64,000 bases of DNA from Novipirellula aureliae (GTDB taxonomy: Bacteria > Planctomycetota > Planctomycetia > Pirellulales > Pirellulaceae). The notes below the pieces were generated by a model, which saw nothing but the letters and a program-made list of their open reading frames with translations, made no database searches and was not told the origin of the DNA. The position numbers and the translations under genes are program-made. Where the stretch lies: NCBI RefSeq assembly GCF_007860185.1, contig NZ_SJPY01000001.1, forward strand, positions 519,132 through 583,131. Direction: 5' to 3'. This document shows, one piece after another, positions 1 through 64,000 of the stretch. Positions within the stretch are counted from its first letter, which is position 1. Every line of letters starts with the position of its first letter.

Positions 1-1106
1 GTTGGGCGGTAACGCATCCCGATCTTTGGCAACAAGCTCAATCCGCAGTGACGCAAATGTCGAGCTATTCGGGACAACAGAAAGAGGCCGATGAGCTGTT
101 GTTGACGAAATTAACGTTCCTCAATGAGCTTGGGAAAGAGGTGTCGGGAAATGCCGAAAAACGTTTGAAGTGGATGGAAGCTCTGCAAGCGATCAATTCG
201 GCAATTCCTCGGATGGAATTCCCTGACGGCAAGATCCCCAACGCAAAAGAATTGCCCTATGAAGATCGCATTGATATTCACATCACTCGGATCGAGAGTA
301 AGTATGTTAGCGATCTGACACTATGGTGGTCCTTCTCAACGGCCGCACGATTCAAGGAAGAAATGCTAAACTGGACCAAAATCACTGGGAAACCGATTCC
401 TGATGATGTCGACACCGATCCCTACGCAGGATTCGGTACCGAGGCGGGTATGGCGGCGCCTGCGGAAGCACCCATTTATGATTCAGCCTATGATTCAGCA
501 GGGACTGCCTATGATTCAACAGGGACTGCCACCGGAGAGTTTGGCGCTGAGGTGAACCCAGCATTGGCGAAACTCGCCACGTTGCAAGGACCTTCCGGTG
601 ATGGATGGATTATCGAAATGCATGGGTATCACTACTACAACAGTTCGAAGTATATGGGCAAGGAAGGCAATAACCACATTCAGGCCTACTTGACGACCAA
701 CTTCATGCTCAAACCGATTCTGGTTCCTGATGAGACGGGCAAGATGGTTTCATTCACGCCGCGCCAATTTGGATTTTCGTATCCGATTTTGCTTGAGGAT
801 GGGAGACCTCAGTTGGTTTCAATCCCCAATCCTGATTTCGATCCTGAAGCGATCGCCTTGGCCCAACAGGCCTTGCAGATGAATGAGATTCCACTCGGAC
901 AAACGGCTCAAGAGCTAGAAGATCTCATCGAAGAACCCGCTACATTGGAGGTTTTGAAGCTTGACTTCGTTTACCAAATCGTTTGGCAACCGACGACGAT
1001 GGCGGACCGGTTGGAAGTCAAGCGTCTCGCCGAAGAAGCCAAGGCCGCCGAGGAAGCCGCTGCCGCCGAGGCCGCGGCCCAATCGGTTGCCGCCATACCA
1101 CAGTAA
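1..1106 (+). CDS. Planctomycete protein of unknown function, 5' end outside window
   Basis: The reading frame is open from base 3 to the TAA at 1104-1106, and the codons before the GTG at 48 read as ordinary protein (W-A-V-T-H-P-D-L-W-Q-Q), so the gene most likely begins upstream of the window and only its C-terminal 368 or so codons are seen. The visible part is soluble-looking: a charged helical first third, then a low-complexity stretch with repeated Y-D-S-A/T units (bases 475-535), a mixed domain, and an Ala/Glu-rich helical tail. No membrane segment is visible. It is followed after 90 bases by a second gene on the same strand that has an N-terminal membrane anchor, so the three genes at 1-5103 probably form one operon. 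I do not recognise the family. A role in a cell-envelope or pilus-like assembly is only a guess from the single-anchor neighbours. Confidence 0.8.
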   Translation, partial: WAVTHPDLWQQAQSAVTQMSSYSGQQKEADELLLTKLTFLNELGKEVSGNAEKRLKWMEALQAINSAIPRMEFPDGKIPNAKELPYEDRIDIHITRIESKYVSDLTLWWSFSTAARFKEEMLNWTKITGKPIPDDVDTDPYAGFGTEAGMAAPAEAPIYDSAYDSAGTAYDSTGTATGEFGAEVNPALAKLATLQGPSGDGWIIEMHGYHYYNSSKYMGKEGNNHIQAYLTTNFMLKPILVPDETGKMVSFTPRQFGFSYPILLEDGRPQLVSIPNPDFDPEAIALAQQALQMNEIPLGQTAQELEDLIEEPATLEVLKLDFVYQIVWQPTTMADRLEVKRLAEEAKAAEEAAAAEAAAQSVAAIPQ

Positions 1107-1196
1107 ACCGTCCCCAGTCATAAACCGCCCCTCGTAACGCGTCTACTACTACTTCACTTTTCTATTCGCCTGCTCGTCACTTAACCGAGTTATCTC

Positions 1197-2921
1197 ATGG
1201 GTCAACTAAAAGAACAATTCGCCGTCGTCATGCGTTACGGGTTTTGGATTGGAATCGCTGTTTCGGTTCTCGTGTCGCTTGTCGTTTGGTACTTGGCAAC
1301 GTCAAGCTTGGTGGCGGAACGAGAGAGCCAGAAACAAAAGATTAATAGCGCGTTCACTTCGGTGTCGAGTTTGCAAGGAGAGTTAGCGACGCATCCCAAT
1401 CCCGCTTCGCATGAGGTGATGGAACAGATGATTGACGCTAGGACCGACATCGTGTTACAGGCTTGGAAAGACATGTATGAACGCCAACGCGGCTTGTTGA
1501 CTTGGCCTGATTCCCTGCAACAGGATTTCATTCGTGAATACGAAGACTTGATTCCGATCGAAAAGTATATCGATTTCCCGCCGACCGAAGCACAGAAAAA
1601 AGAAACCTATTTGTTGAGCCGGTATGGAACGTATATCGGCCGCGTTTTGCCGGACATCGCCAAGTATGCACGTACCGAATGGGTGGCAACTTTCGATCCC
1701 AACCGAGCAACCCCGACAAAGAAAGAACTCGATCAACGCAGAATCTCGGGTCGCGAAAATCGGCCTTTGGTTGAGTGGAGCTCAACAAGCCAACAAAGCC
1801 TCTTGAATGACCTGTTTCCCTGGCGAACCAAACCTTACCCATCGACTTTGGAAGTTTACTACTCTCAGGAAAATCTGTGGATCTTAAAGCAATTGCTACA
1901 GATCATTGATACCGTTAACAAGGATGCTAACGAGCCATTTGAGGCGAAGATTCACGCTATCAAGGCAATCAAAATAGGTCGATCCGTCAATTTCAATGCC
2001 GGTTCCATCCAACGCGTCCCAGCACGTCTATCGGACGGCATGGATGCTATGGGCATGGGGATGGATGAAATGGGCATGGACGACATGGGAATGGACGATA
2101 TGGGGGGTGACATCTATGGCGGTGGCATGGGCATGGACGAAATGGATATGGGTATGGGTATGGGAGGAGTCGCCATCGATCCGGCTGACAATCGATATGT
2201 CGACCCGATGTATCAACCGATTACGGGGGCTGCCCTGCGTACTGCACTGACCAGCGAGCTGCCCACGGATGTGAACTTGGCGGTGGCAAAAAAGGTGCCA
2301 GTGATGATGAGTGTTTCGATCGATCAGCGTGCGATCCCAGACTTCTTGGCCGCTTGCGGCAGTGCAGCGTTGATGGTGCAAGTTCGCCAAGTCCGTGTGC
2401 TCGAAAAGGATGGTTCAGTCGTCTCCGATTCGGGTGGCGGCTATGGCGGCGGCGGTGGATTCGGCGGTTATGACAGTGGTGGGATGGAGGATTACGGTGG
2501 GATGGAGGATTACGGTGGCGGTGGCGGTGCAACCATGATGGACAGCGCACCCGCGGAACGACCGTACGATATGGATGTCGAAGTGTACGGTCTGATTAAT
2601 ATCTACAACCCGCCAAGCCGAGAAAGCTTAGGACTCGATCAATTGACCGAAGATACAGTCGTCGATGGACTCGATTTAGGTAATCAAGCGACCAAGCCTG
2701 CGGAACCGCAAACTCCCATCCCAAGTAATCCTGTCCCAAGTAATCCTGTCGTGCCCGACAATCCGGCTGGTACCGTTCCACCAGCAACCGATGCGGTTCC
2801 AGACGCCGGGCAACCCGCTTTGCCACCCACTCAGCCGGAACCTCAGCCCGCTGGCCAGCCACCGGGCCAGCCGACTGCTGCAGCGACTCCCGGCGGACCT
2901 TTCGTCGCTCGCGGAGCGTAA
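1197..2921 (+). CDS. Membrane-anchored protein with Met/Gly/Asp-rich and Gly/Tyr-rich segments
   Basis: 574 residues. A short cytoplasmic N-terminus is followed by one hydrophobic helix (about residues 15-33), after which the protein should lie outside the membrane. A helical region reaches to about residue 270. Then comes a striking segment of about 45 residues made almost only of Met, Gly and Asp (repeats such as MGMDEMGMDDMG, residues about 280-325), a globular part, a Gly/Tyr-rich stretch (about 411-446, repeated G-G-M-E-D-Y), and a Pro-rich tail with repeated S-N-P-V. The ATG at 1197 directly precedes the anchor. The layout (short tail, one helix, long outer part) resembles pilus inner-membrane components such as PilN/PilO in general form only; no family motif was recognised. 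The Met-rich segment could bind metal or simply be disordered. Confidence 0.85.
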   Translation: MGQLKEQFAVVMRYGFWIGIAVSVLVSLVVWYLATSSLVAERESQKQKINSAFTSVSSLQGELATHPNPASHEVMEQMIDARTDIVLQAWKDMYERQRGLLTWPDSLQQDFIREYEDLIPIEKYIDFPPTEAQKKETYLLSRYGTYIGRVLPDIAKYARTEWVATFDPNRATPTKKELDQRRISGRENRPLVEWSSTSQQSLLNDLFPWRTKPYPSTLEVYYSQENLWILKQLLQIIDTVNKDANEPFEAKIHAIKAIKIGRSVNFNAGSIQRVPARLSDGMDAMGMGMDEMGMDDMGMDDMGGDIYGGGMGMDEMDMGMGMGGVAIDPADNRYVDPMYQPITGAALRTALTSELPTDVNLAVAKKVPVMMSVSIDQRAIPDFLAACGSAALMVQVRQVRVLEKDGSVVSDSGGGYGGGGGFGGYDSGGMEDYGGMEDYGGGGGATMMDSAPAERPYDMDVEVYGLINIYNPPSRESLGLDQLTEDTVVDGLDLGNQATKPAEPQTPIPSNPVPSNPVVPDNPAGTVPPATDAVPDAGQPALPPTQPEPQPAGQPPGQPTAAATPGGPFVARGA

Positions 2922-2979
2922 GCTTCACCTGCGATTGTTTTATGTTTTCAGATTTCTAGACGCTAACGACAATTTTGCG

Positions 2980-5103
2980 ATGGACACTCAAAAAATCAAA
3001 GATCTATTCATTCAGCATGTCGAGAAAGCAGTGCTCGCGGTATTCGTGCTCTTCTCTTTGCTGTTGGTCTACCAAGCGCTGAAGATCGAGAGTTTTGAAA
3101 AGCAGCCTGAAAAGCTGCGAACGGATGCCAACAACGTTGCACAACAAGTCGACGTCAATCACAACGAAGAAATCATCCCATTGCGAGAGCCGAAAGAGGA
3201 TATTTTGGCTCGCACCAATGCTGCGCAAACCCCGGTAGACCCTTCGATCTATGTCATCAAAGAACCTTGGCAGCGACTATCGGTCGACACCGAGTTCAAA
3301 CGGAAAGATCCAACGATCTTCCCACCAACGGATCTCATCGCCAAAGGGGTTGTTCGGTCTTTGGCCATTCGCTCCACAGATCCTCAATATCCTTTGCTAG
3401 ACAAAGAATTCGCCAAGTATTTGATTCCTGAAGATCAAGGAAGAAGACCTCGCGGGGGCGCTAGAAGTGGTCGTGGCAACCCGATGCGGGGGGATTATGT
3501 CGACGATTATGAAATGGGCTCAACCGACATGGTCGATCGGGCTCGTGGTCGGGGCGATCGCGGGCCAAATGCCGTCGTCGTGGAACAACCAAATTGGTTT
3601 GCTGAACCTGAGATCAATGAGTCGCTTTACAGTCCTCCACCAAACTTGACTGATTTTCGTGATTCGCGTGTCGAGCAGTATCCGGTTCCTCAGATCGCAC
3701 GCTTTGTCGCAGGCGTTGCTGTGTTGCCGCACGGAAAGATCTATCAATCCTATCGGAAGGCTCTCGAGGTCGAATCCGCGGACTACCGTCCAAACGATCG
3801 CGATACTCCGAAATACTGGAATTTCCAAGTTCAACGGGCTGACGTAACCAACAAGTCCGTTGACCAATTGACCGAACGAGATTGGGTCGACCGACGCGAT
3901 CGTGCCTATCACACCAAGTTGGCCGCGCTCTATTGGGCAGGTTTTGCACCTGAGCTTGTGCCCGTCGATTATCGTGACAGCATGATCACGACATGGATCC
4001 CACCCGTTCTTATGGACGAGTATGCAAGTTTTACAATGCATCCGAAAATTCCAACGTTAACTCAAATGGAAATCGACGAGATCGAGAATACGGAGGAATT
4101 GAGAATCACGGATCCTAATAGTATCTTTGCCCAAGACGGGACCATCACAGGCGTCGACATCGCAGGCCCCGAGTTTTCGATGGCCGATTCTCTCGATAAC
4201 GAGTACGGTGGCCGAATGGGAAGCGGCTACGATACGACGAGTCGATCCATGTATGGCTATACCGGTATCGAAACTCGGCCAGCCGAGTACAAATTGGTTC
4301 GCTTCTATGATATGGCGATCGGAAATGATCCCCAGGCACCAAAGATGGGCCGCAAGTACGTGTACCGGGTTCGAATCAGTGTCAATGATCCGAACTTTCC
4401 ATCGGACCCAATGCTACAACCCAAAACGAGTTCACTGGCCCCCGACGTCTATGGCCGAGTGAGTGAGTTGATTGCGAAAGCAGAAAGAATATTCCAAGAA
4501 AAAACTGCGAAACGCGAGCGATTTGACCCGTCAACGATTCGAGAATTCGAGCGTTGGTCCGAGTGGAGCGAACCGAGTAATCCGGTTCAATTGCCGACTG
4601 GCAACGGTTATCTCGTCGGTCCGGTGAGTGGAGCGGAAACCACAACCCTCTCGTTCCAAAATCGCAGTGTTCCCTACGAAAAGAAACCTGCGACGGCAAA
4701 GATGGTTGTGACCGCTTATGATCCATCTGTTCAGACGAAAGTGTCCTTGGAGATCGATGTTGCTGAAGGCAGTGTGTTGAGTGCCGAAAAGGTTAAGATT
4801 GAATCGGATAAACCGACGGTAACCGAAACCGAAGGTGAGAAGGGAGTCGTTGTCATCGATCCATTCACCTTGGCGGCTCATTCGTTAGACAGTGCGAAAA
4901 TCAAGAGTCGAAACACGGTGGTGGGCATCGAAGGCGGGCAGCGGCTTCAAATCGTCGAGGAAGATGAGATGACTCAGCCTGGTCTCATCCTTGTCGCTGA
5001 CGAGGATGGGAAACTTCGACTCGGTCAAGAGCTCGATGATTTACAAAGCTATCGTGCCCATTCGTTTGCCGTTCAGAAAGAATCGCATGTTGAAAGCAAC
5101 TAG
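2980..5103 (+). CDS. Large membrane-anchored protein of unknown function
   Basis: 707 residues counted from the ATG at 2980. The frame is open further upstream, but that stretch overlaps the end of the preceding gene and lacks a convincing start, while 2980 places a typical anchor helix at residues 15-34. The rest (about 670 residues) should be outside the membrane and includes an Arg/Gly-rich stretch near residues 155-200, a Gly/Tyr/Met/Ser stretch near 405-430, and a C-terminal part rich in beta-type sequence with Val/Thr/Lys alternation. It is third in a collinear group with the two preceding genes, all with similar composition. The stop codon TAG (5101-5103) overlaps the stop of the convergent gene in a CTAG palindrome. 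Function unknown. Confidence 0.85.
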   Translation: MDTQKIKDLFIQHVEKAVLAVFVLFSLLLVYQALKIESFEKQPEKLRTDANNVAQQVDVNHNEEIIPLREPKEDILARTNAAQTPVDPSIYVIKEPWQRLSVDTEFKRKDPTIFPPTDLIAKGVVRSLAIRSTDPQYPLLDKEFAKYLIPEDQGRRPRGGARSGRGNPMRGDYVDDYEMGSTDMVDRARGRGDRGPNAVVVEQPNWFAEPEINESLYSPPPNLTDFRDSRVEQYPVPQIARFVAGVAVLPHGKIYQSYRKALEVESADYRPNDRDTPKYWNFQVQRADVTNKSVDQLTERDWVDRRDRAYHTKLAALYWAGFAPELVPVDYRDSMITTWIPPVLMDEYASFTMHPKIPTLTQMEIDEIENTEELRITDPNSIFAQDGTITGVDIAGPEFSMADSLDNEYGGRMGSGYDTTSRSMYGYTGIETRPAEYKLVRFYDMAIGNDPQAPKMGRKYVYRVRISVNDPNFPSDPMLQPKTSSLAPDVYGRVSELIAKAERIFQEKTAKRERFDPSTIREFERWSEWSEPSNPVQLPTGNGYLVGPVSGAETTTLSFQNRSVPYEKKPATAKMVVTAYDPSVQTKVSLEIDVAEGSVLSAEKVKIESDKPTVTETEGEKGVVVIDPFTLAAHSLDSAKIKSRNTVVGIEGGQRLQIVEEDEMTQPGLILVADEDGKLRLGQELDDLQSYRAHSFAVQKESHVESN

Positions 5104-6818
5104 CTGATAATTTCTCGGCGATTTTGTACGTAGTCCCATAAAACGAACCGATCCAAATCGCGCCCGCTCGTAAAGAAGACGCGACCCTTTGTCGATTCAG
5201 CCAATCGATAGGCAAAGCGAATATCCTCTTCGCTTTGCGACCAACTCGGCACCAAAAAGATGTTGATGGTAATCCCTTCTTTTTGACACATCCGCGCCTC
5301 ACGCATCGTCGCTTGCTCGGTCATCGGATCGGGCGGATAGAGCATGTACAACCATTGTTGTTCAAAATGGGCCGTTGGCAAACCGTCGGTAATCAAGACA
5401 ATCTGACGATTCGGCGTATCGGTATTGACCAAGTTCTGACGAGCCAATTGCAAGGAATGCTGGATATTGGTGAAGTGAGGATGCACCTCGTGCTCGCTCA
5501 CCTCCGCATCACTCATGTCCGCCTTCAAACGAACCCACGGATCGTGAATGGTTACTGGTTTGGGCATCAAATTGATGATCTCTCCAGGCGGCGTTAGCTT
5601 TGCGAATGTGTACATTTCGATGAACCGGAGAAAATCGCCAGGGTATTCTGAATGGATCAGCCCTTGCATCGCCAATGCCATACGTTTGACGTTGATGTAT
5701 TGACCGTCATAGCGCATCGATCCGCTCATGTCCATAATCACACAGGTCGCACACTTGGGATGATTGCGTGTTTTGTGGACGACGATGTCATCGTTGTGCA
5801 GTCGTATCGGACGTTCATCCCCTTGGCGTAGCAGTGCGTTGATAACCGTTTGCGGCAAATCCAAATTCGCAACGCTATCACCAAACTCGTAAGGTTTGGT
5901 CCGCTGCATCTCGACCGCCCCTTCGCCGATGACATCACCTTGGTGCCGCCCGCTCCGAGATGGAGCGAGTTCACTAAAGATCTTTTCGAGCAATCGGGCT
6001 TGAAAGATCTTGTGTGCTTTTGGGGTGAGTCGAAAAGCACCTCTGTTATTGGGATCGCGTTCGAGACCTTGCCGCTCAGCTTGTTCACGAACCAGGTTTT
6101 CGACTTGACGCCGCATCTCTTCAAGCTGCTGCATATCGCCTGGTTCAGCAAATTCGTTCATCAAGTCCATATCGATCAAACCAATTTGAGCTGTCTTCGC
6201 TGCCTCTTCGATCTGGTTTAGCAGTTCGTCGATCTTTTCGAGTTCCTCCTTGACCTCGAGAGCTTTTGGGATGGTCAGCGATTCGACCCCAACAAAGTCG
6301 TATTTGGAAGCCATCTCTTCGATTTGGTGCTTATCCGCCATCCGCTGCGATACGTTGAGAATTCCGCGTGCTGGATCGCTGTTATCATCACCGATTTGGT
6401 ACCACAATGACTCTAACAAATAAGGCTGCTCTTGAACGACGGCGCGTCTGAAAATCTTGTCCGACTCTTCCGGAAGCCGCACCGACTTGGTGGATTGCAG
6501 GAAGACTTTCTTCGCTTTCTGCAGCACGGAACGGGTCTCATACTTCTCGAGGATTTTGCGTTTGCGTTCTTCGAGCATTGCGCGAAGCGTATCCAAACTA
6601 GGTCCCATGCCCGCAATCTGGCTGGGGTCCAAACGGATCGCTCGCGCCAATTCCTCTTCGCTCAATTCACGATAGTTGCCATACATCAACGCTTGTTCGA
6701 ATGCGGGGCTAACTAAATCGGGCGGCGGTTGTGTGGGGGACGGAAATTTTAACGGGTCATACTTCTGGTAGGAATGGATGACGCCCCCTGGTCGATATGC
6801 CGTTTGCCGATATGCCAT
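5100..6818 (-). CDS. VWA-domain protein, partner of the adjacent AAA+ ATPase
   Basis: 572 residues. The N-terminal 330 residues are mostly helical and charged. The C-terminal part is a von Willebrand A domain with an intact metal-ion-dependent adhesion site: D-M-S-G-S-M near residue 361 and later T-D-G-L-P-T. In the MoxR/VWA and magnesium/cobalt chelatase families such a protein works with an AAA+ ATPase to remodel or insert metal into a target. Here the ATPase gene lies directly upstream on the same strand with only a 12-base gap, so the pair is surely co-expressed. It is not a ChlD or CobT of normal build, since no acidic/proline linker is seen, and the substrate is unknown. Its last codon and stop overlap the convergent gene by four bases. 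Confidence 0.88.
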   Translation of the reverse strand: MAYRQTAYRPGGVIHSYQKYDPLKFPSPTQPPPDLVSPAFEQALMYGNYRELSEEELARAIRLDPSQIAGMGPSLDTLRAMLEERKRKILEKYETRSVLQKAKKVFLQSTKSVRLPEESDKIFRRAVVQEQPYLLESLWYQIGDDNSDPARGILNVSQRMADKHQIEEMASKYDFVGVESLTIPKALEVKEELEKIDELLNQIEEAAKTAQIGLIDMDLMNEFAEPGDMQQLEEMRRQVENLVREQAERQGLERDPNNRGAFRLTPKAHKIFQARLLEKIFSELAPSRSGRHQGDVIGEGAVEMQRTKPYEFGDSVANLDLPQTVINALLRQGDERPIRLHNDDIVVHKTRNHPKCATCVIMDMSGSMRYDGQYINVKRMALAMQGLIHSEYPGDFLRFIEMYTFAKLTPPGEIINLMPKPVTIHDPWVRLKADMSDAEVSEHEVHPHFTNIQHSLQLARQNLVNTDTPNRQIVLITDGLPTAHFEQQWLYMLYPPDPMTEQATMREARMCQKEGITINIFLVPSWSQSEEDIRFAYRLAESTKGRVFFTSGRDLDRFVLWDYVQNRREIIS

Positions 6819-6830
6819 CTGTGCGAATTC

Positions 6831-8294
6831 CTATAGCTCGTATTGAATTTGACCGTGACGTTGTGATCGGCTAATCCGATCCATGCTGTAGAGCCCCGCC
6901 AAAACGAATTCGACACAGCTAGCTCGTACCGCTTCATCTTCACTGGCGTTCAGTTCAAACGCCTTATCCCAAGCTGGCGGAACATTTTGTAACCGCTCGG
7001 CATACTCACGGCTCGGCAACATATCGCCAACTTCGACACGTACGCCGCTGCGGAAAATTTCGGCGATTTCGGACAAGCCATGCTCTTCGACATATTCTCG
7101 AAATACAACTTCGATCGCCTGAGCGATGACGGAATCGAGGACTTGACGCTCGCTCATTTGGTGGGTTCCCATCATGTCGAGTTCCAATTTCCCAAGCGAA
7201 CTGGCATACAAGTGACCAAGATCGCTGATACGAGGAACAGCTGGCTTCTCGCCATGGATCACACCACGTTGGCGAGCTGAGGCAACGATGGTACGGAAAT
7301 TTGCCATCGAAAAACGAGCGGATACACCCGAAGATTGATCGATGTACTTGCTTTTCCGCGCTTGAACAGTGATTTCTTCGACGATTTGATACATAAAGTA
7401 AGGGACCTGAACCGGGTAAGCACCGTCAAGTTCGCTGCCTACCTCTTGTTGCAGAATTTCAATCCCTTGATCTCGCTCATCGGGATAGTGCGTTTGCACG
7501 ATCGTGCCGATACGGTCCTTCAATTGTGGGATCACTTTGCCGCTGCGGTTGTAAGTCGATGGGTTGGCCGAAAACAGAATCACCAAATCCAAATCGAACT
7601 GGATCGGATAACCCCGGATTTGCACATCTCGTTCTTCGAGCACATTGAACAAACCGACTTGCACCAAGTCATCAAGTTCAGGCAATTCGTTCATCGCAAA
7701 AATCCCGCGGTGCATCCGAGGGATCAAACCGAACGACAATGCCTCCTCGGCACTCATACTGACGCCGCCGGTCAATTTGGCCGGATCGATTTCGCCAATG
7801 ATATCGGCAAACTTCGTTCCAGGGCTAAGTCGTTCCGCATAACGATCGCTGCGATGCCACCAGGCAATCTTGATTTCATCGGGCGAATGGTTGGCAACCA
7901 ATTTTTTGCCCGCTGCGGAAATCGGTTGTTCGGGATCTTCGTGGACTGGCAAATCAGGATGATCGATGTAGGGAATCCATTCATCGAGAAAACGGACGAG
8001 CATTCGCATGATGCGACTCTTTGCTTGCCCTTTTTCGCCGAGAAATAACATGTCATGGCCAGCGAGTATCGCCAGATTGATTTCGGGGATGACGGTCGCA
8101 TCATAGCCGATAATTCCGGGGTACAACGGTTCGCCCGCAGCGAGCATCCGGACAAAGTTGTCGCGCATCTCTTGCTTGACCGTCTTCGGTTTCCAGCCGC
8201 TCTCGCGAAGTTCGCCCAAGTTGCTCGGTTTGGTAGTTGTCGCCACGACTTTCATATGCAAATCATCCAAAACAGAAAAAGGGTCATTCAACAC
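6831..8294 (-). CDS. MoxR/Mg-chelatase-like AAA+ ATPase
   Basis: 487 residues. The P-loop is G-E-K-G-Q-A-K-S (residues 86-93), a form seen in chelatase ChlI-type and MoxR ATPases. The Walker B region reads [11 protein letters not shown], with Asn where Asp is usual in front of the Glu. A sensor-1-like segment [11 protein letters not shown] follows, and the C-terminal lid helices are present. A segment of about 70 residues inserted between Walker A and B is longer than in a minimal MoxR. The ATPase should hydrolyse ATP to drive the VWA partner encoded 12 bases downstream. Start: ATG at 8294; a second Met at residue 14 is possible. The Asn in Walker B may be normal for this subfamily, but I could not compare. 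Confidence 0.88.
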
Positions 8295-8533
8295 GATGGC
8301 TGTATTGTAGTGACAAGGCCAGAGCCGAGAACCTGCGAGAAAGATCGACCCGTCGAACTTGCCATCTATCGATGGAATCCGTTAACGGCAAACCAAAGGC
8401 GTCGAAGAGTCTATTAAGGGACGGAGCACAACTCGACGGTCAGCGGCAGCAGCACTGCCGTTGTGAGCCAGCCCATAGCGGTTGTGCGGCGTTTTTTGGC
8501 AAGCGAGTGAGGGCACCTTGATTTTTTCAAGTG

Positions 8534-9841
8534 TCACCCACTTGGGGCAGCTTTGTTCCTATGTGTTTTCTTGATCACGAACACGAACACGGCGACCGCA
8601 GCGATGAGAAGTCCAACCCCCAGTAACGGACGATAGACAATCCAGGCGATACTGATCGTCAGCAATGACAAGCTGATTGCGATCAATGCGGCAACCATTG
8701 TCGTTCCAAACTCAACGATGCTACCGAAGAACGGGACAACATCGCCCAGGACCGCCAACGGTTTCAGGAAAAACGCCAATCCAGCGAACATTAGCAGTGT
8801 TCCCACGCCACGAAGAATCCAAGTCATCCTCGCATTCGCTGCCTCGGCTTGTGCGATCATCGCTTCGGGGCTAACGATCCCCATCGCCAGCATACTCAGC
8901 TGGGTCCCCGCTTTCGTCTGGTACGGCTCAAACGTTTCTCCAAACTGTTTCGACATCACGCTCACTTCACCAACGGGTGTCGCTGTGAACCAAACTCGAA
9001 CATCCCCAATCTGAGCGGGTCCCGATTTAGAGCCAGACGTCTCCTCTGTCGAAGTGGTTTCTTCCGCATCCGCATCCGAATCCGCTTCGATATCTTTGAC
9101 TGCGAACTCGGAGCCATCCTCTTTGACGCTCTCCACTTCAGCCTTCACTTCTTCTGTCGCAGCGTCCTTTTGCTTAGGACTCCAGTACAACCTTGGCGAA
9201 CGATTGGGGCCATCGTGTCGGATGACTGATTTCTGTGCGATTTCCGCGGGCAACTGTTCCATCTCAAACGGCAGCGGCTCATCTTGACTTATCTGATCGA
9301 TCAGCGATTCTGGCAACCGGAAGCCCCCGAGCATGACGTGAGTCGCCTGCTGCTGTCGCGACGGAAACGGCATTTCGTTAGGGTTATGGTGGCCCGATTC
9401 CTTGAAATCATCCGAGTTGATCAGATCGTCGGACCAGACCTTGTCATAGGAGTACGTGGTCGTGGTCGTCGTCCCACCGCCCAGTTTCTTTTTCTCTTTA
9501 CGTTTTTCGTCCTGTTCCCACTGGTACATTTCGGCATGTCGTTCGAGCCGGATACCTGGGTACGAGATATTGAACGTGTCATCGGTTAAGACATCGGATG
9601 TGGTTGTTGTTCCGCTAGTGTAAACGAATTTGCTTTCGTTCGCAGGGTCAGCCGCTTCGGCGTTCACTTTGACGACTGCACCAGCACCTTCGGTCAAACC
9701 CTGGGCCGTATGCACGGCTCGACCTTCATTCCAGAATAGCAACGGAAATGAGACCAAGAACAGAACGCCGCCGATCAAGATGCCTTTGAGTGAGCTTCCT
9801 AGCCGGCTGAACCAAGATTCATGCGTGACCTCAGTAACCAT
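8534..9841 (-). CDS. TMEM43-family membrane protein
   Basis: 435 residues. One hydrophobic helix near the N-terminus (about 18-36, followed by the conserved-looking L-L-F-W-N-E-G-R-A-V), a long hydrophilic loop of about 300 residues, and three to four hydrophobic helices at the C-terminus (from about 345). This topology and the W-N-E-G-R motif are typical of the TMEM43/LUMA family, whose eukaryotic member sits in the inner nuclear membrane; bacterial members have no settled role. An acidic stretch rich in Ala/Asp/Glu/Ser (about residues 225-275) is inserted in the loop. The gene stands apart from its neighbours: 239 bases to the AAA+ gene and 147 bases to the next gene. Confidence 0.85.
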   Translation of the reverse strand: MVTEVTHESWFSRLGSSLKGILIGGVLFLVSFPLLFWNEGRAVHTAQGLTEGAGAVVKVNAEAADPANESKFVYTSGTTTTSDVLTDDTFNISYPGIRLERHAEMYQWEQDEKRKEKKKLGGGTTTTTTYSYDKVWSDDLINSDDFKESGHHNPNEMPFPSRQQQATHVMLGGFRLPESLIDQISQDEPLPFEMEQLPAEIAQKSVIRHDGPNRSPRLYWSPKQKDAATEEVKAEVESVKEDGSEFAVKDIEADSDADAEETTSTEETSGSKSGPAQIGDVRVWFTATPVGEVSVMSKQFGETFEPYQTKAGTQLSMLAMGIVSPEAMIAQAEAANARMTWILRGVGTLLMFAGLAFFLKPLAVLGDVVPFFGSIVEFGTTMVAALIAISLSLLTISIAWIVYRPLLGVGLLIAAVAVFVFVIKKTHRNKAAPSG

Positions 9842-9988
9842 CAGTTTTTTTCCAGGTCTTTTGCGAGAGAAGAGGTAGGATTCGCGTCCGATTCTAGCAG
9901 AAGATCGCTGCAGTTGAAAGCAAAACGTCGCCCGACACAGATAGGGTCCAGGTCACCTCAAACTTCTCCGCTTGGAGAGCGACGGTGT

Positions 9989-10774
9989 TTACAAAAAGTT
10001 GGGCGGTCGTTTCTCTAAGAATGCCGCCACACCTTCTTTTGCCGCATCGGTGCTGCAGGCGGTTGCGCTATCCGCAATTCCGGCCGCGATTTGAATCAAT
10101 AGTGTTTCGCCAATCGTTTCGTTCAGGACTCGCTTGGTCGCCTGAACCGCTTCACGAGGTGCATGGCCGAGGCGGGTTGCCAAATCGGAAGCCGCGACCC
10201 AAATCTGATCCGATGATACTGGCTTTTCGCAAAGGCCTCGTCGATAGGCCTCGTCGGCATCGATCGATTCACCCGTTAACAACATCTTTGCAGCCGTCGC
10301 GGCCCCCGCGCGAAAAGACAGTAGCGCCGCCGTCGCCCCGCCAACCAAACCTCGCCGAACCGCTTCGGCGGACAGACTTGCAGAGGTCGAGACGATCATT
10401 AAATCAGCAGCCAATGCTAAGCCCAACCCGGCGCCGACGGCCGCGCCATCGACGGCTGCGATGATCGGTTTCGGAAATCGTAGAATCATTTCCAACAGGT
10501 CAGCAAAACGCTGCCAAGCATTGAATGATTCGCTGTAAGCTTGCGAGCTCGGCAACTTCGCGATCTGTTCCAATACCGACAAATCGATGCCGGCACAAAA
10601 GTGATCGCCAGCCCCCGACAACACGACCGCTCGAACGCGGTTTTCTTGATGAATGTCGCTAAATGCTGTCTGCAAATCCTCAATCATACGAGGGCCGAGC
10701 GTATTGCAACGCTGTGAATCATTCATCAAGACCGTGGCAACCTTGCCATGAATTTTGACGTCGACGTATTGCAA
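9989..10774 (-). CDS. Enoyl-CoA hydratase/isomerase family protein
   Basis: 261 residues from the TTG at 10774, which has GAGGG seven bases upstream and gives the usual family length; the frame also allows a longer start at 10825. The crotonase fold is shown by the CoA-binding/oxyanion segment H-F-C-A-G-I-D-L-S (the common form is FSAGAD) and the second oxyanion segment P-I-I-A-A-V-D-G-A-A-V-G-A-G-L-G-L-A-L-A-A-D. At the second catalytic position, where hydratases usually have Glu, the region reads E-A-V-R-R-G-L-V-G-G, so an acidic residue is not obvious and the reaction may be a hydratase, isomerase or hydrolase variant. Cytoplasmic; acts on acyl-CoA. No other beta-oxidation genes are near. 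Confidence 0.88.
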   Translation of the reverse strand: MQYVDVKIHGKVATVLMNDSQRCNTLGPRMIEDLQTAFSDIHQENRVRAVVLSGAGDHFCAGIDLSVLEQIAKLPSSQAYSESFNAWQRFADLLEMILRFPKPIIAAVDGAAVGAGLGLALAADLMIVSTSASLSAEAVRRGLVGGATAALLSFRAGAATAAKMLLTGESIDADEAYRRGLCEKPVSSDQIWVAASDLATRLGHAPREAVQATKRVLNETIGETLLIQIAAGIADSATACSTDAAKEGVAAFLEKRPPNFL

Positions 10775-10850
10775 TTTCTTACCCTCGCTTCTCGTTCGGT
10801 TAGGCTTGGTCTGAAAACCTGCCAACGCTCGCTACCGTTTTGAAAACAGC

Positions 10851-11309
10851 CTAGTGATTCTGCTGGACGGGTTGCCCGGTCCCAAGTTGTGCGAGTACTT
10901 GTAGAACTCCGTTCAAGTGGGCCAATCGCGGTCCAAAGCGGTCGACAAATTCGTTCAGCATGAATTCGCCTTCCATCAAATGTTCGTCGTTATCCAAGAT
11001 GTCCTCGGTCATGGTATCGAGGAAACGGGTTTGGACTCGACTAAGCGTTTCGGCAGCTTCGCGACAAGCACGTGATAGCTCTGGATTGGAGTCCTTCCAG
11101 GCTTGCAGTTCACCTGCACGTTGTTTTTGAATCGCCGCGTTCTGCTGAATCATTTCTTGTAGCAAGCGATTTTGCTGGTTCTGACCCGTGACCAATTGGC
11201 GCAGTAATTCGATCATGATCTTATCATCCGAGAGCGAAGATTCCGAGTGACTCTCCGGCGACACGTCGATACGGAACATTGGCGATGTAGGCTCTTGATC
11301 GAAGGACAT
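10851..11309 (-). CDS. Small helical hypothetical protein
   Basis: 152 residues, no membrane segment or signal peptide. The middle (about 28-110) is strongly helical, with Gln-rich heptad-like sequence (L-L-R-Q-L-V-T-G-Q-N-Q-Q-N-R-L-L-Q-E-M-I) that suggests a coiled coil. The C-terminus has an acidic patch (D-I-L-D-N-D-E-H-L-M-E-G-E) followed by F-V-D-R-F-G-P-R-L. A purine-rich AGAGAG lies upstream of the ATG. Coding character is good, but I do not recognise the family. It lies 76 bases upstream of the enoyl-CoA hydratase gene on the same strand and may be co-transcribed. Confidence 0.75.
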   Translation of the reverse strand: MSFDQEPTSPMFRIDVSPESHSESSLSDDKIMIELLRQLVTGQNQQNRLLQEMIQQNAAIQKQRAGELQAWKDSNPELSRACREAAETLSRVQTRFLDTMTEDILDNDEHLMEGEFMLNEFVDRFGPRLAHLNGVLQVLAQLGTGQPVQQNH

Positions 11310-11631
11310 ATTTCAATTCTCTCTTGGCTTTCCAATTGGACAGGCAAAAACAATGCTGAGAACTGAGTATAACCAGCAAAAAGTGAAGTTGTCCAACAAA
11401 CCGAATTGGCCAGCCGATTTTTTTTGAGATCGCCCCTTTTGTTCGAAAGGACCGCCGTAATGTTCCTAGCTTCTCTCGCGACCGCGTAATCGGAAAAAAC
11501 GGCATTTTTGACGCTTCTCGGTAAACGCCACCATGCTTGCCAAAAAATGTGTTCTCGTGCTCCATGAAATCGCACTCGGGCGCCCAAGTCCCTTCGAATC
11601 CCAGTAGGAGATACGAATACCGCTGAAGGCT
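11310..11631. other. Intergenic stretch, no gene seen
   Basis: Between the small helical protein and the hexanucleotide repeat. The open frames here are short and overlap each other, with no family resemblance. Nothing convincing was seen other than A/T runs that could belong to a promoter for the gene at 10851-11309. Confidence 0.5.
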
Positions 11632-11715
11632 GAGTAGGAGTAGGAGTAGGAGTAGGAGTAGGAGTAGGAGTAGGAGTACGAGTAGGAGTACGAGTACGAG
11701 TACGAGTACGAGTAG
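11632..11715. repeat. Hexanucleotide tandem repeat, 14 units
   Basis: Fourteen uninterrupted units of GAGTAG or GAGTAC in a row (84 bases). The first seven are all GAGTAG, then the two forms mix and end with GAGTAG. On the minus strand one frame reads alternating Tyr and Ser throughout, but this is a property of the repeat, not evidence of a protein. A simple-sequence tract of this kind is prone to slippage. It lies in the gene-free stretch downstream of leuA. Confidence 0.95.
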
Positions 11716-11792
11716 GAAAACACAGTCTTTTCAGGTGATTGGCAGCAATCGGCGGTTGCGTTTACCGAGTCGTGGCCATTTACCTGCTAAGG

Positions 11793-13391
11793 TCATTGTT
11801 TTTTGGGTTCGCCGATAATTCGGTTGATTGCATTTAGCATCGCCAATATCGTACTTTCGACACTGTCGGTGCTGACTCCGACGCCGCGATAGCTACGCCC
11901 TTTGTGCTCGACTTCCAAGTTGACTTCGCCGATCGCGTCACGTCCGAGAGTTGCACTACGGACGGAGAAATCCTTGCAAATGAGTGAAATGCCGGTGATT
12001 TTTTCAACGGCCCAAAACGCGGCATCGATCGGTCCGTCGCCTTGTTCGACTTGCTCGGTGTGTTCTTCGTCACCGTTCTTTAAGGTCAACCGGACCATCG
12101 GTTCGCGATTGGTTCCGCTGGTCACTTCGTAGTCGACCAACGACCATTCCTGCTTCATGTTGTCGCTGATTTGATGCTGGACCAAAGCGATGATGTCACC
12201 ATCGTAGATCTCTTTCTTCTTATCCGCCAATATCTTGAACTGCTCAAAGACCGCTTGCAATTGTTCGCTCGTTAAAGTGAACCCCAGTGTTTTGGCTCGA
12301 TCCGCCAAGGCGGCACGTCCACTGTGTTTTCCAAGCACCAAATCGGTCTTGGCAAAACCGACATCTTCAGGCGACATGATTTCGTAGGTGCTGCGTTCTT
12401 TTAGCATTCCATCTTGATGGATACCTGATTCGTGTGCGAACGCATTGCGACCAACAATCGCTTTATTTCTTTGCACGTGGATACCGGTCGTTTTGCTGAC
12501 CAAACGGCTCGTAGGAACCAATCGCTTGGTGACGATTCGCGTATCGCATCGAAAGAAATCACGACGCGTTTTCATTGCCATCACGACCTCCTCGAGTCCC
12601 GCGTTACCCGCTCGTTCACCGATGCCGTTGATGGTGCATTCAATTTGTCCCGCACCGGCGGCGACGGCAGCCAAGCTATTGGCAACTGCCATCCCCAAGT
12701 CGTTGTGGCAATGTGTGCTCAACACCGCTTTGTCGATGTTGGGTACCCGTTGGCGCAGCATGCTAAAGCGCTCGAAGATTTCGTTGGGTGTGGTGTAGCC
12801 TACGGTATCGGGAACGTTGATCGTTGTTGCTCCGGCGTCAATCGCCGCCTCGACGACGCGGCACAGAAAATCGTGTTCGGTGCGGCAGCCATCCTCGGGA
12901 GAAAACTCGACATCGTCACAGTAGCTTGCGGCTCGCCGCACGCCCGCGACCGCTCGCTCGACAATCTCATCGGTGCTCATTCGCAATTTGAATTCGCGAT
13001 GAATTGCACTGGTGGCGAGAAAGACGTGAATACGTGCCGAGGGTGCGTACTTGACCGCTTCCCACGCTGCATCGATGTCTTTGTCACTACAGCGGGCCAA
13101 GCCACAAATTGTTGATCCACGAACCGTTTGAGCGATCTGTTTGACCGCCTCAAAGTCTCCTGGCGAAGCGATTGGAAACCCTGCTTCGATGATGTCAACG
13201 CCCAAGTCTGCCAGTGCCTGAGCCACTTCCAATTTTTCCGCCAAGTTCATGCTTGCGCCTGGCGATTGCTCGCCGTCGCGAAGGGTTGTGTCAAAGATGC
13301 GAATCATCCGTGATTCGGTTTCCAATGGTCCGGAATTGGGTGCGTTGGGATCAGGTGAGACCGTTTGGTCATCCGTTGCAGAATTTGGCAT
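11793..13391 (-). CDS. leuA: 2-isopropylmalate synthase
   Basis: 532 residues. Condenses acetyl-CoA with 2-oxoisovalerate, the first committed step of leucine synthesis, in the cytoplasm. The catalytic TIM barrel opens with the signature R-I-F-D-T-T-L-R-D-G-E-Q-S-P-G, and the metal-binding H-C-H-N-D-L-G and the N-G-I-G-E-R-A-G-N-A loop are intact. The C-terminal regulatory LeuA domain (leucine feedback site) is present, ending in A-I-N-R-I-I-G. The ATG at 13391 is chosen because it leaves a short variable N-terminus before the barrel. The open frame upstream of it crosses an intrinsic terminator hairpin and a separate small leader frame, so it is not coding for LeuA. Expression is predicted to be controlled by the leucine attenuator at 13436-13611. 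Confidence 0.96.
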   Translation of the reverse strand: MPNSATDDQTVSPDPNAPNSGPLETESRMIRIFDTTLRDGEQSPGASMNLAEKLEVAQALADLGVDIIEAGFPIASPGDFEAVKQIAQTVRGSTICGLARCSDKDIDAAWEAVKYAPSARIHVFLATSAIHREFKLRMSTDEIVERAVAGVRRAASYCDDVEFSPEDGCRTEHDFLCRVVEAAIDAGATTINVPDTVGYTTPNEIFERFSMLRQRVPNIDKAVLSTHCHNDLGMAVANSLAAVAAGAGQIECTINGIGERAGNAGLEEVVMAMKTRRDFFRCDTRIVTKRLVPTSRLVSKTTGIHVQRNKAIVGRNAFAHESGIHQDGMLKERSTYEIMSPEDVGFAKTDLVLGKHSGRAALADRAKTLGFTLTSEQLQAVFEQFKILADKKKEIYDGDIIALVQHQISDNMKQEWSLVDYEVTSGTNREPMVRLTLKNGDEEHTEQVEQGDGPIDAAFWAVEKITGISLICKDFSVRSATLGRDAIGEVNLEVEHKGRSYRGVGVSTDSVESTILAMLNAINRIIGEPKKQ

Positions 13392-13435
13392 CGTAAAATC
13401 AACCTCAAAATAGAATCGGTGGAAGCAGAAACAAT

Positions 13436-13468
13436 AAAAAAACCCGAGTCGCTTAGCGACTCGGGTTT
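13436..13468 (-). terminator. Intrinsic terminator in the leuA leader (attenuator, segments 3:4)
   Basis: Read on the minus strand, a perfect GC-rich stem of 13 base pairs (plus-strand arms 13440-13452 and 13456-13468) with a 3-base loop is followed at once by a run of seven U (plus-strand A 13436-13442, partly shared with the stem). It ends 45 bases before the leuA ATG and after the leucine-rich leader peptide, so it should stop transcription before leuA unless an alternative fold prevents it. Confidence 0.9.
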
Positions 13469-13494
13469 CGTGTGTTTTCAAAGATTGACCAAAA

Positions 13495-13575
13495 TTATGG
13501 TCGAAACAAACCCTCATCGCCGCCACGTAAACGTGGAATCAGGAGCAGCGATAGGAGGAGTGACGTTTGGTTCAT
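13495..13575 (-). CDS. leuL: leuA leader peptide (leucine attenuation peptide)
   Basis: A 26-codon frame with ATG at 13575-13573 and TAA at 13497-13495. The peptide begins MNQTSLLLSLLLIPRLRGG and has eight leucines, six of them within seven codons (codons 6-8 and 10-12), plus the rare TTA at codon 16. Leucine-codon clusters in a short frame just upstream of a terminator and leuA are the hallmark of ribosome-mediated attenuation: scarce charged leucyl-tRNA stalls the ribosome in the cluster. The stop lies 27 bases before the terminator stem. A sigma-70-type -10 box ends 6 bases before the ATG, so the message probably begins at or next to the start codon (leaderless). The symbol leuL is used by function, not by sequence kinship with the enteric peptide. 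The frame is too short for routine gene callers. Confidence 0.85.
   Translation of the reverse strand: MNQTSLLLSLLLIPRLRGGDEGLFRP
13508..13557 (-). promoter_or_regulatory. Attenuator segments 1 and 2 (anti-antiterminator / antiterminator)
   Basis: Segment 2 (13508-13520, RNA GCGAUGAGGGUUU) can pair with the whole 5' arm of the terminator (RNA AAACCCGAGUCGC, 13456-13468): 11 of 13 positions pair, counting one G-U, and this would block the terminator. Segment 1 (13548-13557, RNA CUCCUAUCGC) lies inside the leucine codons and can pair with segment 2 instead, at about 9 of 10 positions with wobble, freeing the terminator. A ribosome stalled on the leucine codons would cover segment 1 and favour antitermination. 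Between them lies a small extra hairpin (CCACG-UUUA-CGUGG, 13522-13535). Pairings were worked out by eye. Confidence 0.7.
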
Positions 13576-13581
13576 CCTCGT

Positions 13582-13611
13582 ATCATAGACAGCTACCGAC
13601 CGCAAAGTCAA
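13582..13611 (-). promoter_or_regulatory. Sigma-70-type promoter of the leuA leader
   Basis: On the minus strand, -35 TTGACT (13606-13611), an 18-base spacer and -10 TATGAT (13582-13587). The expected start of transcription is at about 13575-13576, the first base of the leader peptide ATG. Both boxes match the consensus in five of six positions, and the position relative to the leader supports it. Confidence 0.75.
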
Positions 13612-13815
13612 TGGTAGGAAAGAGGATTCCTTTTCGTCGTCAAGCCGGTATGGGGGCCGATTGGCTGGATCGAGGAGGTGTCCGGAGTGAATGGCAGGGC
13701 GCTGCCCCCGCAGCCTCAGCGATAGAATCCAAAATCGCTCGCCCCGCCAAACTGGCTGGTGACGACCCGGCGGTCATGTTCAAGATCGCATCGCGGGTGT
13801 CGGTCAATAAAAGAC

Positions 13816-13848
13816 AAAAAAAAGGCTCGACGTTTCCGCCGAGCCTTT
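13816..13848 (-). terminator. Intrinsic terminator after gapA
   Basis: On the minus strand, a 9-base-pair perfect stem (plus-strand arms 13821-13829 and 13840-13848) with a 10-base loop is followed by eight U (plus-strand A 13816-13823). It lies 36 bases beyond the gapA stop and separates gapA from the leuA leader promoter. Confidence 0.88.
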
Positions 13849-13883
13849 CCGTTATTGAGATGGATGCTTTTGCCCATGACAAA

Positions 13884-14948
<1,065 letters not shown>

Positions 14949-15013
14949 TTAACTCTTTTTCTGAACGATTCTCAAAATCTGATTTCGAGTCTCTGCAGCG
15001 ATTATAGGAAGTT

Positions 15014-15850
15014 GTGCCCTCATTGAACCAGCCCCCGAAACCCACTCGTTTGCCTCTTTGGCGTCGCCCGCTCGGCGTTTCGCCTGGAACTTGGGATTAC
15101 GTCAACGAACGGACGATCGCCGACCATTACGACGCATTTGTGGCGGACACGCCACTTTGTCGTTTGGACCAACAAATCGTCGCAGGCGAATTTCCGCTTC
15201 TCAATTTGGATAATTCTCTAGCAAATTCAGTTTCGATCCTCGATCTTGGCTGCGGCAGCGGGCGAGTGGCCCTGCCATTAGCGAGCCGCGGCTATGAGGT
15301 GATCGGCGTCGATCTAAGCAATCGAATGCTGGAGGTCATGTTGGAAAAGTCTCGCACTGCCGAATTACGAGGAAGCGTTCACGCAGTCCGTGCCAACTTG
15401 GTCGAACTTGATGGTTTTGCCGATCACAGCATCGACCACGCCATTTGCATGTTTAGCACATTGGGGATGATCAAAGGTCGCCAATATCGTCAACAATTGT
15501 TGAGGCACGTCGCGCGTATCTTGAGACCAGCAGGCAAGTTGGTTGTGCATGTCCATAACCGCTGGGCCGTACTACGCGAGCCTAAGGGCCCACAGCGGGT
15601 CATTGGAAGCTATTTGCGGTCTCGATTTCATTCCGAACACGAATTCGGTGATTACATCTACAGTTATCGCGGTTTGAGCAAGATGTTCATGCACCGTTTT
15701 AGCCGACGCGAATTAGCAGCCGACTTGGTCCACTGTGGTTGGAAGATCGACCGCATCGAACGAGTGACTGCCGACGGCCAATCCTTGCTGCATGGTTACC
15801 ACTTCTTCCCGCCCGGCGGCTTTGTGGCGATCGGTACAAAGGGTGATTAA
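15014..15850 (+). CDS. Class I SAM-dependent methyltransferase
   Basis: 278 residues from the GTG at 15014, with AGGAAG just upstream. The SAM-binding motif I is clear (I-L-D-L-G-C-G-S-G-R-V), followed by the acidic end of strand 2 in E-V-I-G-V-D-L-S-N-R-M. Strand 4 and the post-motif helices look normal (I-C-M-F-S-T-L-G-M-I-K-G-R). The substrate cannot be told; the fold resembles methyltransferase domains 11/25, which act on small molecules. The gene is divergent from gapA and lies 109 bases before gcvP, separated from it by a promoter-like sequence. Confidence 0.88.
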   Translation: MPSLNQPPKPTRLPLWRRPLGVSPGTWDYVNERTIADHYDAFVADTPLCRLDQQIVAGEFPLLNLDNSLANSVSILDLGCGSGRVALPLASRGYEVIGVDLSNRMLEVMLEKSRTAELRGSVHAVRANLVELDGFADHSIDHAICMFSTLGMIKGRQYRQQLLRHVARILRPAGKLVVHVHNRWAVLREPKGPQRVIGSYLRSRFHSEHEFGDYIYSYRGLSKMFMHRFSRRELAADLVHCGWKIDRIERVTADGQSLLHGYHFFPPGGFVAIGTKGD

Positions 15851-15873
15851 TCACGCGCCATTTGCCACATGGT

Positions 15874-15901
15874 TTGACGAAAGAAGCACGTAGCTTATGC
15901 T
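15874..15901 (+). promoter_or_regulatory. Possible sigma-70 promoter of gcvP
   Basis: TTGACG (15874-15879), a 16-base spacer and TATGCT (15896-15901), ending 58 bases before the gcvP ATG. No glycine riboswitch fold could be made out in the short leader. Confidence 0.4.
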
Positions 15902-15959
15902 ATCACGGCCCGATCTGAATCGACTGCTAATTCCTCTCTCACTTTGACAGACCGATCTA

Positions 15960-18900
15960 ATGAGTATTGCTCCCCAAAAGAACGCCGCCCCAAATGTTCC
16001 GCAAAGTTCTGGTATTCATCTCGGTGACGCCGATCCCCAAAGTCGACTCGATTTTGGAGACGGCTTTATCCGGCGGCATATCGGCCCGTCCGATGGAGAG
16101 ATTACCAGCATGCTTGAGAGCCTTGGGTTTTCGACCCTCGAGGATCTCACGGATGCGACCGTTCCAGCAGACATTCGACTCGAGTCCGAACTCGATATCC
16201 CAGACCCGCGTGGCGAGCACGAGTTTTTGTCGGCTCTGAAAATGATTGCTGAAAAGAACAAGGTGTATCGCTCTTGTATCGGCATGGGTTACACCGGCAC
16301 GGTCACTCCACCGGTGATTCTGCGCAACGTGTTGGAAAACCCCGGTTGGTACACACAATACACGCCTTACCAAGCCGAGATTGCCCAAGGGCGTCTCGAA
16401 GCGTTATTGAATTTTCAAACGATGATTGCGGAGTTAACGGCGTTGCCACTTGCCGGAGCCAGTTTACTTGATGAGGCGACCGCGGCAGCCGAGGCGATGG
16501 GCATGTGTGTTTCGATCGCAGCTCACAAAAAAATCGGTTTTTGGGCAAGTGACGATTGTCATCCACAAACCTTGGCGCTGCTCGAAACGCGGGCGGAAGG
16601 TTTAGGCGTTGATTTAAAGGTTGGGCCGATTAGTGAAATTGATTTTGATCATGGACAAGGCGGTTTGTGTGGGCTATTGGTGCAATATCCAACCACTGAT
16701 GGACGGATCAATGACTATCGTGAATTGACGGCGAAGGCCAAGCAGCACGGTACGCTAGTGGTCGCTGCTGCGGACATCTTGGCACTGACCATGTTGATGC
16801 CGCCCGGTGAATGGGGAGCCGACGTTTGTATCGGATCGGCGCAACGTTTTGGCGTGCCGATGGGTTTGGGCGGCCCCCATGCGGCGTTCATTTCCACTCA
16901 TGAAAAATATGCTCGCAAGTTACCCGGTCGGATTATCGGCGTATCCAAAGATTCGCACGGCAACCGGGCTTTGCGGATGGCGATGCAAACGCGTGAACAA
17001 CACATTCGCCGTGACAAAGCGACCAGTAACATTTGCACGGCACAGGCCTTGCTGGCGATTATCAACTCTTTCTACGGAGTCTACCACGGTCCCGACGGGC
17101 TGCGCCAAATCGCACAACGAACGCAAGGCTTTGCATCGGCGCTGGTCAAGGGACTCGATCGACTCGGCCACACCACCCTTGATGACGGCCCGGTTTTCGA
17201 CACCCTGCGTATTCGCTTGGGCAAAGGGCGTGTTCATGCCGCTCGTCAAGTGGCCGACGCCGCTCGCGAACGGCACATCAACTTGCGTGAATATGCCGAT
17301 GGGACTTTGGGTGTAACGCTCGACGAAACCGCCGACCGAGCGTTGGTGGCCGATTTGTTGGCTGCGTTTAATTTCGGCCACTATACCGGTTTCGATATTG
17401 ATGACTTATTGGCTGAAGCGGACGCCGATGGCATGTCCGACTTCGGAGCGATGAGGCGAACGAGCGAGTTCATGACCCAAGAGGTCTTCAATGTCTATCA
17501 CAGTGAAACGGAACTGCTGAGGTATATCTTCAAGTTAATGGGCCGCGATTTGTCGCTCGCCCATTCCATGATTCCGCTTGGTTCCTGCACGATGAAACTT
17601 AACGGGACCAGCGAAATGATCCCGGTGACTTGGCCTGAGTTTTCTCAAATGCATCCATTTGCACCTGACACGCAATGGCGTGGCTACACCCACATGTTCC
17701 GCCAACTCGAACGCTGGCTTTGTGAAGTCACCGGTTTTTCAGCCGTTAGTTTGCAGCCCAACTCGGGTGCCCAAGGCGAATACACGGGGCTACTTGTCAT
17801 CCGTGCTTACCATGAACATCAAGCCCGGCAAGAAGGCCGCGAAAACGTTCGCACGGTTTGCTTGATTCCCACATCGGCTCATGGAACCAATCCCGCTTCG
17901 GCGGTGATGGCTGGGATGAAAGTCGTCGGTATCAAATGCAACCAACGCGGCGATATTGACGTGGATGATTTGAAAGCGAAGGCGACCGAGCATGCGGAGC
18001 ATCTATCGGCCCTGATGATTACTTATCCATCCACGCATGGCGTCTTCGAGTCGACGATTCGAGAAGTCTGTGCGATCATTCATGACAATGGCGGGCAAGT
18101 TTACATGGATGGTGCCAACATGAACGCGCAAGTTGGCTTGACAAGTCCAGGGCGGATTGGCGCCGATGTTTGTCACTTGAACCTACACAAAACGTTTTGC
18201 ATTCCACACGGTGGTGGTGGTCCAGGAATGGGGCCGATCGGTGTGGCTGAGCAATTGGTGCCGTTTTTGCCGGGACATCCCGTCGAACGTCCCGATACCG
18301 CAGGTGAGTTTGCCATCGGTCCCGTTTCGGCTGCTCCCTACGGTAGCCCGAGCATTTTAATGATTAGCTACGTCTACATCGCTTTGATGGGCTCGGCTGG
18401 TCTCAAAAAGGCGACTCAGGTGGCGATACTCAATGCCAACTACATGGCCGATCGTTTGAAGAACGATTATGACGTCCTGTACACCGACAAGAACGGACGT
18501 GTCGCTCATGAGTTTATTCTCGATTGCCGACCTTTCGAAAAATCATCGGGTATCAAGATCGATGATATTGCTAAGCGGTTGATGGATTACGGTTTTCATG
18601 GGCCGACGATGTCATGGCCAGTGCCCGGGACATTGATGATCGAACCGACCGAGAGCGAATCGAAGGCAGAGCTTGATCGTTTTTGTGATGCGATGATCTC
18701 CATTCGCAAAGAGATTGCCGCAATTGAAAAGGGAGAGATGGATCGCGAAGACAACCCGTTAAAACATTCGCCGCATACCGTCGATGCGATCGGCAGTGAT
18801 GATTGGCCGCACGGCTATTCGCGGTCGCAAGCGGCATGGCCAACCGAGTGGCTTCGAGACGCCAAGTTCTGGCCAACCGTCGGCCGTATCGATAACACCT

Positions 18901-18962
18901 ACGGCGACCGTCATTTGGTTTGCACCTGCCCCAGCGTCGAAGAAAGCGAAGCGGCTGGTTAA
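15960..18962 (+). CDS. gcvP: Glycine dehydrogenase (decarboxylating), P protein
   Basis: 1000 residues, a full fused P protein (the family is usually about 950-960; the extra length is an N-terminal segment of about 30 residues before R-R-H-I-G-P-S and a longer C-terminus). Two homologous halves are present: the N-terminal half with the P[11 protein letters not shown] segment and the C-terminal half with the PLP-lysine region [17 protein letters not shown]. It decarboxylates glycine and passes the aminomethyl group to the lipoyl H protein in the glycine cleavage system. The genes for the H, T and L proteins are not in the window. The stop is followed by a strong palindrome (18988-19043) that may serve as terminator. 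Confidence 0.96.
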
Positions 18963-18987
18963 CGCTTTGTCAGCATGGAACCTTAGA

Positions 18988-19043
18988 GTAGTGGATCTTG
19001 TTAAAGATCCTGGCGGACAGGGATCTTTAACAAGATCCACTAC
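18988..19043. repeat. Perfect 23-bp inverted repeat, GTAGTGGATCTT family
   Basis: Arms at 18988-19010 and 19021-19043 are exact reverse complements, with a 10-base centre. Each arm starts GTAGTGGATCTT and itself contains a nested GGATCTT...AAGATCC palindrome. It sits between the convergent gcvP and deacetylase genes and could end transcription from both sides. The same core occurs at 38961-39157, 46798-46820 and, as a half copy, near 30470-30490. Confidence 0.92.
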
Positions 19044-20158
19044 GGGTCTACTCTGAAATCGCATAGTTGCACCACTCGTGCTCTTTCCGATCCGGCACCG
19101 ACAATTCGCGATGAATCACCTTCGCCCACGATCGACATCTTATCGCGATTCCTCCACCACGTGGTGATTTCATGGGGTAGGGCGTTCCAGCAATCGGTTT
19201 GCTCGGCGACAAAATCCAGGTACTCTCGATAGACATCAAGCCGTGCAGCCGAATCAAGATAATCGGGATGGGTGATGACCATAGCCATCCCCGCTAATTT
19301 GCGCAAAAATTGAAACTTGTCAATCCAGATTTGAGGGCTCTGTTCGCCCAGCGAAACAAGCAGCGTGTGATCTTGTGGTTGAGTGTAGGGCAGTTCAACA
19401 AACTTTCCGACGATGATCGGCCAGACACTTCCCACGCCGCCCGGCATCGCTTGAAACGGATCGATGTCAAACGTTGACGTATCGTAATCGATATCGAGCT
19501 GCTGCATCCAAGCCAAATTTCGGTGAACCATCGGCGACCGAAAACCCTTGGCTCCATAGGCACGAATCGATTCATTAATTGGCCCAATGCGACGTTGAAA
19601 CATACGCTTCGATTCAAAAAGTCGCCCGTCATGGTTGTAGCCTTGAACGCCAACCTCATGCCCACGCTGCTTCAGTTCCCTGACAAACCCAAGATCCACT
19701 TTGTATTTGTAAGGCACCAAATTCCAAGCAGACCTAAGTCCACGATCCTCTTCCATCTTGGCGATTCGCTCGATGCCTTGCATCCCCTGTTTCGTCTCAA
19801 CATCATGTGTCAGCGAGACAGCCATTTCAAAGCGATCAGGCCAAGGATGGATGACTCGGCAATCGGAATTCTGTTCAATCGCGGCCTGCAAGTCAGAAAC
19901 CATTCCGCTCGGGATGTACCACGATGGCGGCACTTTGATCGATTGGTTTCGCCACTTTTGCAGCCATTGACGCACGAAAATGGGTAGGAGCGGTCTAAAT
20001 CGATAGTAGAGTCTGAACTTTGAGCCCAGTGTCTCGTTATCTCGATCCTCAATAAAACGACGACGTAGAACCTCTCCCACGGGACCATCAAAGACAAACC
20101 GCGCACCCAAAGTGGCCACATCCCCCTGCTCGAACGAGGTCGTTTGCTCTCTAGTCAT
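19040..20158 (-). CDS. Polysaccharide-deacetylase-like protein
   Basis: 372 residues from the ATG at 20158 (the frame is open for 56 more codons without family sequence). The metal-binding start motif of this branch of the NodB-like family is present (A-V-S-L-T-H-D-V-E-T), followed by R-S-A-W-N-L-V-P, H-E-V-G-V-Q-G-Y-N-H-D-G and R-S-P. The C-terminal V-I-T-H-P-D-Y-L-D supplies the last conserved His. Predicted to deacetylate an N-acetylated glycan or related substrate. No signal peptide is visible, so it may act in the cytoplasm. Its TAG stop is made by the first bases of the palindromic repeat 18988-19043, so the C-terminus may have been reset by the repeat. It is divergent from the NRPS/PKS pair, which may be chance. 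Confidence 0.82.
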   Translation of the reverse strand: MTREQTTSFEQGDVATLGARFVFDGPVGEVLRRRFIEDRDNETLGSKFRLYYRFRPLLPIFVRQWLQKWRNQSIKVPPSWYIPSGMVSDLQAAIEQNSDCRVIHPWPDRFEMAVSLTHDVETKQGMQGIERIAKMEEDRGLRSAWNLVPYKYKVDLGFVRELKQRGHEVGVQGYNHDGRLFESKRMFQRRIGPINESIRAYGAKGFRSPMVHRNLAWMQQLDIDYDTSTFDIDPFQAMPGGVGSVWPIIVGKFVELPYTQPQDHTLLVSLGEQSPQIWIDKFQFLRKLAGMAMVITHPDYLDSAARLDVYREYLDFVAEQTDCWNALPHEITTWWRNRDKMSIVGEGDSSRIVGAGSERARVVQLCDFRVDP

Positions 20159-20492
20159 CGCAAAAATGCCTTTTCGGGTACGGCAATGAACGATTGGTGG
20201 GCTGGGCTCAACGGAATGACCAAGTTTACATTTTAAGAAAGACCATTGGGTAATGTTCGCCAATACAATAGTCGGAAAGTGTACCCGTTTCCAGTGAAAG
20301 GGACTTTCCGCCTGAGAATTCTTCATGCAACGCTACAAACAAATACTCAAAGCAACGGTCGGGCCTCGGACGATCACAAAACGGCGGCGAATCTCTCCGT
20401 TGGCAAACGGATCGATAGAGTCTGCACTCATTCGGTTATCACCTCGCCGCGCTGGCGACATCATCGACAAACGTTTAATTATAATCGCTGCC
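20159..20492. other. Divergent intergenic region upstream of the NRPS/PKS genes
   Basis: 334 bases between the deacetylase ATG and the first clear Met of the NRPS/PKS protein. A perfect -10 box TATAAT (20480-20485) ends 7 bases before the ATG at 20493; no matching TTGACA was found at the right spacing. The plus frame is open back to 20325, but that stretch codes for an Arg-rich sequence with no family likeness. Confidence 0.5.
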
Positions 20493-23400
20493 ATGCAATA
20501 CAAATGTCTTCATCATTGGTTTGAACAACAAACCGCTTCGTCGAGCGGATCGGTTGCGGTTGTGTCGGCGAGTCGATCGTGGACGTATCGTGAACTGAAC
20601 CGCATTGCGAATCGAATCGCCAACCAATTGACCGAGCGTGGCGTCAAAGCAGGCGATTTGGTAGCACTGTGTTTGCCGCGCGACATCGAATTGATTGCGG
20701 CCATCCTCGGTATTCTCAAAGCGGGAGCAGCATACGTTCCGATCGACCCCACCGTGCCGCCCGCCCGCTTCGGTTTCATCATCGAGGATTGCCAGGCCAC
20801 TTCGATAGTCACCAATCACGAATTGGCAGATCGCTTCAACATCCCGAATGACAGCCAAGTTCTGCTAGCTGACGCGTCGATCACAGCATCTGACTCGCGC
20901 TGGGATGCCAACCCAAACGTCGACGTTGGTCCAAATGACCTGGCTTACGTCATCTATACTTCTGGTTCAACGGGGATTCCCAAAGGCGTCTTGGTCGAGC
21001 ATCACAACGTCACTCGGCTCTTTCAGCAAACCGAGAAATGGTTTGGTTTCGATGGAAACGACGTCTGGACACTGTTTCATTCCGCTGCGTTTGATTTTTC
21101 AGTCTGGGAGATTTGGGGCGCTCTGCTCTACGGCGGCAGATTGGTGATCCTACCCTACGCCGTTAGCCGATCGCCTCGCGACTTCTATCGCTTACTCATT
21201 GAACAAGGTGTGACGGTTTTGAGCCAAACTCCGTCCGCGTTTCGGCAATTGATGATTGCCGATGAAGCGATGTTCGATCGCGATCAGCCACTCTCCCTGC
21301 GTTACGTTATCTTTGGTGGCGAAGCGTTGGAGTTTAGCTCGCTTCACGATTGGGTGGATCGGCATGGTGACGATTCTCCCAAGCTGATCAACATGTATGG
21401 GATTACTGAAACGACGGTTCATGTGACTTATCGGCATGTCACCGCCTCCGATGTACAAAGTGAAACAAGTAGCTGCGTCGGAGTTCCGATCCCCGATCTA
21501 AGCTTGTCTGTTTTGGATCAGAACCAAAACCGGGTAGTCGATGGACAAGTCGGTGAAATCTATGTTTCTGGTCCCGGTGTGGCACGCGGTTATTTGAATC
21601 GTCCGCAGCTCAATGATGAGCGTTTCGTTACGCTTCAATCATTTGAAGGTGAGTCCGATGCGGTGCCCGATGGTAAACGCGTGCGGTACTATCGAACGGG
21701 CGACCTAGGGCGTCTGCGGACGAACGAATGTGGGGAGACCGAACTTGAGTATCACGGACGTATCGATAGGCAGGTCCAACTACGTGGTTTTCGAATTGAA
21801 CTAGGTGAAGTCGAAGCGAGGCTACAACAACACGCCGCTGTCGCCCAGTGCATTGTGATCGTTTGTAGCGAAGATCCCTCATGGCAGGATTCCCTTTCAC
21901 AGGCTGGTCCAGTTCTGGCTGCTTATGTTGTGGCGAAACCAGAACAAACGTTGTTGGCTGAATCGCTTCGTCGTCATTTGGCGGTCAACCTGCCCGAGTA
22001 CATGATCCCATCGTACTTCGTCCCCATCGACACGATTCCGTTAACCATCAACGGGAAACTTGACCTTGATTCCTTACCGTCACTCGATCGAGCGATTGAG
22101 CGAATCGGCCCGCAAGTAGACGTCCGCTCAGCGGCCAGTGACGCTGAACGAACGATTGCGGAAGTATGGCAAACGTTACTCGGTACCGAGGCCGTTTCCT
22201 ACAACGCTTCATTCTTCGAGCAAGGCGGTCAGTCGTTGATGTTGTTGGAAATGGAGCGACAACTACAAGGAAAGTTTCCCAAGCCATTCGCGATCGTTGA
22301 CTTGTTTGAATATCCAACCATCCCGCTGTTGGCTGAGTTTTTGAGTGGTTCGGTGCCCGCTCGGGTTGTCTCGCCACGCGGTGACTCAAGGCCGGCCAAG
22401 GACGATCGTGAAGACTCGGATGCTATTGCCATCGTGGGCATCGCGGCTCGCTTTCCGGGAGCGGATTCAGCCGAAGCGTTTTGGGACAACTTGAGGAATT
22501 CGGTAGAGTCGATCCGCCGATTTTCATCTCAGGAATTGGCCGATCATGGTGTCCCAAGTTCGATTTACCAAGACGAAGGTTATGTTCCTGTAGTGGCAAC
22601 GCTCGATGGCATCGATCAATTCGACGCGTCCTTTTTTGGATTCAGCCCACGTGAAGCGATGCTTACCGATCCTCAGCATCGGCTCTTTTTGGAATCGGCA
22701 TGGACGGCGCTTGAAGATGCGGGGTACGACTTTGCCGATGCGCAGCGGCGGCGGATCGGTGTCTTTGCTGGATCGAGACCGAACGGGTATCGCGATTTGA
22801 TTCAGCAAGCGATTGACGCCACACAGCCCGATGTCAACTTTGAAGTGCTGTTGCGAAATGAAAAGGATTTCTTAGCCACCCGCGTCTCGCATTGTCTGGA
22901 TCTACGTGGTCCGGCGCTGACGGTACAAACGGGATGTTCGACCTCGCTGGTTGCCATCCAATTGGCTTGCCAATCATTGCTTGCTGGTCAATGCACGATG
23001 GCATTGGCTGGCGGAGTCAGTGTCGATTTAGAAAACCGACATGGCTACATTGCGGTTGAGGGGATGATTCATTCCTCCAGCGGGCAGGTTCGCGCCTTTG
23101 ATGCCGATGCAAACGGAACCGTTTTCGGAGAAGGTGTGGGGGTCGTGGCATTAAAGCGATTGTCGGACGCTCGTCGCGACAACGATTCCATTTACGCCGT
23201 GATCGCTGCGACCGCAATCAACAACGATGGAGCTGTGAAGACAGGGTTCGCAGCACCATCGGTTAGTGGACAAGCGGAAGTGATCGAAATGGCGATGCAG
23301 CAGGCGGGCGTGTCGGCGAACGACATCGGTTACGTCGAAACGCATGGCACTGGAACGTTCATCGGCGACCCGGTAGAAATCCGCTCACTCGAACGTGCGT

Positions 23401-25193
23401 TCCGCGATCGCTGTGCGGATGTTGGTGCGTGTCCGATCGGATCGGTCAAAACAAACATCGGTCATCTTGATGTTGCCGCCGGTATGGCAGGACTGATAAA
23501 AGCCGCCTTCATGGTGCGCGACGCATTGATTCCGGCGAGCCTTCATTTTGACAAACCGAATCCCAACATCCATTTTGAAAATAGTCCTTTTCGGGTCAAT
23601 ACGAAATTGGTGCCCTGGCAAACGAAAGGTCCGCGGATCGCTGGCGTCAGTGCGTTTGGGGTCGGTGGCACGAACGCTCATGTGATTTTGCGAGAGCCAA
23701 CGGGGCAAAAACGACAACGGAGTAGGCGAACGCTAAACCCGATCACGCTTTCAGCGAAAACACCTACGGCGCTTTTGAACCAGCGTAAACGGTTGGCGGA
23801 TTTTTTGATCCAGCATCCTAAGACATCACTCGCCGACTTGGCGTGTACTTTGATGCGTCGAGCTCGGTTTGATTACCGTACTACGGTCACGGCTGAGTCG
23901 GTCGAATCGCTGATCGAAGGCTTGCAAAGACCTCAGCCAGTCGAGTCACTTCGTCCGGCGGTCGCTTCGCCATCGATCGTGTTTATATTTCCTGGTCAAG
24001 GGTCACAGCATCCGAGGATGGCCAAAGAGCTGTATGACACCGAGCCCGTTCTGAAAACGCATTTGGATGCCTGTTTCGATTTTCTCTCAGCCGACCGCAA
24101 GCTTGATCTTCGAGATTTGGTCTTTCGTGACAACGCCGATGAAACAACCGCGGCAAAGCTCAATCAAACGAACATCGCGCAACCGGCTCTGTTTTGTCTT
24201 TGCTATTCGCTCGCTCGATGGCTCGAATCGCTCGGTATTCGTCCCGAGAGCATGGTCGGACATAGCGTGGGTGAATTCGTCGCCGCAACGATCGCCGGAG
24301 TCTTTACGCTTTCCGATGCACTGCGTTTGGTTGCGATTCGGGGTGAGTTGATGCAAGCGATGCCGGAGGGAGGCATGATGGCCATTCGCACGTCAGCCGA
24401 GGATGTCCAGAGATATCTGCCTCGTCGTGTCTCGATTGCAGCAGTCAACAGCCCGCAATTGTGTGTGGTTGCCGGCCCCGAAGAGCAACTCGATGCACTG
24501 GAGCGAAAGTTGGAGAAGAAATCGATCGTATGCAAGCGGCTGCATACCTCGCACGCCTTTCACTCGGCGATGATGAAGCCCGCCGTGGCACCATTCGCCG
24601 AGCACATGAAGGCGATTCCGCTATCGGCTCCGACGATTCCAATTGTATCGTCCGTCAGCGGAGAAGTACTCAGCGATGACCAAGCTACCGATCCATACTA
24701 CTGGGCAGCCCATCTGTTAGAAACCGTCCGCTTCTCCGACGCCGTGACCCGTGTGACCGAGTTGGCACAACCTGATGCCGTCGTCGTTGAAGTGGGACCA
24801 GGCCAAGCGTTAAGCGGATTGGTGCGTCAATCCGCTTCGAAATCACCCATTCGACTCACGCAGCCACTCCTGCCCCACCCGCAACAATCCGTAACTTCAG
24901 CTGAACATGCCTGGGCATCCATCGGTCGATTGTGGCAATCGGGTGTCGAGGTCGATTGGAAGTCGCTCTATCGAGGTGAAGCAAGATCCGGACTGCACCT
25001 GCCTACGTACCCGTTCGAAAAGGATCGCTACTGGGTCGACGGTCTGGGGCCGCCGGTCGAGAAATTTTCGGAAACCCACGTACAAGAAAAAACGGAACCG
25101 ATGCCAGCTCAAGATTTAACAACCCAACAATTGATTGCCCAGCAACTGCAGATAATGCGCGAGCAACTTGAAGCGTTTCGCAGTGGATCTTGA
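20493..25193 (+). CDS. Hybrid NRPS-PKS: adenylation, carrier, ketosynthase, acyltransferase
   Basis: 1566 residues from the ATG at 20493 (an upstream ATG at 20325 in the same frame would add 56 residues of non-family sequence). Domains in order: adenylation (about 5-525) with core motifs Y-T-S-G-S-T-G-I-P-K-G near 155, N-M-Y-G-I-T-E-T-T near 299, Y-R-T-G-D-L, and N-G-K-L-D; carrier (about 545-610) with the phosphopantetheine Ser in G-G-Q-S-L; ketosynthase (about 645-1060) with active Cys near 814 (T-G-C-S-T-S-L) and both His (H-G-T-G-T-F near 951, K-T-N-I-G-H near 990); acyltransferase (about 1165-1460) with Ser near 1258 in G-H-S-V-G-E and H-A-F-H, the pattern of malonyl-CoA loading. By eye the adenylation specificity residues read DFWSIGMVHK, close to the threonine code. 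There is no condensation, ketoreductase or dehydratase domain. The carrier that accepts the extended chain is on the next protein. Confidence 0.92.
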   Translation: MQYKCLHHWFEQQTASSSGSVAVVSASRSWTYRELNRIANRIANQLTERGVKAGDLVALCLPRDIELIAAILGILKAGAAYVPIDPTVPPARFGFIIEDCQATSIVTNHELADRFNIPNDSQVLLADASITASDSRWDANPNVDVGPNDLAYVIYTSGSTGIPKGVLVEHHNVTRLFQQTEKWFGFDGNDVWTLFHSAAFDFSVWEIWGALLYGGRLVILPYAVSRSPRDFYRLLIEQGVTVLSQTPSAFRQLMIADEAMFDRDQPLSLRYVIFGGEALEFSSLHDWVDRHGDDSPKLINMYGITETTVHVTYRHVTASDVQSETSSCVGVPIPDLSLSVLDQNQNRVVDGQVGEIYVSGPGVARGYLNRPQLNDERFVTLQSFEGESDAVPDGKRVRYYRTGDLGRLRTNECGETELEYHGRIDRQVQLRGFRIELGEVEARLQQHAAVAQCIVIVCSEDPSWQDSLSQAGPVLAAYVVAKPEQTLLAESLRRHLAVNLPEYMIPSYFVPIDTIPLTINGKLDLDSLPSLDRAIERIGPQVDVRSAASDAERTIAEVWQTLLGTEAVSYNASFFEQGGQSLMLLEMERQLQGKFPKPFAIVDLFEYPTIPLLAEFLSGSVPARVVSPRGDSRPAKDDREDSDAIAIVGIAARFPGADSAEAFWDNLRNSVESIRRFSSQELADHGVPSSIYQDEGYVPVVATLDGIDQFDASFFGFSPREAMLTDPQHRLFLESAWTALEDAGYDFADAQRRRIGVFAGSRPNGYRDLIQQAIDATQPDVNFEVLLRNEKDFLATRVSHCLDLRGPALTVQTGCSTSLVAIQLACQSLLAGQCTMALAGGVSVDLENRHGYIAVEGMIHSSSGQVRAFDADANGTVFGEGVGVVALKRLSDARRDNDSIYAVIAATAINNDGAVKTGFAAPSVSGQAEVIEMAMQQAGVSANDIGYVETHGTGTFIGDPVEIRSLERAFRDRCADVGACPIGSVKTNIGHLDVAAGMAGLIKAAFMVRDALIPASLHFDKPNPNIHFENSPFRVNTKLVPWQTKGPRIAGVSAFGVGGTNAHVILREPTGQKRQRSRRTLNPITLSAKTPTALLNQRKRLADFLIQHPKTSLADLACTLMRRARFDYRTTVTAESVESLIEGLQRPQPVESLRPAVASPSIVFIFPGQGSQHPRMAKELYDTEPVLKTHLDACFDFLSADRKLDLRDLVFRDNADETTAAKLNQTNIAQPALFCLCYSLARWLESLGIRPESMVGHSVGEFVAATIAGVFTLSDALRLVAIRGELMQAMPEGGMMAIRTSAEDVQRYLPRRVSIAAVNSPQLCVVAGPEEQLDALERKLEKKSIVCKRLHTSHAFHSAMMKPAVAPFAEHMKAIPLSAPTIPIVSSVSGEVLSDDQATDPYYWAAHLLETVRFSDAVTRVTELAQPDAVVVEVGPGQALSGLVRQSASKSPIRLTQPLLPHPQQSVTSAEHAWASIGRLWQSGVEVDWKSLYRGEARSGLHLPTYPFEKDRYWVDGLGPPVEKFSETHVQEKTEPMPAQDLTTQQLIAQQLQIMREQLEAFRSGS

Positions 25194-25451
25194 GTTCGTT
25201 TGTGTCGCCGCCAGAATCGATTGAGAGGTTTTTTCGTAGGAAACTTGTGAAGATGGAATGACAATTTGAGATGCGACTTTCGCTCATGTCTTAAGGTTCT
25301 GCAGCCGCATCGGGGGGGGATGCGAGCGATGAAATTCTGCGGAAATGTCCATTCTTTTCCTGGCCATTAGAACTATTCGATTGGGCAGCTATACTGTGGA
25401 TACGACTACCCCAAACCGTTCGCTCCGCCATCGATCTTTTCCGCCTCTCCT

Positions 25452-28439
25452 ATGAAGACTGAAACAAAACATTCTGCCGTCGAGTTCAAACTCGCCGAGA
25501 TTTTACGGTCGTCGAGTGGGATGGATTTAGCGGATCTTGATCGGAATGCCAGCTTTCTCGAACTCGGCTTTGACTCGTTGTTTTTGATCCAGTTCAGTCA
25601 ACGCATCAAACAATCGTTGGGGGTCAAAGTCACGTTTCGTCAAATGATCGAGGATTTGGCTTCGTTTGACGCATTGATCGGCTACCTTGTACCGCTAGTC
25701 GAAGTCGATGCGGCTCCCAGCGGTCGGATTGCGGGAACGCCGACGTTGGACTTAGGTGGCCCCACAAATGGTCCTGTCGTACCTCCGTCCATGACGGCGG
25801 CACCGGCAACAAACGGACAAGCGATCGCCGCTGGGCTAATACCGCATCAAATCACTGATGCTTCGCGCCAATCGAGTGGATTGGGAGCCGGCATTGGTCT
25901 GGAGCAGATCATTGCTCAGCAAAACGAGTTGATGGCGATGCAATTGCAATTGCTAGAGGGACCCATCGGTTCGCGAAAACTAGCAAATTCATCAAGCGAC
26001 CGAGAGGGCGTCCCCGTATCGGAGAATTCTGGCCAAAAAAAGGACACGAAACGATTCGGCCCTTACAAACCGCTGCGGCGTAGTCCCAGCAGTGAATTGA
26101 CGGCAAACCAACAAGCTCATCTCGACGCACTGATCAAACGCCTAACCGCAAAGACGGCCAAATCGAAAGCTCACTCCGAACGCCATCGCGAACACTTTGC
26201 CGATCCTCGCGGCGTTGCCTGCTACCGTCGGATGTGGAAATCGATGGTTTACCAAATCACGGTTTCCAAATCGGCAGGTTCGCAATTATGGGACATCGAC
26301 GGAAACGAGTATATCGATATCGCGATGGGATTCGGGTTGAACTTGTTTGGCCAATCACCAGCATTCCTTACCGATACGATTAAGAAACAACTCGACTGCG
26401 GCATCGAAGTGGGGCCGCAATCACCGCTCGCCGGTGAAGTGGCTCAGCTATTGTGCGATCTGACTCGCAAAGATCGAGCAACGTTTTGTAACACAGGTTC
26501 CGAAGCCGTGATGGGAGCGCTTCGAATTGCTCGTACGGTAACTGGCAAATCGAAAGTCATCTTTTTCAACCAAGATTATCACGGCAACTTTGACGAAGTG
26601 CTGATGCGATGCAACCAAGTTGCCGGGAATTGGCGAACCTCACCCGCCTCGCCCGGCGTTCCGTCGAGCTTACTTGGCGATGTGATCGTATTGCCTTACG
26701 GAGCACCGGAGTCACTCGATTACATTCGCAGTCATACCGACGAGTTGGCGGCCGTATTGGTTGAACCGGTACAGAGTGCGAACCCGCTTTTGCAGCCGCG
26801 TGAATTCTTGAAAAAAGTCCGCCAAATTACCGCCGAATCGAACGTTGCGATGATTATGGACGAAGTCATTACCGGATTTCGGGCGGCTCAGGGCGGTGTA
26901 CAAGAGCTGTTTGACGTCTGGGCCGACATCGCGACTTACGGAAAAATACTCGGTGGTGGTATGCCGATCGGAGCGATCGCGGGCTCGGCTCGTTACATGG
27001 ACGCTCTTGATGGCGGCATGTGGCGTTACGATGACGATTCCGATCCGACCGCCGACATGACGTTTTTCGCTGGCACCTTCGTTCGTCATCCGCTTGCCAT
27101 GGCCGCAGCTCATCAAGTGTTGATGAAGCTCAAAGAAGAAGGTCCCGAATTGCAACAAGAATTGACTAAGAAAACCGAACGATTGGCCGACCGTTTGAAC
27201 GAGTTCTTCGAGAAAGAACTCTATCCGATTCGGATCGCCCAGTTTGCGTCCCAGTTCCGCATGACGTTTCCCACCGAGTTGCAGTACGCCGATCTACTCT
27301 ACTTTCACCTGCTCGATCGTGGGATTTTCATGCGGGGTTGGCAAGACAATTGTTTCTTATCAACCGTACATACCGACGAACAAATCGAAACGGTCATTGA
27401 CGCGGTCAAAGACAGTTGCGAGGAACTTCGTGCTGGTGGCTTTCTGCCGCATCCCCAAACGACCGCTACGGAAGTCTCCCTTGCATCGACAAGGGATGAT
27501 TCGATGCCGTCATCCATCTCAACGCTGATTCCGATTCAAGAGGAGGGCACACGACCACCACTGTTTTGCATGCCTGCCGCCGATGGGCTGACACTCGTCT
27601 ATCATGCGCTCAGCGAATGTTTGGGCAGTGACCAACCTGTTTACGGGCTGCACTCGCCCGGTGTTTTCAAGGAACCGATTCCTGATACGCTCGAAGCGTT
27701 AGCCAAGCGATTTATTCATGATTTAAAGGAAGTGCAACCCAGCGGTCCATACTTTATTGCTGGCTATTGCAGCGGAGGTACCACTGCGATCGAGGTGGCC
27801 CGGCAGTTGCTCGAACAGGGCGACAAAGTAGCTATACTCGCTTGTATTGAGACCTACAATTGGAACACCGCTCCTTGGACAACACGCAGTACAAAAGTCC
27901 GGGCAGTTTACGAGTTAGAACGAATCCGATTTCACTGGCAGAACTTTTGTCTGTTATCTCATCGCGATAAGAGGCAGTTCCTGGCATCAAAACTAAGCTC
28001 CTTGCGAAAGCGGACCAGGGTGTGGCGTGCGGGAATCGCAAGTCGATTTAGGCGTTCGGTGCAATCGCAGACGCCCACACGAACCGTTGTCAACATGTCC
28101 GACATATGGAAAAAGCATGACGAGCTCGCCGAGGCTTATGTCCCGCCTGTCTATCCAGGTCGTCTAATCCAATACCGGCCCTGTGTTGATTACCAATGCT
28201 ACATGACGGACGAATTACAGGCCGAATCGATGTCGATCACTCGGTTGCCCAATTATCCCGCCGCAACGATGGCCCGCCCCTTTGTGGAAGAATTGGCAAG
28301 TCGATTGAAGGAAGAAATGGATGCCGTCATTGAAACGAAACACAAACCACGCATTCCTAGCAACGCCAACGTAGCGGATTCGGTTGACAGCAAGTTAAGA
28401 GAAGGACCGAAAAAAATATTGTTCCCGCTTGCCGATTAG
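25452..28439 (+). CDS. PKS/NRPS partner: acyl carrier, aminotransferase, thioesterase
   Basis: 995 residues. Acyl carrier domain (about 5-80) with Ser42 in G-F-D-S-L; a Pro/Gly-rich linker; a class III (glutamate-1-semialdehyde type) PLP aminotransferase (about 255-660) with the PLP lysine in T-Y-G-K-I-L-G-G-G (near 498), M-D-E-V-I-T-G-F upstream and N-T-G-S-E-A-V for phosphate binding; then a type I thioesterase (about 697-960) with the nucleophile motif G-Y-C-S-G-G, placing Cys773 where most such enzymes have Ser. Embedded aminotransferases of this type turn the beta-keto group of a carrier-bound chain into a beta-amine. The gene starts 258 bases after its partner, and the split falls between AT and ACP, so the two proteins must work together. 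A carrier-activating transferase is not in the window. The last 35 residues are charged and look disordered. Confidence 0.92.
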   Translation: MKTETKHSAVEFKLAEILRSSSGMDLADLDRNASFLELGFDSLFLIQFSQRIKQSLGVKVTFRQMIEDLASFDALIGYLVPLVEVDAAPSGRIAGTPTLDLGGPTNGPVVPPSMTAAPATNGQAIAAGLIPHQITDASRQSSGLGAGIGLEQIIAQQNELMAMQLQLLEGPIGSRKLANSSSDREGVPVSENSGQKKDTKRFGPYKPLRRSPSSELTANQQAHLDALIKRLTAKTAKSKAHSERHREHFADPRGVACYRRMWKSMVYQITVSKSAGSQLWDIDGNEYIDIAMGFGLNLFGQSPAFLTDTIKKQLDCGIEVGPQSPLAGEVAQLLCDLTRKDRATFCNTGSEAVMGALRIARTVTGKSKVIFFNQDYHGNFDEVLMRCNQVAGNWRTSPASPGVPSSLLGDVIVLPYGAPESLDYIRSHTDELAAVLVEPVQSANPLLQPREFLKKVRQITAESNVAMIMDEVITGFRAAQGGVQELFDVWADIATYGKILGGGMPIGAIAGSARYMDALDGGMWRYDDDSDPTADMTFFAGTFVRHPLAMAAAHQVLMKLKEEGPELQQELTKKTERLADRLNEFFEKELYPIRIAQFASQFRMTFPTELQYADLLYFHLLDRGIFMRGWQDNCFLSTVHTDEQIETVIDAVKDSCEELRAGGFLPHPQTTATEVSLASTRDDSMPSSISTLIPIQEEGTRPPLFCMPAADGLTLVYHALSECLGSDQPVYGLHSPGVFKEPIPDTLEALAKRFIHDLKEVQPSGPYFIAGYCSGGTTAIEVARQLLEQGDKVAILACIETYNWNTAPWTTRSTKVRAVYELERIRFHWQNFCLLSHRDKRQFLASKLSSLRKRTRVWRAGIASRFRRSVQSQTPTRTVVNMSDIWKKHDELAEAYVPPVYPGRLIQYRPCVDYQCYMTDELQAESMSITRLPNYPAATMARPFVEELASRLKEEMDAVIETKHKPRIPSNANVADSVDSKLREGPKKILFPLAD

Positions 28440-28442
28440 TGT

Positions 28443-28715
28443 TTGAACTTTGAGGGATGTGGCTTCGGTATTAGGATTGGTTTACGCGAGGCCTCTATCA
28501 CGGCACGTTTGGATCACCCAAACATTGTTAGCCTTTTTGATATGGACTTGGACCCGCAGGGACGTCCATTCTTTACGATGGCGTTGAAACAGGGTCGCTC
28601 GCTGCGAGTGATCATGAATTCCGCTGCAGGAGAGGGGTTGGCAAGGAAGAGTATTCATTGCAAAAACGCTTGGAGCTATTTCTGTGAGTCTGCGACGCGG
28701 TGGCGGGGGAAGTGA
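28443..28715 (+). pseudogene. Remnant of a planctomycete Ser/Thr protein kinase
   Basis: A 90-codon frame that contains R-E-A-S-I-T-A-R-L-D-H-P-N-I-V-S-L-F followed by a G-R-P-F-F-T-M segment and R-S-L-R-V-I. This matches kinase subdomains III to V of the large Ser/Thr kinases common in planctomycetes (E-A-x-I-x-A-R-L-x-H-P-N-I-V). The glycine loop and VAIK lysine are missing before it, and the catalytic HRD/DFG part is missing after it; the remaining codons show no family sequence. It lies directly after the NRPS/PKS pair and is best read as the debris of a deleted or displaced kinase gene. Confidence 0.7.
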
Positions 28716-28836
28716 GTATGCAGAAATCGATAAGACAAAATCGAACGGAAGGCCAACGAAGACGCGGTATGCGGTATACTGTTTAAGCTTGGGGGTCTTC
28801 GTGGTAATCCAATCTCTCTAAGGCGAACTTGATGAT

Positions 28837-30102
28837 ATGAAAGCAGTCCACTTTACAACCTTTTTTTCCATGCTCCTCTTCGGATGCTTGGTATTTACGA
28901 CCGATACTTTTGCACAGGAGTCGACCGACGTGTCACCAAAATTTCAAGATGATTTGACTTTTCTGAAAACGCATACCCCGATCGTGTTACTACACGATGG
29001 TGATGCTGCTGTCGCCGTCGCACCGGCCTATCAAGGCCGAGTGATGACCAGCACCATCGACCAAGCGAGCGGGCAAAGCTTTGGGTGGATCAACCGTAAA
29101 GTGATTGCGGCAGGCTTGTTGTCCGAGGAAGAGCGAAAAGGCAAGCTCGAAGAACACATTTACATTTTTGGTGGTGAAGAGCGATTTTGGCTCGGTCCCG
29201 AAGGTGGCCAGTTTGCGCTGTTCTTTCAACCCGGTACCGAGTTTGTATTTGAGGATTGGACAACACCGCCGGCGATTGATACCGAACCCTTCGTGTTAGT
29301 CGAACAGACCGCGAATTCGGCGAAGTTCCAACGAGACTGCGAGATGTTGAATCATTCGGGAACTAAGTTTGAAATGGGCATCGAGCGAACCGTTCGATTG
29401 CTGGATGAATCAGCGGTCGCGGCTGCGATCGGTGCTGACAATTTGCCGCAGGGTGCGAAGTGCGTGGCCTATGAAACCGACAATCGTTTGACGAATCGTG
29501 GCCAGCGTGAATGGACGCCTGAAACAGGCTTGCCGTCGATTTGGATGTTAGGCATGTATAACCCATCGCCGCAAACAACCGTCGTGATCCCGTTCAAGGC
29601 TGGCGACGAAGCGGCGCTCGGCCCCAAAGTGAACGACTCCTATTTTGGCAAGGTGCCCGCTGAATACCTGACGGTCAAAGAGGACGTGTTATTCTTCAAA
29701 GGGGACGGAACCCGACGCGGCAAGATCGGTATTTCACCCCAGCGTACCAAGGGGATCGCGGGCAGCTATGATCCCGATGGTGGTGTGCTGAATTTGGTGA
29801 TGTACAACGTCCAAGATGCGCCGCATGGTTATGTCAATTCGATGTGGGAGCATCAAGAAAAGCCGTTCGATGGCGATGTGATCAATTCCTACAACGACGG
29901 ATCTCCAACGCCCGGCGCACCGCCTCTTGGACCGTTCTACGAACTCGAAACCTCGTCGCCAGCCGCCGCATTGAAACCTGGCGAAACGATGCAACACGTG
30001 CAAAAAACCCTACATATCCAAGGTTCGAGCGAAGTGCTTGAACCGATCGCTCAGCGAATGTTAGGCGTCAGCCTGAGCGAAATCAAGGTCGTCGCTCAAT
30101 AG
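28837..30102 (+). CDS. Secreted protein of unknown function (DUF6786-like)
   Basis: 421 residues with a clear signal peptide (about 1-26, ending F-A-Q). The mature part is rich in beta-strand-like sequence and contains G-G-E-E-R-F-W-L-G-P-E-G-G and P-H-G-Y-V-N-S-M-W-E. It resembles a family of secreted proteins in Bacteroidetes and planctomycetes that I associate with DUF6786, perhaps with a mutarotase-like beta-sandwich; this link is from memory. It stands next to glycoside hydrolase genes, so a role in glycan use is reasonable. Its TAG overlaps the stop region of a decayed gene on the minus strand. Confidence 0.8.
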   Translation: MKAVHFTTFFSMLLFGCLVFTTDTFAQESTDVSPKFQDDLTFLKTHTPIVLLHDGDAAVAVAPAYQGRVMTSTIDQASGQSFGWINRKVIAAGLLSEEERKGKLEEHIYIFGGEERFWLGPEGGQFALFFQPGTEFVFEDWTTPPAIDTEPFVLVEQTANSAKFQRDCEMLNHSGTKFEMGIERTVRLLDESAVAAAIGADNLPQGAKCVAYETDNRLTNRGQREWTPETGLPSIWMLGMYNPSPQTTVVIPFKAGDEAALGPKVNDSYFGKVPAEYLTVKEDVLFFKGDGTRRGKIGISPQRTKGIAGSYDPDGGVLNLVMYNVQDAPHGYVNSMWEHQEKPFDGDVINSYNDGSPTPGAPPLGPFYELETSSPAAALKPGETMQHVQKTLHIQGSSEVLEPIAQRMLGVSLSEIKVVAQ

Positions 30103-30366
30103 CCCCCGCGTTCAACGCTCGGCCCTTCACCGGACGACCCAAAAAAGTCTTGAAGCTCTTTCAATCCATCGATCGTTTTTCCACGGATTTTTTTTACGAT
30201 CGATGGCCGGGGATTTTGGACAAAGCCGATATCCCAGCAGCGCCTTCTTGTCCACCCTATCCAAACGCGTGCCCGCTCGGCCGGGCGCTGCGAAGAGTGG
30301 CTCGCCAACGATCGCATGGGGGGCTGTCGACCGCGGCTCGACATTGAAGTAGAGGTTGTTGTCGAA
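30096..30366 (-). pseudogene. Frameshifted C-terminal remnant of a secreted beta-helix (polysaccharide lyase-like) protein
   Basis: On the minus strand one frame reads D-N-N-L-Y-F-N-V-E, then A-I-V-G-E-P-L-F-A-A-P-G-R-A-G-T and G-Y-R-L-C-P-K-S-P-A-I-D. After a run of eight A (plus-strand T 30188-30195) the continuation is in another frame: L-Q-D-F-F-G-S-S and a terminal G-G-Y before the TGA. Together these match the typical end of right-handed beta-helix proteins (A-I-V-x-D-P-L-F...G-Y-R-L-x-P-x-S-P-A-I...D-F-F-G-N...I-G-A-Y). The frame change at the homopolymer and the missing upstream part show a decayed gene. Nothing recognisable was found further upstream to 30737. Confidence 0.65.
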
Positions 30367-30737
30367 AGTCGTGTGGATACTCTTGGCATTCTTGCCTCAG
30401 AATCCCTTTTTTCGACATAATGTATCCTGCTAAGTATTCTGGATCCTCACAAGCGTGTCCGCTGAGTCGAGACAACAAGATCCACCACGGCCATCCTGAA
30501 TGGTTCGTCGTTCCAGATCACTTCGTCTTATTCGGTCTAGGATTGCGATGGAAGCAGGCGATGATGGACCGAGCTAAAAGTGGTAGACTGATTGTATGTC
30601 AATGAGCGAGTTTGTGTGACGAAGCGGATGTGGACAGTGGCCCCTTCACGGTGGGCCCTTCACGGTGGGCCCGTCACGATGGGGTGGCATGGGGTACGGA
30701 CGATTTAACCTGCGAGAAAATTGCGAGAGAGTGTATT
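30367..30737. other. Gene-free stretch upstream of the GH3 gene
   Basis: Holds a half copy of the GTAGTGGATCTT repeat (AACAAGATCCACCACGG, about 30469-30485) and a short direct repeat of TTCACGGTGGGCCC (30645-30672). No gene was seen. Confidence 0.5.
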
Positions 30738-33131
30738 GTGCGAAAGATGAAGCTGCTTATTGTTTTTGCCTGTTTACTGTCGCTAGCCGACTGGACGAAG
30801 GCGGACGGAATCTACCATGAAAATTGGATTGATCGAAACAAGAACGGAGAGATGGATCCGTATGAGAATCCTGAACTTCCCATCGACGAGCGCGTTGCCG
30901 ACCTGCTCGACCGTATGACGATGGACGAAAAAACCGCTCAGATGGGAACCATCTATGGGCACAAGCGAGTTCTCAGAACGACTCATCCGACCGCCGACTG
31001 GAAGAATCGTGTTTGGAAAGATGGGATTGCAAACATTGACGAACACTGCAATGGCGTTCGTGAAGTGATGGACATGACGGGGCACCGCGAACATGCCGAT
31101 TTGCTGAACTTGATTCAGCGTTGGTTCATCGAAGAAACCCGGCTTGGCATTCCCGTTGACTTTACCAACGAAGGGATTCGAGGGCTGTGCCATACCCGCG
31201 CCAGCAACTTCCCGAGTCAGCTTGGGATCGGTGCGACTTGGGATCGTGATCTGGTTCGGCACATTGGCGAGATTACAGGCAAAGAGGCCAAGGCATTGGG
31301 CTACTCGAATATCTATTCGCCTATCCTTGATGTCGTCCGCGATCCGCGATGGGGCCGGACGATCGAATGCTATGGCGAGTCACCCTTCCTGGTCGGCGAA
31401 CTGGGGACGCAACAGACACTTGGGCTTCAGTCGCAGGGTGTCGGTTCAACCGTTAAGCACTTCGCGGCTTATAGCACCCCGCACGGAGGCCGGGATGGTC
31501 GCGCTCGCACCGATCCACAGATCCCGTTTCGGGATATGCAAGAGATTTTGTTGCACCCGTTCCAAAAGGTTTTCGCGCTTGCACATCCAAAAGGAGCGAT
31601 GAGTTCCTACAACACCTACGATGGCATCCCTGTCACGGGTAGCCGCTATTTTCTGACGGAACTACTAAGAGGCGATTACGGGTTCAAAGGTTACGTCGTT
31701 TCCGACAGCGGTGCCGTTTCTCGTTTGCATGAGCAACACGAGGTTGCGGTAGATTTTGAAGACGCTATTGCTCAAGCGGTCAACGCAGGTATGAATGTCC
31801 GAACGACGTTCAAAAGGGCAGAGGACTTCATTCTTCCACTGCGCAAAGTCGTGAAAGATGGCCGAATTAGCGAAGACACCATCAACTCGCGTGTTGGCGA
31901 TGTGTTGCGAGTCAAGTTCGAGCTAGGTTTATTTGACAAACCGTTTGTCGATCCCGATGCAGCGCCATCGATCGTTCACTGCAAAGCTCATGAAGAGATG
32001 ACCCTTCGGGCAGCTCGAGAAGCGATGGTGCTGCTGAAAAATGAGGATGTCTTACCGGTCGACCCAAAAACATGCGGCACCATTTTTGTCACCGGGCCTG
32101 CGGCGGATGATGTGATCCCAATGATTAGCCGCTATGGGCCCGGCACGTCCGACGTGATTACACCCTTGGCTGGTATCAAGGCGTTCTTGGGTGAACAGGC
32201 CAGCGTGATTTATAGCCAAGGAGTGGATTACTACGATGCCACCTTCCCCGGTTCTGGAATTTTGCCTCAGCCGCCCAATGAAGAAGAGCAGGCCAAGCTC
32301 GACAAGGCAATCGAAGCGGCGAAGAGCGCAGACATCATTATCGCCGTCATGGGAGACAACGATGATACCGTGGGCGAATCTCGCTCGCGCACCGATTTGA
32401 ACCTACCTGGACATCAAGATTTGTTGGTACAGGAAATGGTCAAGACGGGAAAACCGGTCATTGTCGTACTGATGATCGGACGCGCCGCTTCGATCAATTG
32501 GATCGACCGCAATGCGGACGGAATTTTGGTCAGCTGGCATGGTGGCGAAAAAGTCGGGCAAGCCGTGGCGGAAACGATCTTCGGCGCCAATAATCCTGGT
32601 GGAAAGTTGCCAATCACGTTCCCGAAAACCGTAGGGCAAATCCCCTTGGCTGTGCCCCATCGCAATGGCGCATGGGCCAAGCAAGAAGCACGCCACGACC
32701 CCAATGGCTGGGGGACGACTCGCGTGCTCGGTCCGCTGTATTACTTCGGCTATGGGCTAAGCTATACCTCGTTTGAATACGAGAACCTAAAGATCAGCCC
32801 CCAAGAATTGGATGCGGATGGGGAGATCCATGTGACCTGCGATGTCACCAATACGGGCGACTACGATGGTGACGCCGTGGTTCAATTGTACGTCAAAGAC
32901 GTGGTGGCCTCGGTGGCACCGTTTGAACAACTGCTGCGGGGGTTCGAGCGAGTGTCGATCAAGGCGGGTGAAACCAAAGAGGTGAGTTTCAAACTATTGC
33001 CAAAACGGGACTTTAGAATGCTAAATCGTGACAACCAATGGGTGGTCGAACCAGGTCAGTTCGATATCATGGTCAGCGATTGCTCGGGTGTCGAAGGTGT
33101 CAAGTTAAAGGGTAGTGTTACGATCAAATGA
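30738..33131 (+). CDS. Glycoside hydrolase family 3 (beta-glucosidase/xylosidase type)
   Basis: 797 residues from the GTG at 30738, which has GAGAGAG six bases upstream; the ATG at 30747 is the alternative. The N-terminus is a signal peptide (K-M-K-L-L-I-V-F-A-C-L-L-S-L). Domains: GH3 N-terminal barrel with the catalytic nucleophile Asp323 in G-Y-V-V-S-D-S-G and K-H-F-A-A-Y before it, the GH3 C-terminal domain, and a fibronectin-III-like domain (F-E-Y-E-N-L...V-T-N-T-G). An exo-acting beta-glycosidase outside the cytoplasm is expected; the exact sugar cannot be told. The stop overlaps the start of the next gene as ATGA, so the two are translationally coupled. Confidence 0.92.
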   Translation: MRKMKLLIVFACLLSLADWTKADGIYHENWIDRNKNGEMDPYENPELPIDERVADLLDRMTMDEKTAQMGTIYGHKRVLRTTHPTADWKNRVWKDGIANIDEHCNGVREVMDMTGHREHADLLNLIQRWFIEETRLGIPVDFTNEGIRGLCHTRASNFPSQLGIGATWDRDLVRHIGEITGKEAKALGYSNIYSPILDVVRDPRWGRTIECYGESPFLVGELGTQQTLGLQSQGVGSTVKHFAAYSTPHGGRDGRARTDPQIPFRDMQEILLHPFQKVFALAHPKGAMSSYNTYDGIPVTGSRYFLTELLRGDYGFKGYVVSDSGAVSRLHEQHEVAVDFEDAIAQAVNAGMNVRTTFKRAEDFILPLRKVVKDGRISEDTINSRVGDVLRVKFELGLFDKPFVDPDAAPSIVHCKAHEEMTLRAAREAMVLLKNEDVLPVDPKTCGTIFVTGPAADDVIPMISRYGPGTSDVITPLAGIKAFLGEQASVIYSQGVDYYDATFPGSGILPQPPNEEEQAKLDKAIEAAKSADIIIAVMGDNDDTVGESRSRTDLNLPGHQDLLVQEMVKTGKPVIVVLMIGRAASINWIDRNADGILVSWHGGEKVGQAVAETIFGANNPGGKLPITFPKTVGQIPLAVPHRNGAWAKQEARHDPNGWGTTRVLGPLYYFGYGLSYTSFEYENLKISPQELDADGEIHVTCDVTNTGDYDGDAVVQLYVKDVVASVAPFEQLLRGFERVSIKAGETKEVSFKLLPKRDFRMLNRDNQWVVEPGQFDIMVSDCSGVEGVKLKGSVTIK

Positions 33132-33967
33132 AAACCTATCGTGTCGTTCGGCTGACCTTTGCCTGTTATCTTCTAATCGCTTGGACTTGGGGTTTCAGCG
33201 GATCCGCTTGGGCTGATTCGTATGACATCTATCTGCTAGCCGGCCAATCCAATATGGATGGCCGCGGTCAGGTGAGCGAGTTGACTCTCTCACAGCGTCG
33301 TCCATTGTCCAATGCGATCATCTACTATCGAAATCCACCGCGATCAAGTGACGGTTGGAAACCGCTTGCGCCTGGATTCAGTATTCCGCCGAAGTACAAA
33401 GGCGGATTTCCCTCGCCAACCTTTGGACCGGAGATTGGGTTCGCAAATGCGATTTTGCAAGCCGCCCCCCATCAAAAGATAGCGCTGATCAAAGGATCCA
33501 AGGGCGGTACGAGTTTGCGAGTGGATTGGAACCCCGGTGAGTCCGGGAAACCTGAAACCCAAGGCGAATGTTATCGCAATTTCTGTGAAACGATTCGCCT
33601 GGCAACCGAAGACTTGAAACGCCAAAATCACGACTTTCATATTCAAGGTCTGCTTTGGCATCAAGGCGAGGCAGACAAAAACTCTAACCCGGAAACCTAC
33701 CAAGAGCGGTTCCACGTATTGGTTGACCGGATCAAGAAAGAGGTTGGCGTCGACGACTTGCCGGTGGTCGTAGGCGAGGTCTTCGACAACGGCAAACGCG
33801 ACAAAGTGCGTACCGCTTTGCAAGCGATCGGCAACAGCGGCCCACCATTTGGATTCGTTTCATCCCAAGGCACGAAAACCTGGGATGAAGGAACCCACTT
33901 CGATGCCGCCAGCCAACTGTTGTTGGGCCAACGATACGCCGACGCGGTGTTGCGACTCAAAAAGTAA
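33128..33967 (+). CDS. Secreted carbohydrate esterase (SASA/CE6-type, sialate O-acetylesterase-like)
   Basis: 279 residues with a signal peptide (about 1-28, ending W-A-D). The first catalytic block is the family signature Y-L-L-A-G-Q-S-N-M-D-G-R-G with the nucleophile Ser. The later blocks are G-S-K-G-G-T-S-L, W-H-Q-G-E-A-D and D-E-G-T-H-F-D, supplying the oxyanion Gly and the Asp/His. Members remove O-acetyl groups from xylan, sialic acid or other glycans. Coupled to the GH3 gene by a 4-base overlap (ATGA), so the two probably act on the same acetylated glycan. The stop is 6 bases from the convergent ROK gene. Confidence 0.9.
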   Translation: MKTYRVVRLTFACYLLIAWTWGFSGSAWADSYDIYLLAGQSNMDGRGQVSELTLSQRRPLSNAIIYYRNPPRSSDGWKPLAPGFSIPPKYKGGFPSPTFGPEIGFANAILQAAPHQKIALIKGSKGGTSLRVDWNPGESGKPETQGECYRNFCETIRLATEDLKRQNHDFHIQGLLWHQGEADKNSNPETYQERFHVLVDRIKKEVGVDDLPVVVGEVFDNGKRDKVRTALQAIGNSGPPFGFVSSQGTKTWDEGTHFDAASQLLLGQRYADAVLRLKK

Positions 33968-33973
33968 GCCGCC

Positions 33974-35071
33974 TTAGGAACGATCAATCGCATGGAGCGC
34001 AAACGCATGGGCTCCTACGGAAACAGCCTTGCTTGTTCCTAAGCGACTGACACCAATTGCGATGCGTTTCAACGGGTCATAGGACAATTCTCGATCGCTG
34101 TCGGGAATGCAGATGATCTTGGTCTCGCCTCGAAGGAATGCCTGGGTTTGCTCGGCGCATTCTAAGTTGAATACTCGTTGCACGATTCGGTCCATCGTGC
34201 GACCATCGTATGTGAGTATTTTGCTCTGCATTTCGCTGACCACCGATGGCATGAAAAGGCGATGAGCGTTTGAAATTCCGCCACCAAGGACCACGAGGCC
34301 GTCCAGCAGCGTGATCGCATTGGCCAACACATCACCGACGACTTCGCCCAATTCTGCGAACGCGGTGATGGCGGCTTGCTGATTGCCGGATTGTGGGTCT
34401 GCGGCAATGGCAGCGATCACTTGGGGCGTCGGGGCATCATCCATCGATGTTCCTGTGATTCGAGCGTAACTGCCACGAACGGCGCGGATGCAAGCCCCTT
34501 CTTCGGCAAAGCTTTCTGGCCTGCGTTTATTCCTCAGCAGCCATACCTCGCTAGCGTTTGAATTATCGCCGATGAACAGTTCCCCATTGTGAACCAACCC
34601 GCCACCGAGTCCGGTTCCTAGAGTAAGGGCAAACAGCGTTCGGTAGCGTTTGGGACTGCCCGATTGTTCCAGCATTTGATTGACGTATGGCAGCAAACCC
34701 GCGATCGCTTCGCCATAGGCGAACAAGTCACCATCGTTGTTGATAAAGACGGGTAAACCGAGTTGCTCTTCCAGGAACGGTCCCAGCGCGACCCCGCCTG
34801 CGAAGGCCGGTAAATTACCGACATTGTCGATGATTCCGCGTGGGTAATCCGCTGGTCCAGGAAACGCAAAGCTGATCGCCACGGGTTTGCGAGGGACTTG
34901 TTGAGCGACCTGTGTGAACCCCTCGATGATCGTCGCCAAGCTTTTCGCTAAATCCCTTGTTTCAGCTGGCAAGCGAACCGGTGCCACCACTTCGCCCGCG
35001 CCATCGATGGCCGAGAATACGAAGTTGGTACCGCCAGCATCAAGTGTCAGTACGACGCGATCGTCTGTCAT
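33974..35071 (-). CDS. ROK-family sugar kinase
   Basis: 365 residues. ATP-binding phosphate-1 motif L-T-L-D-A-G-G-T-N-F at the N-terminus, a catalytic-type Asp in F-I-N-N-D-G-D, and a glycine-rich L-T-L-G-T-G-L-G-G-G. The zinc-binding Cys cluster seen in many ROK kinases and repressors is not present, and there is no helix-turn-helix, so a kinase rather than a regulator is likely. It overlaps the permease gene by four bases (ATGA on the minus strand). No GHMP or FGGY fuculokinase is in the cluster, so this ROK protein may phosphorylate fuculose, mannose or another released sugar. Confidence 0.88.
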   Translation of the reverse strand: MTDDRVVLTLDAGGTNFVFSAIDGAGEVVAPVRLPAETRDLAKSLATIIEGFTQVAQQVPRKPVAISFAFPGPADYPRGIIDNVGNLPAFAGGVALGPFLEEQLGLPVFINNDGDLFAYGEAIAGLLPYVNQMLEQSGSPKRYRTLFALTLGTGLGGGLVHNGELFIGDNSNASEVWLLRNKRRPESFAEEGACIRAVRGSYARITGTSMDDAPTPQVIAAIAADPQSGNQQAAITAFAELGEVVGDVLANAITLLDGLVVLGGGISNAHRLFMPSVVSEMQSKILTYDGRTMDRIVQRVFNLECAEQTQAFLRGETKIICIPDSDRELSYDPLKRIAIGVSRLGTSKAVSVGAHAFALHAIDRS

Positions 35072-36513
35072 GCGGCATGCTCCGCTGCTGGTGCGGTAGA
35101 TGCCGTGGAATGCCGGTGACCGACCAGACCGTAGAAGGCGATATAAAGATAGTTCACGATGGGGACCAAGAAGGCCAATTGAATACCGACATAGTCAGCC
35201 GTCGCACCCATGATCAAAGGTACGATCGCACCGCCGACGATCATCATCACTAGAAGGGAAGAGCCCTGTGACGTGTGTCGTCCCAAATCTTTGATCGCCA
35301 AAGTGAAGATGTTTGACCACATGATGGAATTAAACAGGCCAGTTCCCAGTGCGGCCCAGAAGGCAAGCGGGCCGCCGGTCAGCGACGCGATTAACAACAA
35401 GGCGACCATGCCGACTGAGAACACCCATAACACTCGTGCGGCGTTGCCTTGACCGAGAACAAAGGCGCCAAAGTTGATCGCAATCATCAGCAGAAACGGT
35501 GCGACTTTGATAGGCGACAAGAAATCCATCGTAAACACGCCATCATCGAGGCGAATCGCGGTCACGAGGTAGACAACGCCAAAGACCGATACGGCGGTTG
35601 CGATCATGGCGGCGTACTTTTTCGATTGCGTACCGATCTCGCTCAGCGAGATCGCGCCGCACAGGCGACCGATCATCGCACCACCCCAGTAATAAGCTAG
35701 GTAGATACTCGCCGTCGCTTCAGGCAAGCCCATGATACTTTCATGCCTCATGAAGCTAATCAGATAGCTACCGATGGCAACTTCACCGCCGACGTACATA
35801 AAAATGGCGATCATCCCAAATCGCAAATGCGGAAAACGTAAAGCGCCCGTGCTGTCGTCATTCGTATCATCCTCTTTGCTAAAGCTGGGTAGATGACTTC
35901 GCCAAACGATCAAGGCCAGCACAACGAAGAGCGACCCGTAGATCAGATACGGCATCTTGATCGAATCGATGGTAACGACGCCGCCGTCGGCAAAAACTTT
36001 GTAGAGCAGAAGGCCGCCAGCGATCGGTGCGATTGTGGTACCCAGCGAATTGACGCCCTGGGCTAAATTCAAGCGGCTCGGTGCCGTCTCCGGTTTTCCC
36101 AGAATCGCTGCGTAGGGATTGGCCGCAATTTGCAGCAGCGTCACGCCTGTCGCCAACAGAAACAGGGCCGCTAAGAAGAACGGATAGGACCGGAACTCAG
36201 CCGCCGGAAAGAACATCGCACAGCCCGCTCCACAAACCAACAATGCGACGATGATACTGGCTTTGTAACCGATTCGGTTGATCGGATCGCCACTGGACAG
36301 CGATACGAAGTAGTACACCAACGAGACAAAAAAGAACGCCCCAAAAAACGCGAACTGTACCAGCCCCGCCTGAAAATAGCTTAACTCGAAACTGTCTTTC
36401 AAATAGGGGATGAGGACATCATTCATCACGGTGATGAATCCCCATAGGAAAAACAGCATCGTGATCGTGATGAACGGCTTGCGGTAATCCGGTGCTGCGT
36501 TGTTGGTTTCCAC
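35068..36513 (-). CDS. fucP: Sugar permease of the FucP family (MFS)
   Basis: 481 residues with about twelve membrane helices. The N-terminus R-K-P-F-I-T-I-T-M-L-F-F-L-W-G-F-I-T-V-M-N-D is the typical first helix of FucP/GluP-type symporters, with the Asp in N-D-V-L-I-P-Y-L-K. The conserved L-Q-I-A-A-N-P-Y motif and the E-T-A-P-S-R-L-N-L-A-Q segment are also present. Expected to import L-fucose or a related hexose with protons across the inner membrane. It sits between a fucose isomerase/mannosidase pair and a sugar kinase, which fits. The symbol reflects family; glucose/galactose specificity cannot be excluded. Confidence 0.88.
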   Translation of the reverse strand: METNNAAPDYRKPFITITMLFFLWGFITVMNDVLIPYLKDSFELSYFQAGLVQFAFFGAFFFVSLVYYFVSLSSGDPINRIGYKASIIVALLVCGAGCAMFFPAAEFRSYPFFLAALFLLATGVTLLQIAANPYAAILGKPETAPSRLNLAQGVNSLGTTIAPIAGGLLLYKVFADGGVVTIDSIKMPYLIYGSLFVVLALIVWRSHLPSFSKEDDTNDDSTGALRFPHLRFGMIAIFMYVGGEVAIGSYLISFMRHESIMGLPEATASIYLAYYWGGAMIGRLCGAISLSEIGTQSKKYAAMIATAVSVFGVVYLVTAIRLDDGVFTMDFLSPIKVAPFLLMIAINFGAFVLGQGNAARVLWVFSVGMVALLLIASLTGGPLAFWAALGTGLFNSIMWSNIFTLAIKDLGRHTSQGSSLLVMMIVGGAIVPLIMGATADYVGIQLAFLVPIVNYLYIAFYGLVGHRHSTASTAPAAEHAA

Positions 36514-36549
36514 GGGAGACTTTTCAATCGAGGTGATGAGAGAACGTGT

Positions 36550-38886
36550 TTATTCGGTTCGTTGCGTGTTGGGTTGGTCGCTAAGGGTTAATTCCATAAG
36601 TCCACCCGCTGCGAACTCCTGATGAGTGATCCAAGTGCGGTCAAGCGGCTGCCCATTGAGCGATATCGATTCAATATAGCAATTCTCGGGGGCTTGGTTA
36701 TGGGCGATGATCTCAAATTTCTTACCCGGGTAATACGCATTGTCGAGTTCAACCGTGACACGATCAAACAGGGGAGCTGTGACCTGGTAAACGCTGTCGA
36801 CACTTGCACCACCGTCGACCTGAAACAGTCCAATCGCCATCAGAACACCGAGAGCTCCCATTTGTCCTTGGTCTTCGTCGCCATGATAACCGCCATAGGG
36901 CGTTACGTCCCCGTGTGCTTTTAGTTTGACCTGGCGAACCCATTTTTGGGATAGCCAAGGTTTGCCACTGACAGAAAACAGGTGTGCCATCCCCGTGCCC
37001 GGTTGATTGTCATAGTCAACCATGCGACTGCCATGTTGTCCGTGATCGGCGACGAAGCGTGTCGGGATACTTTGTTCGAACGAATGGTTAAGGAAATCGC
37101 AATAGGCCTCTTTGCCGCCAAATAATTCGGCGAGGTCGGCGATGTTGTGCGGCACGTAGTTCGTATAGATCATCGAATTGCTTTCACAGAACCCGCGGCA
37201 GGTAAACCCTTTGCCAACCGGTTCAAAGCCCGGCATCCAACTGCCGTCCTTCATCTTTGGCCGCATCAAGCGTAGCTCAGGATCCCAGAGGTTTCGGTAG
37301 TTATGCGATCGCTGTAGGAAATGCTGGTAATCGTCTTCTTTACCAAGTGATTTAGCGAACTGGGCCAAGCACCAATCCTGATAGGCGTACTCCAATGTCA
37401 TGGCAGCCCCGTCACGATGGGCGCCCTTGCCGCCCATGTCTTCGGGAACATAGCCAAGGTCGATGTAGTACTTCATCCCACCACCGCTGGCGTTGTTTCC
37501 GTGTTCGTAACCTGCGTGGTCACGAATACCGCCTGGAAATGCATTCTTGCGCAGGCCTTCGTAAGCCGCTTCGTAGTCGTAATTCCGAATGCCCTTGTTG
37601 TAAGCGGTAGCAAAGAACGAAGTCGCTGGATCGCCGATCATCACGAAGGTGTAGTTTCCACCCGATGGACCACGCGGAATCAAGCCAGCGTTGTGGTAAA
37701 TGTCGACCATCGTATTGCAGAAGCCATCCATCACGTGCGGATAGGCCATCGACCACAAAACATTCAGCGACCAATGGCTGCCCCATAAGGCATCGAAGTT
37801 GTAGTGAGGGTATGCCGGTTTGCCGTTCGGCTGCATTTTCAATTGGCGAATCACAGGCTTGGGTCCGGTCATGTCACAGTAGCTACCATCAACGTCGCTG
37901 ATGGTGCGACGTCCGAGCAGCGAATGCCAAAGGTCGGTGTACAGTTTCGTACGGTGATCCGCTTGACCGCCGCTGATTTTGACGCGGCCTAGCCACTGGT
38001 TCCATTGGTCCGTGGATTCGCGATGCACGCGATCAAAATCCCAGTCGGGAACTTCGGCATTCAGGTTTTTGCGTGCGTTTTCGATACTGGTATACGAAAG
38101 CCCCACTTTGACCATGATCTGTTCGTCTTCCGCCGTGACAAACTTAACCGCCGCACCTACATTTTTTCCCTCGATGCCGTCGGATGGCTCCTGCAGCTTT
38201 CCACCCGACCATGTTGTCAATGCGTCGAATGGTTTGCTGAACTGGGCCACGAAGTAGACATACGTGTTCTTCGGTCGTCGCCCCGTTTTCTGCATCAACG
38301 AATAACCTTCAATCTCTGATTCGCCCGCTTGCTGGACCTGCGAAGAAGCCATCGGTCCATGAGCTAGGAGCGCACCGGTGTCGAAGATGATGTGGCTTTG
38401 CTCACTTTTGGGAAACGTGTAGCGATGAAACCCGACACGGCAGGTCGAAGTCAACTCCGCCGTGATGGAGTAGGTATCGAGGTGGACCTTGTGGTATCCG
38501 GGGCTGACAACTTCGTTATCGTGAGAATACTTAGATTGATACTTGTCCATTCCCAAGTGCCCCTGGAAGGGGCCTGTTGTCGGCATGACGGGAATCCCTG
38601 ACATCTGCCAAGCATGGACGTGGCTAAAGCAGCGGATGGAGTCGTCGTCGTACAGGTAACCTGATTTCCAACTGCCTTTGGTCTGCGTGTCGGGGCTGAG
38701 GTTGACCAAGCCAAACGGGCGACAAGCCGAAGAAAAATAGAACCAACGAGAATTGTGGGTGTCGATTTGAGGGTTGACATATTGAGTCAAATCTTCGTTT
38801 TCAGCCGCCAACAGTGCGTTGGAAGAAATGCTCGACAATCCGTAGACAAGCAAAAACGCTGGAACAAACAAGACAGTGGATTTCAT
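36550..38886 (-). CDS. Secreted GH92 alpha-mannosidase
   Basis: 778 residues with a signal peptide (about 1-28, ending L-L-A-A). The GH92 N-terminal block is clear (Y-V-N-P-Q-I-D-T, then R-P-F-G-L-V-N-L-S-P-D and F-S-H-V-H), and the catalytic C-terminal domain has G-N-Y-T-F-V-M-I-G-D, Y-A-Y-Q-D-W-C-L-A-Q-F-A and Y-G-G-Y-H-G-D-E-D-Q-G-Q-M-G, the last holding the acidic residues used with calcium. GH92 enzymes are calcium-dependent exo-alpha-mannosidases acting on N-glycans or mannans. The gene is 36 bases upstream of the permease gene and downstream of fucI in the same direction. Confidence 0.93.
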   Translation of the reverse strand: MKSTVLFVPAFLLVYGLSSISSNALLAAENEDLTQYVNPQIDTHNSRWFYFSSACRPFGLVNLSPDTQTKGSWKSGYLYDDDSIRCFSHVHAWQMSGIPVMPTTGPFQGHLGMDKYQSKYSHDNEVVSPGYHKVHLDTYSITAELTSTCRVGFHRYTFPKSEQSHIIFDTGALLAHGPMASSQVQQAGESEIEGYSLMQKTGRRPKNTYVYFVAQFSKPFDALTTWSGGKLQEPSDGIEGKNVGAAVKFVTAEDEQIMVKVGLSYTSIENARKNLNAEVPDWDFDRVHRESTDQWNQWLGRVKISGGQADHRTKLYTDLWHSLLGRRTISDVDGSYCDMTGPKPVIRQLKMQPNGKPAYPHYNFDALWGSHWSLNVLWSMAYPHVMDGFCNTMVDIYHNAGLIPRGPSGGNYTFVMIGDPATSFFATAYNKGIRNYDYEAAYEGLRKNAFPGGIRDHAGYEHGNNASGGGMKYYIDLGYVPEDMGGKGAHRDGAAMTLEYAYQDWCLAQFAKSLGKEDDYQHFLQRSHNYRNLWDPELRLMRPKMKDGSWMPGFEPVGKGFTCRGFCESNSMIYTNYVPHNIADLAELFGGKEAYCDFLNHSFEQSIPTRFVADHGQHGSRMVDYDNQPGTGMAHLFSVSGKPWLSQKWVRQVKLKAHGDVTPYGGYHGDEDQGQMGALGVLMAIGLFQVDGGASVDSVYQVTAPLFDRVTVELDNAYYPGKKFEIIAHNQAPENCYIESISLNGQPLDRTWITHQEFAAGGLMELTLSDQPNTQRTE

Positions 38887-38960
38887 GCGATCGATGGGGG
38901 AAGGTAGGAGCGAAGGTGGTCACAAGGGTACGAGTGTTCTAAGTCAGCTCAGTTTTCCGG

Positions 38961-39157
38961 TAGGGGATCTTGGGAAAGATCCTTCAGTACTTGATTCTAC
39001 CGTAGTGGATCTTGTGAAAGATCCTTCAGTACTTCATTCTACCGTAGTGGATCTTGTGAAAGATCCTTCAGTACTTGATTCTACCGGCTAGTGGATCTTG
39101 GGAAAGATCCTTCAGTACTTCATTCTACCGTAGTGGATCTTCAACAAGATCCACTAC
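38961..39157. repeat. Tandem array of the GTAGTGGATCTT palindromic repeat (42-bp period)
   Basis: Four nearly identical units of 42-44 bases begin at about 38961, 39002, 39044 and 39086, each made of a GGATCTT...AAGATCC palindrome plus the linker TCAGTACTT(G/C)ATTCTACC. A fifth unit (39130-39157) is a perfect 12-bp inverted repeat, GTAGTGGATCTT-CAAC-AAGATCCACTAC. The array lies between fucI and the GH92 gene. The frame that runs through it only reflects the repeat. Confidence 0.93.
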
Positions 39158-39194
39158 GGCCATCCTCTATCCTTAGCTGTGCCAAAGCACGAGG

Positions 39195-41000
39195 CTATCG
39201 ATACAGCGGACCAAAGTTTTCACAAGCGCGGAAATCCGCACCTTCCAATTGATCGGTGCCGAAAGCATTCCATGTGCTCGGACGGAACACGCGGCCACTG
39301 TCGACGTTATGCATGTAGACAGGGATGCGAAGGATCGAAGCCAAGGTGATGAACAAGTGTCCGACGTGACCGGCAGTCATCACACAGTGGTTTGCACCCC
39401 AATGGTTCATCACTTCATAGGTCGATGTGAATGCGCCGCGACCGGTCACGATCGGTGCGAACCATGTCGTCGGCCAAGTCGGGTTGGTGCGCTGGTCGAG
39501 TGTGTCATGGACTTGCTCGGGCAATTCGACGGTATAACCTTCAGCGATTTGCAAAGCTGGGCCCAAGCCGTCGACCAAGTTGATCCGCGTCATGGTGGCC
39601 TTCATGCCGCCTCGTGTTTTGTACCGTGAACTCATGCCACCACCGAGGAAGTATTCGGTGATCGATGGATGCCACGTGGTCGCCTGCAAACATTTCTCGA
39701 CTTCAACATCCTCGATTTCCCAGAATGGTTTCATCGTTGGTGTGCCATCGGCATCGGTCTGCTGACCCGTACCGTCCAAGGTTGCGGGGCCCGAATTGAT
39801 CAAGTGCAGCAGCCCATCGCTTCCCGCACCTTCCAATTGGTAACCATCGCATGCCGAAGCGACCGCATCGGGACTCCAGTAGGTTCGCAAGTCGGCGAAC
39901 ACCTGAGCCGTGTTGGTCAGTAAATTTCCGAACAACATGGTGGCTGCGTTCAATGCATCGTTTTCCGTCGCGACGATATAGGGAGCGCGTTTTCCATTCC
40001 AGTCAAATGACGTGTTCAGGATCGCTTCCATGAAGTCACCGTTCGGGAAATGGTCTGTCCATTGGCGTTGACCTTGGAACCCTGACGCGATCGCTTGGTG
40101 CCCGTGTGCTTGTTCCTGCAAGCCCATTTCAGCCAACTTGGGGTTGCCCACCATTAGGTCACGAGCGATCAGCGACATTTTGACGCAGTCCGACCATTCA
40201 CTATCGAGCTGTTCACGGGATCGCCGCGTTTCGTCACTGTTGTAGTCGTCGCCTTCGGGACAATGTTCTTTGACCCAAGCCAAAGCTTTTTCATATTCAT
40301 CCTGATCGAATTGGCCCTTTTTCATTCGCCCAGCGAACTCGCTCATGTCGATGTCTTCGACCCGCATGCCGAGATACTTTTCCCAGAACCGATAGTCGAC
40401 CATTGAACCGGCGATGCCCATCGATGTACCACCCATCGAAAGGTATGCCTTTCCACGCATCAATGCAGCGGCTAAACCGCAACGAGCGAAGTCCAAGATT
40501 TTCCCCTGCACGTCCGCTGGCATGTTCGCATCGCCAGCGTCCTGGACGTCTCGCCCGTAGATTCCGAACGCAGGAAGTCCTTTTTGACTATGACCGGCCA
40601 ACACCGCCGCCAAATACACAGCCCCGGGACGTTCGGTACCGTTGAATCCAAACACCGCCTTGGGCCGCAATGGATCCATGTCCATGGTTTCCGATCCATA
40701 ACACCAGCAAGGGGTGACCGTCAGCGAGACGCCAACGTTTTCGCGGCGAAACTTGTTCTCGCATGCGGCGGCCTCGGCGACGCCACCGATGCAAGTGTCC
40801 GCAATCACACATTCGACCGAATCGCCGTTGGGATAGCGAAGGTTGCTTGTGATCAGCTCAGCAACTCGCTTCGCTAAGTTCATCGTTTGATCTTCAAGCG
40901 ATTCGCGAACACCGCCCTGCCGTCCGTCGATGGTCGGTCGGATGCCAATCTTGGGTAAGTCGCCTTGCCAGACGGTGGGTGAAGTTTGGTTGTGGTCCAT
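39195..41000 (-). CDS. fucI: L-fucose isomerase
   Basis: 601 residues from the ATG at 41000 (the frame is open for 34 more codons, without family sequence). The family start [18 protein letters not shown] is intact. The metal-binding Glu in N-G-D-F-M-E-A, Asp in T-E-N-D-A-L-N-A and His in V-M-T-A-G-H-V-G-H are all present. Converts L-fucose to L-fuculose (and D-arabinose to ribulose) in the cytoplasm. Length fits the E. coli enzyme (591). It heads the minus-strand group with GH92, permease and ROK kinase, though the repeat array separates it from GH92. An aldolase is not in the window. Confidence 0.95.
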
Positions 41001-41578
41001 AACTACTATTCCGAGGATACGTGGGGGGAGAGAGAAAGAACCAGCTCGCATCTCGTGTTCGAAGAAAGGAACTAATTGCGACGCCAGTCCGCCAGCAAAC
41101 AAGATAGCATAAAGAAGAGGGCGACACTATCAATAGTGATTCGCGACGCAGCGGTAACTTTCTGCGACAAGCTGCTGCTTTGTCACCGCTTGATTTTAGG
41201 CTTGGCCAAAGTGTGGCTGCGGCATCTTGCCTCAGTAAGCTGCGACTGGAGGCCACAGCCACGAAAAACTCTTATCCTTATTCTATTCTTCGTTGTGACA
41301 ACGCACTCGATGCGATGCTGCTGACTCGAAGAGTGTTTCTCCACGATCCTTCTTTTTGAGGTAGCCGATCCCGCCAAAGATTGGATCGCCGTAATGAGTG
41401 ATCGAGTATGTCAATCCGCGCGTCTTGGGTTTGAGGGGGGAGGCCAGTTTGGGCTTGTACCTGGTTCGACATGGGCTAGTTTGGTGTCCCCTACCGTGGC
41501 TTCCAGTCTATCGCTCCGTCGGATAGGTTAGATGCACGAGAAACCGTTCGACGATTCACTTAAACCATCGCATGCTTC
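41001..41578. other. Gene-free stretch between fucI and aroE
   Basis: 578 bases between divergent genes. No frame resembles a protein, and no repeat of the families described elsewhere was seen. It should hold the promoters of fucI and aroE, but no clear -35/-10 pair stood out. Confidence 0.5.
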
Positions 41579-42436
41579 ATGACAAACATTGACGCCAAGA
41601 CTACCGTTTGTGCCCTGTTTGGGCATCCCGTTGGTCACTCGCTTTCGCCAGCCATTCACAACGCAGCATTCAACCATCTCGATTTGCCAATGGTTTACGT
41701 TGCCCATGACGTCGAACCGGGGCAAGTCGGCAAGGCACTCGATGGTGTGCGAGCAATGGGATATCGCGGCTTGTCGGTAACCATTCCGCACAAGGTCGAA
41801 GCAATGCAAAGTGTCGATGAAGTCGATCCGACCGCCGCTGGAATCGGTTGTATCAATACTGTCGTCAACGAGGGTGGGCACTTAAAAGGATACAACTCCG
41901 ACGGACTCGGTGCCCTCAACGCTCTTCGTGACGCCGGTGCTGACCCCGAAGGAAAAAAAGTCGTGGTACTCGGATCGGGAGGGGCTGCACGTGCGATTGC
42001 CGTTACCTTGGCCTGTGAAGCCAAGCCCAATGAATTAGTTATCATGGGCGTCAAGCCGGATGAACTTGAGCAACTGGTTCATGACGCATCGCAGCGCGGC
42101 AACACGTCGGTGCGGGGATGTCCACTTAACGATGACTCACTGAAACAGGAAATCGTCGCTGCCGACGTTGTCATGCACTGCTCTCCGATTGGAATGCATC
42201 CCAACGAGGATGCATCGCTCGTTCCTGTAGAACTATTGAGAGAGGGGCTGGTGGTTTTTGATGCCGTCTATAACCCTCGTCAAACTCGTCTATTGAAAGA
42301 GACGATTGCTGCAGGTGGGATCGCCATCGAAGGCATCGAGATGTTTCTCGGTCAAGCGTACGTGCAATTCGAGTTGTGGACGGGGCAAAAGGCACCGCGA
42401 GATGTCATGCGCCAAGTGGTTGAGGCAAACCTATGA
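41579..42436 (+). CDS. aroE: Shikimate dehydrogenase
   Basis: 285 residues. The shikimate site is shown by F-G-H-P-V-G-H-S-L-S-P at the N-terminus and S-V-T-I-P-H-K with the catalytic Lys. The NADP-binding Rossmann motif is V-L-G-S-G-G-A-A-R-A-I, and N-S-D-G supplies the catalytic Asp. Reduces 3-dehydroshikimate to shikimate in aromatic amino acid synthesis. The stop overlaps the start of aroK (ATGA at 42433-42436), so the two successive pathway enzymes are coupled. Confidence 0.95.
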   Translation: MTNIDAKTTVCALFGHPVGHSLSPAIHNAAFNHLDLPMVYVAHDVEPGQVGKALDGVRAMGYRGLSVTIPHKVEAMQSVDEVDPTAAGIGCINTVVNEGGHLKGYNSDGLGALNALRDAGADPEGKKVVVLGSGGAARAIAVTLACEAKPNELVIMGVKPDELEQLVHDASQRGNTSVRGCPLNDDSLKQEIVAADVVMHCSPIGMHPNEDASLVPVELLREGLVVFDAVYNPRQTRLLKETIAAGGIAIEGIEMFLGQAYVQFELWTGQKAPRDVMRQVVEANL

Positions 42437-42948
42437 ATGGCAAACCAATGAATGTTATCCTTGTTGGCTATCGTGGAACTGGTAAAAGCGAAGTCGGCCG
42501 ATTGCTTGCGGGAAAGCTCGGTTTGACCGTCGTCAGTCTTGATGCGGAACTGGTCAAGAAAGCAGGCAAAGCTGTTCCTGAAATCGTTGCTGAGCGAGGT
42601 TGGCCAGGGTTTCGAGATTTAGAAGAAGAGATCGTGCGACAATTTGCCGCTCAGCAAGACCAAGTGATCGATTGCGGTGGTGGGGTGATCGAACGCGAAG
42701 CTAATTTTGAACCGCTTCGTAATGCGGGAATCGTCATTTGGCTGAAAGCCAAGCCCGAGACGATCGTCAACCGGATCGGCGGTGATGACCAACGTCCATC
42801 ACTGACCGGCACGAGTAGCTTTACCGACGAAGTGGTTGAGGTCCTACGCAGACGAACACCGCTGTACCAGCGGATTGCTCATCACGAAATCGACACCGAC
42901 AACGTGATGCCAGCGAAGATCGCTGATGAAATCGTTGATTTGATCTGA
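42433..42948 (+). CDS. aroK: Shikimate kinase
   Basis: 171 residues, the normal length. P-loop G-Y-R-G-T-G-K-S near residue 12, the shikimate-binding F-R-D-L-E-E and D-C-G-G-G-V-I segments, and the lid region with R-x-x-P-S-L-T. Phosphorylates shikimate, the step after AroE. The ATG at 42433 overlaps the aroE stop; a second ATG at 42448 is possible. Confidence 0.94.
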   Translation: MNGKPMNVILVGYRGTGKSEVGRLLAGKLGLTVVSLDAELVKKAGKAVPEIVAERGWPGFRDLEEEIVRQFAAQQDQVIDCGGGVIEREANFEPLRNAGIVIWLKAKPETIVNRIGGDDQRPSLTGTSSFTDEVVEVLRRRTPLYQRIAHHEIDTDNVMPAKIADEIVDLI

Positions 42949-43676
42949 CCAGTCGGCGCTTGGCCAAGAGACTCATTTGTCGGTCCCGGAACCAGGACCT
43001 CTCGACCAGAACACGGGAGCTCAAGAGCGGGCTCTGCTGGGAAGCAAGCTGAGCGCCGAGTCAAGCCAGGACCGAAGGGTCTACGTCGATCGATGGACCG
43101 GCGTGGACTTAAGAAAAACGGAGTGAGTTTCACAGGGGCGTTTTTCCGGCTTCCGTCCGGCTTGTCCGGGCGGAGCAACAGGTGGCAGCTACCATGAACG
43201 CAAAATTCCGCGCTCGCCCCACCCCCATGAATCGCCTCCGGCGATTCATGGGGGTGGGGCGAATTTCTTTCGGGCGTACGGTTTGTAGCCGCCACTTGTT
43301 TCCTCCGCCGAGACAAGCTCGACGGAAGGATGTTTCACGTTTCAGAATCCCTTAAGTACACGCCATCCGGATTGGCTCCCCCCCCCCTGCGAAAAATCCC
43401 CCGAGGCTCTCGGGTAGGATAGACAAGAGCCGCAAAACGGTCATTATTTTTCACCAAAGGGAATAACCGCAATCAAGCTCGACTCCCGTTCACGCTGAAC
43501 CAAAACGGTGTCCGTTGGTGCTGCCGAAGCGGAAAGCGTCTCTTTCGAGCGGTGAAGCTTGAACAAAAGCGCGGAAGAGCCGATGCCCCATCGGCTCCTC
43601 CGCAACCAGATTCGCTACGATGATTCGTATAGCGTCTCTGGTATTCGGTGCACCATTTCCCTCGTGCTTGCGAATG
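42949..43676. other. Long gene-free stretch after aroK
   Basis: Over 700 bases with only short overlapping open frames on the minus strand (43473-43712) that contradict each other and match no family. It contains the perfect hairpin at 43215-43261, a small hairpin at 43576-43595 and poly-C (43380-43387). It may be decayed sequence. Confidence 0.5.
43215..43261. repeat. Perfect 22-bp inverted repeat with 3-base loop
   Basis: Arms 43215-43236 and 43240-43261 are exact reverse complements around TCC. The arm begins CGCCCCACCCCCATGAATCG, and the stem is very GC-rich. The plus strand continues AATTTCTTT, which is only a weak U-tract, so a terminator role is possible but not clear. Confidence 0.93.
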
Positions 43677-43743
43677 AGCCGTTTGAGCGTTAGCCACGGT
43701 TCGCGCAACCAATCACGGAACCGTGGCTAACGCCAAGACGGCT
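43677..43743. repeat. Palindromic element, AGCCGT...ACGGCT family, short copy
   Basis: Arms of about 26 bases (43677-43702 and 43718-43743) are reverse complements with about three mismatches. The arm ends share AGCCGT(t/c)tt/gG-CGTTAGC with the longer palindrome at 52531-52688, and both are followed by AATGAAT(a/c)ATC(t/c)GGGCTAG. The common ends and the shared flank mark them as two copies of one element. Confidence 0.85.
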
Positions 43744-43888
43744 AATGAATAATCTGGGCTAGGGACAGTATTTAACCCTAATGAATCTCTTAAAGATGCA
43801 CAAGGCTTTCTTGGTCGGATTTTCAAAATAGCAATCGGGAATTGCCCGATCGTGCAGGAGGGGGGGTGATCGCGACCGATGCGACTGC

Positions 43889-43920
43889 AAAAAAAACGCC
43901 ATCGATTGCTCGATGGCGTT
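43889..43920 (-). terminator. Intrinsic terminator after rpsA
   Basis: On the minus strand, an 11-bp perfect stem (plus-strand 43895-43905 and 43910-43920) with a 4-base loop is followed by eight U (plus-strand A 43889-43896). It ends transcription 31 bases after the rpsA stop. Confidence 0.9.
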
Positions 43921-43950
43921 TGGATGTTCAATCAGCAAAGAGGCGGGTGA

Positions 43951-45747
43951 TTATTCACCACCGGGGAACAGTGGTCCTTCGCCGCTTCCGAGTCCGCCCT
44001 TCAAGTCGCCTTCGATTGCCGACGCAGGGACTTCGTTCTCGGCCGCTTCGGCCGCCGCAGCGGCTTTCTCTTGATCCTCGTCCCATTCGACACGCTTGAG
44101 CGACAATCCGATCTTGCGTTCGCTGGTATCGACGCGAAGCACTTTCACTTCAATGTCATCGCCGACCTTGACGACTTCTTCCGGATCTTCAACTTTCTGA
44201 TCGGCAAGTTCGCTGATGTGAAGGAGTCCTTCGAGACCATCTTCGAGTCCGATAAAGACGCCGAAGTTGGTGATCTTGGTGACCTTGCCCTTGACCAATT
44301 GGCCGGGTTGGTACTTATCAGGAATGTCGCCATCCCATGGATCGTTATCAAGTTGTTTGAGTCCGAGTGCGATACGGCGACGTTCTTCGTCGACGCTGAG
44401 AACACGGCATGCCAGTTCTTGGCCCTTTTCGAGCATTTCGCTGGGGTGACCGATCTTTCGTGTCCACGACATATCGCTGACGTGAAGCAGTCCGTCGATG
44501 CCTTCTTCCAGTTCGATGAAGGCACCGTAGTTGGTCAAATTACGCACCTTGCCGGTAACGTCGGTCCCTTCGGGATAACGCTCGAGCACTTCGTCCCAAG
44601 GGTTCTTTTGGGTTTGTTTCATACCGAGCGACAACTGTTGGCCTTCGGGATCGACGCCAAGGATCTTGACTTCGATTTCGTCGCCGATGTTCACCAATTC
44701 GCTGGGGTGATTGACCCGCTTGGTCCAACTCATTTCGCTGATATGAACCAAGCCTTCGATGCCTGGTTCGAGTTTGACGAACGCACCGTAGCTCATCACG
44801 TTGACGACTTCGCCCTTGTGGTCGGTATTGACCGGGTATTTCTCTTCGATATTTTCCCATGGGTTGCGGTCTTTTTGCTTTAGACCGAGTGCAATCTTTT
44901 GCTTCTCGCGATCGATATGCAACACTTTGACTTCGATCTCTTGGTCGATCGAAACCATTTCGGTGGGATGTCCGATTCGTTCCCAAGCCATGTCGGTGAT
45001 GTGCAATAGTCCATCGATTCCCCCGAGATCAACAAAGGCACCGAAATCGGCGATATTCTTGACGACACCTTTGCGGATTTGGCCGACTTCGAGTTCCTTC
45101 ATCAAGTAGGTGCGATCTTCTTCGCGTTGTCGTTCGATCAACGAGCGGCGGCTGATGACGATGTTTCGCCGCGTGTCGTCGATTTTGAGGACTTCGGCTT
45201 GGATCACGCGACCGATGAAATCGCCGATATCGCCAGGGCGTCGGATATCGACTTGGCTGCCAGGAAGGAAGACGTGGATGACGCCAAGTTCGACCAGCAA
45301 GCCGCCCTTGATTTTTCGGACCACGGTGCCGGTGACCACTTGGCCCTCGGCAACTTTGTCCATCATCTCTTCCCATTCGATGATCTTTTCTGCTTTGCGC
45401 TTGCTCAGCGAGATCATGCCGTAGGGGTCGTCGGCGGCCCCAATTTCGTCCTCCATCTCCTCGATCAAGACTTTGACGGTATCGCCGACCTTGGGTGGGT
45501 GTTCGTCACCACTCCATTCGTCGAGACTAACCGTCCCTTCGCTCTTGAATCCGACGTCAATCAGCGCCCATTCATCATTGATTTCGACGATTTGCCCGTC
45601 GACGAGCTTTCCTTGGGCATAATCTTGTTGTTCGGCGGCGAGGGCTTCGAGCAGCAGCTCTTCCCCTTGATCCTCGGGGACCAAGAGTGCCAACTCGGCA
45701 AAAATATCGTCGTCTTCGAGGCTGCGAATGAGGTTACGGTTGACCAT
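43951..45747 (-). CDS. rpsA: 30S ribosomal protein S1
   Basis: 598 residues with six S1 RNA-binding repeats in a row; repeats 3 to 6 are the most regular, each with a G-x-V-x-x-(I/L)-x-x-(F/Y)-G-(A/V)-F core (for example G-V-V-K-N-I-A-D-F-G-A-F) and linkers such as L-G-L-K-Q. The first repeat is divergent, as usual for ribosome-bound S1. The tail is Ala/Glu-rich and ends G-G-L-G-S-G-E-G-P-L-F-P-G-G-E. Binds mRNA at the ribosome to aid initiation, which matters in genomes with few strong Shine-Dalgarno sites such as this one. Transcribed alone, with its own terminator. Confidence 0.95.
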   Translation of the reverse strand: MVNRNLIRSLEDDDIFAELALLVPEDQGEELLLEALAAEQQDYAQGKLVDGQIVEINDEWALIDVGFKSEGTVSLDEWSGDEHPPKVGDTVKVLIEEMEDEIGAADDPYGMISLSKRKAEKIIEWEEMMDKVAEGQVVTGTVVRKIKGGLLVELGVIHVFLPGSQVDIRRPGDIGDFIGRVIQAEVLKIDDTRRNIVISRRSLIERQREEDRTYLMKELEVGQIRKGVVKNIADFGAFVDLGGIDGLLHITDMAWERIGHPTEMVSIDQEIEVKVLHIDREKQKIALGLKQKDRNPWENIEEKYPVNTDHKGEVVNVMSYGAFVKLEPGIEGLVHISEMSWTKRVNHPSELVNIGDEIEVKILGVDPEGQQLSLGMKQTQKNPWDEVLERYPEGTDVTGKVRNLTNYGAFIELEEGIDGLLHVSDMSWTRKIGHPSEMLEKGQELACRVLSVDEERRRIALGLKQLDNDPWDGDIPDKYQPGQLVKGKVTKITNFGVFIGLEDGLEGLLHISELADQKVEDPEEVVKVGDDIEVKVLRVDTSERKIGLSLKRVEWDEDQEKAAAAAEAAENEVPASAIEGDLKGGLGSGEGPLFPGGE

Positions 45748-46264
45748 AAAATAAAACTACCAATGAGCTTCGTGATCATCATACCGCGAGACGTACGGCG
45801 GATCGATGCTCGGGGGGTTAGGGGGTACATCTGTCTCTGCTTTGCACACTGCAAAACGCATAGCTCGGTAACGTAACAAAGCAGCATTCTCGTCACAACG
45901 CCTTTCCAAGCTGTTTTCCCGCCTTTTTGCGGGAAAAAGTGAGTAATTGGGGTGGCAAAGACCGCGGAAGCAAAAATCACCCGGATATTTCGTCGCTCGG
46001 ATTCATTTGCAGGACCGGTTTGACTTTCACTTCGAACGCTCGCGGACGGCTAGGACGATATTCAATGGCTAGCATGAACCTGTCGGTGCACAGGGCTACC
46101 GGTCCAAAGCTTCCGCCGATGGAAATGGTTAGCAAAAAACGGCTCACGGCGTTGGCAACCCCGCTTCTTTGGCTATGCTTGTTCCCAAACGGGGTGCAAA
46201 CTCCCTTCAAAATCTAGCCCTTCGCAAAACTCTCAACTCTCACTCCCACGGCCCGCCCGCTTCC
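45748..46264. other. Divergent intergenic region between rpsA and rpiB
   Basis: 517 bases. A minus-strand frame of 77 codons (45977-46210) has moderately protein-like sequence at its end (E-Y-R-P-S-R-P-R-A-F-E-V-K-V-K-P) but no known family and a competing plus frame, so it is not called. A 7-bp palindrome TTTGCAC-A-CTGCAAA-like element lies near 45840-45854. Confidence 0.5.
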
Positions 46265-46744
46265 ATGACCGATACACTTGCTAATCCCACGCCCCTTCGC
46301 ATTGCCATTGGTGGCGACCATGCCGGTTTTCCGCTCAAAAAAATGATCGTCGAGCGATTCGGCAACGTCGCTGATTCCCTGGTCGATTGCGGTACGGCGA
46401 GTGAAGCAAGCTGCGATTATCCTGACTTTGCTATCGCAGTCGCCAAAGAACTACTCAGCGGCCGAGCCGACAAGGGCGTGATCGTTTGCGGTAGTGGTGT
46501 CGGTGTCAGCGTTGCGGCCAACAAAATCGCTGGTATCCGAGCCGCGATTTGTCACGATACCTACTCGGCCCACCAAGGCGTTGAGCATGACGATATGAAT
46601 GTGTTGTGCATCGGTGGTCGAGTGATCGGTCCCGAATTAGCCTTCGAAATCGTAGCCGCTTTTTTGAATGCCAAATACACCCCTGAAGACCGCCATGCAC
46701 GCCGGCTCGAAAAAGTAATCGCGATTGAGAAGAACGGGATCTAA
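46265..46744 (+). CDS. rpiB: Ribose-5-phosphate isomerase B
   Basis: 159 residues from the ATG at 46265 (an upstream in-frame ATG at 46169 adds non-family sequence). Family start I-A-I-G-G-D-H-A-G-F-P-L-K, the Y-P-D-F-A segment, and the catalytic Cys region V-I-V-C-G-S-G-V-G-V-S with the anion-binding loop. N-V-L-C-I-G-G-R-V-I-G follows. Interconverts ribose 5-phosphate and ribulose 5-phosphate in the pentose phosphate pathway; some members act on allose or galactose phosphates. Transcribed alone and followed by a GGATCTT palindrome. Confidence 0.94.
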   Translation: MTDTLANPTPLRIAIGGDHAGFPLKKMIVERFGNVADSLVDCGTASEASCDYPDFAIAVAKELLSGRADKGVIVCGSGVGVSVAANKIAGIRAAICHDTYSAHQGVEHDDMNVLCIGGRVIGPELAFEIVAAFLNAKYTPEDRHARRLEKVIAIEKNGI

Positions 46745-46795
46745 AGCGATGCTTCCGCCAGCGTCGTGCTATGTCAACATGATTGCTTAGGGAAG

Positions 46796-46822
46796 GGGGA
46801 TCTTGAACAAGATCCACTACCG
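46796..46822. repeat. Copy of the GTAGTGGATCTT palindromic repeat
   Basis: GGATCTT-GAAC-AAGATCC (46798-46815) is a perfect 7-bp palindrome and continues CACTACCGCC, matching the end of the units at 38961-39157 and 18988-19043. It lies 54 bases after the rpiB stop and may act as its terminator. Confidence 0.85.
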
Positions 46823-46994
46823 CCAAGCCTCATTCCTCGATGTAGCGCAGCACCCGTTGTGTCGATAGGTGAGAATTAATGTTCCCTAACGTCCGAGGCA
46901 GTCCGGAATTTGGTTGCATGAGCGCGACAATTCGCCACAATGAACGTTCGGTTCTGTTTTGTTTGCGATACCTCCGCCTCGGACGATTCGTGTC

Positions 46995-48491
46995 ATGCGT
47001 GCTGATTCAAGTTCCAACCCTCGCTCGCCAAACACCCGGTCAACAAACACCCGGTCAGCGAGCGATTGGCAAGCGATTCGCGAAGAACGCAACCGTTTGG
47101 AGAGAGAGCTGATCCGGGTGCAAGGGGAAGCCAAAGTGGCTGAGCTGAACGCTAAAGCAGCGGAATTGGAACTGCAAATCGAATGCTTAACGTCCCAGCT
47201 CGAAGGTGCTGTTTCAAGAGAACCTGTCATCCACCGTTTCGCCAGTTGGCAACAGCTAGCGGATGTGTACGAGATCGATTTCCTCCCTTCACCTCACGCG
47301 GTCTCCGAGGTGGAAACTTCGCTCGAACCAATCGAGCCGAAGGTAGAATCCAAATCCGTCGCCGAAGAAAAAGTACTCCGTGTCGATGCTGGCCATGCTG
47401 CGGTTCGTGCTCCTGTGTTGCATTGGAAACCCGAAGCGGATAAGAGTGCCGTAAGTGAGACGGATTGCCCACTCGAAGCCCCTGCACTCGAAGCCCCTGC
47501 ACTCGAAGCCGCTGCACTCGATGTCGCTGCACTCGAAGTCACTGAAAGCCCGAATGATGAAGTGGCACCATCCAAGCGGCGTCCATTGTCACTAATCTTG
47601 AGTTTTCTCGTTCATGCGGTCATCCTTTTTCTATTTGCGATGGTGACATTTTCTTCCACCAGACCGAGGGATCAAGTCGCCTTATCCGCGTCGACCGTTT
47701 CGGAATCCAGTGCTGAGATGGAAACGTTTTCGATCGAATCGATTGAGCCGGTTGTTGAACCGTCCGAGTCATTCGAACCGACTGAAAGCCTTGTCGAAGA
47801 GGAGCTCAATCCAATTGGCGACCCGGTCGTGACGCCACCCCCAATCTCTGCGGTTCCAGCGCCAACGGCCTCGATTGCCACGATGATGCAGAGCCATTCG
47901 AATTCGGCGTCGTCGCTGAGGATGAAGCGTTCGAACTCTGACGCAAGGATGGAGTTTTGTGGCGTCGATGGTGGCGGTAACCATTTTGTATATTTGGTCG
48001 ACAGTAGCGGCAGTATGGGATCGGCATTTGAATCGGCTCGAATGGAATTGATTCGCTCGATCCATCAATTGAAGCCGCACCAAAGGTTCTACGTCATCTT
48101 CTATGACTCGAAACCGGACTTCATGCGTTTGAGCGATCCGAATCAAGATGAACAGCGGAGTGTCTTGGCGACGCCGCAGAACAAAGCGGCGATGCAAGCC
48201 TGGGCCATGCGGATCACGCCTGATCGAGGCAAGAACCCCAATGAGCTGTTGGAGTTTGCACTCGACTTGCGGCCCGATGCGATCTTCTTGCTTTCCGACG
48301 GCGAGTTTCCTCAAACGACGGAGGACTTATTGCGTGAAAAGAATCGTCGGCAAAACTTGTTCGGTGATGGAGGGATCATTAGCATCGTTCATACGATTGC
48401 CTATCACAGCCGCGAGGGGGAAAGCAGGATGCAGCGGATCGCCGAACAAAATGGAGGCCAATATCGATACATCCCCCGTCCGAAGCCGTAA
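46995..48491 (+). CDS. Membrane-anchored VWA-domain protein
   Basis: 498 residues from the ATG at 46995; a TTG 12 codons earlier is possible. The N-terminal 70 residues include a coiled coil (E-E-R-N-R-L-E-R-E-L-I-R-V-Q-G-E-A). Near residues 160-175 there is a short repeat, (A/E)-A-P-A-L-E-A. One membrane helix follows (about 198-218, L-I-L-S-F-L-V-H-A-V-I-L-F-L-F), then a Glu/Pro/Ser-rich linker and a C-terminal VWA domain (about 320-495) with its metal site D-S-S-G-S-M-G-S and later L-L-S-D-G-E-F. The topology, a cytoplasmic coil with the VWA part outside, recalls TonB/Bat-like envelope proteins, but no partner is nearby. Function unknown. Confidence 0.85.
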   Translation: MRADSSSNPRSPNTRSTNTRSASDWQAIREERNRLERELIRVQGEAKVAELNAKAAELELQIECLTSQLEGAVSREPVIHRFASWQQLADVYEIDFLPSPHAVSEVETSLEPIEPKVESKSVAEEKVLRVDAGHAAVRAPVLHWKPEADKSAVSETDCPLEAPALEAPALEAAALDVAALEVTESPNDEVAPSKRRPLSLILSFLVHAVILFLFAMVTFSSTRPRDQVALSASTVSESSAEMETFSIESIEPVVEPSESFEPTESLVEEELNPIGDPVVTPPPISAVPAPTASIATMMQSHSNSASSLRMKRSNSDARMEFCGVDGGGNHFVYLVDSSGSMGSAFESARMELIRSIHQLKPHQRFYVIFYDSKPDFMRLSDPNQDEQRSVLATPQNKAAMQAWAMRITPDRGKNPNELLEFALDLRPDAIFLLSDGEFPQTTEDLLREKNRRQNLFGDGGIISIVHTIAYHSREGESRMQRIAEQNGGQYRYIPRPKP

Positions 48492-48586
48492 GCTGGATGC
48501 CAGACCCTTGCCGGGTAACAAGAGGGAGGGAACCTGCGAAGCATCCCGCTACAAGGCGGGGAGCATTTTAGCGAGTTGGAAAACGA

Positions 48587-49054
48587 TTAGAGTTTCGCTG
48601 TCAATCGCAACAATTCGACAACCGCTCCAGCCGCTTCCTCGCCCTTGTTGCCAACGTTTCCCCCGCTGCGCTGCAACGCTTGCTCGACGGTATTGCATGT
48701 CAGCAAGCCGAAGCCGATGGGTATCTCGGTATCGAGCGACAGTTGCATCAGCGACGTACTGACGGCGCGATTGATATGCTCGTCGTGAGTCGTTTCGCCC
48801 TTGATCACGCAGCCGAGTGTGACAACGCCGATCACCCCAGCCTTCGCAATCATTTTTTTCGAAACGAGTGGCAGTTCCCAAGCTCCAGGCACGCGGACGA
48901 CGATGACTTGGTGCGTTTCAAAGCCTGCTTCGAGCAACGTCTTCACAGCCGCTTGGACCAACGAATCGCAAATGGCGGGATTGTAGCGGCTCGCGATCAC
49001 CGCAATCGTGCCGTTTGGTAAATCGCCATCCAGACCGGTTCGTTCAATTGACAT
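48587..49054 (-). CDS. ribH: 6,7-dimethyl-8-ribityllumazine synthase
   Basis: 155 residues. The family segments are in place: A-S-R-Y-N-P substrate loop, [20 protein letters not shown] with the catalytic His, and [11 protein letters not shown]. It forms the lumazine precursor of riboflavin and usually assembles as a 60-subunit shell. Its ATG lies inside the end of rho (11-base overlap), so it depends on rho translation or transcription. Confidence 0.95.
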
Positions 49055-50555
49055 CTTTTACACTCATCAAAAATTCGGCGTTATTTTGCGTTTTGCGGAG
49101 TTGGGTCGTTAGGTTTTGCATCACGTCCGCTGGCGATTGATCCGCAAAGAATCGCCGCAGCGCAGAAATCCGACGATACTCTTCGGGGTCCATCAGCATC
49201 TCTTCACGGCGAGTACCGCTGTGTCCGATATCGATCGCGGGCCAGAGGCGACGATCCACTAAAGCGCGATCGAGTACGATTTCCAAGTTGCCGGTTCCTT
49301 TGAACTCTTCGTAGATGATATCATCCATACGGCTTCCGGTATCGACAAGCGCGGTCGCTAGGATCGTCAACGAACCACCCTCTTCCACTTTGCGCGCTGA
49401 TCCAAACAGGGCCTTCGGTTTCTGCAGCGCTCCTGCATCGAGGCCGCCACTGAGCAATTTGCCAGTCGTCTCACCTTCGCTGTTATGGGCACGTGCCAAA
49501 CGGGTGATTGAATCGAGAAAGATCACCACGTCGGTACCGACTTCGACCATCCGCTTTGCTTTTTCGATCACCATTTGAGCAACTTGGATATGCCGTTGGG
49601 CCGGTTCATCGAACGTGCTGCTGATGACTTCGCACTGGGGGCCACGGACTTCGCGTTCCATATCCGTGACCTCTTCGGGTCGCTCGTCGATCAGCAAGAT
49701 GAACACATAGGCTTCGGGATAGTTCTGCAGTACGGCGCGAGCCAATTGCTGCATCAAAACCGTCTTGCCTGCTCTCGGAGGACTGACGATCAAACCACGT
49801 TGTCCGAAGCCGATGGGCGTCAACATGTCGACGATCCGGGTGCTCAACTCCTTGCTATCGTGCTCCATCATGATCCGCTTGTCGGGATGCAGTGGAGTCA
49901 ATTCGTCAAACGGTTTTTGCTGAGGTCGCGTCATCGGGTCATAGCGATTAACGGCTTCGATTCTCAGCAGAGCAAAGTATCGCTCATTCTCCTTAGGCGG
50001 ACGAATTTGGCCAGCCACATGGCTTCCGGTTTGCAACCCAAAGCGTCGAATTTGGCTGGGTGAGACGTAGATGTCGTCGGGGCAGGAAACGTAATGGTAG
50101 TCCGCACTGCGAAGAAACCCAAAACCGTCGGGCAGAATCTCCAGCGTACCCTCACCAAACATCAGCCCGTTGATTTTCATCCGATTCTTCAAGATGCGAA
50201 AAATCAAATCTTGACGGCCCGCTGTGTTCGGAGCGATGCCGTCGGAAGCAGCCAAAGCGTCGAGTTGCTCCGTGGTCATCGTCTGCAATTGCGAGATGTT
50301 TAGCGGTGGCGAGGTTTCGATGCCTGTCGGGATGCCAACTTTTTCACCCGACTTGTTCGCTTCGCTGACAATCTCTTCCGGCAGTGACAGTGGGTCACGT
50401 TCGGCATCGAGCTCGCGAATTCGTTGGTCCACTTCCTTGTCAGGATGGCGAGGACGATCGCTAGGATGTTGTTTGTTGCGGTAGTCGCGAGTACTGCTGT
50501 GTCTGTCGTTGGAACCACGCGGATGGTGCGGGTTCGAGGGCCGATTCGGTTGCAT
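49044..50555 (-). CDS. rho: Transcription termination factor Rho
   Basis: 503 residues; the family is about 420. An extra N-terminal segment of about 70 residues rich in Arg, His, Asp and Pro precedes the usual helical and cold-shock RNA-binding domain ([20 protein letters not shown]). The ATPase core has P-loop S-P-P-R-A-G-K-T, Walker [16 protein letters not shown] and the Q-loop/R-loop region. Such charged N-terminal insertions are common in high-GC bacteria and planctomycetes and may add RNA binding. ATP-driven termination factor. It overlaps ribH by 11 bases and lies 113 bases downstream of coaE. Confidence 0.95.
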
Positions 50556-50668
50556 GATTAGTAGTCCGCAGGAAGTGCGGATGAAGGGAAGCAGGAAGGG
50601 AGTTAATCGAAAAGAGAGGGGTCGAGTTTGAGAGGATGATGGCGGTGGGTAAGAATAGCCCCCCTATT

Positions 50669-51331
50669 CTAATCGTTTTCGCAGCGACCGTGGGAGTCGG
50701 TATCCAAATTTCCAGCCGACTGGGTCAAATCGTGCCAATAGCGTTCAATTTGGTGGTACAGATCGTCTAAACTGCCATCATTCTTGATGACTCGTTGGCT
50801 ACGCCTCCGTTTTTCCTCAATCGAAAGCTGGTTCGATTCTCGTTTTTGCAGTTCTGCGGCGTCCCAGCCACGCTTCCGAGCACGCGCAAGTCGTGTTTCC
50901 CAGGAGGAGTCGACATACCAAATTTCATCGCAACTCGAGTCCCAATGCGATTCGAACAATAATGGGACGTCCAAAATTGCAACTCGCGTGCGGCTCGATC
51001 GAGGGGTGTCGGACTCAATCTGCTCAAGCCGATGAGTGATCTCAACGCGAGTCGGTGGATGGATCACCGATTCGAGAAATCGCAGTGCCGCACGACTCGA
51101 ATCATCCTCCCCAAATACCTTGGACGCCAACCGAGCACGATCGATCGATCCGTCTGCGTCGACGATTTCATCGCCAAAGTGAGCAATCAACTCCACTTGT
51201 ATGTTGCGACGGCCGAGCACTTCGCGCGCCACCAAGTCCGCATTGATCCAGGTTGCCCCGAGTTTTTCGAGCGCAGCAGCAACCGTCGACTTCCCTCCTG
51301 CAGGGGCTCCGACAATGCCAAGTACAATCAT
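50669..51331 (-). CDS. coaE: Dephospho-CoA kinase
   Basis: 220 residues from the ATG at 51331 (the frame extends 13 codons further). P-loop G-A-P-A-G-G-K-S-T near the N-terminus, the dephospho-CoA site W-I-N-A-D-L-V-A-R-E-V-L, then V-I-H-P and D-V-P-L-L-F-E-S, all typical of CoaE. Last step of coenzyme A synthesis. The tail is slightly longer than usual and charged. It follows the universal stress protein gene by 74 bases in the same direction. Confidence 0.93.
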   Translation of the reverse strand: MIVLGIVGAPAGGKSTVAAALEKLGATWINADLVAREVLGRRNIQVELIAHFGDEIVDADGSIDRARLASKVFGEDDSSRAALRFLESVIHPPTRVEITHRLEQIESDTPRSSRTRVAILDVPLLFESHWDSSCDEIWYVDSSWETRLARARKRGWDAAELQKRESNQLSIEEKRRRSQRVIKNDGSLDDLYHQIERYWHDLTQSAGNLDTDSHGRCEND

Positions 51332-51405
51332 CACTGCCTCGTTCCCAGTGGAGAAAATCAACTCAATCAATGGCGTTCTTTACCTAGGGTGGAATACCAA
51401 CCGCC

Positions 51406-52305
51406 TCAACGATTCGTGCGCGCGACCCATACAGTACACTGGGCATGTCGCAAGACGAACCGCGAGGTGCTGCCGAGCAGCATCCGTGTGATCGTGCTGC
51501 GTTCGGAATCACCGACGACGACCATGTCGCTTTCGCGCTGCTCGACTTCATTGACAATCGATTCGCCGACGTGAGGTGATTCGATGATGTCGAGAGAAAT
51601 ATGATGGCTGGTTTTCTCGAACCGATCACGAGCTTTTTCTAGGTATCGCATCGCTGCGGTTCGCTGTTCCGCTCGGTATTCAACAATGTTGGGCATCAGG
51701 TCTTGGCTGAAACTTTGAAACAATGGAACGACGGTCAATAGATTCAACGATGTGTCCGGATTCCAATCCAACTTTTCAATTTCCGCACACGCGGCATCGG
51801 AAGCACTCGTTTCATTGAGGGCGATCGTGAAGTTCAGCGGACGGGTCGGTGGGGTGGCCGTCGCTGCTGAATCCGATTTGCCTCGTACGACGATAACGTT
51901 GCATTTAGCATGCGTGGCAACATAATCGCTTGTGCTACCGAGCAACATGCGAGCGATTTGAGAGTGCCCCTTCGCTCCCATCACGATTATGTCGGCATGA
52001 GCGTCTTCGCCCGTCTTGACGATGCTATGGCCGATGTGTCCATGAACGACCTTTCGCTCGATCGAATCGGCAAAATCGCCAAGAATGGATGTTGCACGAT
52101 CGTGAAATTGTTTCGTCTCCTCCTCCTGATGCTGACGAAAATCCCGACCAAGTGGGTCGATCGTTTCGTCTTCATACGAAGGGATGAAGACATTCGATAC
52201 AAGGGTTACTTTGACTGGTTTGGGGAGCGGCAACTGGCACAGAAAGCTAGCCGCATGTTCAGCTTGCTCAGACCCATCGATTGCCAAAACTACGTTCGTC
52301 ATCAC
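51406..52305 (-). CDS. Tandem universal stress protein
   Basis: 299 residues formed by two USP domains (about 1-150 and 155-299). The first has the ATP-binding pattern M-G-A-K-G-H-S...L-L-G-S-T-S; the second reads V-G-D-S-E-R-S...L-L-G-S-T-S, where the second Gly of the G-x-x-G part is replaced, so only the first domain may bind ATP. Both start with the usual Asp strand (V-L-A-I-D-G-S; the second has I-A-L-N-E-T-S). Cytoplasmic stress or energy-state protein. First of the minus-strand row USP-coaE-rho-ribH. Confidence 0.9.
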   Translation of the reverse strand: MMTNVVLAIDGSEQAEHAASFLCQLPLPKPVKVTLVSNVFIPSYEDETIDPLGRDFRQHQEEETKQFHDRATSILGDFADSIERKVVHGHIGHSIVKTGEDAHADIIVMGAKGHSQIARMLLGSTSDYVATHAKCNVIVVRGKSDSAATATPPTRPLNFTIALNETSASDAACAEIEKLDWNPDTSLNLLTVVPLFQSFSQDLMPNIVEYRAEQRTAAMRYLEKARDRFEKTSHHISLDIIESPHVGESIVNEVEQRESDMVVVGDSERSTITRMLLGSTSRFVLRHAQCTVWVARTNR

Positions 52306-52530
52306 TGCACCTTTATCGGTTGAAAGACGCTAAACTTGAAGGCTCGTTATGAAACGAGCAGAGCAATTCCTTGCCCAATCTTTAGTCTAGCAGGCTTGAT
52401 GGCTCATCGCCAATCAAATCGATGCCAAAGCGATTGATCCTAGCCCGGAATATTCATGGGCTTGCAAATTGTTTTGCTAACGTCTACGCCTTCAAGCGTT
52501 TACGTTCATTGCTCGAAAAACAGTCTGCGT

Positions 52531-52688
52531 ATTAGCCGTTTTGGCGTTAGCGGCCTGTCGATTTAATCGGTTTGACTCGACTTATTGTTTAACGCCAAGC
52601 CGTAGGCGACCGCTTATGGAAAAGCTGACGCCTTCGGCTAAGCGTTAAACGATTAAATCGACAGCCCGCTATCGCCAAAACGGCTAAT
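52531..52688. mobile_element. MITE-like 158-bp palindromic element
   Basis: The outer arms (52531-52570 and 52649-52688) are reverse complements over about 40 bases with about three mismatches, starting ATTAGCCGTTTTGGCG. Inside, a second inverted pair, GTTTAACGCC...GCGTTAAAC, continues the palindrome with several mismatches, so almost the whole element can fold into one long hairpin. It codes for nothing. Its ends match the shorter element at 43677-43743, and both are followed by AATGAAT(a/c)ATC(c/t)GGGCTAG. No target-site duplication could be confirmed. Confidence 0.8.
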
Positions 52689-52746
52689 GAATCATCCGGG
52701 CTAGCCGTTTGCTCGCTGCGATGAAACCAACGTCAACTCCGCACCC

Positions 52747-52932
52747 ATGGTCGCGGTACTTGCCAGCGAGTTTAGCGGTCAATACCAGCATCCATTACGG
52801 CAACTCGCGAACCGATTGGCCAAAGGTCGCTCTGCTGCGGAAGCCCTGGCTCAAACGCCGGGCCTGGTAGCATGGCCCGTCGAAGGGTTACTAAAGATTG
52901 CATCTGAGACGGATTGTATGGTCGTTTTCTAA
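52747..52932 (+). pseudogene. Possible fragment of a GspF-like (type II secretion F) protein
   Basis: A 61-codon frame reading L-R-Q-L-A-N-R-L-A-K-G-R-S-A-A-E-A-L-A-Q-T-P-G-L-V. This resembles the N-terminal part of GspF/PilC-type domains (L-x-x-L-A-x-R-L-x-x-G-x-x-x-x-x-A-L). No membrane helices follow, and the end has no further family sequence. It is either a broken remnant or a very small protein; a remnant is more likely, next to the MITE-like palindrome. Confidence 0.45.
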
Positions 52933-53050
52933 CCCCAAAGCTTCGACCCCGATCTGTTTAGCCATCTGGGAACTGTTTAGCCAGAACTGTTTAGCCATCT
53001 GGGAAACCGCAGCGATCACGCAGTGATGAGCGTCGAATTTTAGGTGCCGA

Positions 53051-53419
53051 TCACTCGCTAACCGGTTCGATCGTACACGACATGCTGCCTTTGCAGCGGG
53101 CGATCAATTCGTCTTTTCCAAATGCGTGGACCTGGTCTCGTTTTAGTTCCGCATGCTCAAGGGTGGTCGTCAAGCAGATTGCCTTGCCGGATGCGTCAAC
53201 CTCTTTTGCGATTTGAAACCCGGTTTCGATCGGATGTCGGAACAGGCTCTTCATCATCAGGATGACGTAGTCGTAACTATGATCGGCGTCGTCCCAGAGG
53301 ATGACACTGTAGCGAGGCTGTTTTTTTGTTTCTTGCTTTTGAGATGGTTTTTGTTTGGGACTGGCAACTTCGGGTTCGGCGATCTCCGGTTCCGCGACGG
53401 CTGCTTGGTAGTCTGACAT
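53051..53419 (-). CDS. clpS: ATP-dependent Clp protease adaptor ClpS
   Basis: 122 residues from the ATG at 53419, preceded by AGGAG 11 bases upstream; the open frame runs 82 codons further without family sequence. The first 35 residues are a flexible Pro/Glu/Lys-rich tail, as expected for the part inserted into ClpA or ClpC. The core Y-S-V-I-L-W-D-D-A-D-H-S-Y-D-Y-V differs a little from the usual V-x-L-x-N-D-D-x-T: a Trp stands in place of the Asn that contacts the N-degron. H-A-E-L-K-R-D-Q-V-H is near the C-terminus. It delivers N-degron substrates to the Clp protease. Confidence 0.88.
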   Translation of the reverse strand: MSDYQAAVAEPEIAEPEVASPKQKPSQKQETKKQPRYSVILWDDADHSYDYVILMMKSLFRHPIETGFQIAKEVDASGKAICLTTTLEHAELKRDQVHAFGKDELIARCKGSMSCTIEPVSE

Positions 53420-53679
53420 GACGCAGCAAGCTCCTTTGGTATCTTCAATGGGTATTTGAGTAATCGGACAAGCACAGAATTTGGGACAAATCGAGATGTC
53501 CCAAGGAATCGTTTCGTCTGACGTTTTCGACTTTGACGACGATGCGTATATTGTAGCGCGGCTCCGAACGTCCCGGTAGGTTCGAAAATGCTGTTTTTTC
53601 CAGTCCTGCCGCGAAAAACAGTTTTTTCTGTTAATATTTGCCGAATCTGACGACGCCTCAAACACCCCAAGCGGAACAA

Positions 53680-55062
53680 ATGAATTTATCGAATATCTTA
53701 AACACGCTGGACACTTCGTCCGAGCGTCATCTCGACGAGTTGTGCCAGTGGCTGAAAATCCCTAGCGTTAGTAGCGATTCGATGCATCGATCGGATGTTG
53801 CCGATGCCGCGAAATGGGTCGCCGAAAAATTGAAAAAAGCAGGGATGGCAACGGAGATTCTGCCAACGGACGGACATCCGCTGGTGATCGCTGAAACCCC
53901 AGCCGTCCCCGGTGCTCCGGTCGCATTGGTGTACGGACACTACGATGTTCAGCCAGCCGAACCGTTGGCTGATTGGATTAGCGGTGCCTTCGAACCGACG
54001 ATCCGCGATGGCAATTTGTATGCTCGAGGGGCCACCGATGACAAAGGCCAAGTGCTGACGCACATCCAAAGCGTTTGCGATTGGTTGGCGACTGGCGAGC
54101 CATTGCCTTTGCAAATCAAATTTCTGATCGAAGGCGAAGAAGAGGTTGGTAGCGAAAACCTCGAACGGTTATTGCCCGGCCTTTCGGATCGTTTAGCCTG
54201 CGACTGCGTTGTGATTAGTGATAGCAGCCAATATGCCAAGGACAAACCCGCGATCACCTACGGGCTACGGGGCATTGCGACGTACGAACTTGAAATCCGC
54301 GGCCCCAGCCAAGATTTGCATAGCGGTTCGTTCGGTGGTGCTGTGATGAATCCCGCCATCGCTCTTTGTCATTTACTCTCATCGATCGTCGATTCAAAGG
54401 GACGAATCCAAATCGAAGGCTATTACGATGATGTGCAAGAACTAAGCGCCGCGGAACGAACGGCATGGTCAAACCTGGCCCACAGCGACGAAGCGTTCGC
54501 AAAGGAAATTGGCGTCGACGCCCTGTTCGGCGAAGAAGGTTTTACGACCAATGAGCGGCGTTGGGGCCGGCCTACGTTCGATATCAACGGATTGACCTCG
54601 GGTCATCAAGGCGAAGGCGTCAAGACGATCATTCCCGCATTTGCGTCCGCCAAAATCAGTTTCCGCTTGGTGCCAAATCAAGATCCCAAGAAGTTGACCA
54701 AGGCCCTGCAAGCTCACATCGACAAACACTTGCCCACGGGAGTGAAGGTGACGCTGTCGCCAGACCACGGTGCTGCGGGGATGGCTGCGGATCCACAAAG
54801 CCGTTATGCAGAAGCCGCTTCACGGGCGATCGAATCCGCCTTCGGCACGCCACCAGTACTGATTCGTGAAGGTGGCTCGATTCCGATCGTGTCCCGATTT
54901 CAAGATGTACTCCAGTGCGATTGTTTGCTATTGGGATGGGGGTTGTCCGACGACAAGCCTCATAGTCCCAACGAAAAATTTTGTGTCCAAGATTATCATC
55001 GCGGCATCAAAGCGTCCGCCATGCTATGGGCTGAACTAGGCTCTCTCCGGAAAGGGGTCTGA
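53680..55062 (+). CDS. M20-family peptidase (dipeptidase)
   Basis: 460 residues from the ATG at 53680. The dizinc site is marked by V-Y-G-H-Y-D-V-Q-P (His and Asp), G-A-T-D-D-K-G, E-G-E-E-E-V-G-S and S-D-S; the C-terminal His is within the G-G-S-I-P and H-S-P-N-E region. A dimerisation domain lies in the middle. Likely a cytoplasmic exo- or dipeptidase acting on short peptides. The last codons (R-K-G-V-stop) lie in the left arm of an inverted repeat, 55043-55134. It is divergent from clpS. Confidence 0.92.
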   Translation: MNLSNILNTLDTSSERHLDELCQWLKIPSVSSDSMHRSDVADAAKWVAEKLKKAGMATEILPTDGHPLVIAETPAVPGAPVALVYGHYDVQPAEPLADWISGAFEPTIRDGNLYARGATDDKGQVLTHIQSVCDWLATGEPLPLQIKFLIEGEEEVGSENLERLLPGLSDRLACDCVVISDSSQYAKDKPAITYGLRGIATYELEIRGPSQDLHSGSFGGAVMNPAIALCHLLSSIVDSKGRIQIEGYYDDVQELSAAERTAWSNLAHSDEAFAKEIGVDALFGEEGFTTNERRWGRPTFDINGLTSGHQGEGVKTIIPAFASAKISFRLVPNQDPKKLTKALQAHIDKHLPTGVKVTLSPDHGAAGMAADPQSRYAEAASRAIESAFGTPPVLIREGGSIPIVSRFQDVLQCDCLLLGWGLSDDKPHSPNEKFCVQDYHRGIKASAMLWAELGSLRKGV

Positions 55063-55134
55063 CCCTTTGGATAACATTCCCGTTTCCATTATTTTATCGT
55101 TTGTTCGGAGAGGGTCAGGCCCCTTTTCGGAGAG
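55043..55134. repeat. Inverted repeat around the M20/serS junction
   Basis: Arms of 24 bases (55043-55066 and 55111-55134) are reverse complements with two mismatches, separated by 44 bases. Each arm contains GGGGTCTGACCC or GGGTCAGGCCCC. The left arm supplies the TGA of the M20 peptidase gene, and the right arm ends 26 bases before the serS ATG. Confidence 0.88.
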
Positions 55135-55160
55135 TGCCCAGGAAAATTGAAAGCGTAATT

Positions 55161-56432
55161 ATGCTCGACCGTAAATACATTGTCCAAAACGAAGAAGCTG
55201 TCAAACAGAATTGCAAACGCCGCGGTGTCGTCTGTGATATCGAAAAACTCGTTGCATTGGAGTCGGATCGTTTAGCCAAGCTTCAATTGGCCGAAGATTT
55301 GAATCGGCAAGCGAACGAGGTAAGCAAGAAGATCGGCCCAGCCAAGGATAACGAGGAACGCCAGAAATGGATTGAACAAGGCCGATCATTACGAGAGCAA
55401 AAAGAGGCCGCCCAAGCGGCTCGTGATGAACTTGAAGCCCAAATTCTCGAACTGCAAACCGTCATTCCCAACATGACGCACCCTGCTGCACCGACAGGCG
55501 GCGAGGAGGACGCAAACGAATTGTCGTTTGGGAAAACTCCCAAGCCAGCGTTCGATTTTAAACCGCTTGATCATCTAGAACTGGGCGAAAAACATGACTT
55601 GTTCGATTTCGAAGCGGGAGCACGCGTCGCCGGTGCAGGGTTCTATTTCCTCCGAAACGCAGCCGTGCGAATCGATCTGGCACTGCAACAATTCGCCGTT
55701 AGCTTCTTGGCCGATCGCGGGTTCACTCCGGTGACGACTCCCGATTTGGCGCTCACCAGTGTGCTGCATGGTACCGGGTTCAACCCGCGCGGTCCGGAAA
55801 CACAGATCTATAGTATCGAGAATACGGAATTGAATCTGGTTGCAACCGCCGAAATTCCGCTCGGTGGAATGATGTCGGGGCAAACGCTCGATCTGGAGGA
55901 TTTGCCGCTACGGCTATGCGGGCTCAGCCACTGTTTCCGCACCGAAGCGGGTGCGGCAGGCCGAGCATCAAAGGGGTTGTACCGAGTCCATCAATTCACA
56001 AAAGTCGAGATGTTTGCGTTTGCAGCACCCGATCAAAGCGATGCGATTCACGAGGAAATGCGGTCGCTCGAGTGCGAACTCTTCGATACACTCGAGGTTC
56101 CCTACCGCGTGATCGATACCGCAAGCGGTGATCTTGGCGGCCCAGCGTACCGCAAGTACGATTTGGAAGCGTGGATGCCAGGGCGTGGTGAAGCGGGTGA
56201 GTGGGGCGAGGTGACCAGTACGAGTAATTGCACCGACTACCAAGCTCGCCGCTTGAACGTTCGCTTCAAGCGACCGAAACAGAAGGGGACGGAGTTCGTT
56301 CACACGCTCAACGGTACCGCTGTCGCGACCGGCCGAGCGATGATCGCGATATTGGAAAACCACCAAAAAGCGGATGGCTCGATCAACATCCCTAAAGTGC
56401 TTCGGCCTTGGGTCGGTTGCGACGTGTTGTAG
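55161..56432 (+). CDS. serS: Seryl-tRNA synthetase
   Basis: 423 residues from the ATG at 55161 (an upstream frame extension runs through the inverted repeat and is not coding). N-terminal coiled-coil tRNA-binding arm (about 25-110). Class II motifs: motif 2 F-R-T-E-A-G-A-A-G-R-A-S-K-G-L-Y-R-V-H-Q-F, motif 3 N-G-T-A-V-A-T-G-R-A. Charges tRNA-Ser. Same direction as the M20 gene, with 98 bases between that contain the inverted repeat. Confidence 0.96.
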   Translation: MLDRKYIVQNEEAVKQNCKRRGVVCDIEKLVALESDRLAKLQLAEDLNRQANEVSKKIGPAKDNEERQKWIEQGRSLREQKEAAQAARDELEAQILELQTVIPNMTHPAAPTGGEEDANELSFGKTPKPAFDFKPLDHLELGEKHDLFDFEAGARVAGAGFYFLRNAAVRIDLALQQFAVSFLADRGFTPVTTPDLALTSVLHGTGFNPRGPETQIYSIENTELNLVATAEIPLGGMMSGQTLDLEDLPLRLCGLSHCFRTEAGAAGRASKGLYRVHQFTKVEMFAFAAPDQSDAIHEEMRSLECELFDTLEVPYRVIDTASGDLGGPAYRKYDLEAWMPGRGEAGEWGEVTSTSNCTDYQARRLNVRFKRPKQKGTEFVHTLNGTAVATGRAMIAILENHQKADGSINIPKVLRPWVGCDVL

Positions 56433-56463
56433 CAGGCGGCTAGCTGATACGGCGCCGAACGAA

Positions 56464-56508
56464 TTGGCGTCGTGCCTTTTGGCGTCGTGCCTTTTGGCGT
56501 CGTGCCTC
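56464..56508. repeat. 15-bp tandem repeat, three units
   Basis: Three units of TTGGCGTCGTGCCTT (the last ends C) between the convergent serS and galE genes. No function is apparent. Confidence 0.9.
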
Positions 56509-56524
56509 GCCGTCGGAGCATACC

Positions 56525-57508
56525 CTACTTCGCATACCCGTGCGGATGCGATTGGTGCCACTTCCATGCGGTTTCGACCATCGATTTAACATCCATGTAT
56601 TTTGGTTCCCAGCCTAGCAGCTCTTTGGCTAAGCGGGCATCGGCGACCAATTTTGGTGGATCGCCTTCGCGACGGTCACCCATCTTTTCAGGAATCGGAT
56701 GGCCTGTCACTTCGCGGCATGCTTCGACAATCTCGCGTACGCTCGTTCCACGTCCGGTTCCAAGATTGACTCGAATCCCTTTGCCAAGCTCGATCTTTTC
56801 GAGTGCCAAAAGGTGGGCGCTCCCTAAATCATCAACGTGAATGTAGTCGCGAACGCAGGTGCCATCTTCGGTCTCGTAATCGTCTCCGAAAATCGTGATC
56901 GACTCACGTTGCCCCAATGCAACTTGCAGCACCAAGGGGATGAGATGCGATTCAGGATCGTGGTCTTCGCCGATCGAGCCATCCGGTCGTGCACCGGCTG
57001 CGTTGAAGTAGCGAAGTGCCGCGTAGCCAAATCCGTAGGCTGAAGCGTAGTCCGCCAGTGCATGCTCGAAAACGAGTTTCGTGAACCCATAGGGATTGAT
57101 CGGATTTTGCGGAGTTGTTTCCGGGATCGGCACGATCTCCGGTTCACCATAGGTAGCTGTCGTGCTGCTAAAGACAATCTTCTTGACGTCAGCCTCTCGC
57201 ATCGCATCAAGAAGTTCGACGGCATCGATGACGTTGTTGCGGTAGTAAAGTGCCGGATCGTTGACGGATTCGTTGACCAAGGCAAATGCGGCAAAGTGCA
57301 TCACGGCATCAATGTTCTTGTCGCGTAGTGTCTTGACGACCAAGTCGCGATCCGACAATTGACCTTCGACGAGCATCCCTTCGGGAACGGCCGCTCGATG
57401 GCCACGGGACAAATTGTCGAAGACGGTAACCGTATGGCCAGCGTCAATCAGCAAACGGACTGCGTGCGAACCGATATAGCCCGCACCACCTACCACTAGA
57501 ACATTCAT
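56525..57508 (-). CDS. galE: UDP-glucose 4-epimerase
   Basis: 327 residues from the ATG at 57508. NAD-binding motif V-V-G-G-A-G-Y-I-G-S at the N-terminus, the catalytic pair in S-S-T-T-A-T-Y-G and N-P-Y-G-F-T-K (Tyr-x-x-x-Lys), and the R-Y-F-N-A-A-G-A segment. An extended short-chain dehydrogenase that interconverts UDP-glucose and UDP-galactose for surface glycans or galactose use. It stands alone, divergent from the Xer recombinase gene. Confidence 0.94.
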   Translation of the reverse strand: MNVLVVGGAGYIGSHAVRLLIDAGHTVTVFDNLSRGHRAAVPEGMLVEGQLSDRDLVVKTLRDKNIDAVMHFAAFALVNESVNDPALYYRNNVIDAVELLDAMREADVKKIVFSSTTATYGEPEIVPIPETTPQNPINPYGFTKLVFEHALADYASAYGFGYAALRYFNAAGARPDGSIGEDHDPESHLIPLVLQVALGQRESITIFGDDYETEDGTCVRDYIHVDDLGSAHLLALEKIELGKGIRVNLGTGRGTSVREIVEACREVTGHPIPEKMGDRREGDPPKLVADARLAKELLGWEPKYMDVKSMVETAWKWHQSHPHGYAK

Positions 57509-57661
57509 GGTAATCGTACTTCTTAGAAAACTTGGAACGGCTGAAACATCAAAGCGACGAAACGCGAACAGAACCGCTCTATTTGCGGTCAATCGCCGTC
57601 ACTACCGTCGAATAAGATAGAGGCGAACGACGGATTCCACCAGCACCGAGAGCAACCAGCG

Positions 57662-58615
57662 ATGGCAAAACGCCCCACAAAACTGCAAATGCTTGCCCAA
57701 ACGGGCTCGCCCGAAAAAACATGCCAAGCGACGCAGTCGATTTGCAGCGACTTTTTGGACTACTTGCGGAGCGAATGCCATTTGGCAGCCAATACGATCG
57801 ACGCCTATGGACGCGATATGAAACGGTTTACCGCTCATGTTGCGGACCGCAAACTCAATCAATTGTCGATTAGCGATTTGTCCGACTACATCGCGTCGCT
57901 TTCCAGTGAAGGGCTTGCCCCAGCATCGATCGCTCGAAACGTGGTCGCGACGCGGACGTTCTTTAAGTACCTACAGCTCGAAGGGATCGTCGAAGCAAAT
58001 CCAGCCGAATTGATCGTTACCCAGAAAATGTGGCAACGGATGCCCGGCGTCTTGTCACGCAGGCAAGTGGAAGAATTTCTGCGCTCGCCAAGAAAATCAG
58101 ATGCCTATTGGCAGCGAGATGTGGCGATGCTAGAAGTTCTTTATGCGACCGGTTGCCGAGCCTCCGAGGTTTGCTCGCTCCGCGTTCGTGATCTGTCGTT
58201 GGCGGAAAAACATCTGAAGTGCGAAGGAAAAGGGGGCAAGCAACGTATGGTGCCAATCGGCACACGAGCGATCAAGGCGATCGAGCGATACTGCGAAGAA
58301 ATTCGCGGAAAGCTAGCTGCCAAAAGCCCGCATCCTCCCGAACCACTGTTCCTGTCGAGAAGTGGTCAAGCTCTTGACCGTATTCAGCTTTGGAGACTCG
58401 TGAAATTCTATGCCAAGCGAGTCGGGATCGACCCGGCCATTAGTCCTCACAGCCTACGACACAGTTTTGCCACCCACCTGTTGGCAGGCGGAGCCGATTT
58501 ACGGCATGTCCAGGAAATGCTCGGCCACGCCAGTATCCAGACAACTCAAATCTACACGCACGTCGAGCATTCGCGACTCAAGAAGGTCCATCAAAGTTTC
58601 CATCCCCGAGCGTAA
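57662..58615 (+). CDS. xerD: Tyrosine recombinase XerD/XerC
   Basis: 317 residues. N-terminal SAM-like DNA-binding domain (about 25-115) and a C-terminal catalytic domain with Arg in C-R-A-S-E-V, Lys in K-G-G-K-Q-R, H-S-L-R-H-S-F-A-T-H-L-L, H-A in L-G-H-A-S and the Tyr nucleophile in T-Q-I-Y-T-H-V. Compared with plain phage integrases the sequence matches the chromosome-dimer-resolving Xer type; XerC and XerD cannot be told apart here. No phage or integron genes are nearby. Confidence 0.88.
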   Translation: MAKRPTKLQMLAQTGSPEKTCQATQSICSDFLDYLRSECHLAANTIDAYGRDMKRFTAHVADRKLNQLSISDLSDYIASLSSEGLAPASIARNVVATRTFFKYLQLEGIVEANPAELIVTQKMWQRMPGVLSRRQVEEFLRSPRKSDAYWQRDVAMLEVLYATGCRASEVCSLRVRDLSLAEKHLKCEGKGGKQRMVPIGTRAIKAIERYCEEIRGKLAAKSPHPPEPLFLSRSGQALDRIQLWRLVKFYAKRVGIDPAISPHSLRHSFATHLLAGGADLRHVQEMLGHASIQTTQIYTHVEHSRLKKVHQSFHPRA

Positions 58616-59155
58616 CCGATTGTCACTCGGCTCTCCGAGCCAAAAGCGTCTTTGGCCTGGAGGCACCATCGTTGGACCGAGCCAATCGGTGGACGCTGTC
58701 AGCTCGGAGAACGGAGCGACATTTGCCTTGAGGTAAATCGAACCCAGGTTTTCTCAAAACCGAAGTGACTTGCAACGTTCCCCCAAACGTCTTTGAAGGG
58801 AGGATCCGAACGTCTTGGCGATTTTCGCTTCGGGAAATACGACGGGGAATACGACGGGGAATACGGCGGGAAATACGACGGGAATTCGGTCTGATTCCGT
58901 GCTGTATTGGCACATCCGCTGCGTGCTTGTTCGCTCACTCGGCAAGCGATCGGTCGGCCAAAACTGCAAAATGTTGTGCTGGCATCGGCTAAACCGGCGA
59001 CGGCAAAAAAAGAGTTCCTGTTTTGGTCCTGTTATTGCACCTCTAGTCCGCGCGGCTCTGCGCGAGTTTGGACGGGGGTGATGTGGATCGGAGGTTTTGG
59101 CAACTTCCGCAACCGCTCCATCCTGGGGGAGAATAAATCGAGGGGGGGACAAGAC
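58616..59155. other. Gene-free stretch after the Xer gene
   Basis: 540 bases. It holds the 12-bp tandem repeat at 58832-58882 and a GGCTC-TCC-GAGCC hairpin near 58631-58643. The frame of the following gene is open back to 58907, but that part has no family sequence. Confidence 0.5.
58832..58882. repeat. 12-bp tandem repeat, four units
   Basis: Four units of GGG(G/A)AATACG(A/G)C in a row with two or three single-base changes (58832-58879), plus three bases. One frame reads repeated Gly-Asn-Thr-Thr, but no start or family supports a protein. Confidence 0.9.
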
Positions 59156-60694
59156 ATGACGGCGATTCAAACATCAATCAAACCCGAAGAACTGGTGGAA
59201 CAGCTTCGCGATTGGCGGTCCTATCGACTGTCTCGGGCTTGTCCCGTTTCCGTTCGTGAAACACACATATCATGGGTTTTTTTGGTTGGCGATTATGCCT
59301 ACAAGGTCAAAAAACCGATCGCGACGGACTTTTTAGACTACCAGACGCTGGAAAGCCGAAAACGATTCTGCGAAGAGGAGGTACGTCTCGACCGTCGTTT
59401 CGCCGATGATTTGTACTTGGATGTGGTTCCCATTGCCCTTGACCGAACAAAGGTCCAAGTCGAGGGTCGGGGAACACCGATTGAATATGCAGTGAAAATG
59501 CGGCGGTTCCCCGAAGATGCATTGTTGGTGGATCGTTTAGCGGCGAGAAATGTATCGACACAGGAAGTGAAAGACTTAGCAAACCAGATTGCTGATTTTC
59601 ATACGACGGCAGCCGTTTGTGACTCCTTCGAACCCTACGGCAGCGCTGATCGCGTGCTATCGGATGCAACCGATAATTTCTGGGAGTTGCACCGTATCGA
59701 TCTGGGCGAAAGCATGAAGGTGATCGACGACCTTGAGGCCTGGACACACGGCTATTTTGCAAACTTAGAGAACCGTTTTAAAGCTCGCTGGGTTAGGGGA
59801 TTTATCCGCGAATGCCATGGAGACTTGCATAGCGGAAACATCGCTTACTTCCATGGCCGTTTCGTTCCCTTCGACGGAATCGAGTTCAACGAATCGCTTC
59901 GCTGGATCGATGTAATCAATGACGCCGCGTTCTTGGTCATGGATTTTGATGCTCATGATCGGACCGACTTGGGTAGCGTTCTACTGAATACCTATCTGGA
60001 AAATACCGGCGATTATGAAGCGATCCGCTTGCTAAAGTTTTACTTGGTGTACCGAGCTTTGGTTCGAGCCAAGGTTGCCATGATCCGCTCTCGCCAACGT
60101 GATCCAAATCAGCGTGAACGCCAAGAAGATCTGGATGAGTGCGTAAAGCAGATCGATCAAGCCGAGCGTTTGTCGAAATCGACGTCACCGACGCTATGGA
60201 TTACTCATGGTGTCAGTGGCAGTGGGAAAACGACCATTAGTGAGAGCTTCATTCAGAAGCATGGTGCGATCCGGTTGAGGTCGGATTTGGAAAGAAAACG
60301 CCACTATGGTCTATCCCCTACCGATCGTCCGACGGAGTGCCAAAAGTCCGAACTCTATAGCCCATCGGCAACGCAGGCCACCTATCAATGTCTGGAAAAA
60401 TTGACAGCTGAAATTTTGAACGCAGGTAGTTCGGTGATTGTCGATGCCGCCTTTTTGAAACGGGAACAACGGTCACGGTTTGAGCACTTGGCAAAGCAAT
60501 TCCAGGTGCCGTTTTGTATTATCGATTGCGACGTGGACGAATCGGAACTACGCCAACGCATCGCAAGACGCCTAGCCGATAATTCCGACGCATCCGATGC
60601 GGACTTCGATGTCTTGGAACGCCAATTACGCACTCGCGAACGATTGAATGATCAAGAATGTCGCTCTGCTCTCCGAGCGGACCGCATCGAATGA
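59156..60694 (+). CDS. Fused aminoglycoside-phosphotransferase-like and P-loop kinase protein
   Basis: 512 residues from the ATG at 59156, which follows a GGGGGGG tract 7 bases upstream. The N-terminal half (about 10-330) is a kinase of the APH/choline-kinase fold with catalytic H-G-D-L-H-S-G-N-I and the metal-binding F-D-G-I-E-F. The C-terminal part (about 335-512) has a P-loop, G-V-S-G-S-G-K-T-T, of the zeta-toxin/gluconate-kinase type and R-S-D-L-E-R-K-R. This two-domain form is widespread in bacteria, but its substrate is not settled. A resistance role should not be assumed. It lies tail to tail with the glycosyltransferase gene (10-base gap). Confidence 0.9.
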   Translation: MTAIQTSIKPEELVEQLRDWRSYRLSRACPVSVRETHISWVFLVGDYAYKVKKPIATDFLDYQTLESRKRFCEEEVRLDRRFADDLYLDVVPIALDRTKVQVEGRGTPIEYAVKMRRFPEDALLVDRLAARNVSTQEVKDLANQIADFHTTAAVCDSFEPYGSADRVLSDATDNFWELHRIDLGESMKVIDDLEAWTHGYFANLENRFKARWVRGFIRECHGDLHSGNIAYFHGRFVPFDGIEFNESLRWIDVINDAAFLVMDFDAHDRTDLGSVLLNTYLENTGDYEAIRLLKFYLVYRALVRAKVAMIRSRQRDPNQRERQEDLDECVKQIDQAERLSKSTSPTLWITHGVSGSGKTTISESFIQKHGAIRLRSDLERKRHYGLSPTDRPTECQKSELYSPSATQATYQCLEKLTAEILNAGSSVIVDAAFLKREQRSRFEHLAKQFQVPFCIIDCDVDESELRQRIARRLADNSDASDADFDVLERQLRTRERLNDQECRSALRADRIE

Positions 60695-60704
60695 TGGGCT
60701 CGGC

Positions 60705-61901
60705 TCAACGTTCGTTTCCCTTTGCGAAAGTGTTTTCCGTTCGAAAAGCAGAGTGAGGATCGCCGCCTAAAAGCAGGCTTTCGATTTTTCGTATCGTCTT
60801 TGCGACATTGTGATATTCGTTCACATATCGCCAAGCGGTTTCCACTTTCTGGTCCGAGGAGTTTCGATGATGGGCAAATTGGATGATAGCCCTGGCTAGC
60901 GATTCGGGATCCTTGGGCTCCGCCCACTCGACCGTTGGCTCGTCACGCTCTAACTCCACGGTTCCACCTGCTCGCGTAGCGATGACCGGGGTGCGCAGCG
61001 CCATCGCTTCAAGCACAACATTGGGCATCCCTTCAAAGGTAGATGGCAAAATCAGAGCATCGGCTGCTGCAATCCATTTCTCAGCATTGGGATCGACGCC
61101 TACGAATTGAATCCGGTCGCTAGGAACCGATTGCCTTGCCAAAACTTGTAGTGATTCACGCAGGGGGCCGTCGCCGACCAATGTCAGTGAGAGCATCGAT
61201 GCCAAGCCTGGCTCATGCAACTCAATCGAGCTCATTGCTTTGATCAAGTCTGCATGCCCTTTTTCGCCGCTCATTCTGCCGACGCATAGCAATCGTATTT
61301 TTTCGCTCGCCAAGCCCTCGAAAGGTGACGGTGTGTCAGGAAACTCCGCAACCTCGACGGGGTTGTAAACCACTTTGACGCTTTGCGGCTCGAGACCATA
61401 ATAGTGTTCCGCCGATGCGGCTGCCACACGACTGACGGCGACGACGGTCCGCGATTCCTTGTAAGCCTTCGCTAGCCGCGATCGCTTGAAACGAACGAAA
61501 CGTCGTTCCACCATCGGCAAAGCTTGGTGAGGAGGGCTGACGATCGTCGAAACTCTTGGGACACCGAGCTTTCGACATGCTTTGCCTGCGATCAACGTCA
61601 TGTGAAAAGTTCGATCGTAGACAACATCGATCTCGTTCGATTGAAGGAGTTGCCGCAGGTGCGCCACTTGCTGATTCAATCGACGTCCTGGATAGTACCA
61701 TCCCATCGGCGATTGGTGTTGGTCAAACGAGTGAATCGGCACATCGGAAGGAACCGAGCCAAGCAATTCGCCTGTCCGTTCGGTTAAGTATAAATGCGGT
61801 TCAAAGCGAGACCGGTCGAGATGCTTTAGGATCAGCAGTGTTTGCCGTTCGCTGCCGCCTCCCCGCATGGAGCTGATCATAAAAAGAACACGCAGCGACA
61901 T
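60705..61901 (-). CDS. Glycosyltransferase family 4
   Basis: 398 residues from the ATG at 61901. The GT-B fold is shown by the N-terminal M-R-G-G-G-S-E-R-Q-T loop and, in the C-terminal half, L-L-C-V-G-R-M-S-G-E-K-G and the sugar-nucleotide site L-P-S-T-F-E-G-M-P-N-V-V-L-E-A-M-A (E-x7-E type). Retaining enzyme transferring a sugar from a nucleotide donor to a surface glycan or lipid. No polysaccharide cluster is nearby. It is divergent from the trehalose gene. Confidence 0.9.
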   Translation of the reverse strand: MSLRVLFMISSMRGGGSERQTLLILKHLDRSRFEPHLYLTERTGELLGSVPSDVPIHSFDQHQSPMGWYYPGRRLNQQVAHLRQLLQSNEIDVVYDRTFHMTLIAGKACRKLGVPRVSTIVSPPHQALPMVERRFVRFKRSRLAKAYKESRTVVAVSRVAAASAEHYYGLEPQSVKVVYNPVEVAEFPDTPSPFEGLASEKIRLLCVGRMSGEKGHADLIKAMSSIELHEPGLASMLSLTLVGDGPLRESLQVLARQSVPSDRIQFVGVDPNAEKWIAAADALILPSTFEGMPNVVLEAMALRTPVIATRAGGTVELERDEPTVEWAEPKDPESLARAIIQFAHHRNSSDQKVETAWRYVNEYHNVAKTIRKIESLLLGGDPHSAFRTENTFAKGNER

Positions 61902-62139
61902 CGTAATTGCCAAAGGGAGAAGGGCGTCAGAATAATATTATCGCATCGGATTCGCCTATGAAAGCCATGGAATCGTCTGGATGGAGATCCACAATCGGGT
62001 AAGGTACTTGACGATTCCGTTGCCCTGAGGCGTGCTGCAGCTAGCTTGCGTTGACGCTTCGCTTAGCTGACATTCCAATGCGGGCTGTTTTTCGGTGAAA
62101 GAGATCATTCTAACCACATTTAGCCAGAATCTTATACCC

Positions 62140-64000
62140 ATGAAGTCACGATCGATTCCCCAAATGGACCTGCATCGCCACTTGGGGGCGCACACGTTAG
62201 CCGGAGACCGCACCGGATTCTTGGTTTGGGCGCCTCAAGCAAATAAGGTCGAAGTCGTGTTGGTCGATCAAGACCGTCGGATCTTGCTCGATCGCAACGG
62301 AGAGGGCTATTTTTTAGCGGTTGTTGAACGATGTGGGGCCGGCGAACGGTACATGTTTTCGGTCAATGGGGGAGAACCTCGTTGCGATCCGGCATCCCGA
62401 TATCAACCGCTTGGGGTGCATGGACCGAGCGAGATTATTAACGAATCCTTCCAGTGGAGCGATCAGGATTGGCAGCCACCCAAGGCGGAATCGCTCGTCA
62501 TCTATGAGCTGCATGTCGGAGCATTTACCGAAAAGGGGTCTTTTTTGTCAGCCATCGACCGACTTGATGAGCTCGTCGAACTGGGAATCACCGCCATCGA
62601 AATGATGCCGCTTGCCGAATCGGCAGGCCGCTGGAATTGGGGGTATGACGGCGTCGGTTTTTTTGCTCCTAATCATAACTATGGCTCACCCTATGATTTG
62701 AAGATGCTCGTTGACGCGGCTCATCAGAAGGGGTTAGCGGTGATCGTCGATGTCGTTTACAACCACTTTGGGCCTGAGGGAAACTATCTGGGTGAGTTCG
62801 CACCCTACTTCTCAACAAAACATGCGACTCCCTGGGGAGACGCCCCGAATTTTGATGATGCTCAATTCGGTGTCGACGTCCGTCGCTTCTTCATCAGCAA
62901 CGCAATCTATTGGCTCGATGAGTATCACATTGATGGACTTCGTGTCGATGCCGTTCATTGCACCCGAGATGATTCTCCGGTTCACATCATCGCCGAAATG
63001 AACGAGCAGATCCACGGCTGGAGCAAAGCATCGAAGCGAAAAACCATTTTAATCGCGGAATCGAACGTCTATGATCCGGAAATGACACAGCTGCTCAATG
63101 ACGGTGGAATTGGTTTTGATGCGATGTGGTGTGACGATTTTCTGCATAGCGTTTTTGCAACCGTGCGTCCGGGCGAGCAGCTCTCCAATCGGACCTACTA
63201 CCCCAATACCGATTTGTCCCAAACCCTATCGCAGGGCTACGTTTATGAAGGCAGCTTGAGCCAGTTGCATTTTCGTAGCGATCCGACAAGATTCGGTCCG
63301 GGAAGTCGTCAACGGGTTCAAAGCAATGAGTTGGTCTATTCCATCCAAAACCATGATTTCATTGGTAATCATCCGCTGGCAAAACGGCTCCATCAGCTTA
63401 CATCGCATGAGACTCAGCGAGCGGCGGCAGCGTTATTGTTGCTGAGTCCGGCGATTCCGATGCTATTCATGGGCGAAGAATTCGCATCCGAAAACCCTTT
63501 TTTGTTCTTTGTTGATTTTGGCGACGAGGCGATGCGAAAACAGGTCGTCGAGGGCCGGCATCGCGAATACCCACAACATGATTGGTCAGCAGGCACGTTG
63601 CCAATTGAACCGATGGCCTTCGAATCCTCTAAGATCGGGCCACGTGACCAAGGCGACATGCAAACTTGGGATTGGTACCGTTCTCTTATTCAACTTCGCA
63701 AAGCGTGGTGTGAATCGGGGTTGCTTTGTGATGCTAATTTGGAAACAGAGTACCGTCCCGAGAACAACGTTTTTGCACTTCGCTATTGTCGGGACGATAC
63801 AGTCGCTAGCGTTGTGACCCGATTTTCGCCGAGCGTGTTAGATTCCACGGCCGCGTTCGGCTCACCCGTTCCGATCTCACCAATAGGTGAAATGATCTAT
63901 GATTCCCGCCCCGGAGCCTCAGCCCCGGACGGGCTGCTGCTCAATCACGCCAAAGTCTATATCCAAAATGGTTCTTCGCGGAACTCGGTGGTCGGGGAAT
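62140..64000 (+). CDS. treZ: Malto-oligosyltrehalose trehalohydrolase-like GH13 enzyme, cut at window end
   Basis: 620 codons are visible, and the frame is open to base 64000, so the 3' end lies outside. N-terminal CBM48/E-set domain (about 20-110), then the GH13 barrel: Y-E-L-H-V-G-A-F-T, V-D-V-V-Y-N-H-F-G-P-E, the nucleophile Asp in D-G-L-R-V-D-A-V-H, the acid Glu in I-L-I-A-E-S-N, and Q-N-H-D-F-I-G-N-H. This combination is typical of TreZ, which releases trehalose from maltooligosyl-trehalose, rather than of glycogen branching enzyme (which has E-E-H-V and F-S-H-D-E). It may be the first gene of a treZ-treY pair continuing beyond the window. Confidence 0.88.
   Translation, partial: MKSRSIPQMDLHRHLGAHTLAGDRTGFLVWAPQANKVEVVLVDQDRRILLDRNGEGYFLAVVERCGAGERYMFSVNGGEPRCDPASRYQPLGVHGPSEIINESFQWSDQDWQPPKAESLVIYELHVGAFTEKGSFLSAIDRLDELVELGITAIEMMPLAESAGRWNWGYDGVGFFAPNHNYGSPYDLKMLVDAAHQKGLAVIVDVVYNHFGPEGNYLGEFAPYFSTKHATPWGDAPNFDDAQFGVDVRRFFISNAIYWLDEYHIDGLRVDAVHCTRDDSPVHIIAEMNEQIHGWSKASKRKTILIAESNVYDPEMTQLLNDGGIGFDAMWCDDFLHSVFATVRPGEQLSNRTYYPNTDLSQTLSQGYVYEGSLSQLHFRSDPTRFGPGSRQRVQSNELVYSIQNHDFIGNHPLAKRLHQLTSHETQRAAAALLLLSPAIPMLFMGEEFASENPFLFFVDFGDEAMRKQVVEGRHREYPQHDWSAGTLPIEPMAFESSKIGPRDQGDMQTWDWYRSLIQLRKAWCESGLLCDANLETEYRPENNVFALRYCRDDTVASVVTRFSPSVLDSTAAFGSPVPISPIGEMIYDSRPGASAPDGLLLNHAKVYIQNGSSRNSVVGE

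Follow-up and report, generated by a model that had tools for sequence, protein, structure and literature searches.

The leu attenuator of enteric bacteria (leuL of Salmonella and E. coli; Rfam family RF00512, Leu_leader) has clustered leucine codons, the rare CUA among them, before leuA and sets an antiterminator against a terminator. CUA serves as control codon in the Salmonella leu leader, where CUA-to-CUG replacement lowered sensitivity; other operons use major codons as control codons (PMC1183508). Alike by description are the Leu-rich peptide of the branched-chain synthesis attenuator of Staphylococcus aureus, in Firmicutes (PMC5794164), and trpL of Sinorhizobium meliloti, a tryptophan leader in Proteobacteria whose RNA begins with the trpL ATG itself and is possibly a leaderless mRNA (PMC7298713). 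The LEU element of Actinobacteria also has a Leu-run ORF before leuA, but is described as forming a pseudoknot, with the Leu run and the Shine-Dalgarno box of leuA paired in its base stem (PMC1262725). The authors of a 2010 survey knew of demonstrated attenuation from Proteobacteria and Actinobacteria alone and added Firmicutes to the list; Planctomycetes, leucine and leuA go unmentioned in the main text (PMC2965389). Short leader ORFs near genes, Planctomycetes included, are treated in PMC4833913, which proposes reinitiation and nowhere in its main text mentions leucine or leuA. In agreement with the initial annotation, which knew of no detailed report of such a leader in planctomycetes, we found none among the papers listed in the open-access literature searched; an earlier prediction may stand in the subscription survey by Lopatovskaya (2010), which PMC4833913 cites.

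The 64,000-nt stretch of DNA analysed here (the window) carries, before leuA, what its sequence very strongly suggests is a leucine-responsive, ribosome-mediated transcription attenuator. It has the enteric features listed above and differs from the enteric system in that the leader mRNAs of its clade are predicted to be leaderless, in that segment 2 of the planctomycete leaders often includes the leader stop codon, and in that leuA and leuC do not form one operon, because leuC sits on a different contig. Unlike the LEU element as described above, it has a terminator between the Leu run and leuA.

Layout of the leuA upstream region

On the minus strand, a promoter, a leader ORF, an antiterminator segment, an intrinsic terminator and leuA follow one another in this order. 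The regulated gene, leuA (11793-13391), encodes 2-isopropylmalate synthase (NF002086, 753.6 bits; TIGR00973, 722.7 bits), and its nearest named counterpart, L001, labelled Pirellulales, is 71% identical. The leader ORF, from ATG 13575 to TAA 13495, has 26 codons plus the stop and resembles leaders in relatives; its putative translation product, MNQTSLLLSLLLIPRLRGGDEGLFRP, contains eight Leu, six of them encoded by the control codons 6-12 (CTC CTC CTA TCG CTG CTC CTG; 13540-13560). A short ORF with a run of end-product codons, here six Leu in seven, is expected of an attenuator, as is an intrinsic terminator between leader and structural gene, here a hairpin of 14 pairs with a loop of 3 (13469-13439) followed by a U tract of seven T (13442-13436). 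Its 5' arm, AAACCCGAGTCGC (13468-13456), is segment 3, and its 3' arm, segment 4 (13452-13439), extends into the U tract. Segment 2, the 5' strand of the antiterminator, GCGATGAGGGTTT (13520-13508), can form 11 pairs with segment 3. Within the control codons, the candidate protector segment 1, CTCCTATCGC (13557-13548), is able to pair with segment 2, and folding predicts a 1:2 (pause or protector) hairpin of -18.1 kcal/mol at 13558-13512. A terminator-like site at 13850-13819 belongs to the upstream GAPDH gene and is separate from the leuA terminator.

When the window was re-examined, the initial annotation proved right in its coordinates and counts for the promoter, leader and terminator before leuA, and the 26-codon leader with six Leu in a seven-codon run was reproduced. 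The pairing computation likewise returned the 11 positions claimed for segment 2 and the terminator 5' arm, and the 1:2 hairpin makes the proposed pairing of segment 1 with segment 2 possible in the window.

The leader length, correct in the window, is unusual. Among 24 leaders of the nearest relatives (six g240-type leaders and L257 left out), 22 end with UGA and two with UAG, typically as GGCGGGTGATGAGGGTTTG; in the alignment these stops fall at segment 2 or within it. Compared with L083, L084 and L235-L252, the window frame (13575-13495) is one base off just before segment 2, so that it misses the UGA within or next to segment 2 and runs to TAA 13495; this difference is either real or a sequencing error. 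Ribosomes usually cover ~15 nt to each side, and given this footprint a ribosome at TAA 13495 would keep the 3' half of segment 2 covered.

The promoter-like pair consists of TTGACT (-35; 13611-13606) and TATGAT (-10; 13587-13582), separated by 18 nt, and matches 10/12 consensus positions; shuffles of the 1.2-kb region yield 0.6 such sites, and the match alone is therefore not significant. Of 32 leaders from the nearest relatives and the window, 27 have TTGAC 34-37 nt ahead of their start (the alignment omitted L257_G413, whose best ORF is no leader). Across all 104 leaders described below, 13 have TTGAC at this distance, three of them in family f22, compared to 0.64 expected; most of the others have no promoter at this distance from the leader start. 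With 6 nt between the -10 box and the ATG, transcription would start at or next to the ATG, and the leader mRNA of the window is therefore probably leaderless. Shine-Dalgarno-like words precede 18/104 leader starts, and a survey that included one planctomycete genome noted signs of leaderless and/or S1-dependent initiation there (PMC5397173).

A search of the whole window at Rfam gathering level gave no match, T-box included. In a permissive search, RF00512 was the best of all Rfam families in the window, though sub-threshold (21.4 bits compared to the 50-bit cut-off; E 0.024; model positions 1-148 of 148). Searched alone at window size, the L083 leader matched RF00512 at 16.1 bits, behind rnk_leader (26.6) and others, and the L084 and L135 leaders gave no RF00512 match; none was found in ten whole relative loci either, in a less sensitive search with 136 times more sequence, where the window score would give an E of ~3. 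Membership in RF00512 was rejected, as the window falls below 50 bits and its match was not repeated in relatives. The mechanism is an already known one; the family found here in planctomycetes is widespread and scores below every Rfam cut-off.

Recurrence and loss of the leader before leuA

The upstream regions of leuA in relatives were scanned with a detector for a run of any amino acid (at least five in eight codons) in an ORF of 9-60 residues that ends near a hairpin with a T run, a looser cut being four Leu in eight codons. A first version, over-strict on hairpin ends, had matched 34/75 regions of the order and no Leu run in 294 shuffles; it was replaced by this one, which misses hairpins with weak U tracts. 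The input was 147 leuA regions: 75 from the order of the window (L001 included), 48 from six other families of the class and 24 from elsewhere in the phylum. One source contributed 59 regions new to this sample, and only L001 and L037 entered it from one set of 80 leuA loci; G018 (paralogue only), G019 (contig edge), the partial L193 and G228 (no locus) were omitted, and G040 entered twice. The locus of G040 (L119, contig C241) has two divergent leuA copies of equal score on either side of an inverted repeat, possibly an assembly artefact. From a later set of leuA loci, 25 new ones were used in the leader comparison with the nearest relatives and 20 further places as additional regions of the window's family.

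In the order, a strict Leu-run leader plus terminator lies before leuA in 57/75 regions, and in 64/75 at the looser cut. The other families of the class have the strict layout in 26/48 regions (f22 12/16, f21 3/16, f23 6/11, f24 2/2, f25 1/1, f26 2/2) and the looser one in 36/48 (f22 16/16, f21 8/16, f23 7/11, f24 2, f25 1, f26 2). Elsewhere in the phylum a Leu run was found in 6/24 regions at both cuts, counting L177_G213, later dropped as an evident wrong match. Shuffles of the leuA regions gave 5/441 strict and 23/441 looser matches, and runs of other residues in the same 147 regions were limited to Ala (2), Ser (2) and Pro (2). Among the 20 further regions of the window's family, most of them one per genus, 15 were strict and 16 looser matches. 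The initial annotation had made its reading depend on the presence of the leader frame and the co-varying segments in relatives, and the reading held: leader, control codons, terminator and the 2:3 match are shared by most of the genomes sampled from the order and by some of the class's other families.

No Leu-run leader precedes ilvB, leuC, trpE or hisG in the 96 regions examined (600 nt searched, compared to 800 nt for leuA), which covered 25/30, 23/24, 24/30 and 24/30 loci respectively; most of the loci omitted were lower-scoring further copies, and at least one lay at a contig end. Before these genes, the scattered matches, Trp pairs and Arg, Ala or Ser runs, were taken as chance. Within the window, the leuA site is the only one of 180 hairpin-plus-T sites on both strands that stands behind a Leu run of at least five in eight codons.

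The leader is absent at either cut from 11/75 regions of the order, and none of the forward frames upstream of leuA in these regions holds a Leu run; G023 and G014, among these 11, retain a CCCC-type hairpin. Within the window's family, it is absent before leuA from the four sampled genomes of genus g11 (G012, G346, G347 and G355; loci L089 and L385-L387) and from the one sampled genome of genus g233 (G328, L383). The leader of G002, which is of the window's own genus, has only four Leu.

A variant form occurs in genus g69 of family f23 (L394-L400, L224 and L229), where the detector matched 2/9 genomes, plus one wrong match. A directed look found a leader (for example, MTVLPLLLDIRLLGPPRGRSSSRFDPK), a strong hairpin and a matching segment 2 in 9/9 genomes, a descriptive rather than a blind count since the hairpin motif was taken from those sequences. 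Three of these leaders have just four Leu in 12 codons, and the hairpin, CGGCCCCGGA, is close to leuA (23-51 nt away) and in most cases has a poor U tract. Leaders of this type may act on translation.

Before the pairing, codon and promoter analyses, two evident wrong matches were removed from 106 rows to leave 104 leaders: L177_G213 and L229_G062, for which the real leader was later found at another position.

Segment pairing, control codons and folding

An antiterminator should match its terminator within each species, and the 2:3 duplex does so. With its own arm, segment 2 reaches 0.596 of the perfect energy, and with the arms of other genomes in the group 0.531 (Wilcoxon p 5.8e-8, n=104, an optimistic value, as are our other p values, because the genomes are not independent); the gain is absent in f21 (0.50 vs 0.53), f23 (0.58 and 0.58) and f26 (0.80 and 0.81). 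Against dinucleotide shuffles of the region, own pairing reaches 0.05 in 41/106 rows, with a mean z of -1.5. The match was also seen when leaders were aligned on the stop codon alone and arms on CCC alone (101/104 leaders entering the register analyses). In register -1, picked for its highest raw pairing before the permutations were seen, pairing was 0.551 in the order (n=64; permutation maximum 0.544) and 0.696 in f22 (n=15; maximum 0.688), values reached by 0/1000 permutations in either case. Registers -2 and 0 had no excess in this test, and registers 0, 1 and 2 no clear excess over permutation (lowest 65/500).

Rare control codons, usual for leu attenuators if not strictly defining, are present as a bias towards CUA, which accounts for 26.2% of Leu codons in the leaders of 54 genomes and for 1.9% in their leuA genes, is the more frequent in the leader in 40/54 of these genomes, and makes up 21.8% of Leu codons over all 104 leaders. 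Its share is 23.5% in leaders that stop with UGA, 22.0% with UAG and 16.7% with UAA; being equally high with UGA stops, the bias is no by-product of pairing to UAG.

The switch was modelled on transcripts cut after segment 3, because the equilibrium fold of the full leader, in which the terminator prevails, shows no switch. Masking the Leu region raised the modelled mean P(2:3) from 0.27 to 0.70 in 99/104 leaders, the set also used for the segment 1 and sequestration analyses: P(2:3) rose by >0.1 in 75/99 and fell by >0.1 in none, and was at least 0.5 in 87/99 when masked and in 28 when unmasked. For window RNA starting at the ATG, masking took P(2:3) from 0.20 to 0.80. With a start 25 nt further upstream, P(2:3) was 0.80 even without stalling; in the model, then, 1:2 pairing competes only in RNA that begins near the ATG, as predicted by the promoter position. 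The masking result is necessary but not sufficient, since segment 2 tends to become free whichever 5' sequence is masked. Compared to synonymous codon permutations, 1:2 pairing was barely better (mean z -0.32, p 0.002, 99 leaders), and sequestration of segment 2 had a z of 0.33 (99 leaders). Of the four-segment arrangement put forward in the initial annotation, the leader, the 2:3 match and the terminator held, and segment 1 in the control codons drew weak support from the comparison of genomes.

Proposed mechanism and alternatives

The genomes themselves show which parts there are and in what order, that these are conserved, and that segments 2 and 3 match species by species; the following scheme would account for all of this. 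RNA polymerase would begin at the leader ATG or beside it, with a ribosome behind it. When charged Leu-tRNA is scarce (perhaps above all the CUA-reading one), this ribosome would stall in codons 6-12 and cover segment 1; segment 2 could then pair with segment 3, which would block the terminator and let leuA be transcribed. When leucine is plentiful, the ribosome would reach the stop codon and cover or disrupt segment 2, and segments 3 and 4 could then form the terminator before leuA. The transcription start, the stalling and the leucine dependence of read-through are predictions of this scheme.

The same leader and attenuation might do with three segments, a ribosome at the stop codon occluding segment 2 so that no protector hairpin is needed. 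The overlap of the best 2:3 duplex with the leader stop codon in 66/104 leaders, the use of UAG as stop in 74/101 and the small gain of 1:2 pairing over permuted codons speak for such a switch; yet the window does have its stable 1:2 hairpin, free 5' sequence brings the mean P(2:3) down from its masked value, and an untranslated leader would read through without any 1:2 pairing. On balance we hold this form of the switch possible but rather unlikely. Regulation akin to the actinobacterial LEU element, with the Leu codons and an RNA fold governing leuA translation or binding a protein and no true attenuation, is very improbable: no terminator appears in the description of LEU elements used here (PMC1262725), whereas in the window and the relatives compared a T run follows the hairpin and segment 2 offers segment 3 a species-matched alternative partner. 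What can be said for it is that changes to the Leu codons of the Leu-run ORF before actinobacterial leuA are reportedly without influence (PMC1262725), and that the g69 hairpin has the position and mostly poor U tract noted above.

Still less credit is due to a constitutive terminator that happens to lie before leuA, behind an unrelated gene for a small hydrophobic peptide. Leu-rich short ORFs may encode hydrophobic peptides, and the equilibrium fold of the full leader retains the terminator, but the layout recurs before leuA and not before the four other genes, and coincidence leaves the CUA bias and the species-specific 2:3 match unaccounted for. T-boxes and metabolite riboswitches can both occur before amino acid genes outside this phylum; either would be a most improbable explanation here, given that no Rfam family reached gathering score anywhere in the window and that the T-box was absent even among the sub-threshold matches.

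Leucine-responsive attenuation, the reading that we prefer, would add a widespread RNA family, unreported within the literature searched, to leader-peptide attenuation, and would give planctomycetes a concrete, testable amino-acid-sensing RNA switch built on a short leader ORF that gene callers possibly miss. On this reading, very probably the right one, the leader ORF and the RNA switch before leuA would tell this planctomycete through ribosome speed how well it is supplied with leucine. We think it fairly probable that attenuation of leuA is ancestral to the class of the window (Planctomycetia, by inference) and works in most lineages, with leaderless leaders in the window's clade and the stop codon inside the antiterminator, and that it offers genomic evidence for coupled transcription and translation, because attenuation requires a ribosome close behind RNA polymerase. 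The leader would also serve as a functional test of this coupling, for with no coupling there can be no such regulation; spatial separation of transcription and translation has been suggested in Gemmata (PMC5394234, PMC5287468).

The window also contains repeats: a (GAGTAG) hexamer in 14.3 copies (11632-11717) between leuA and the next gene, and a 42/86-base repeat array at 38960-39141.
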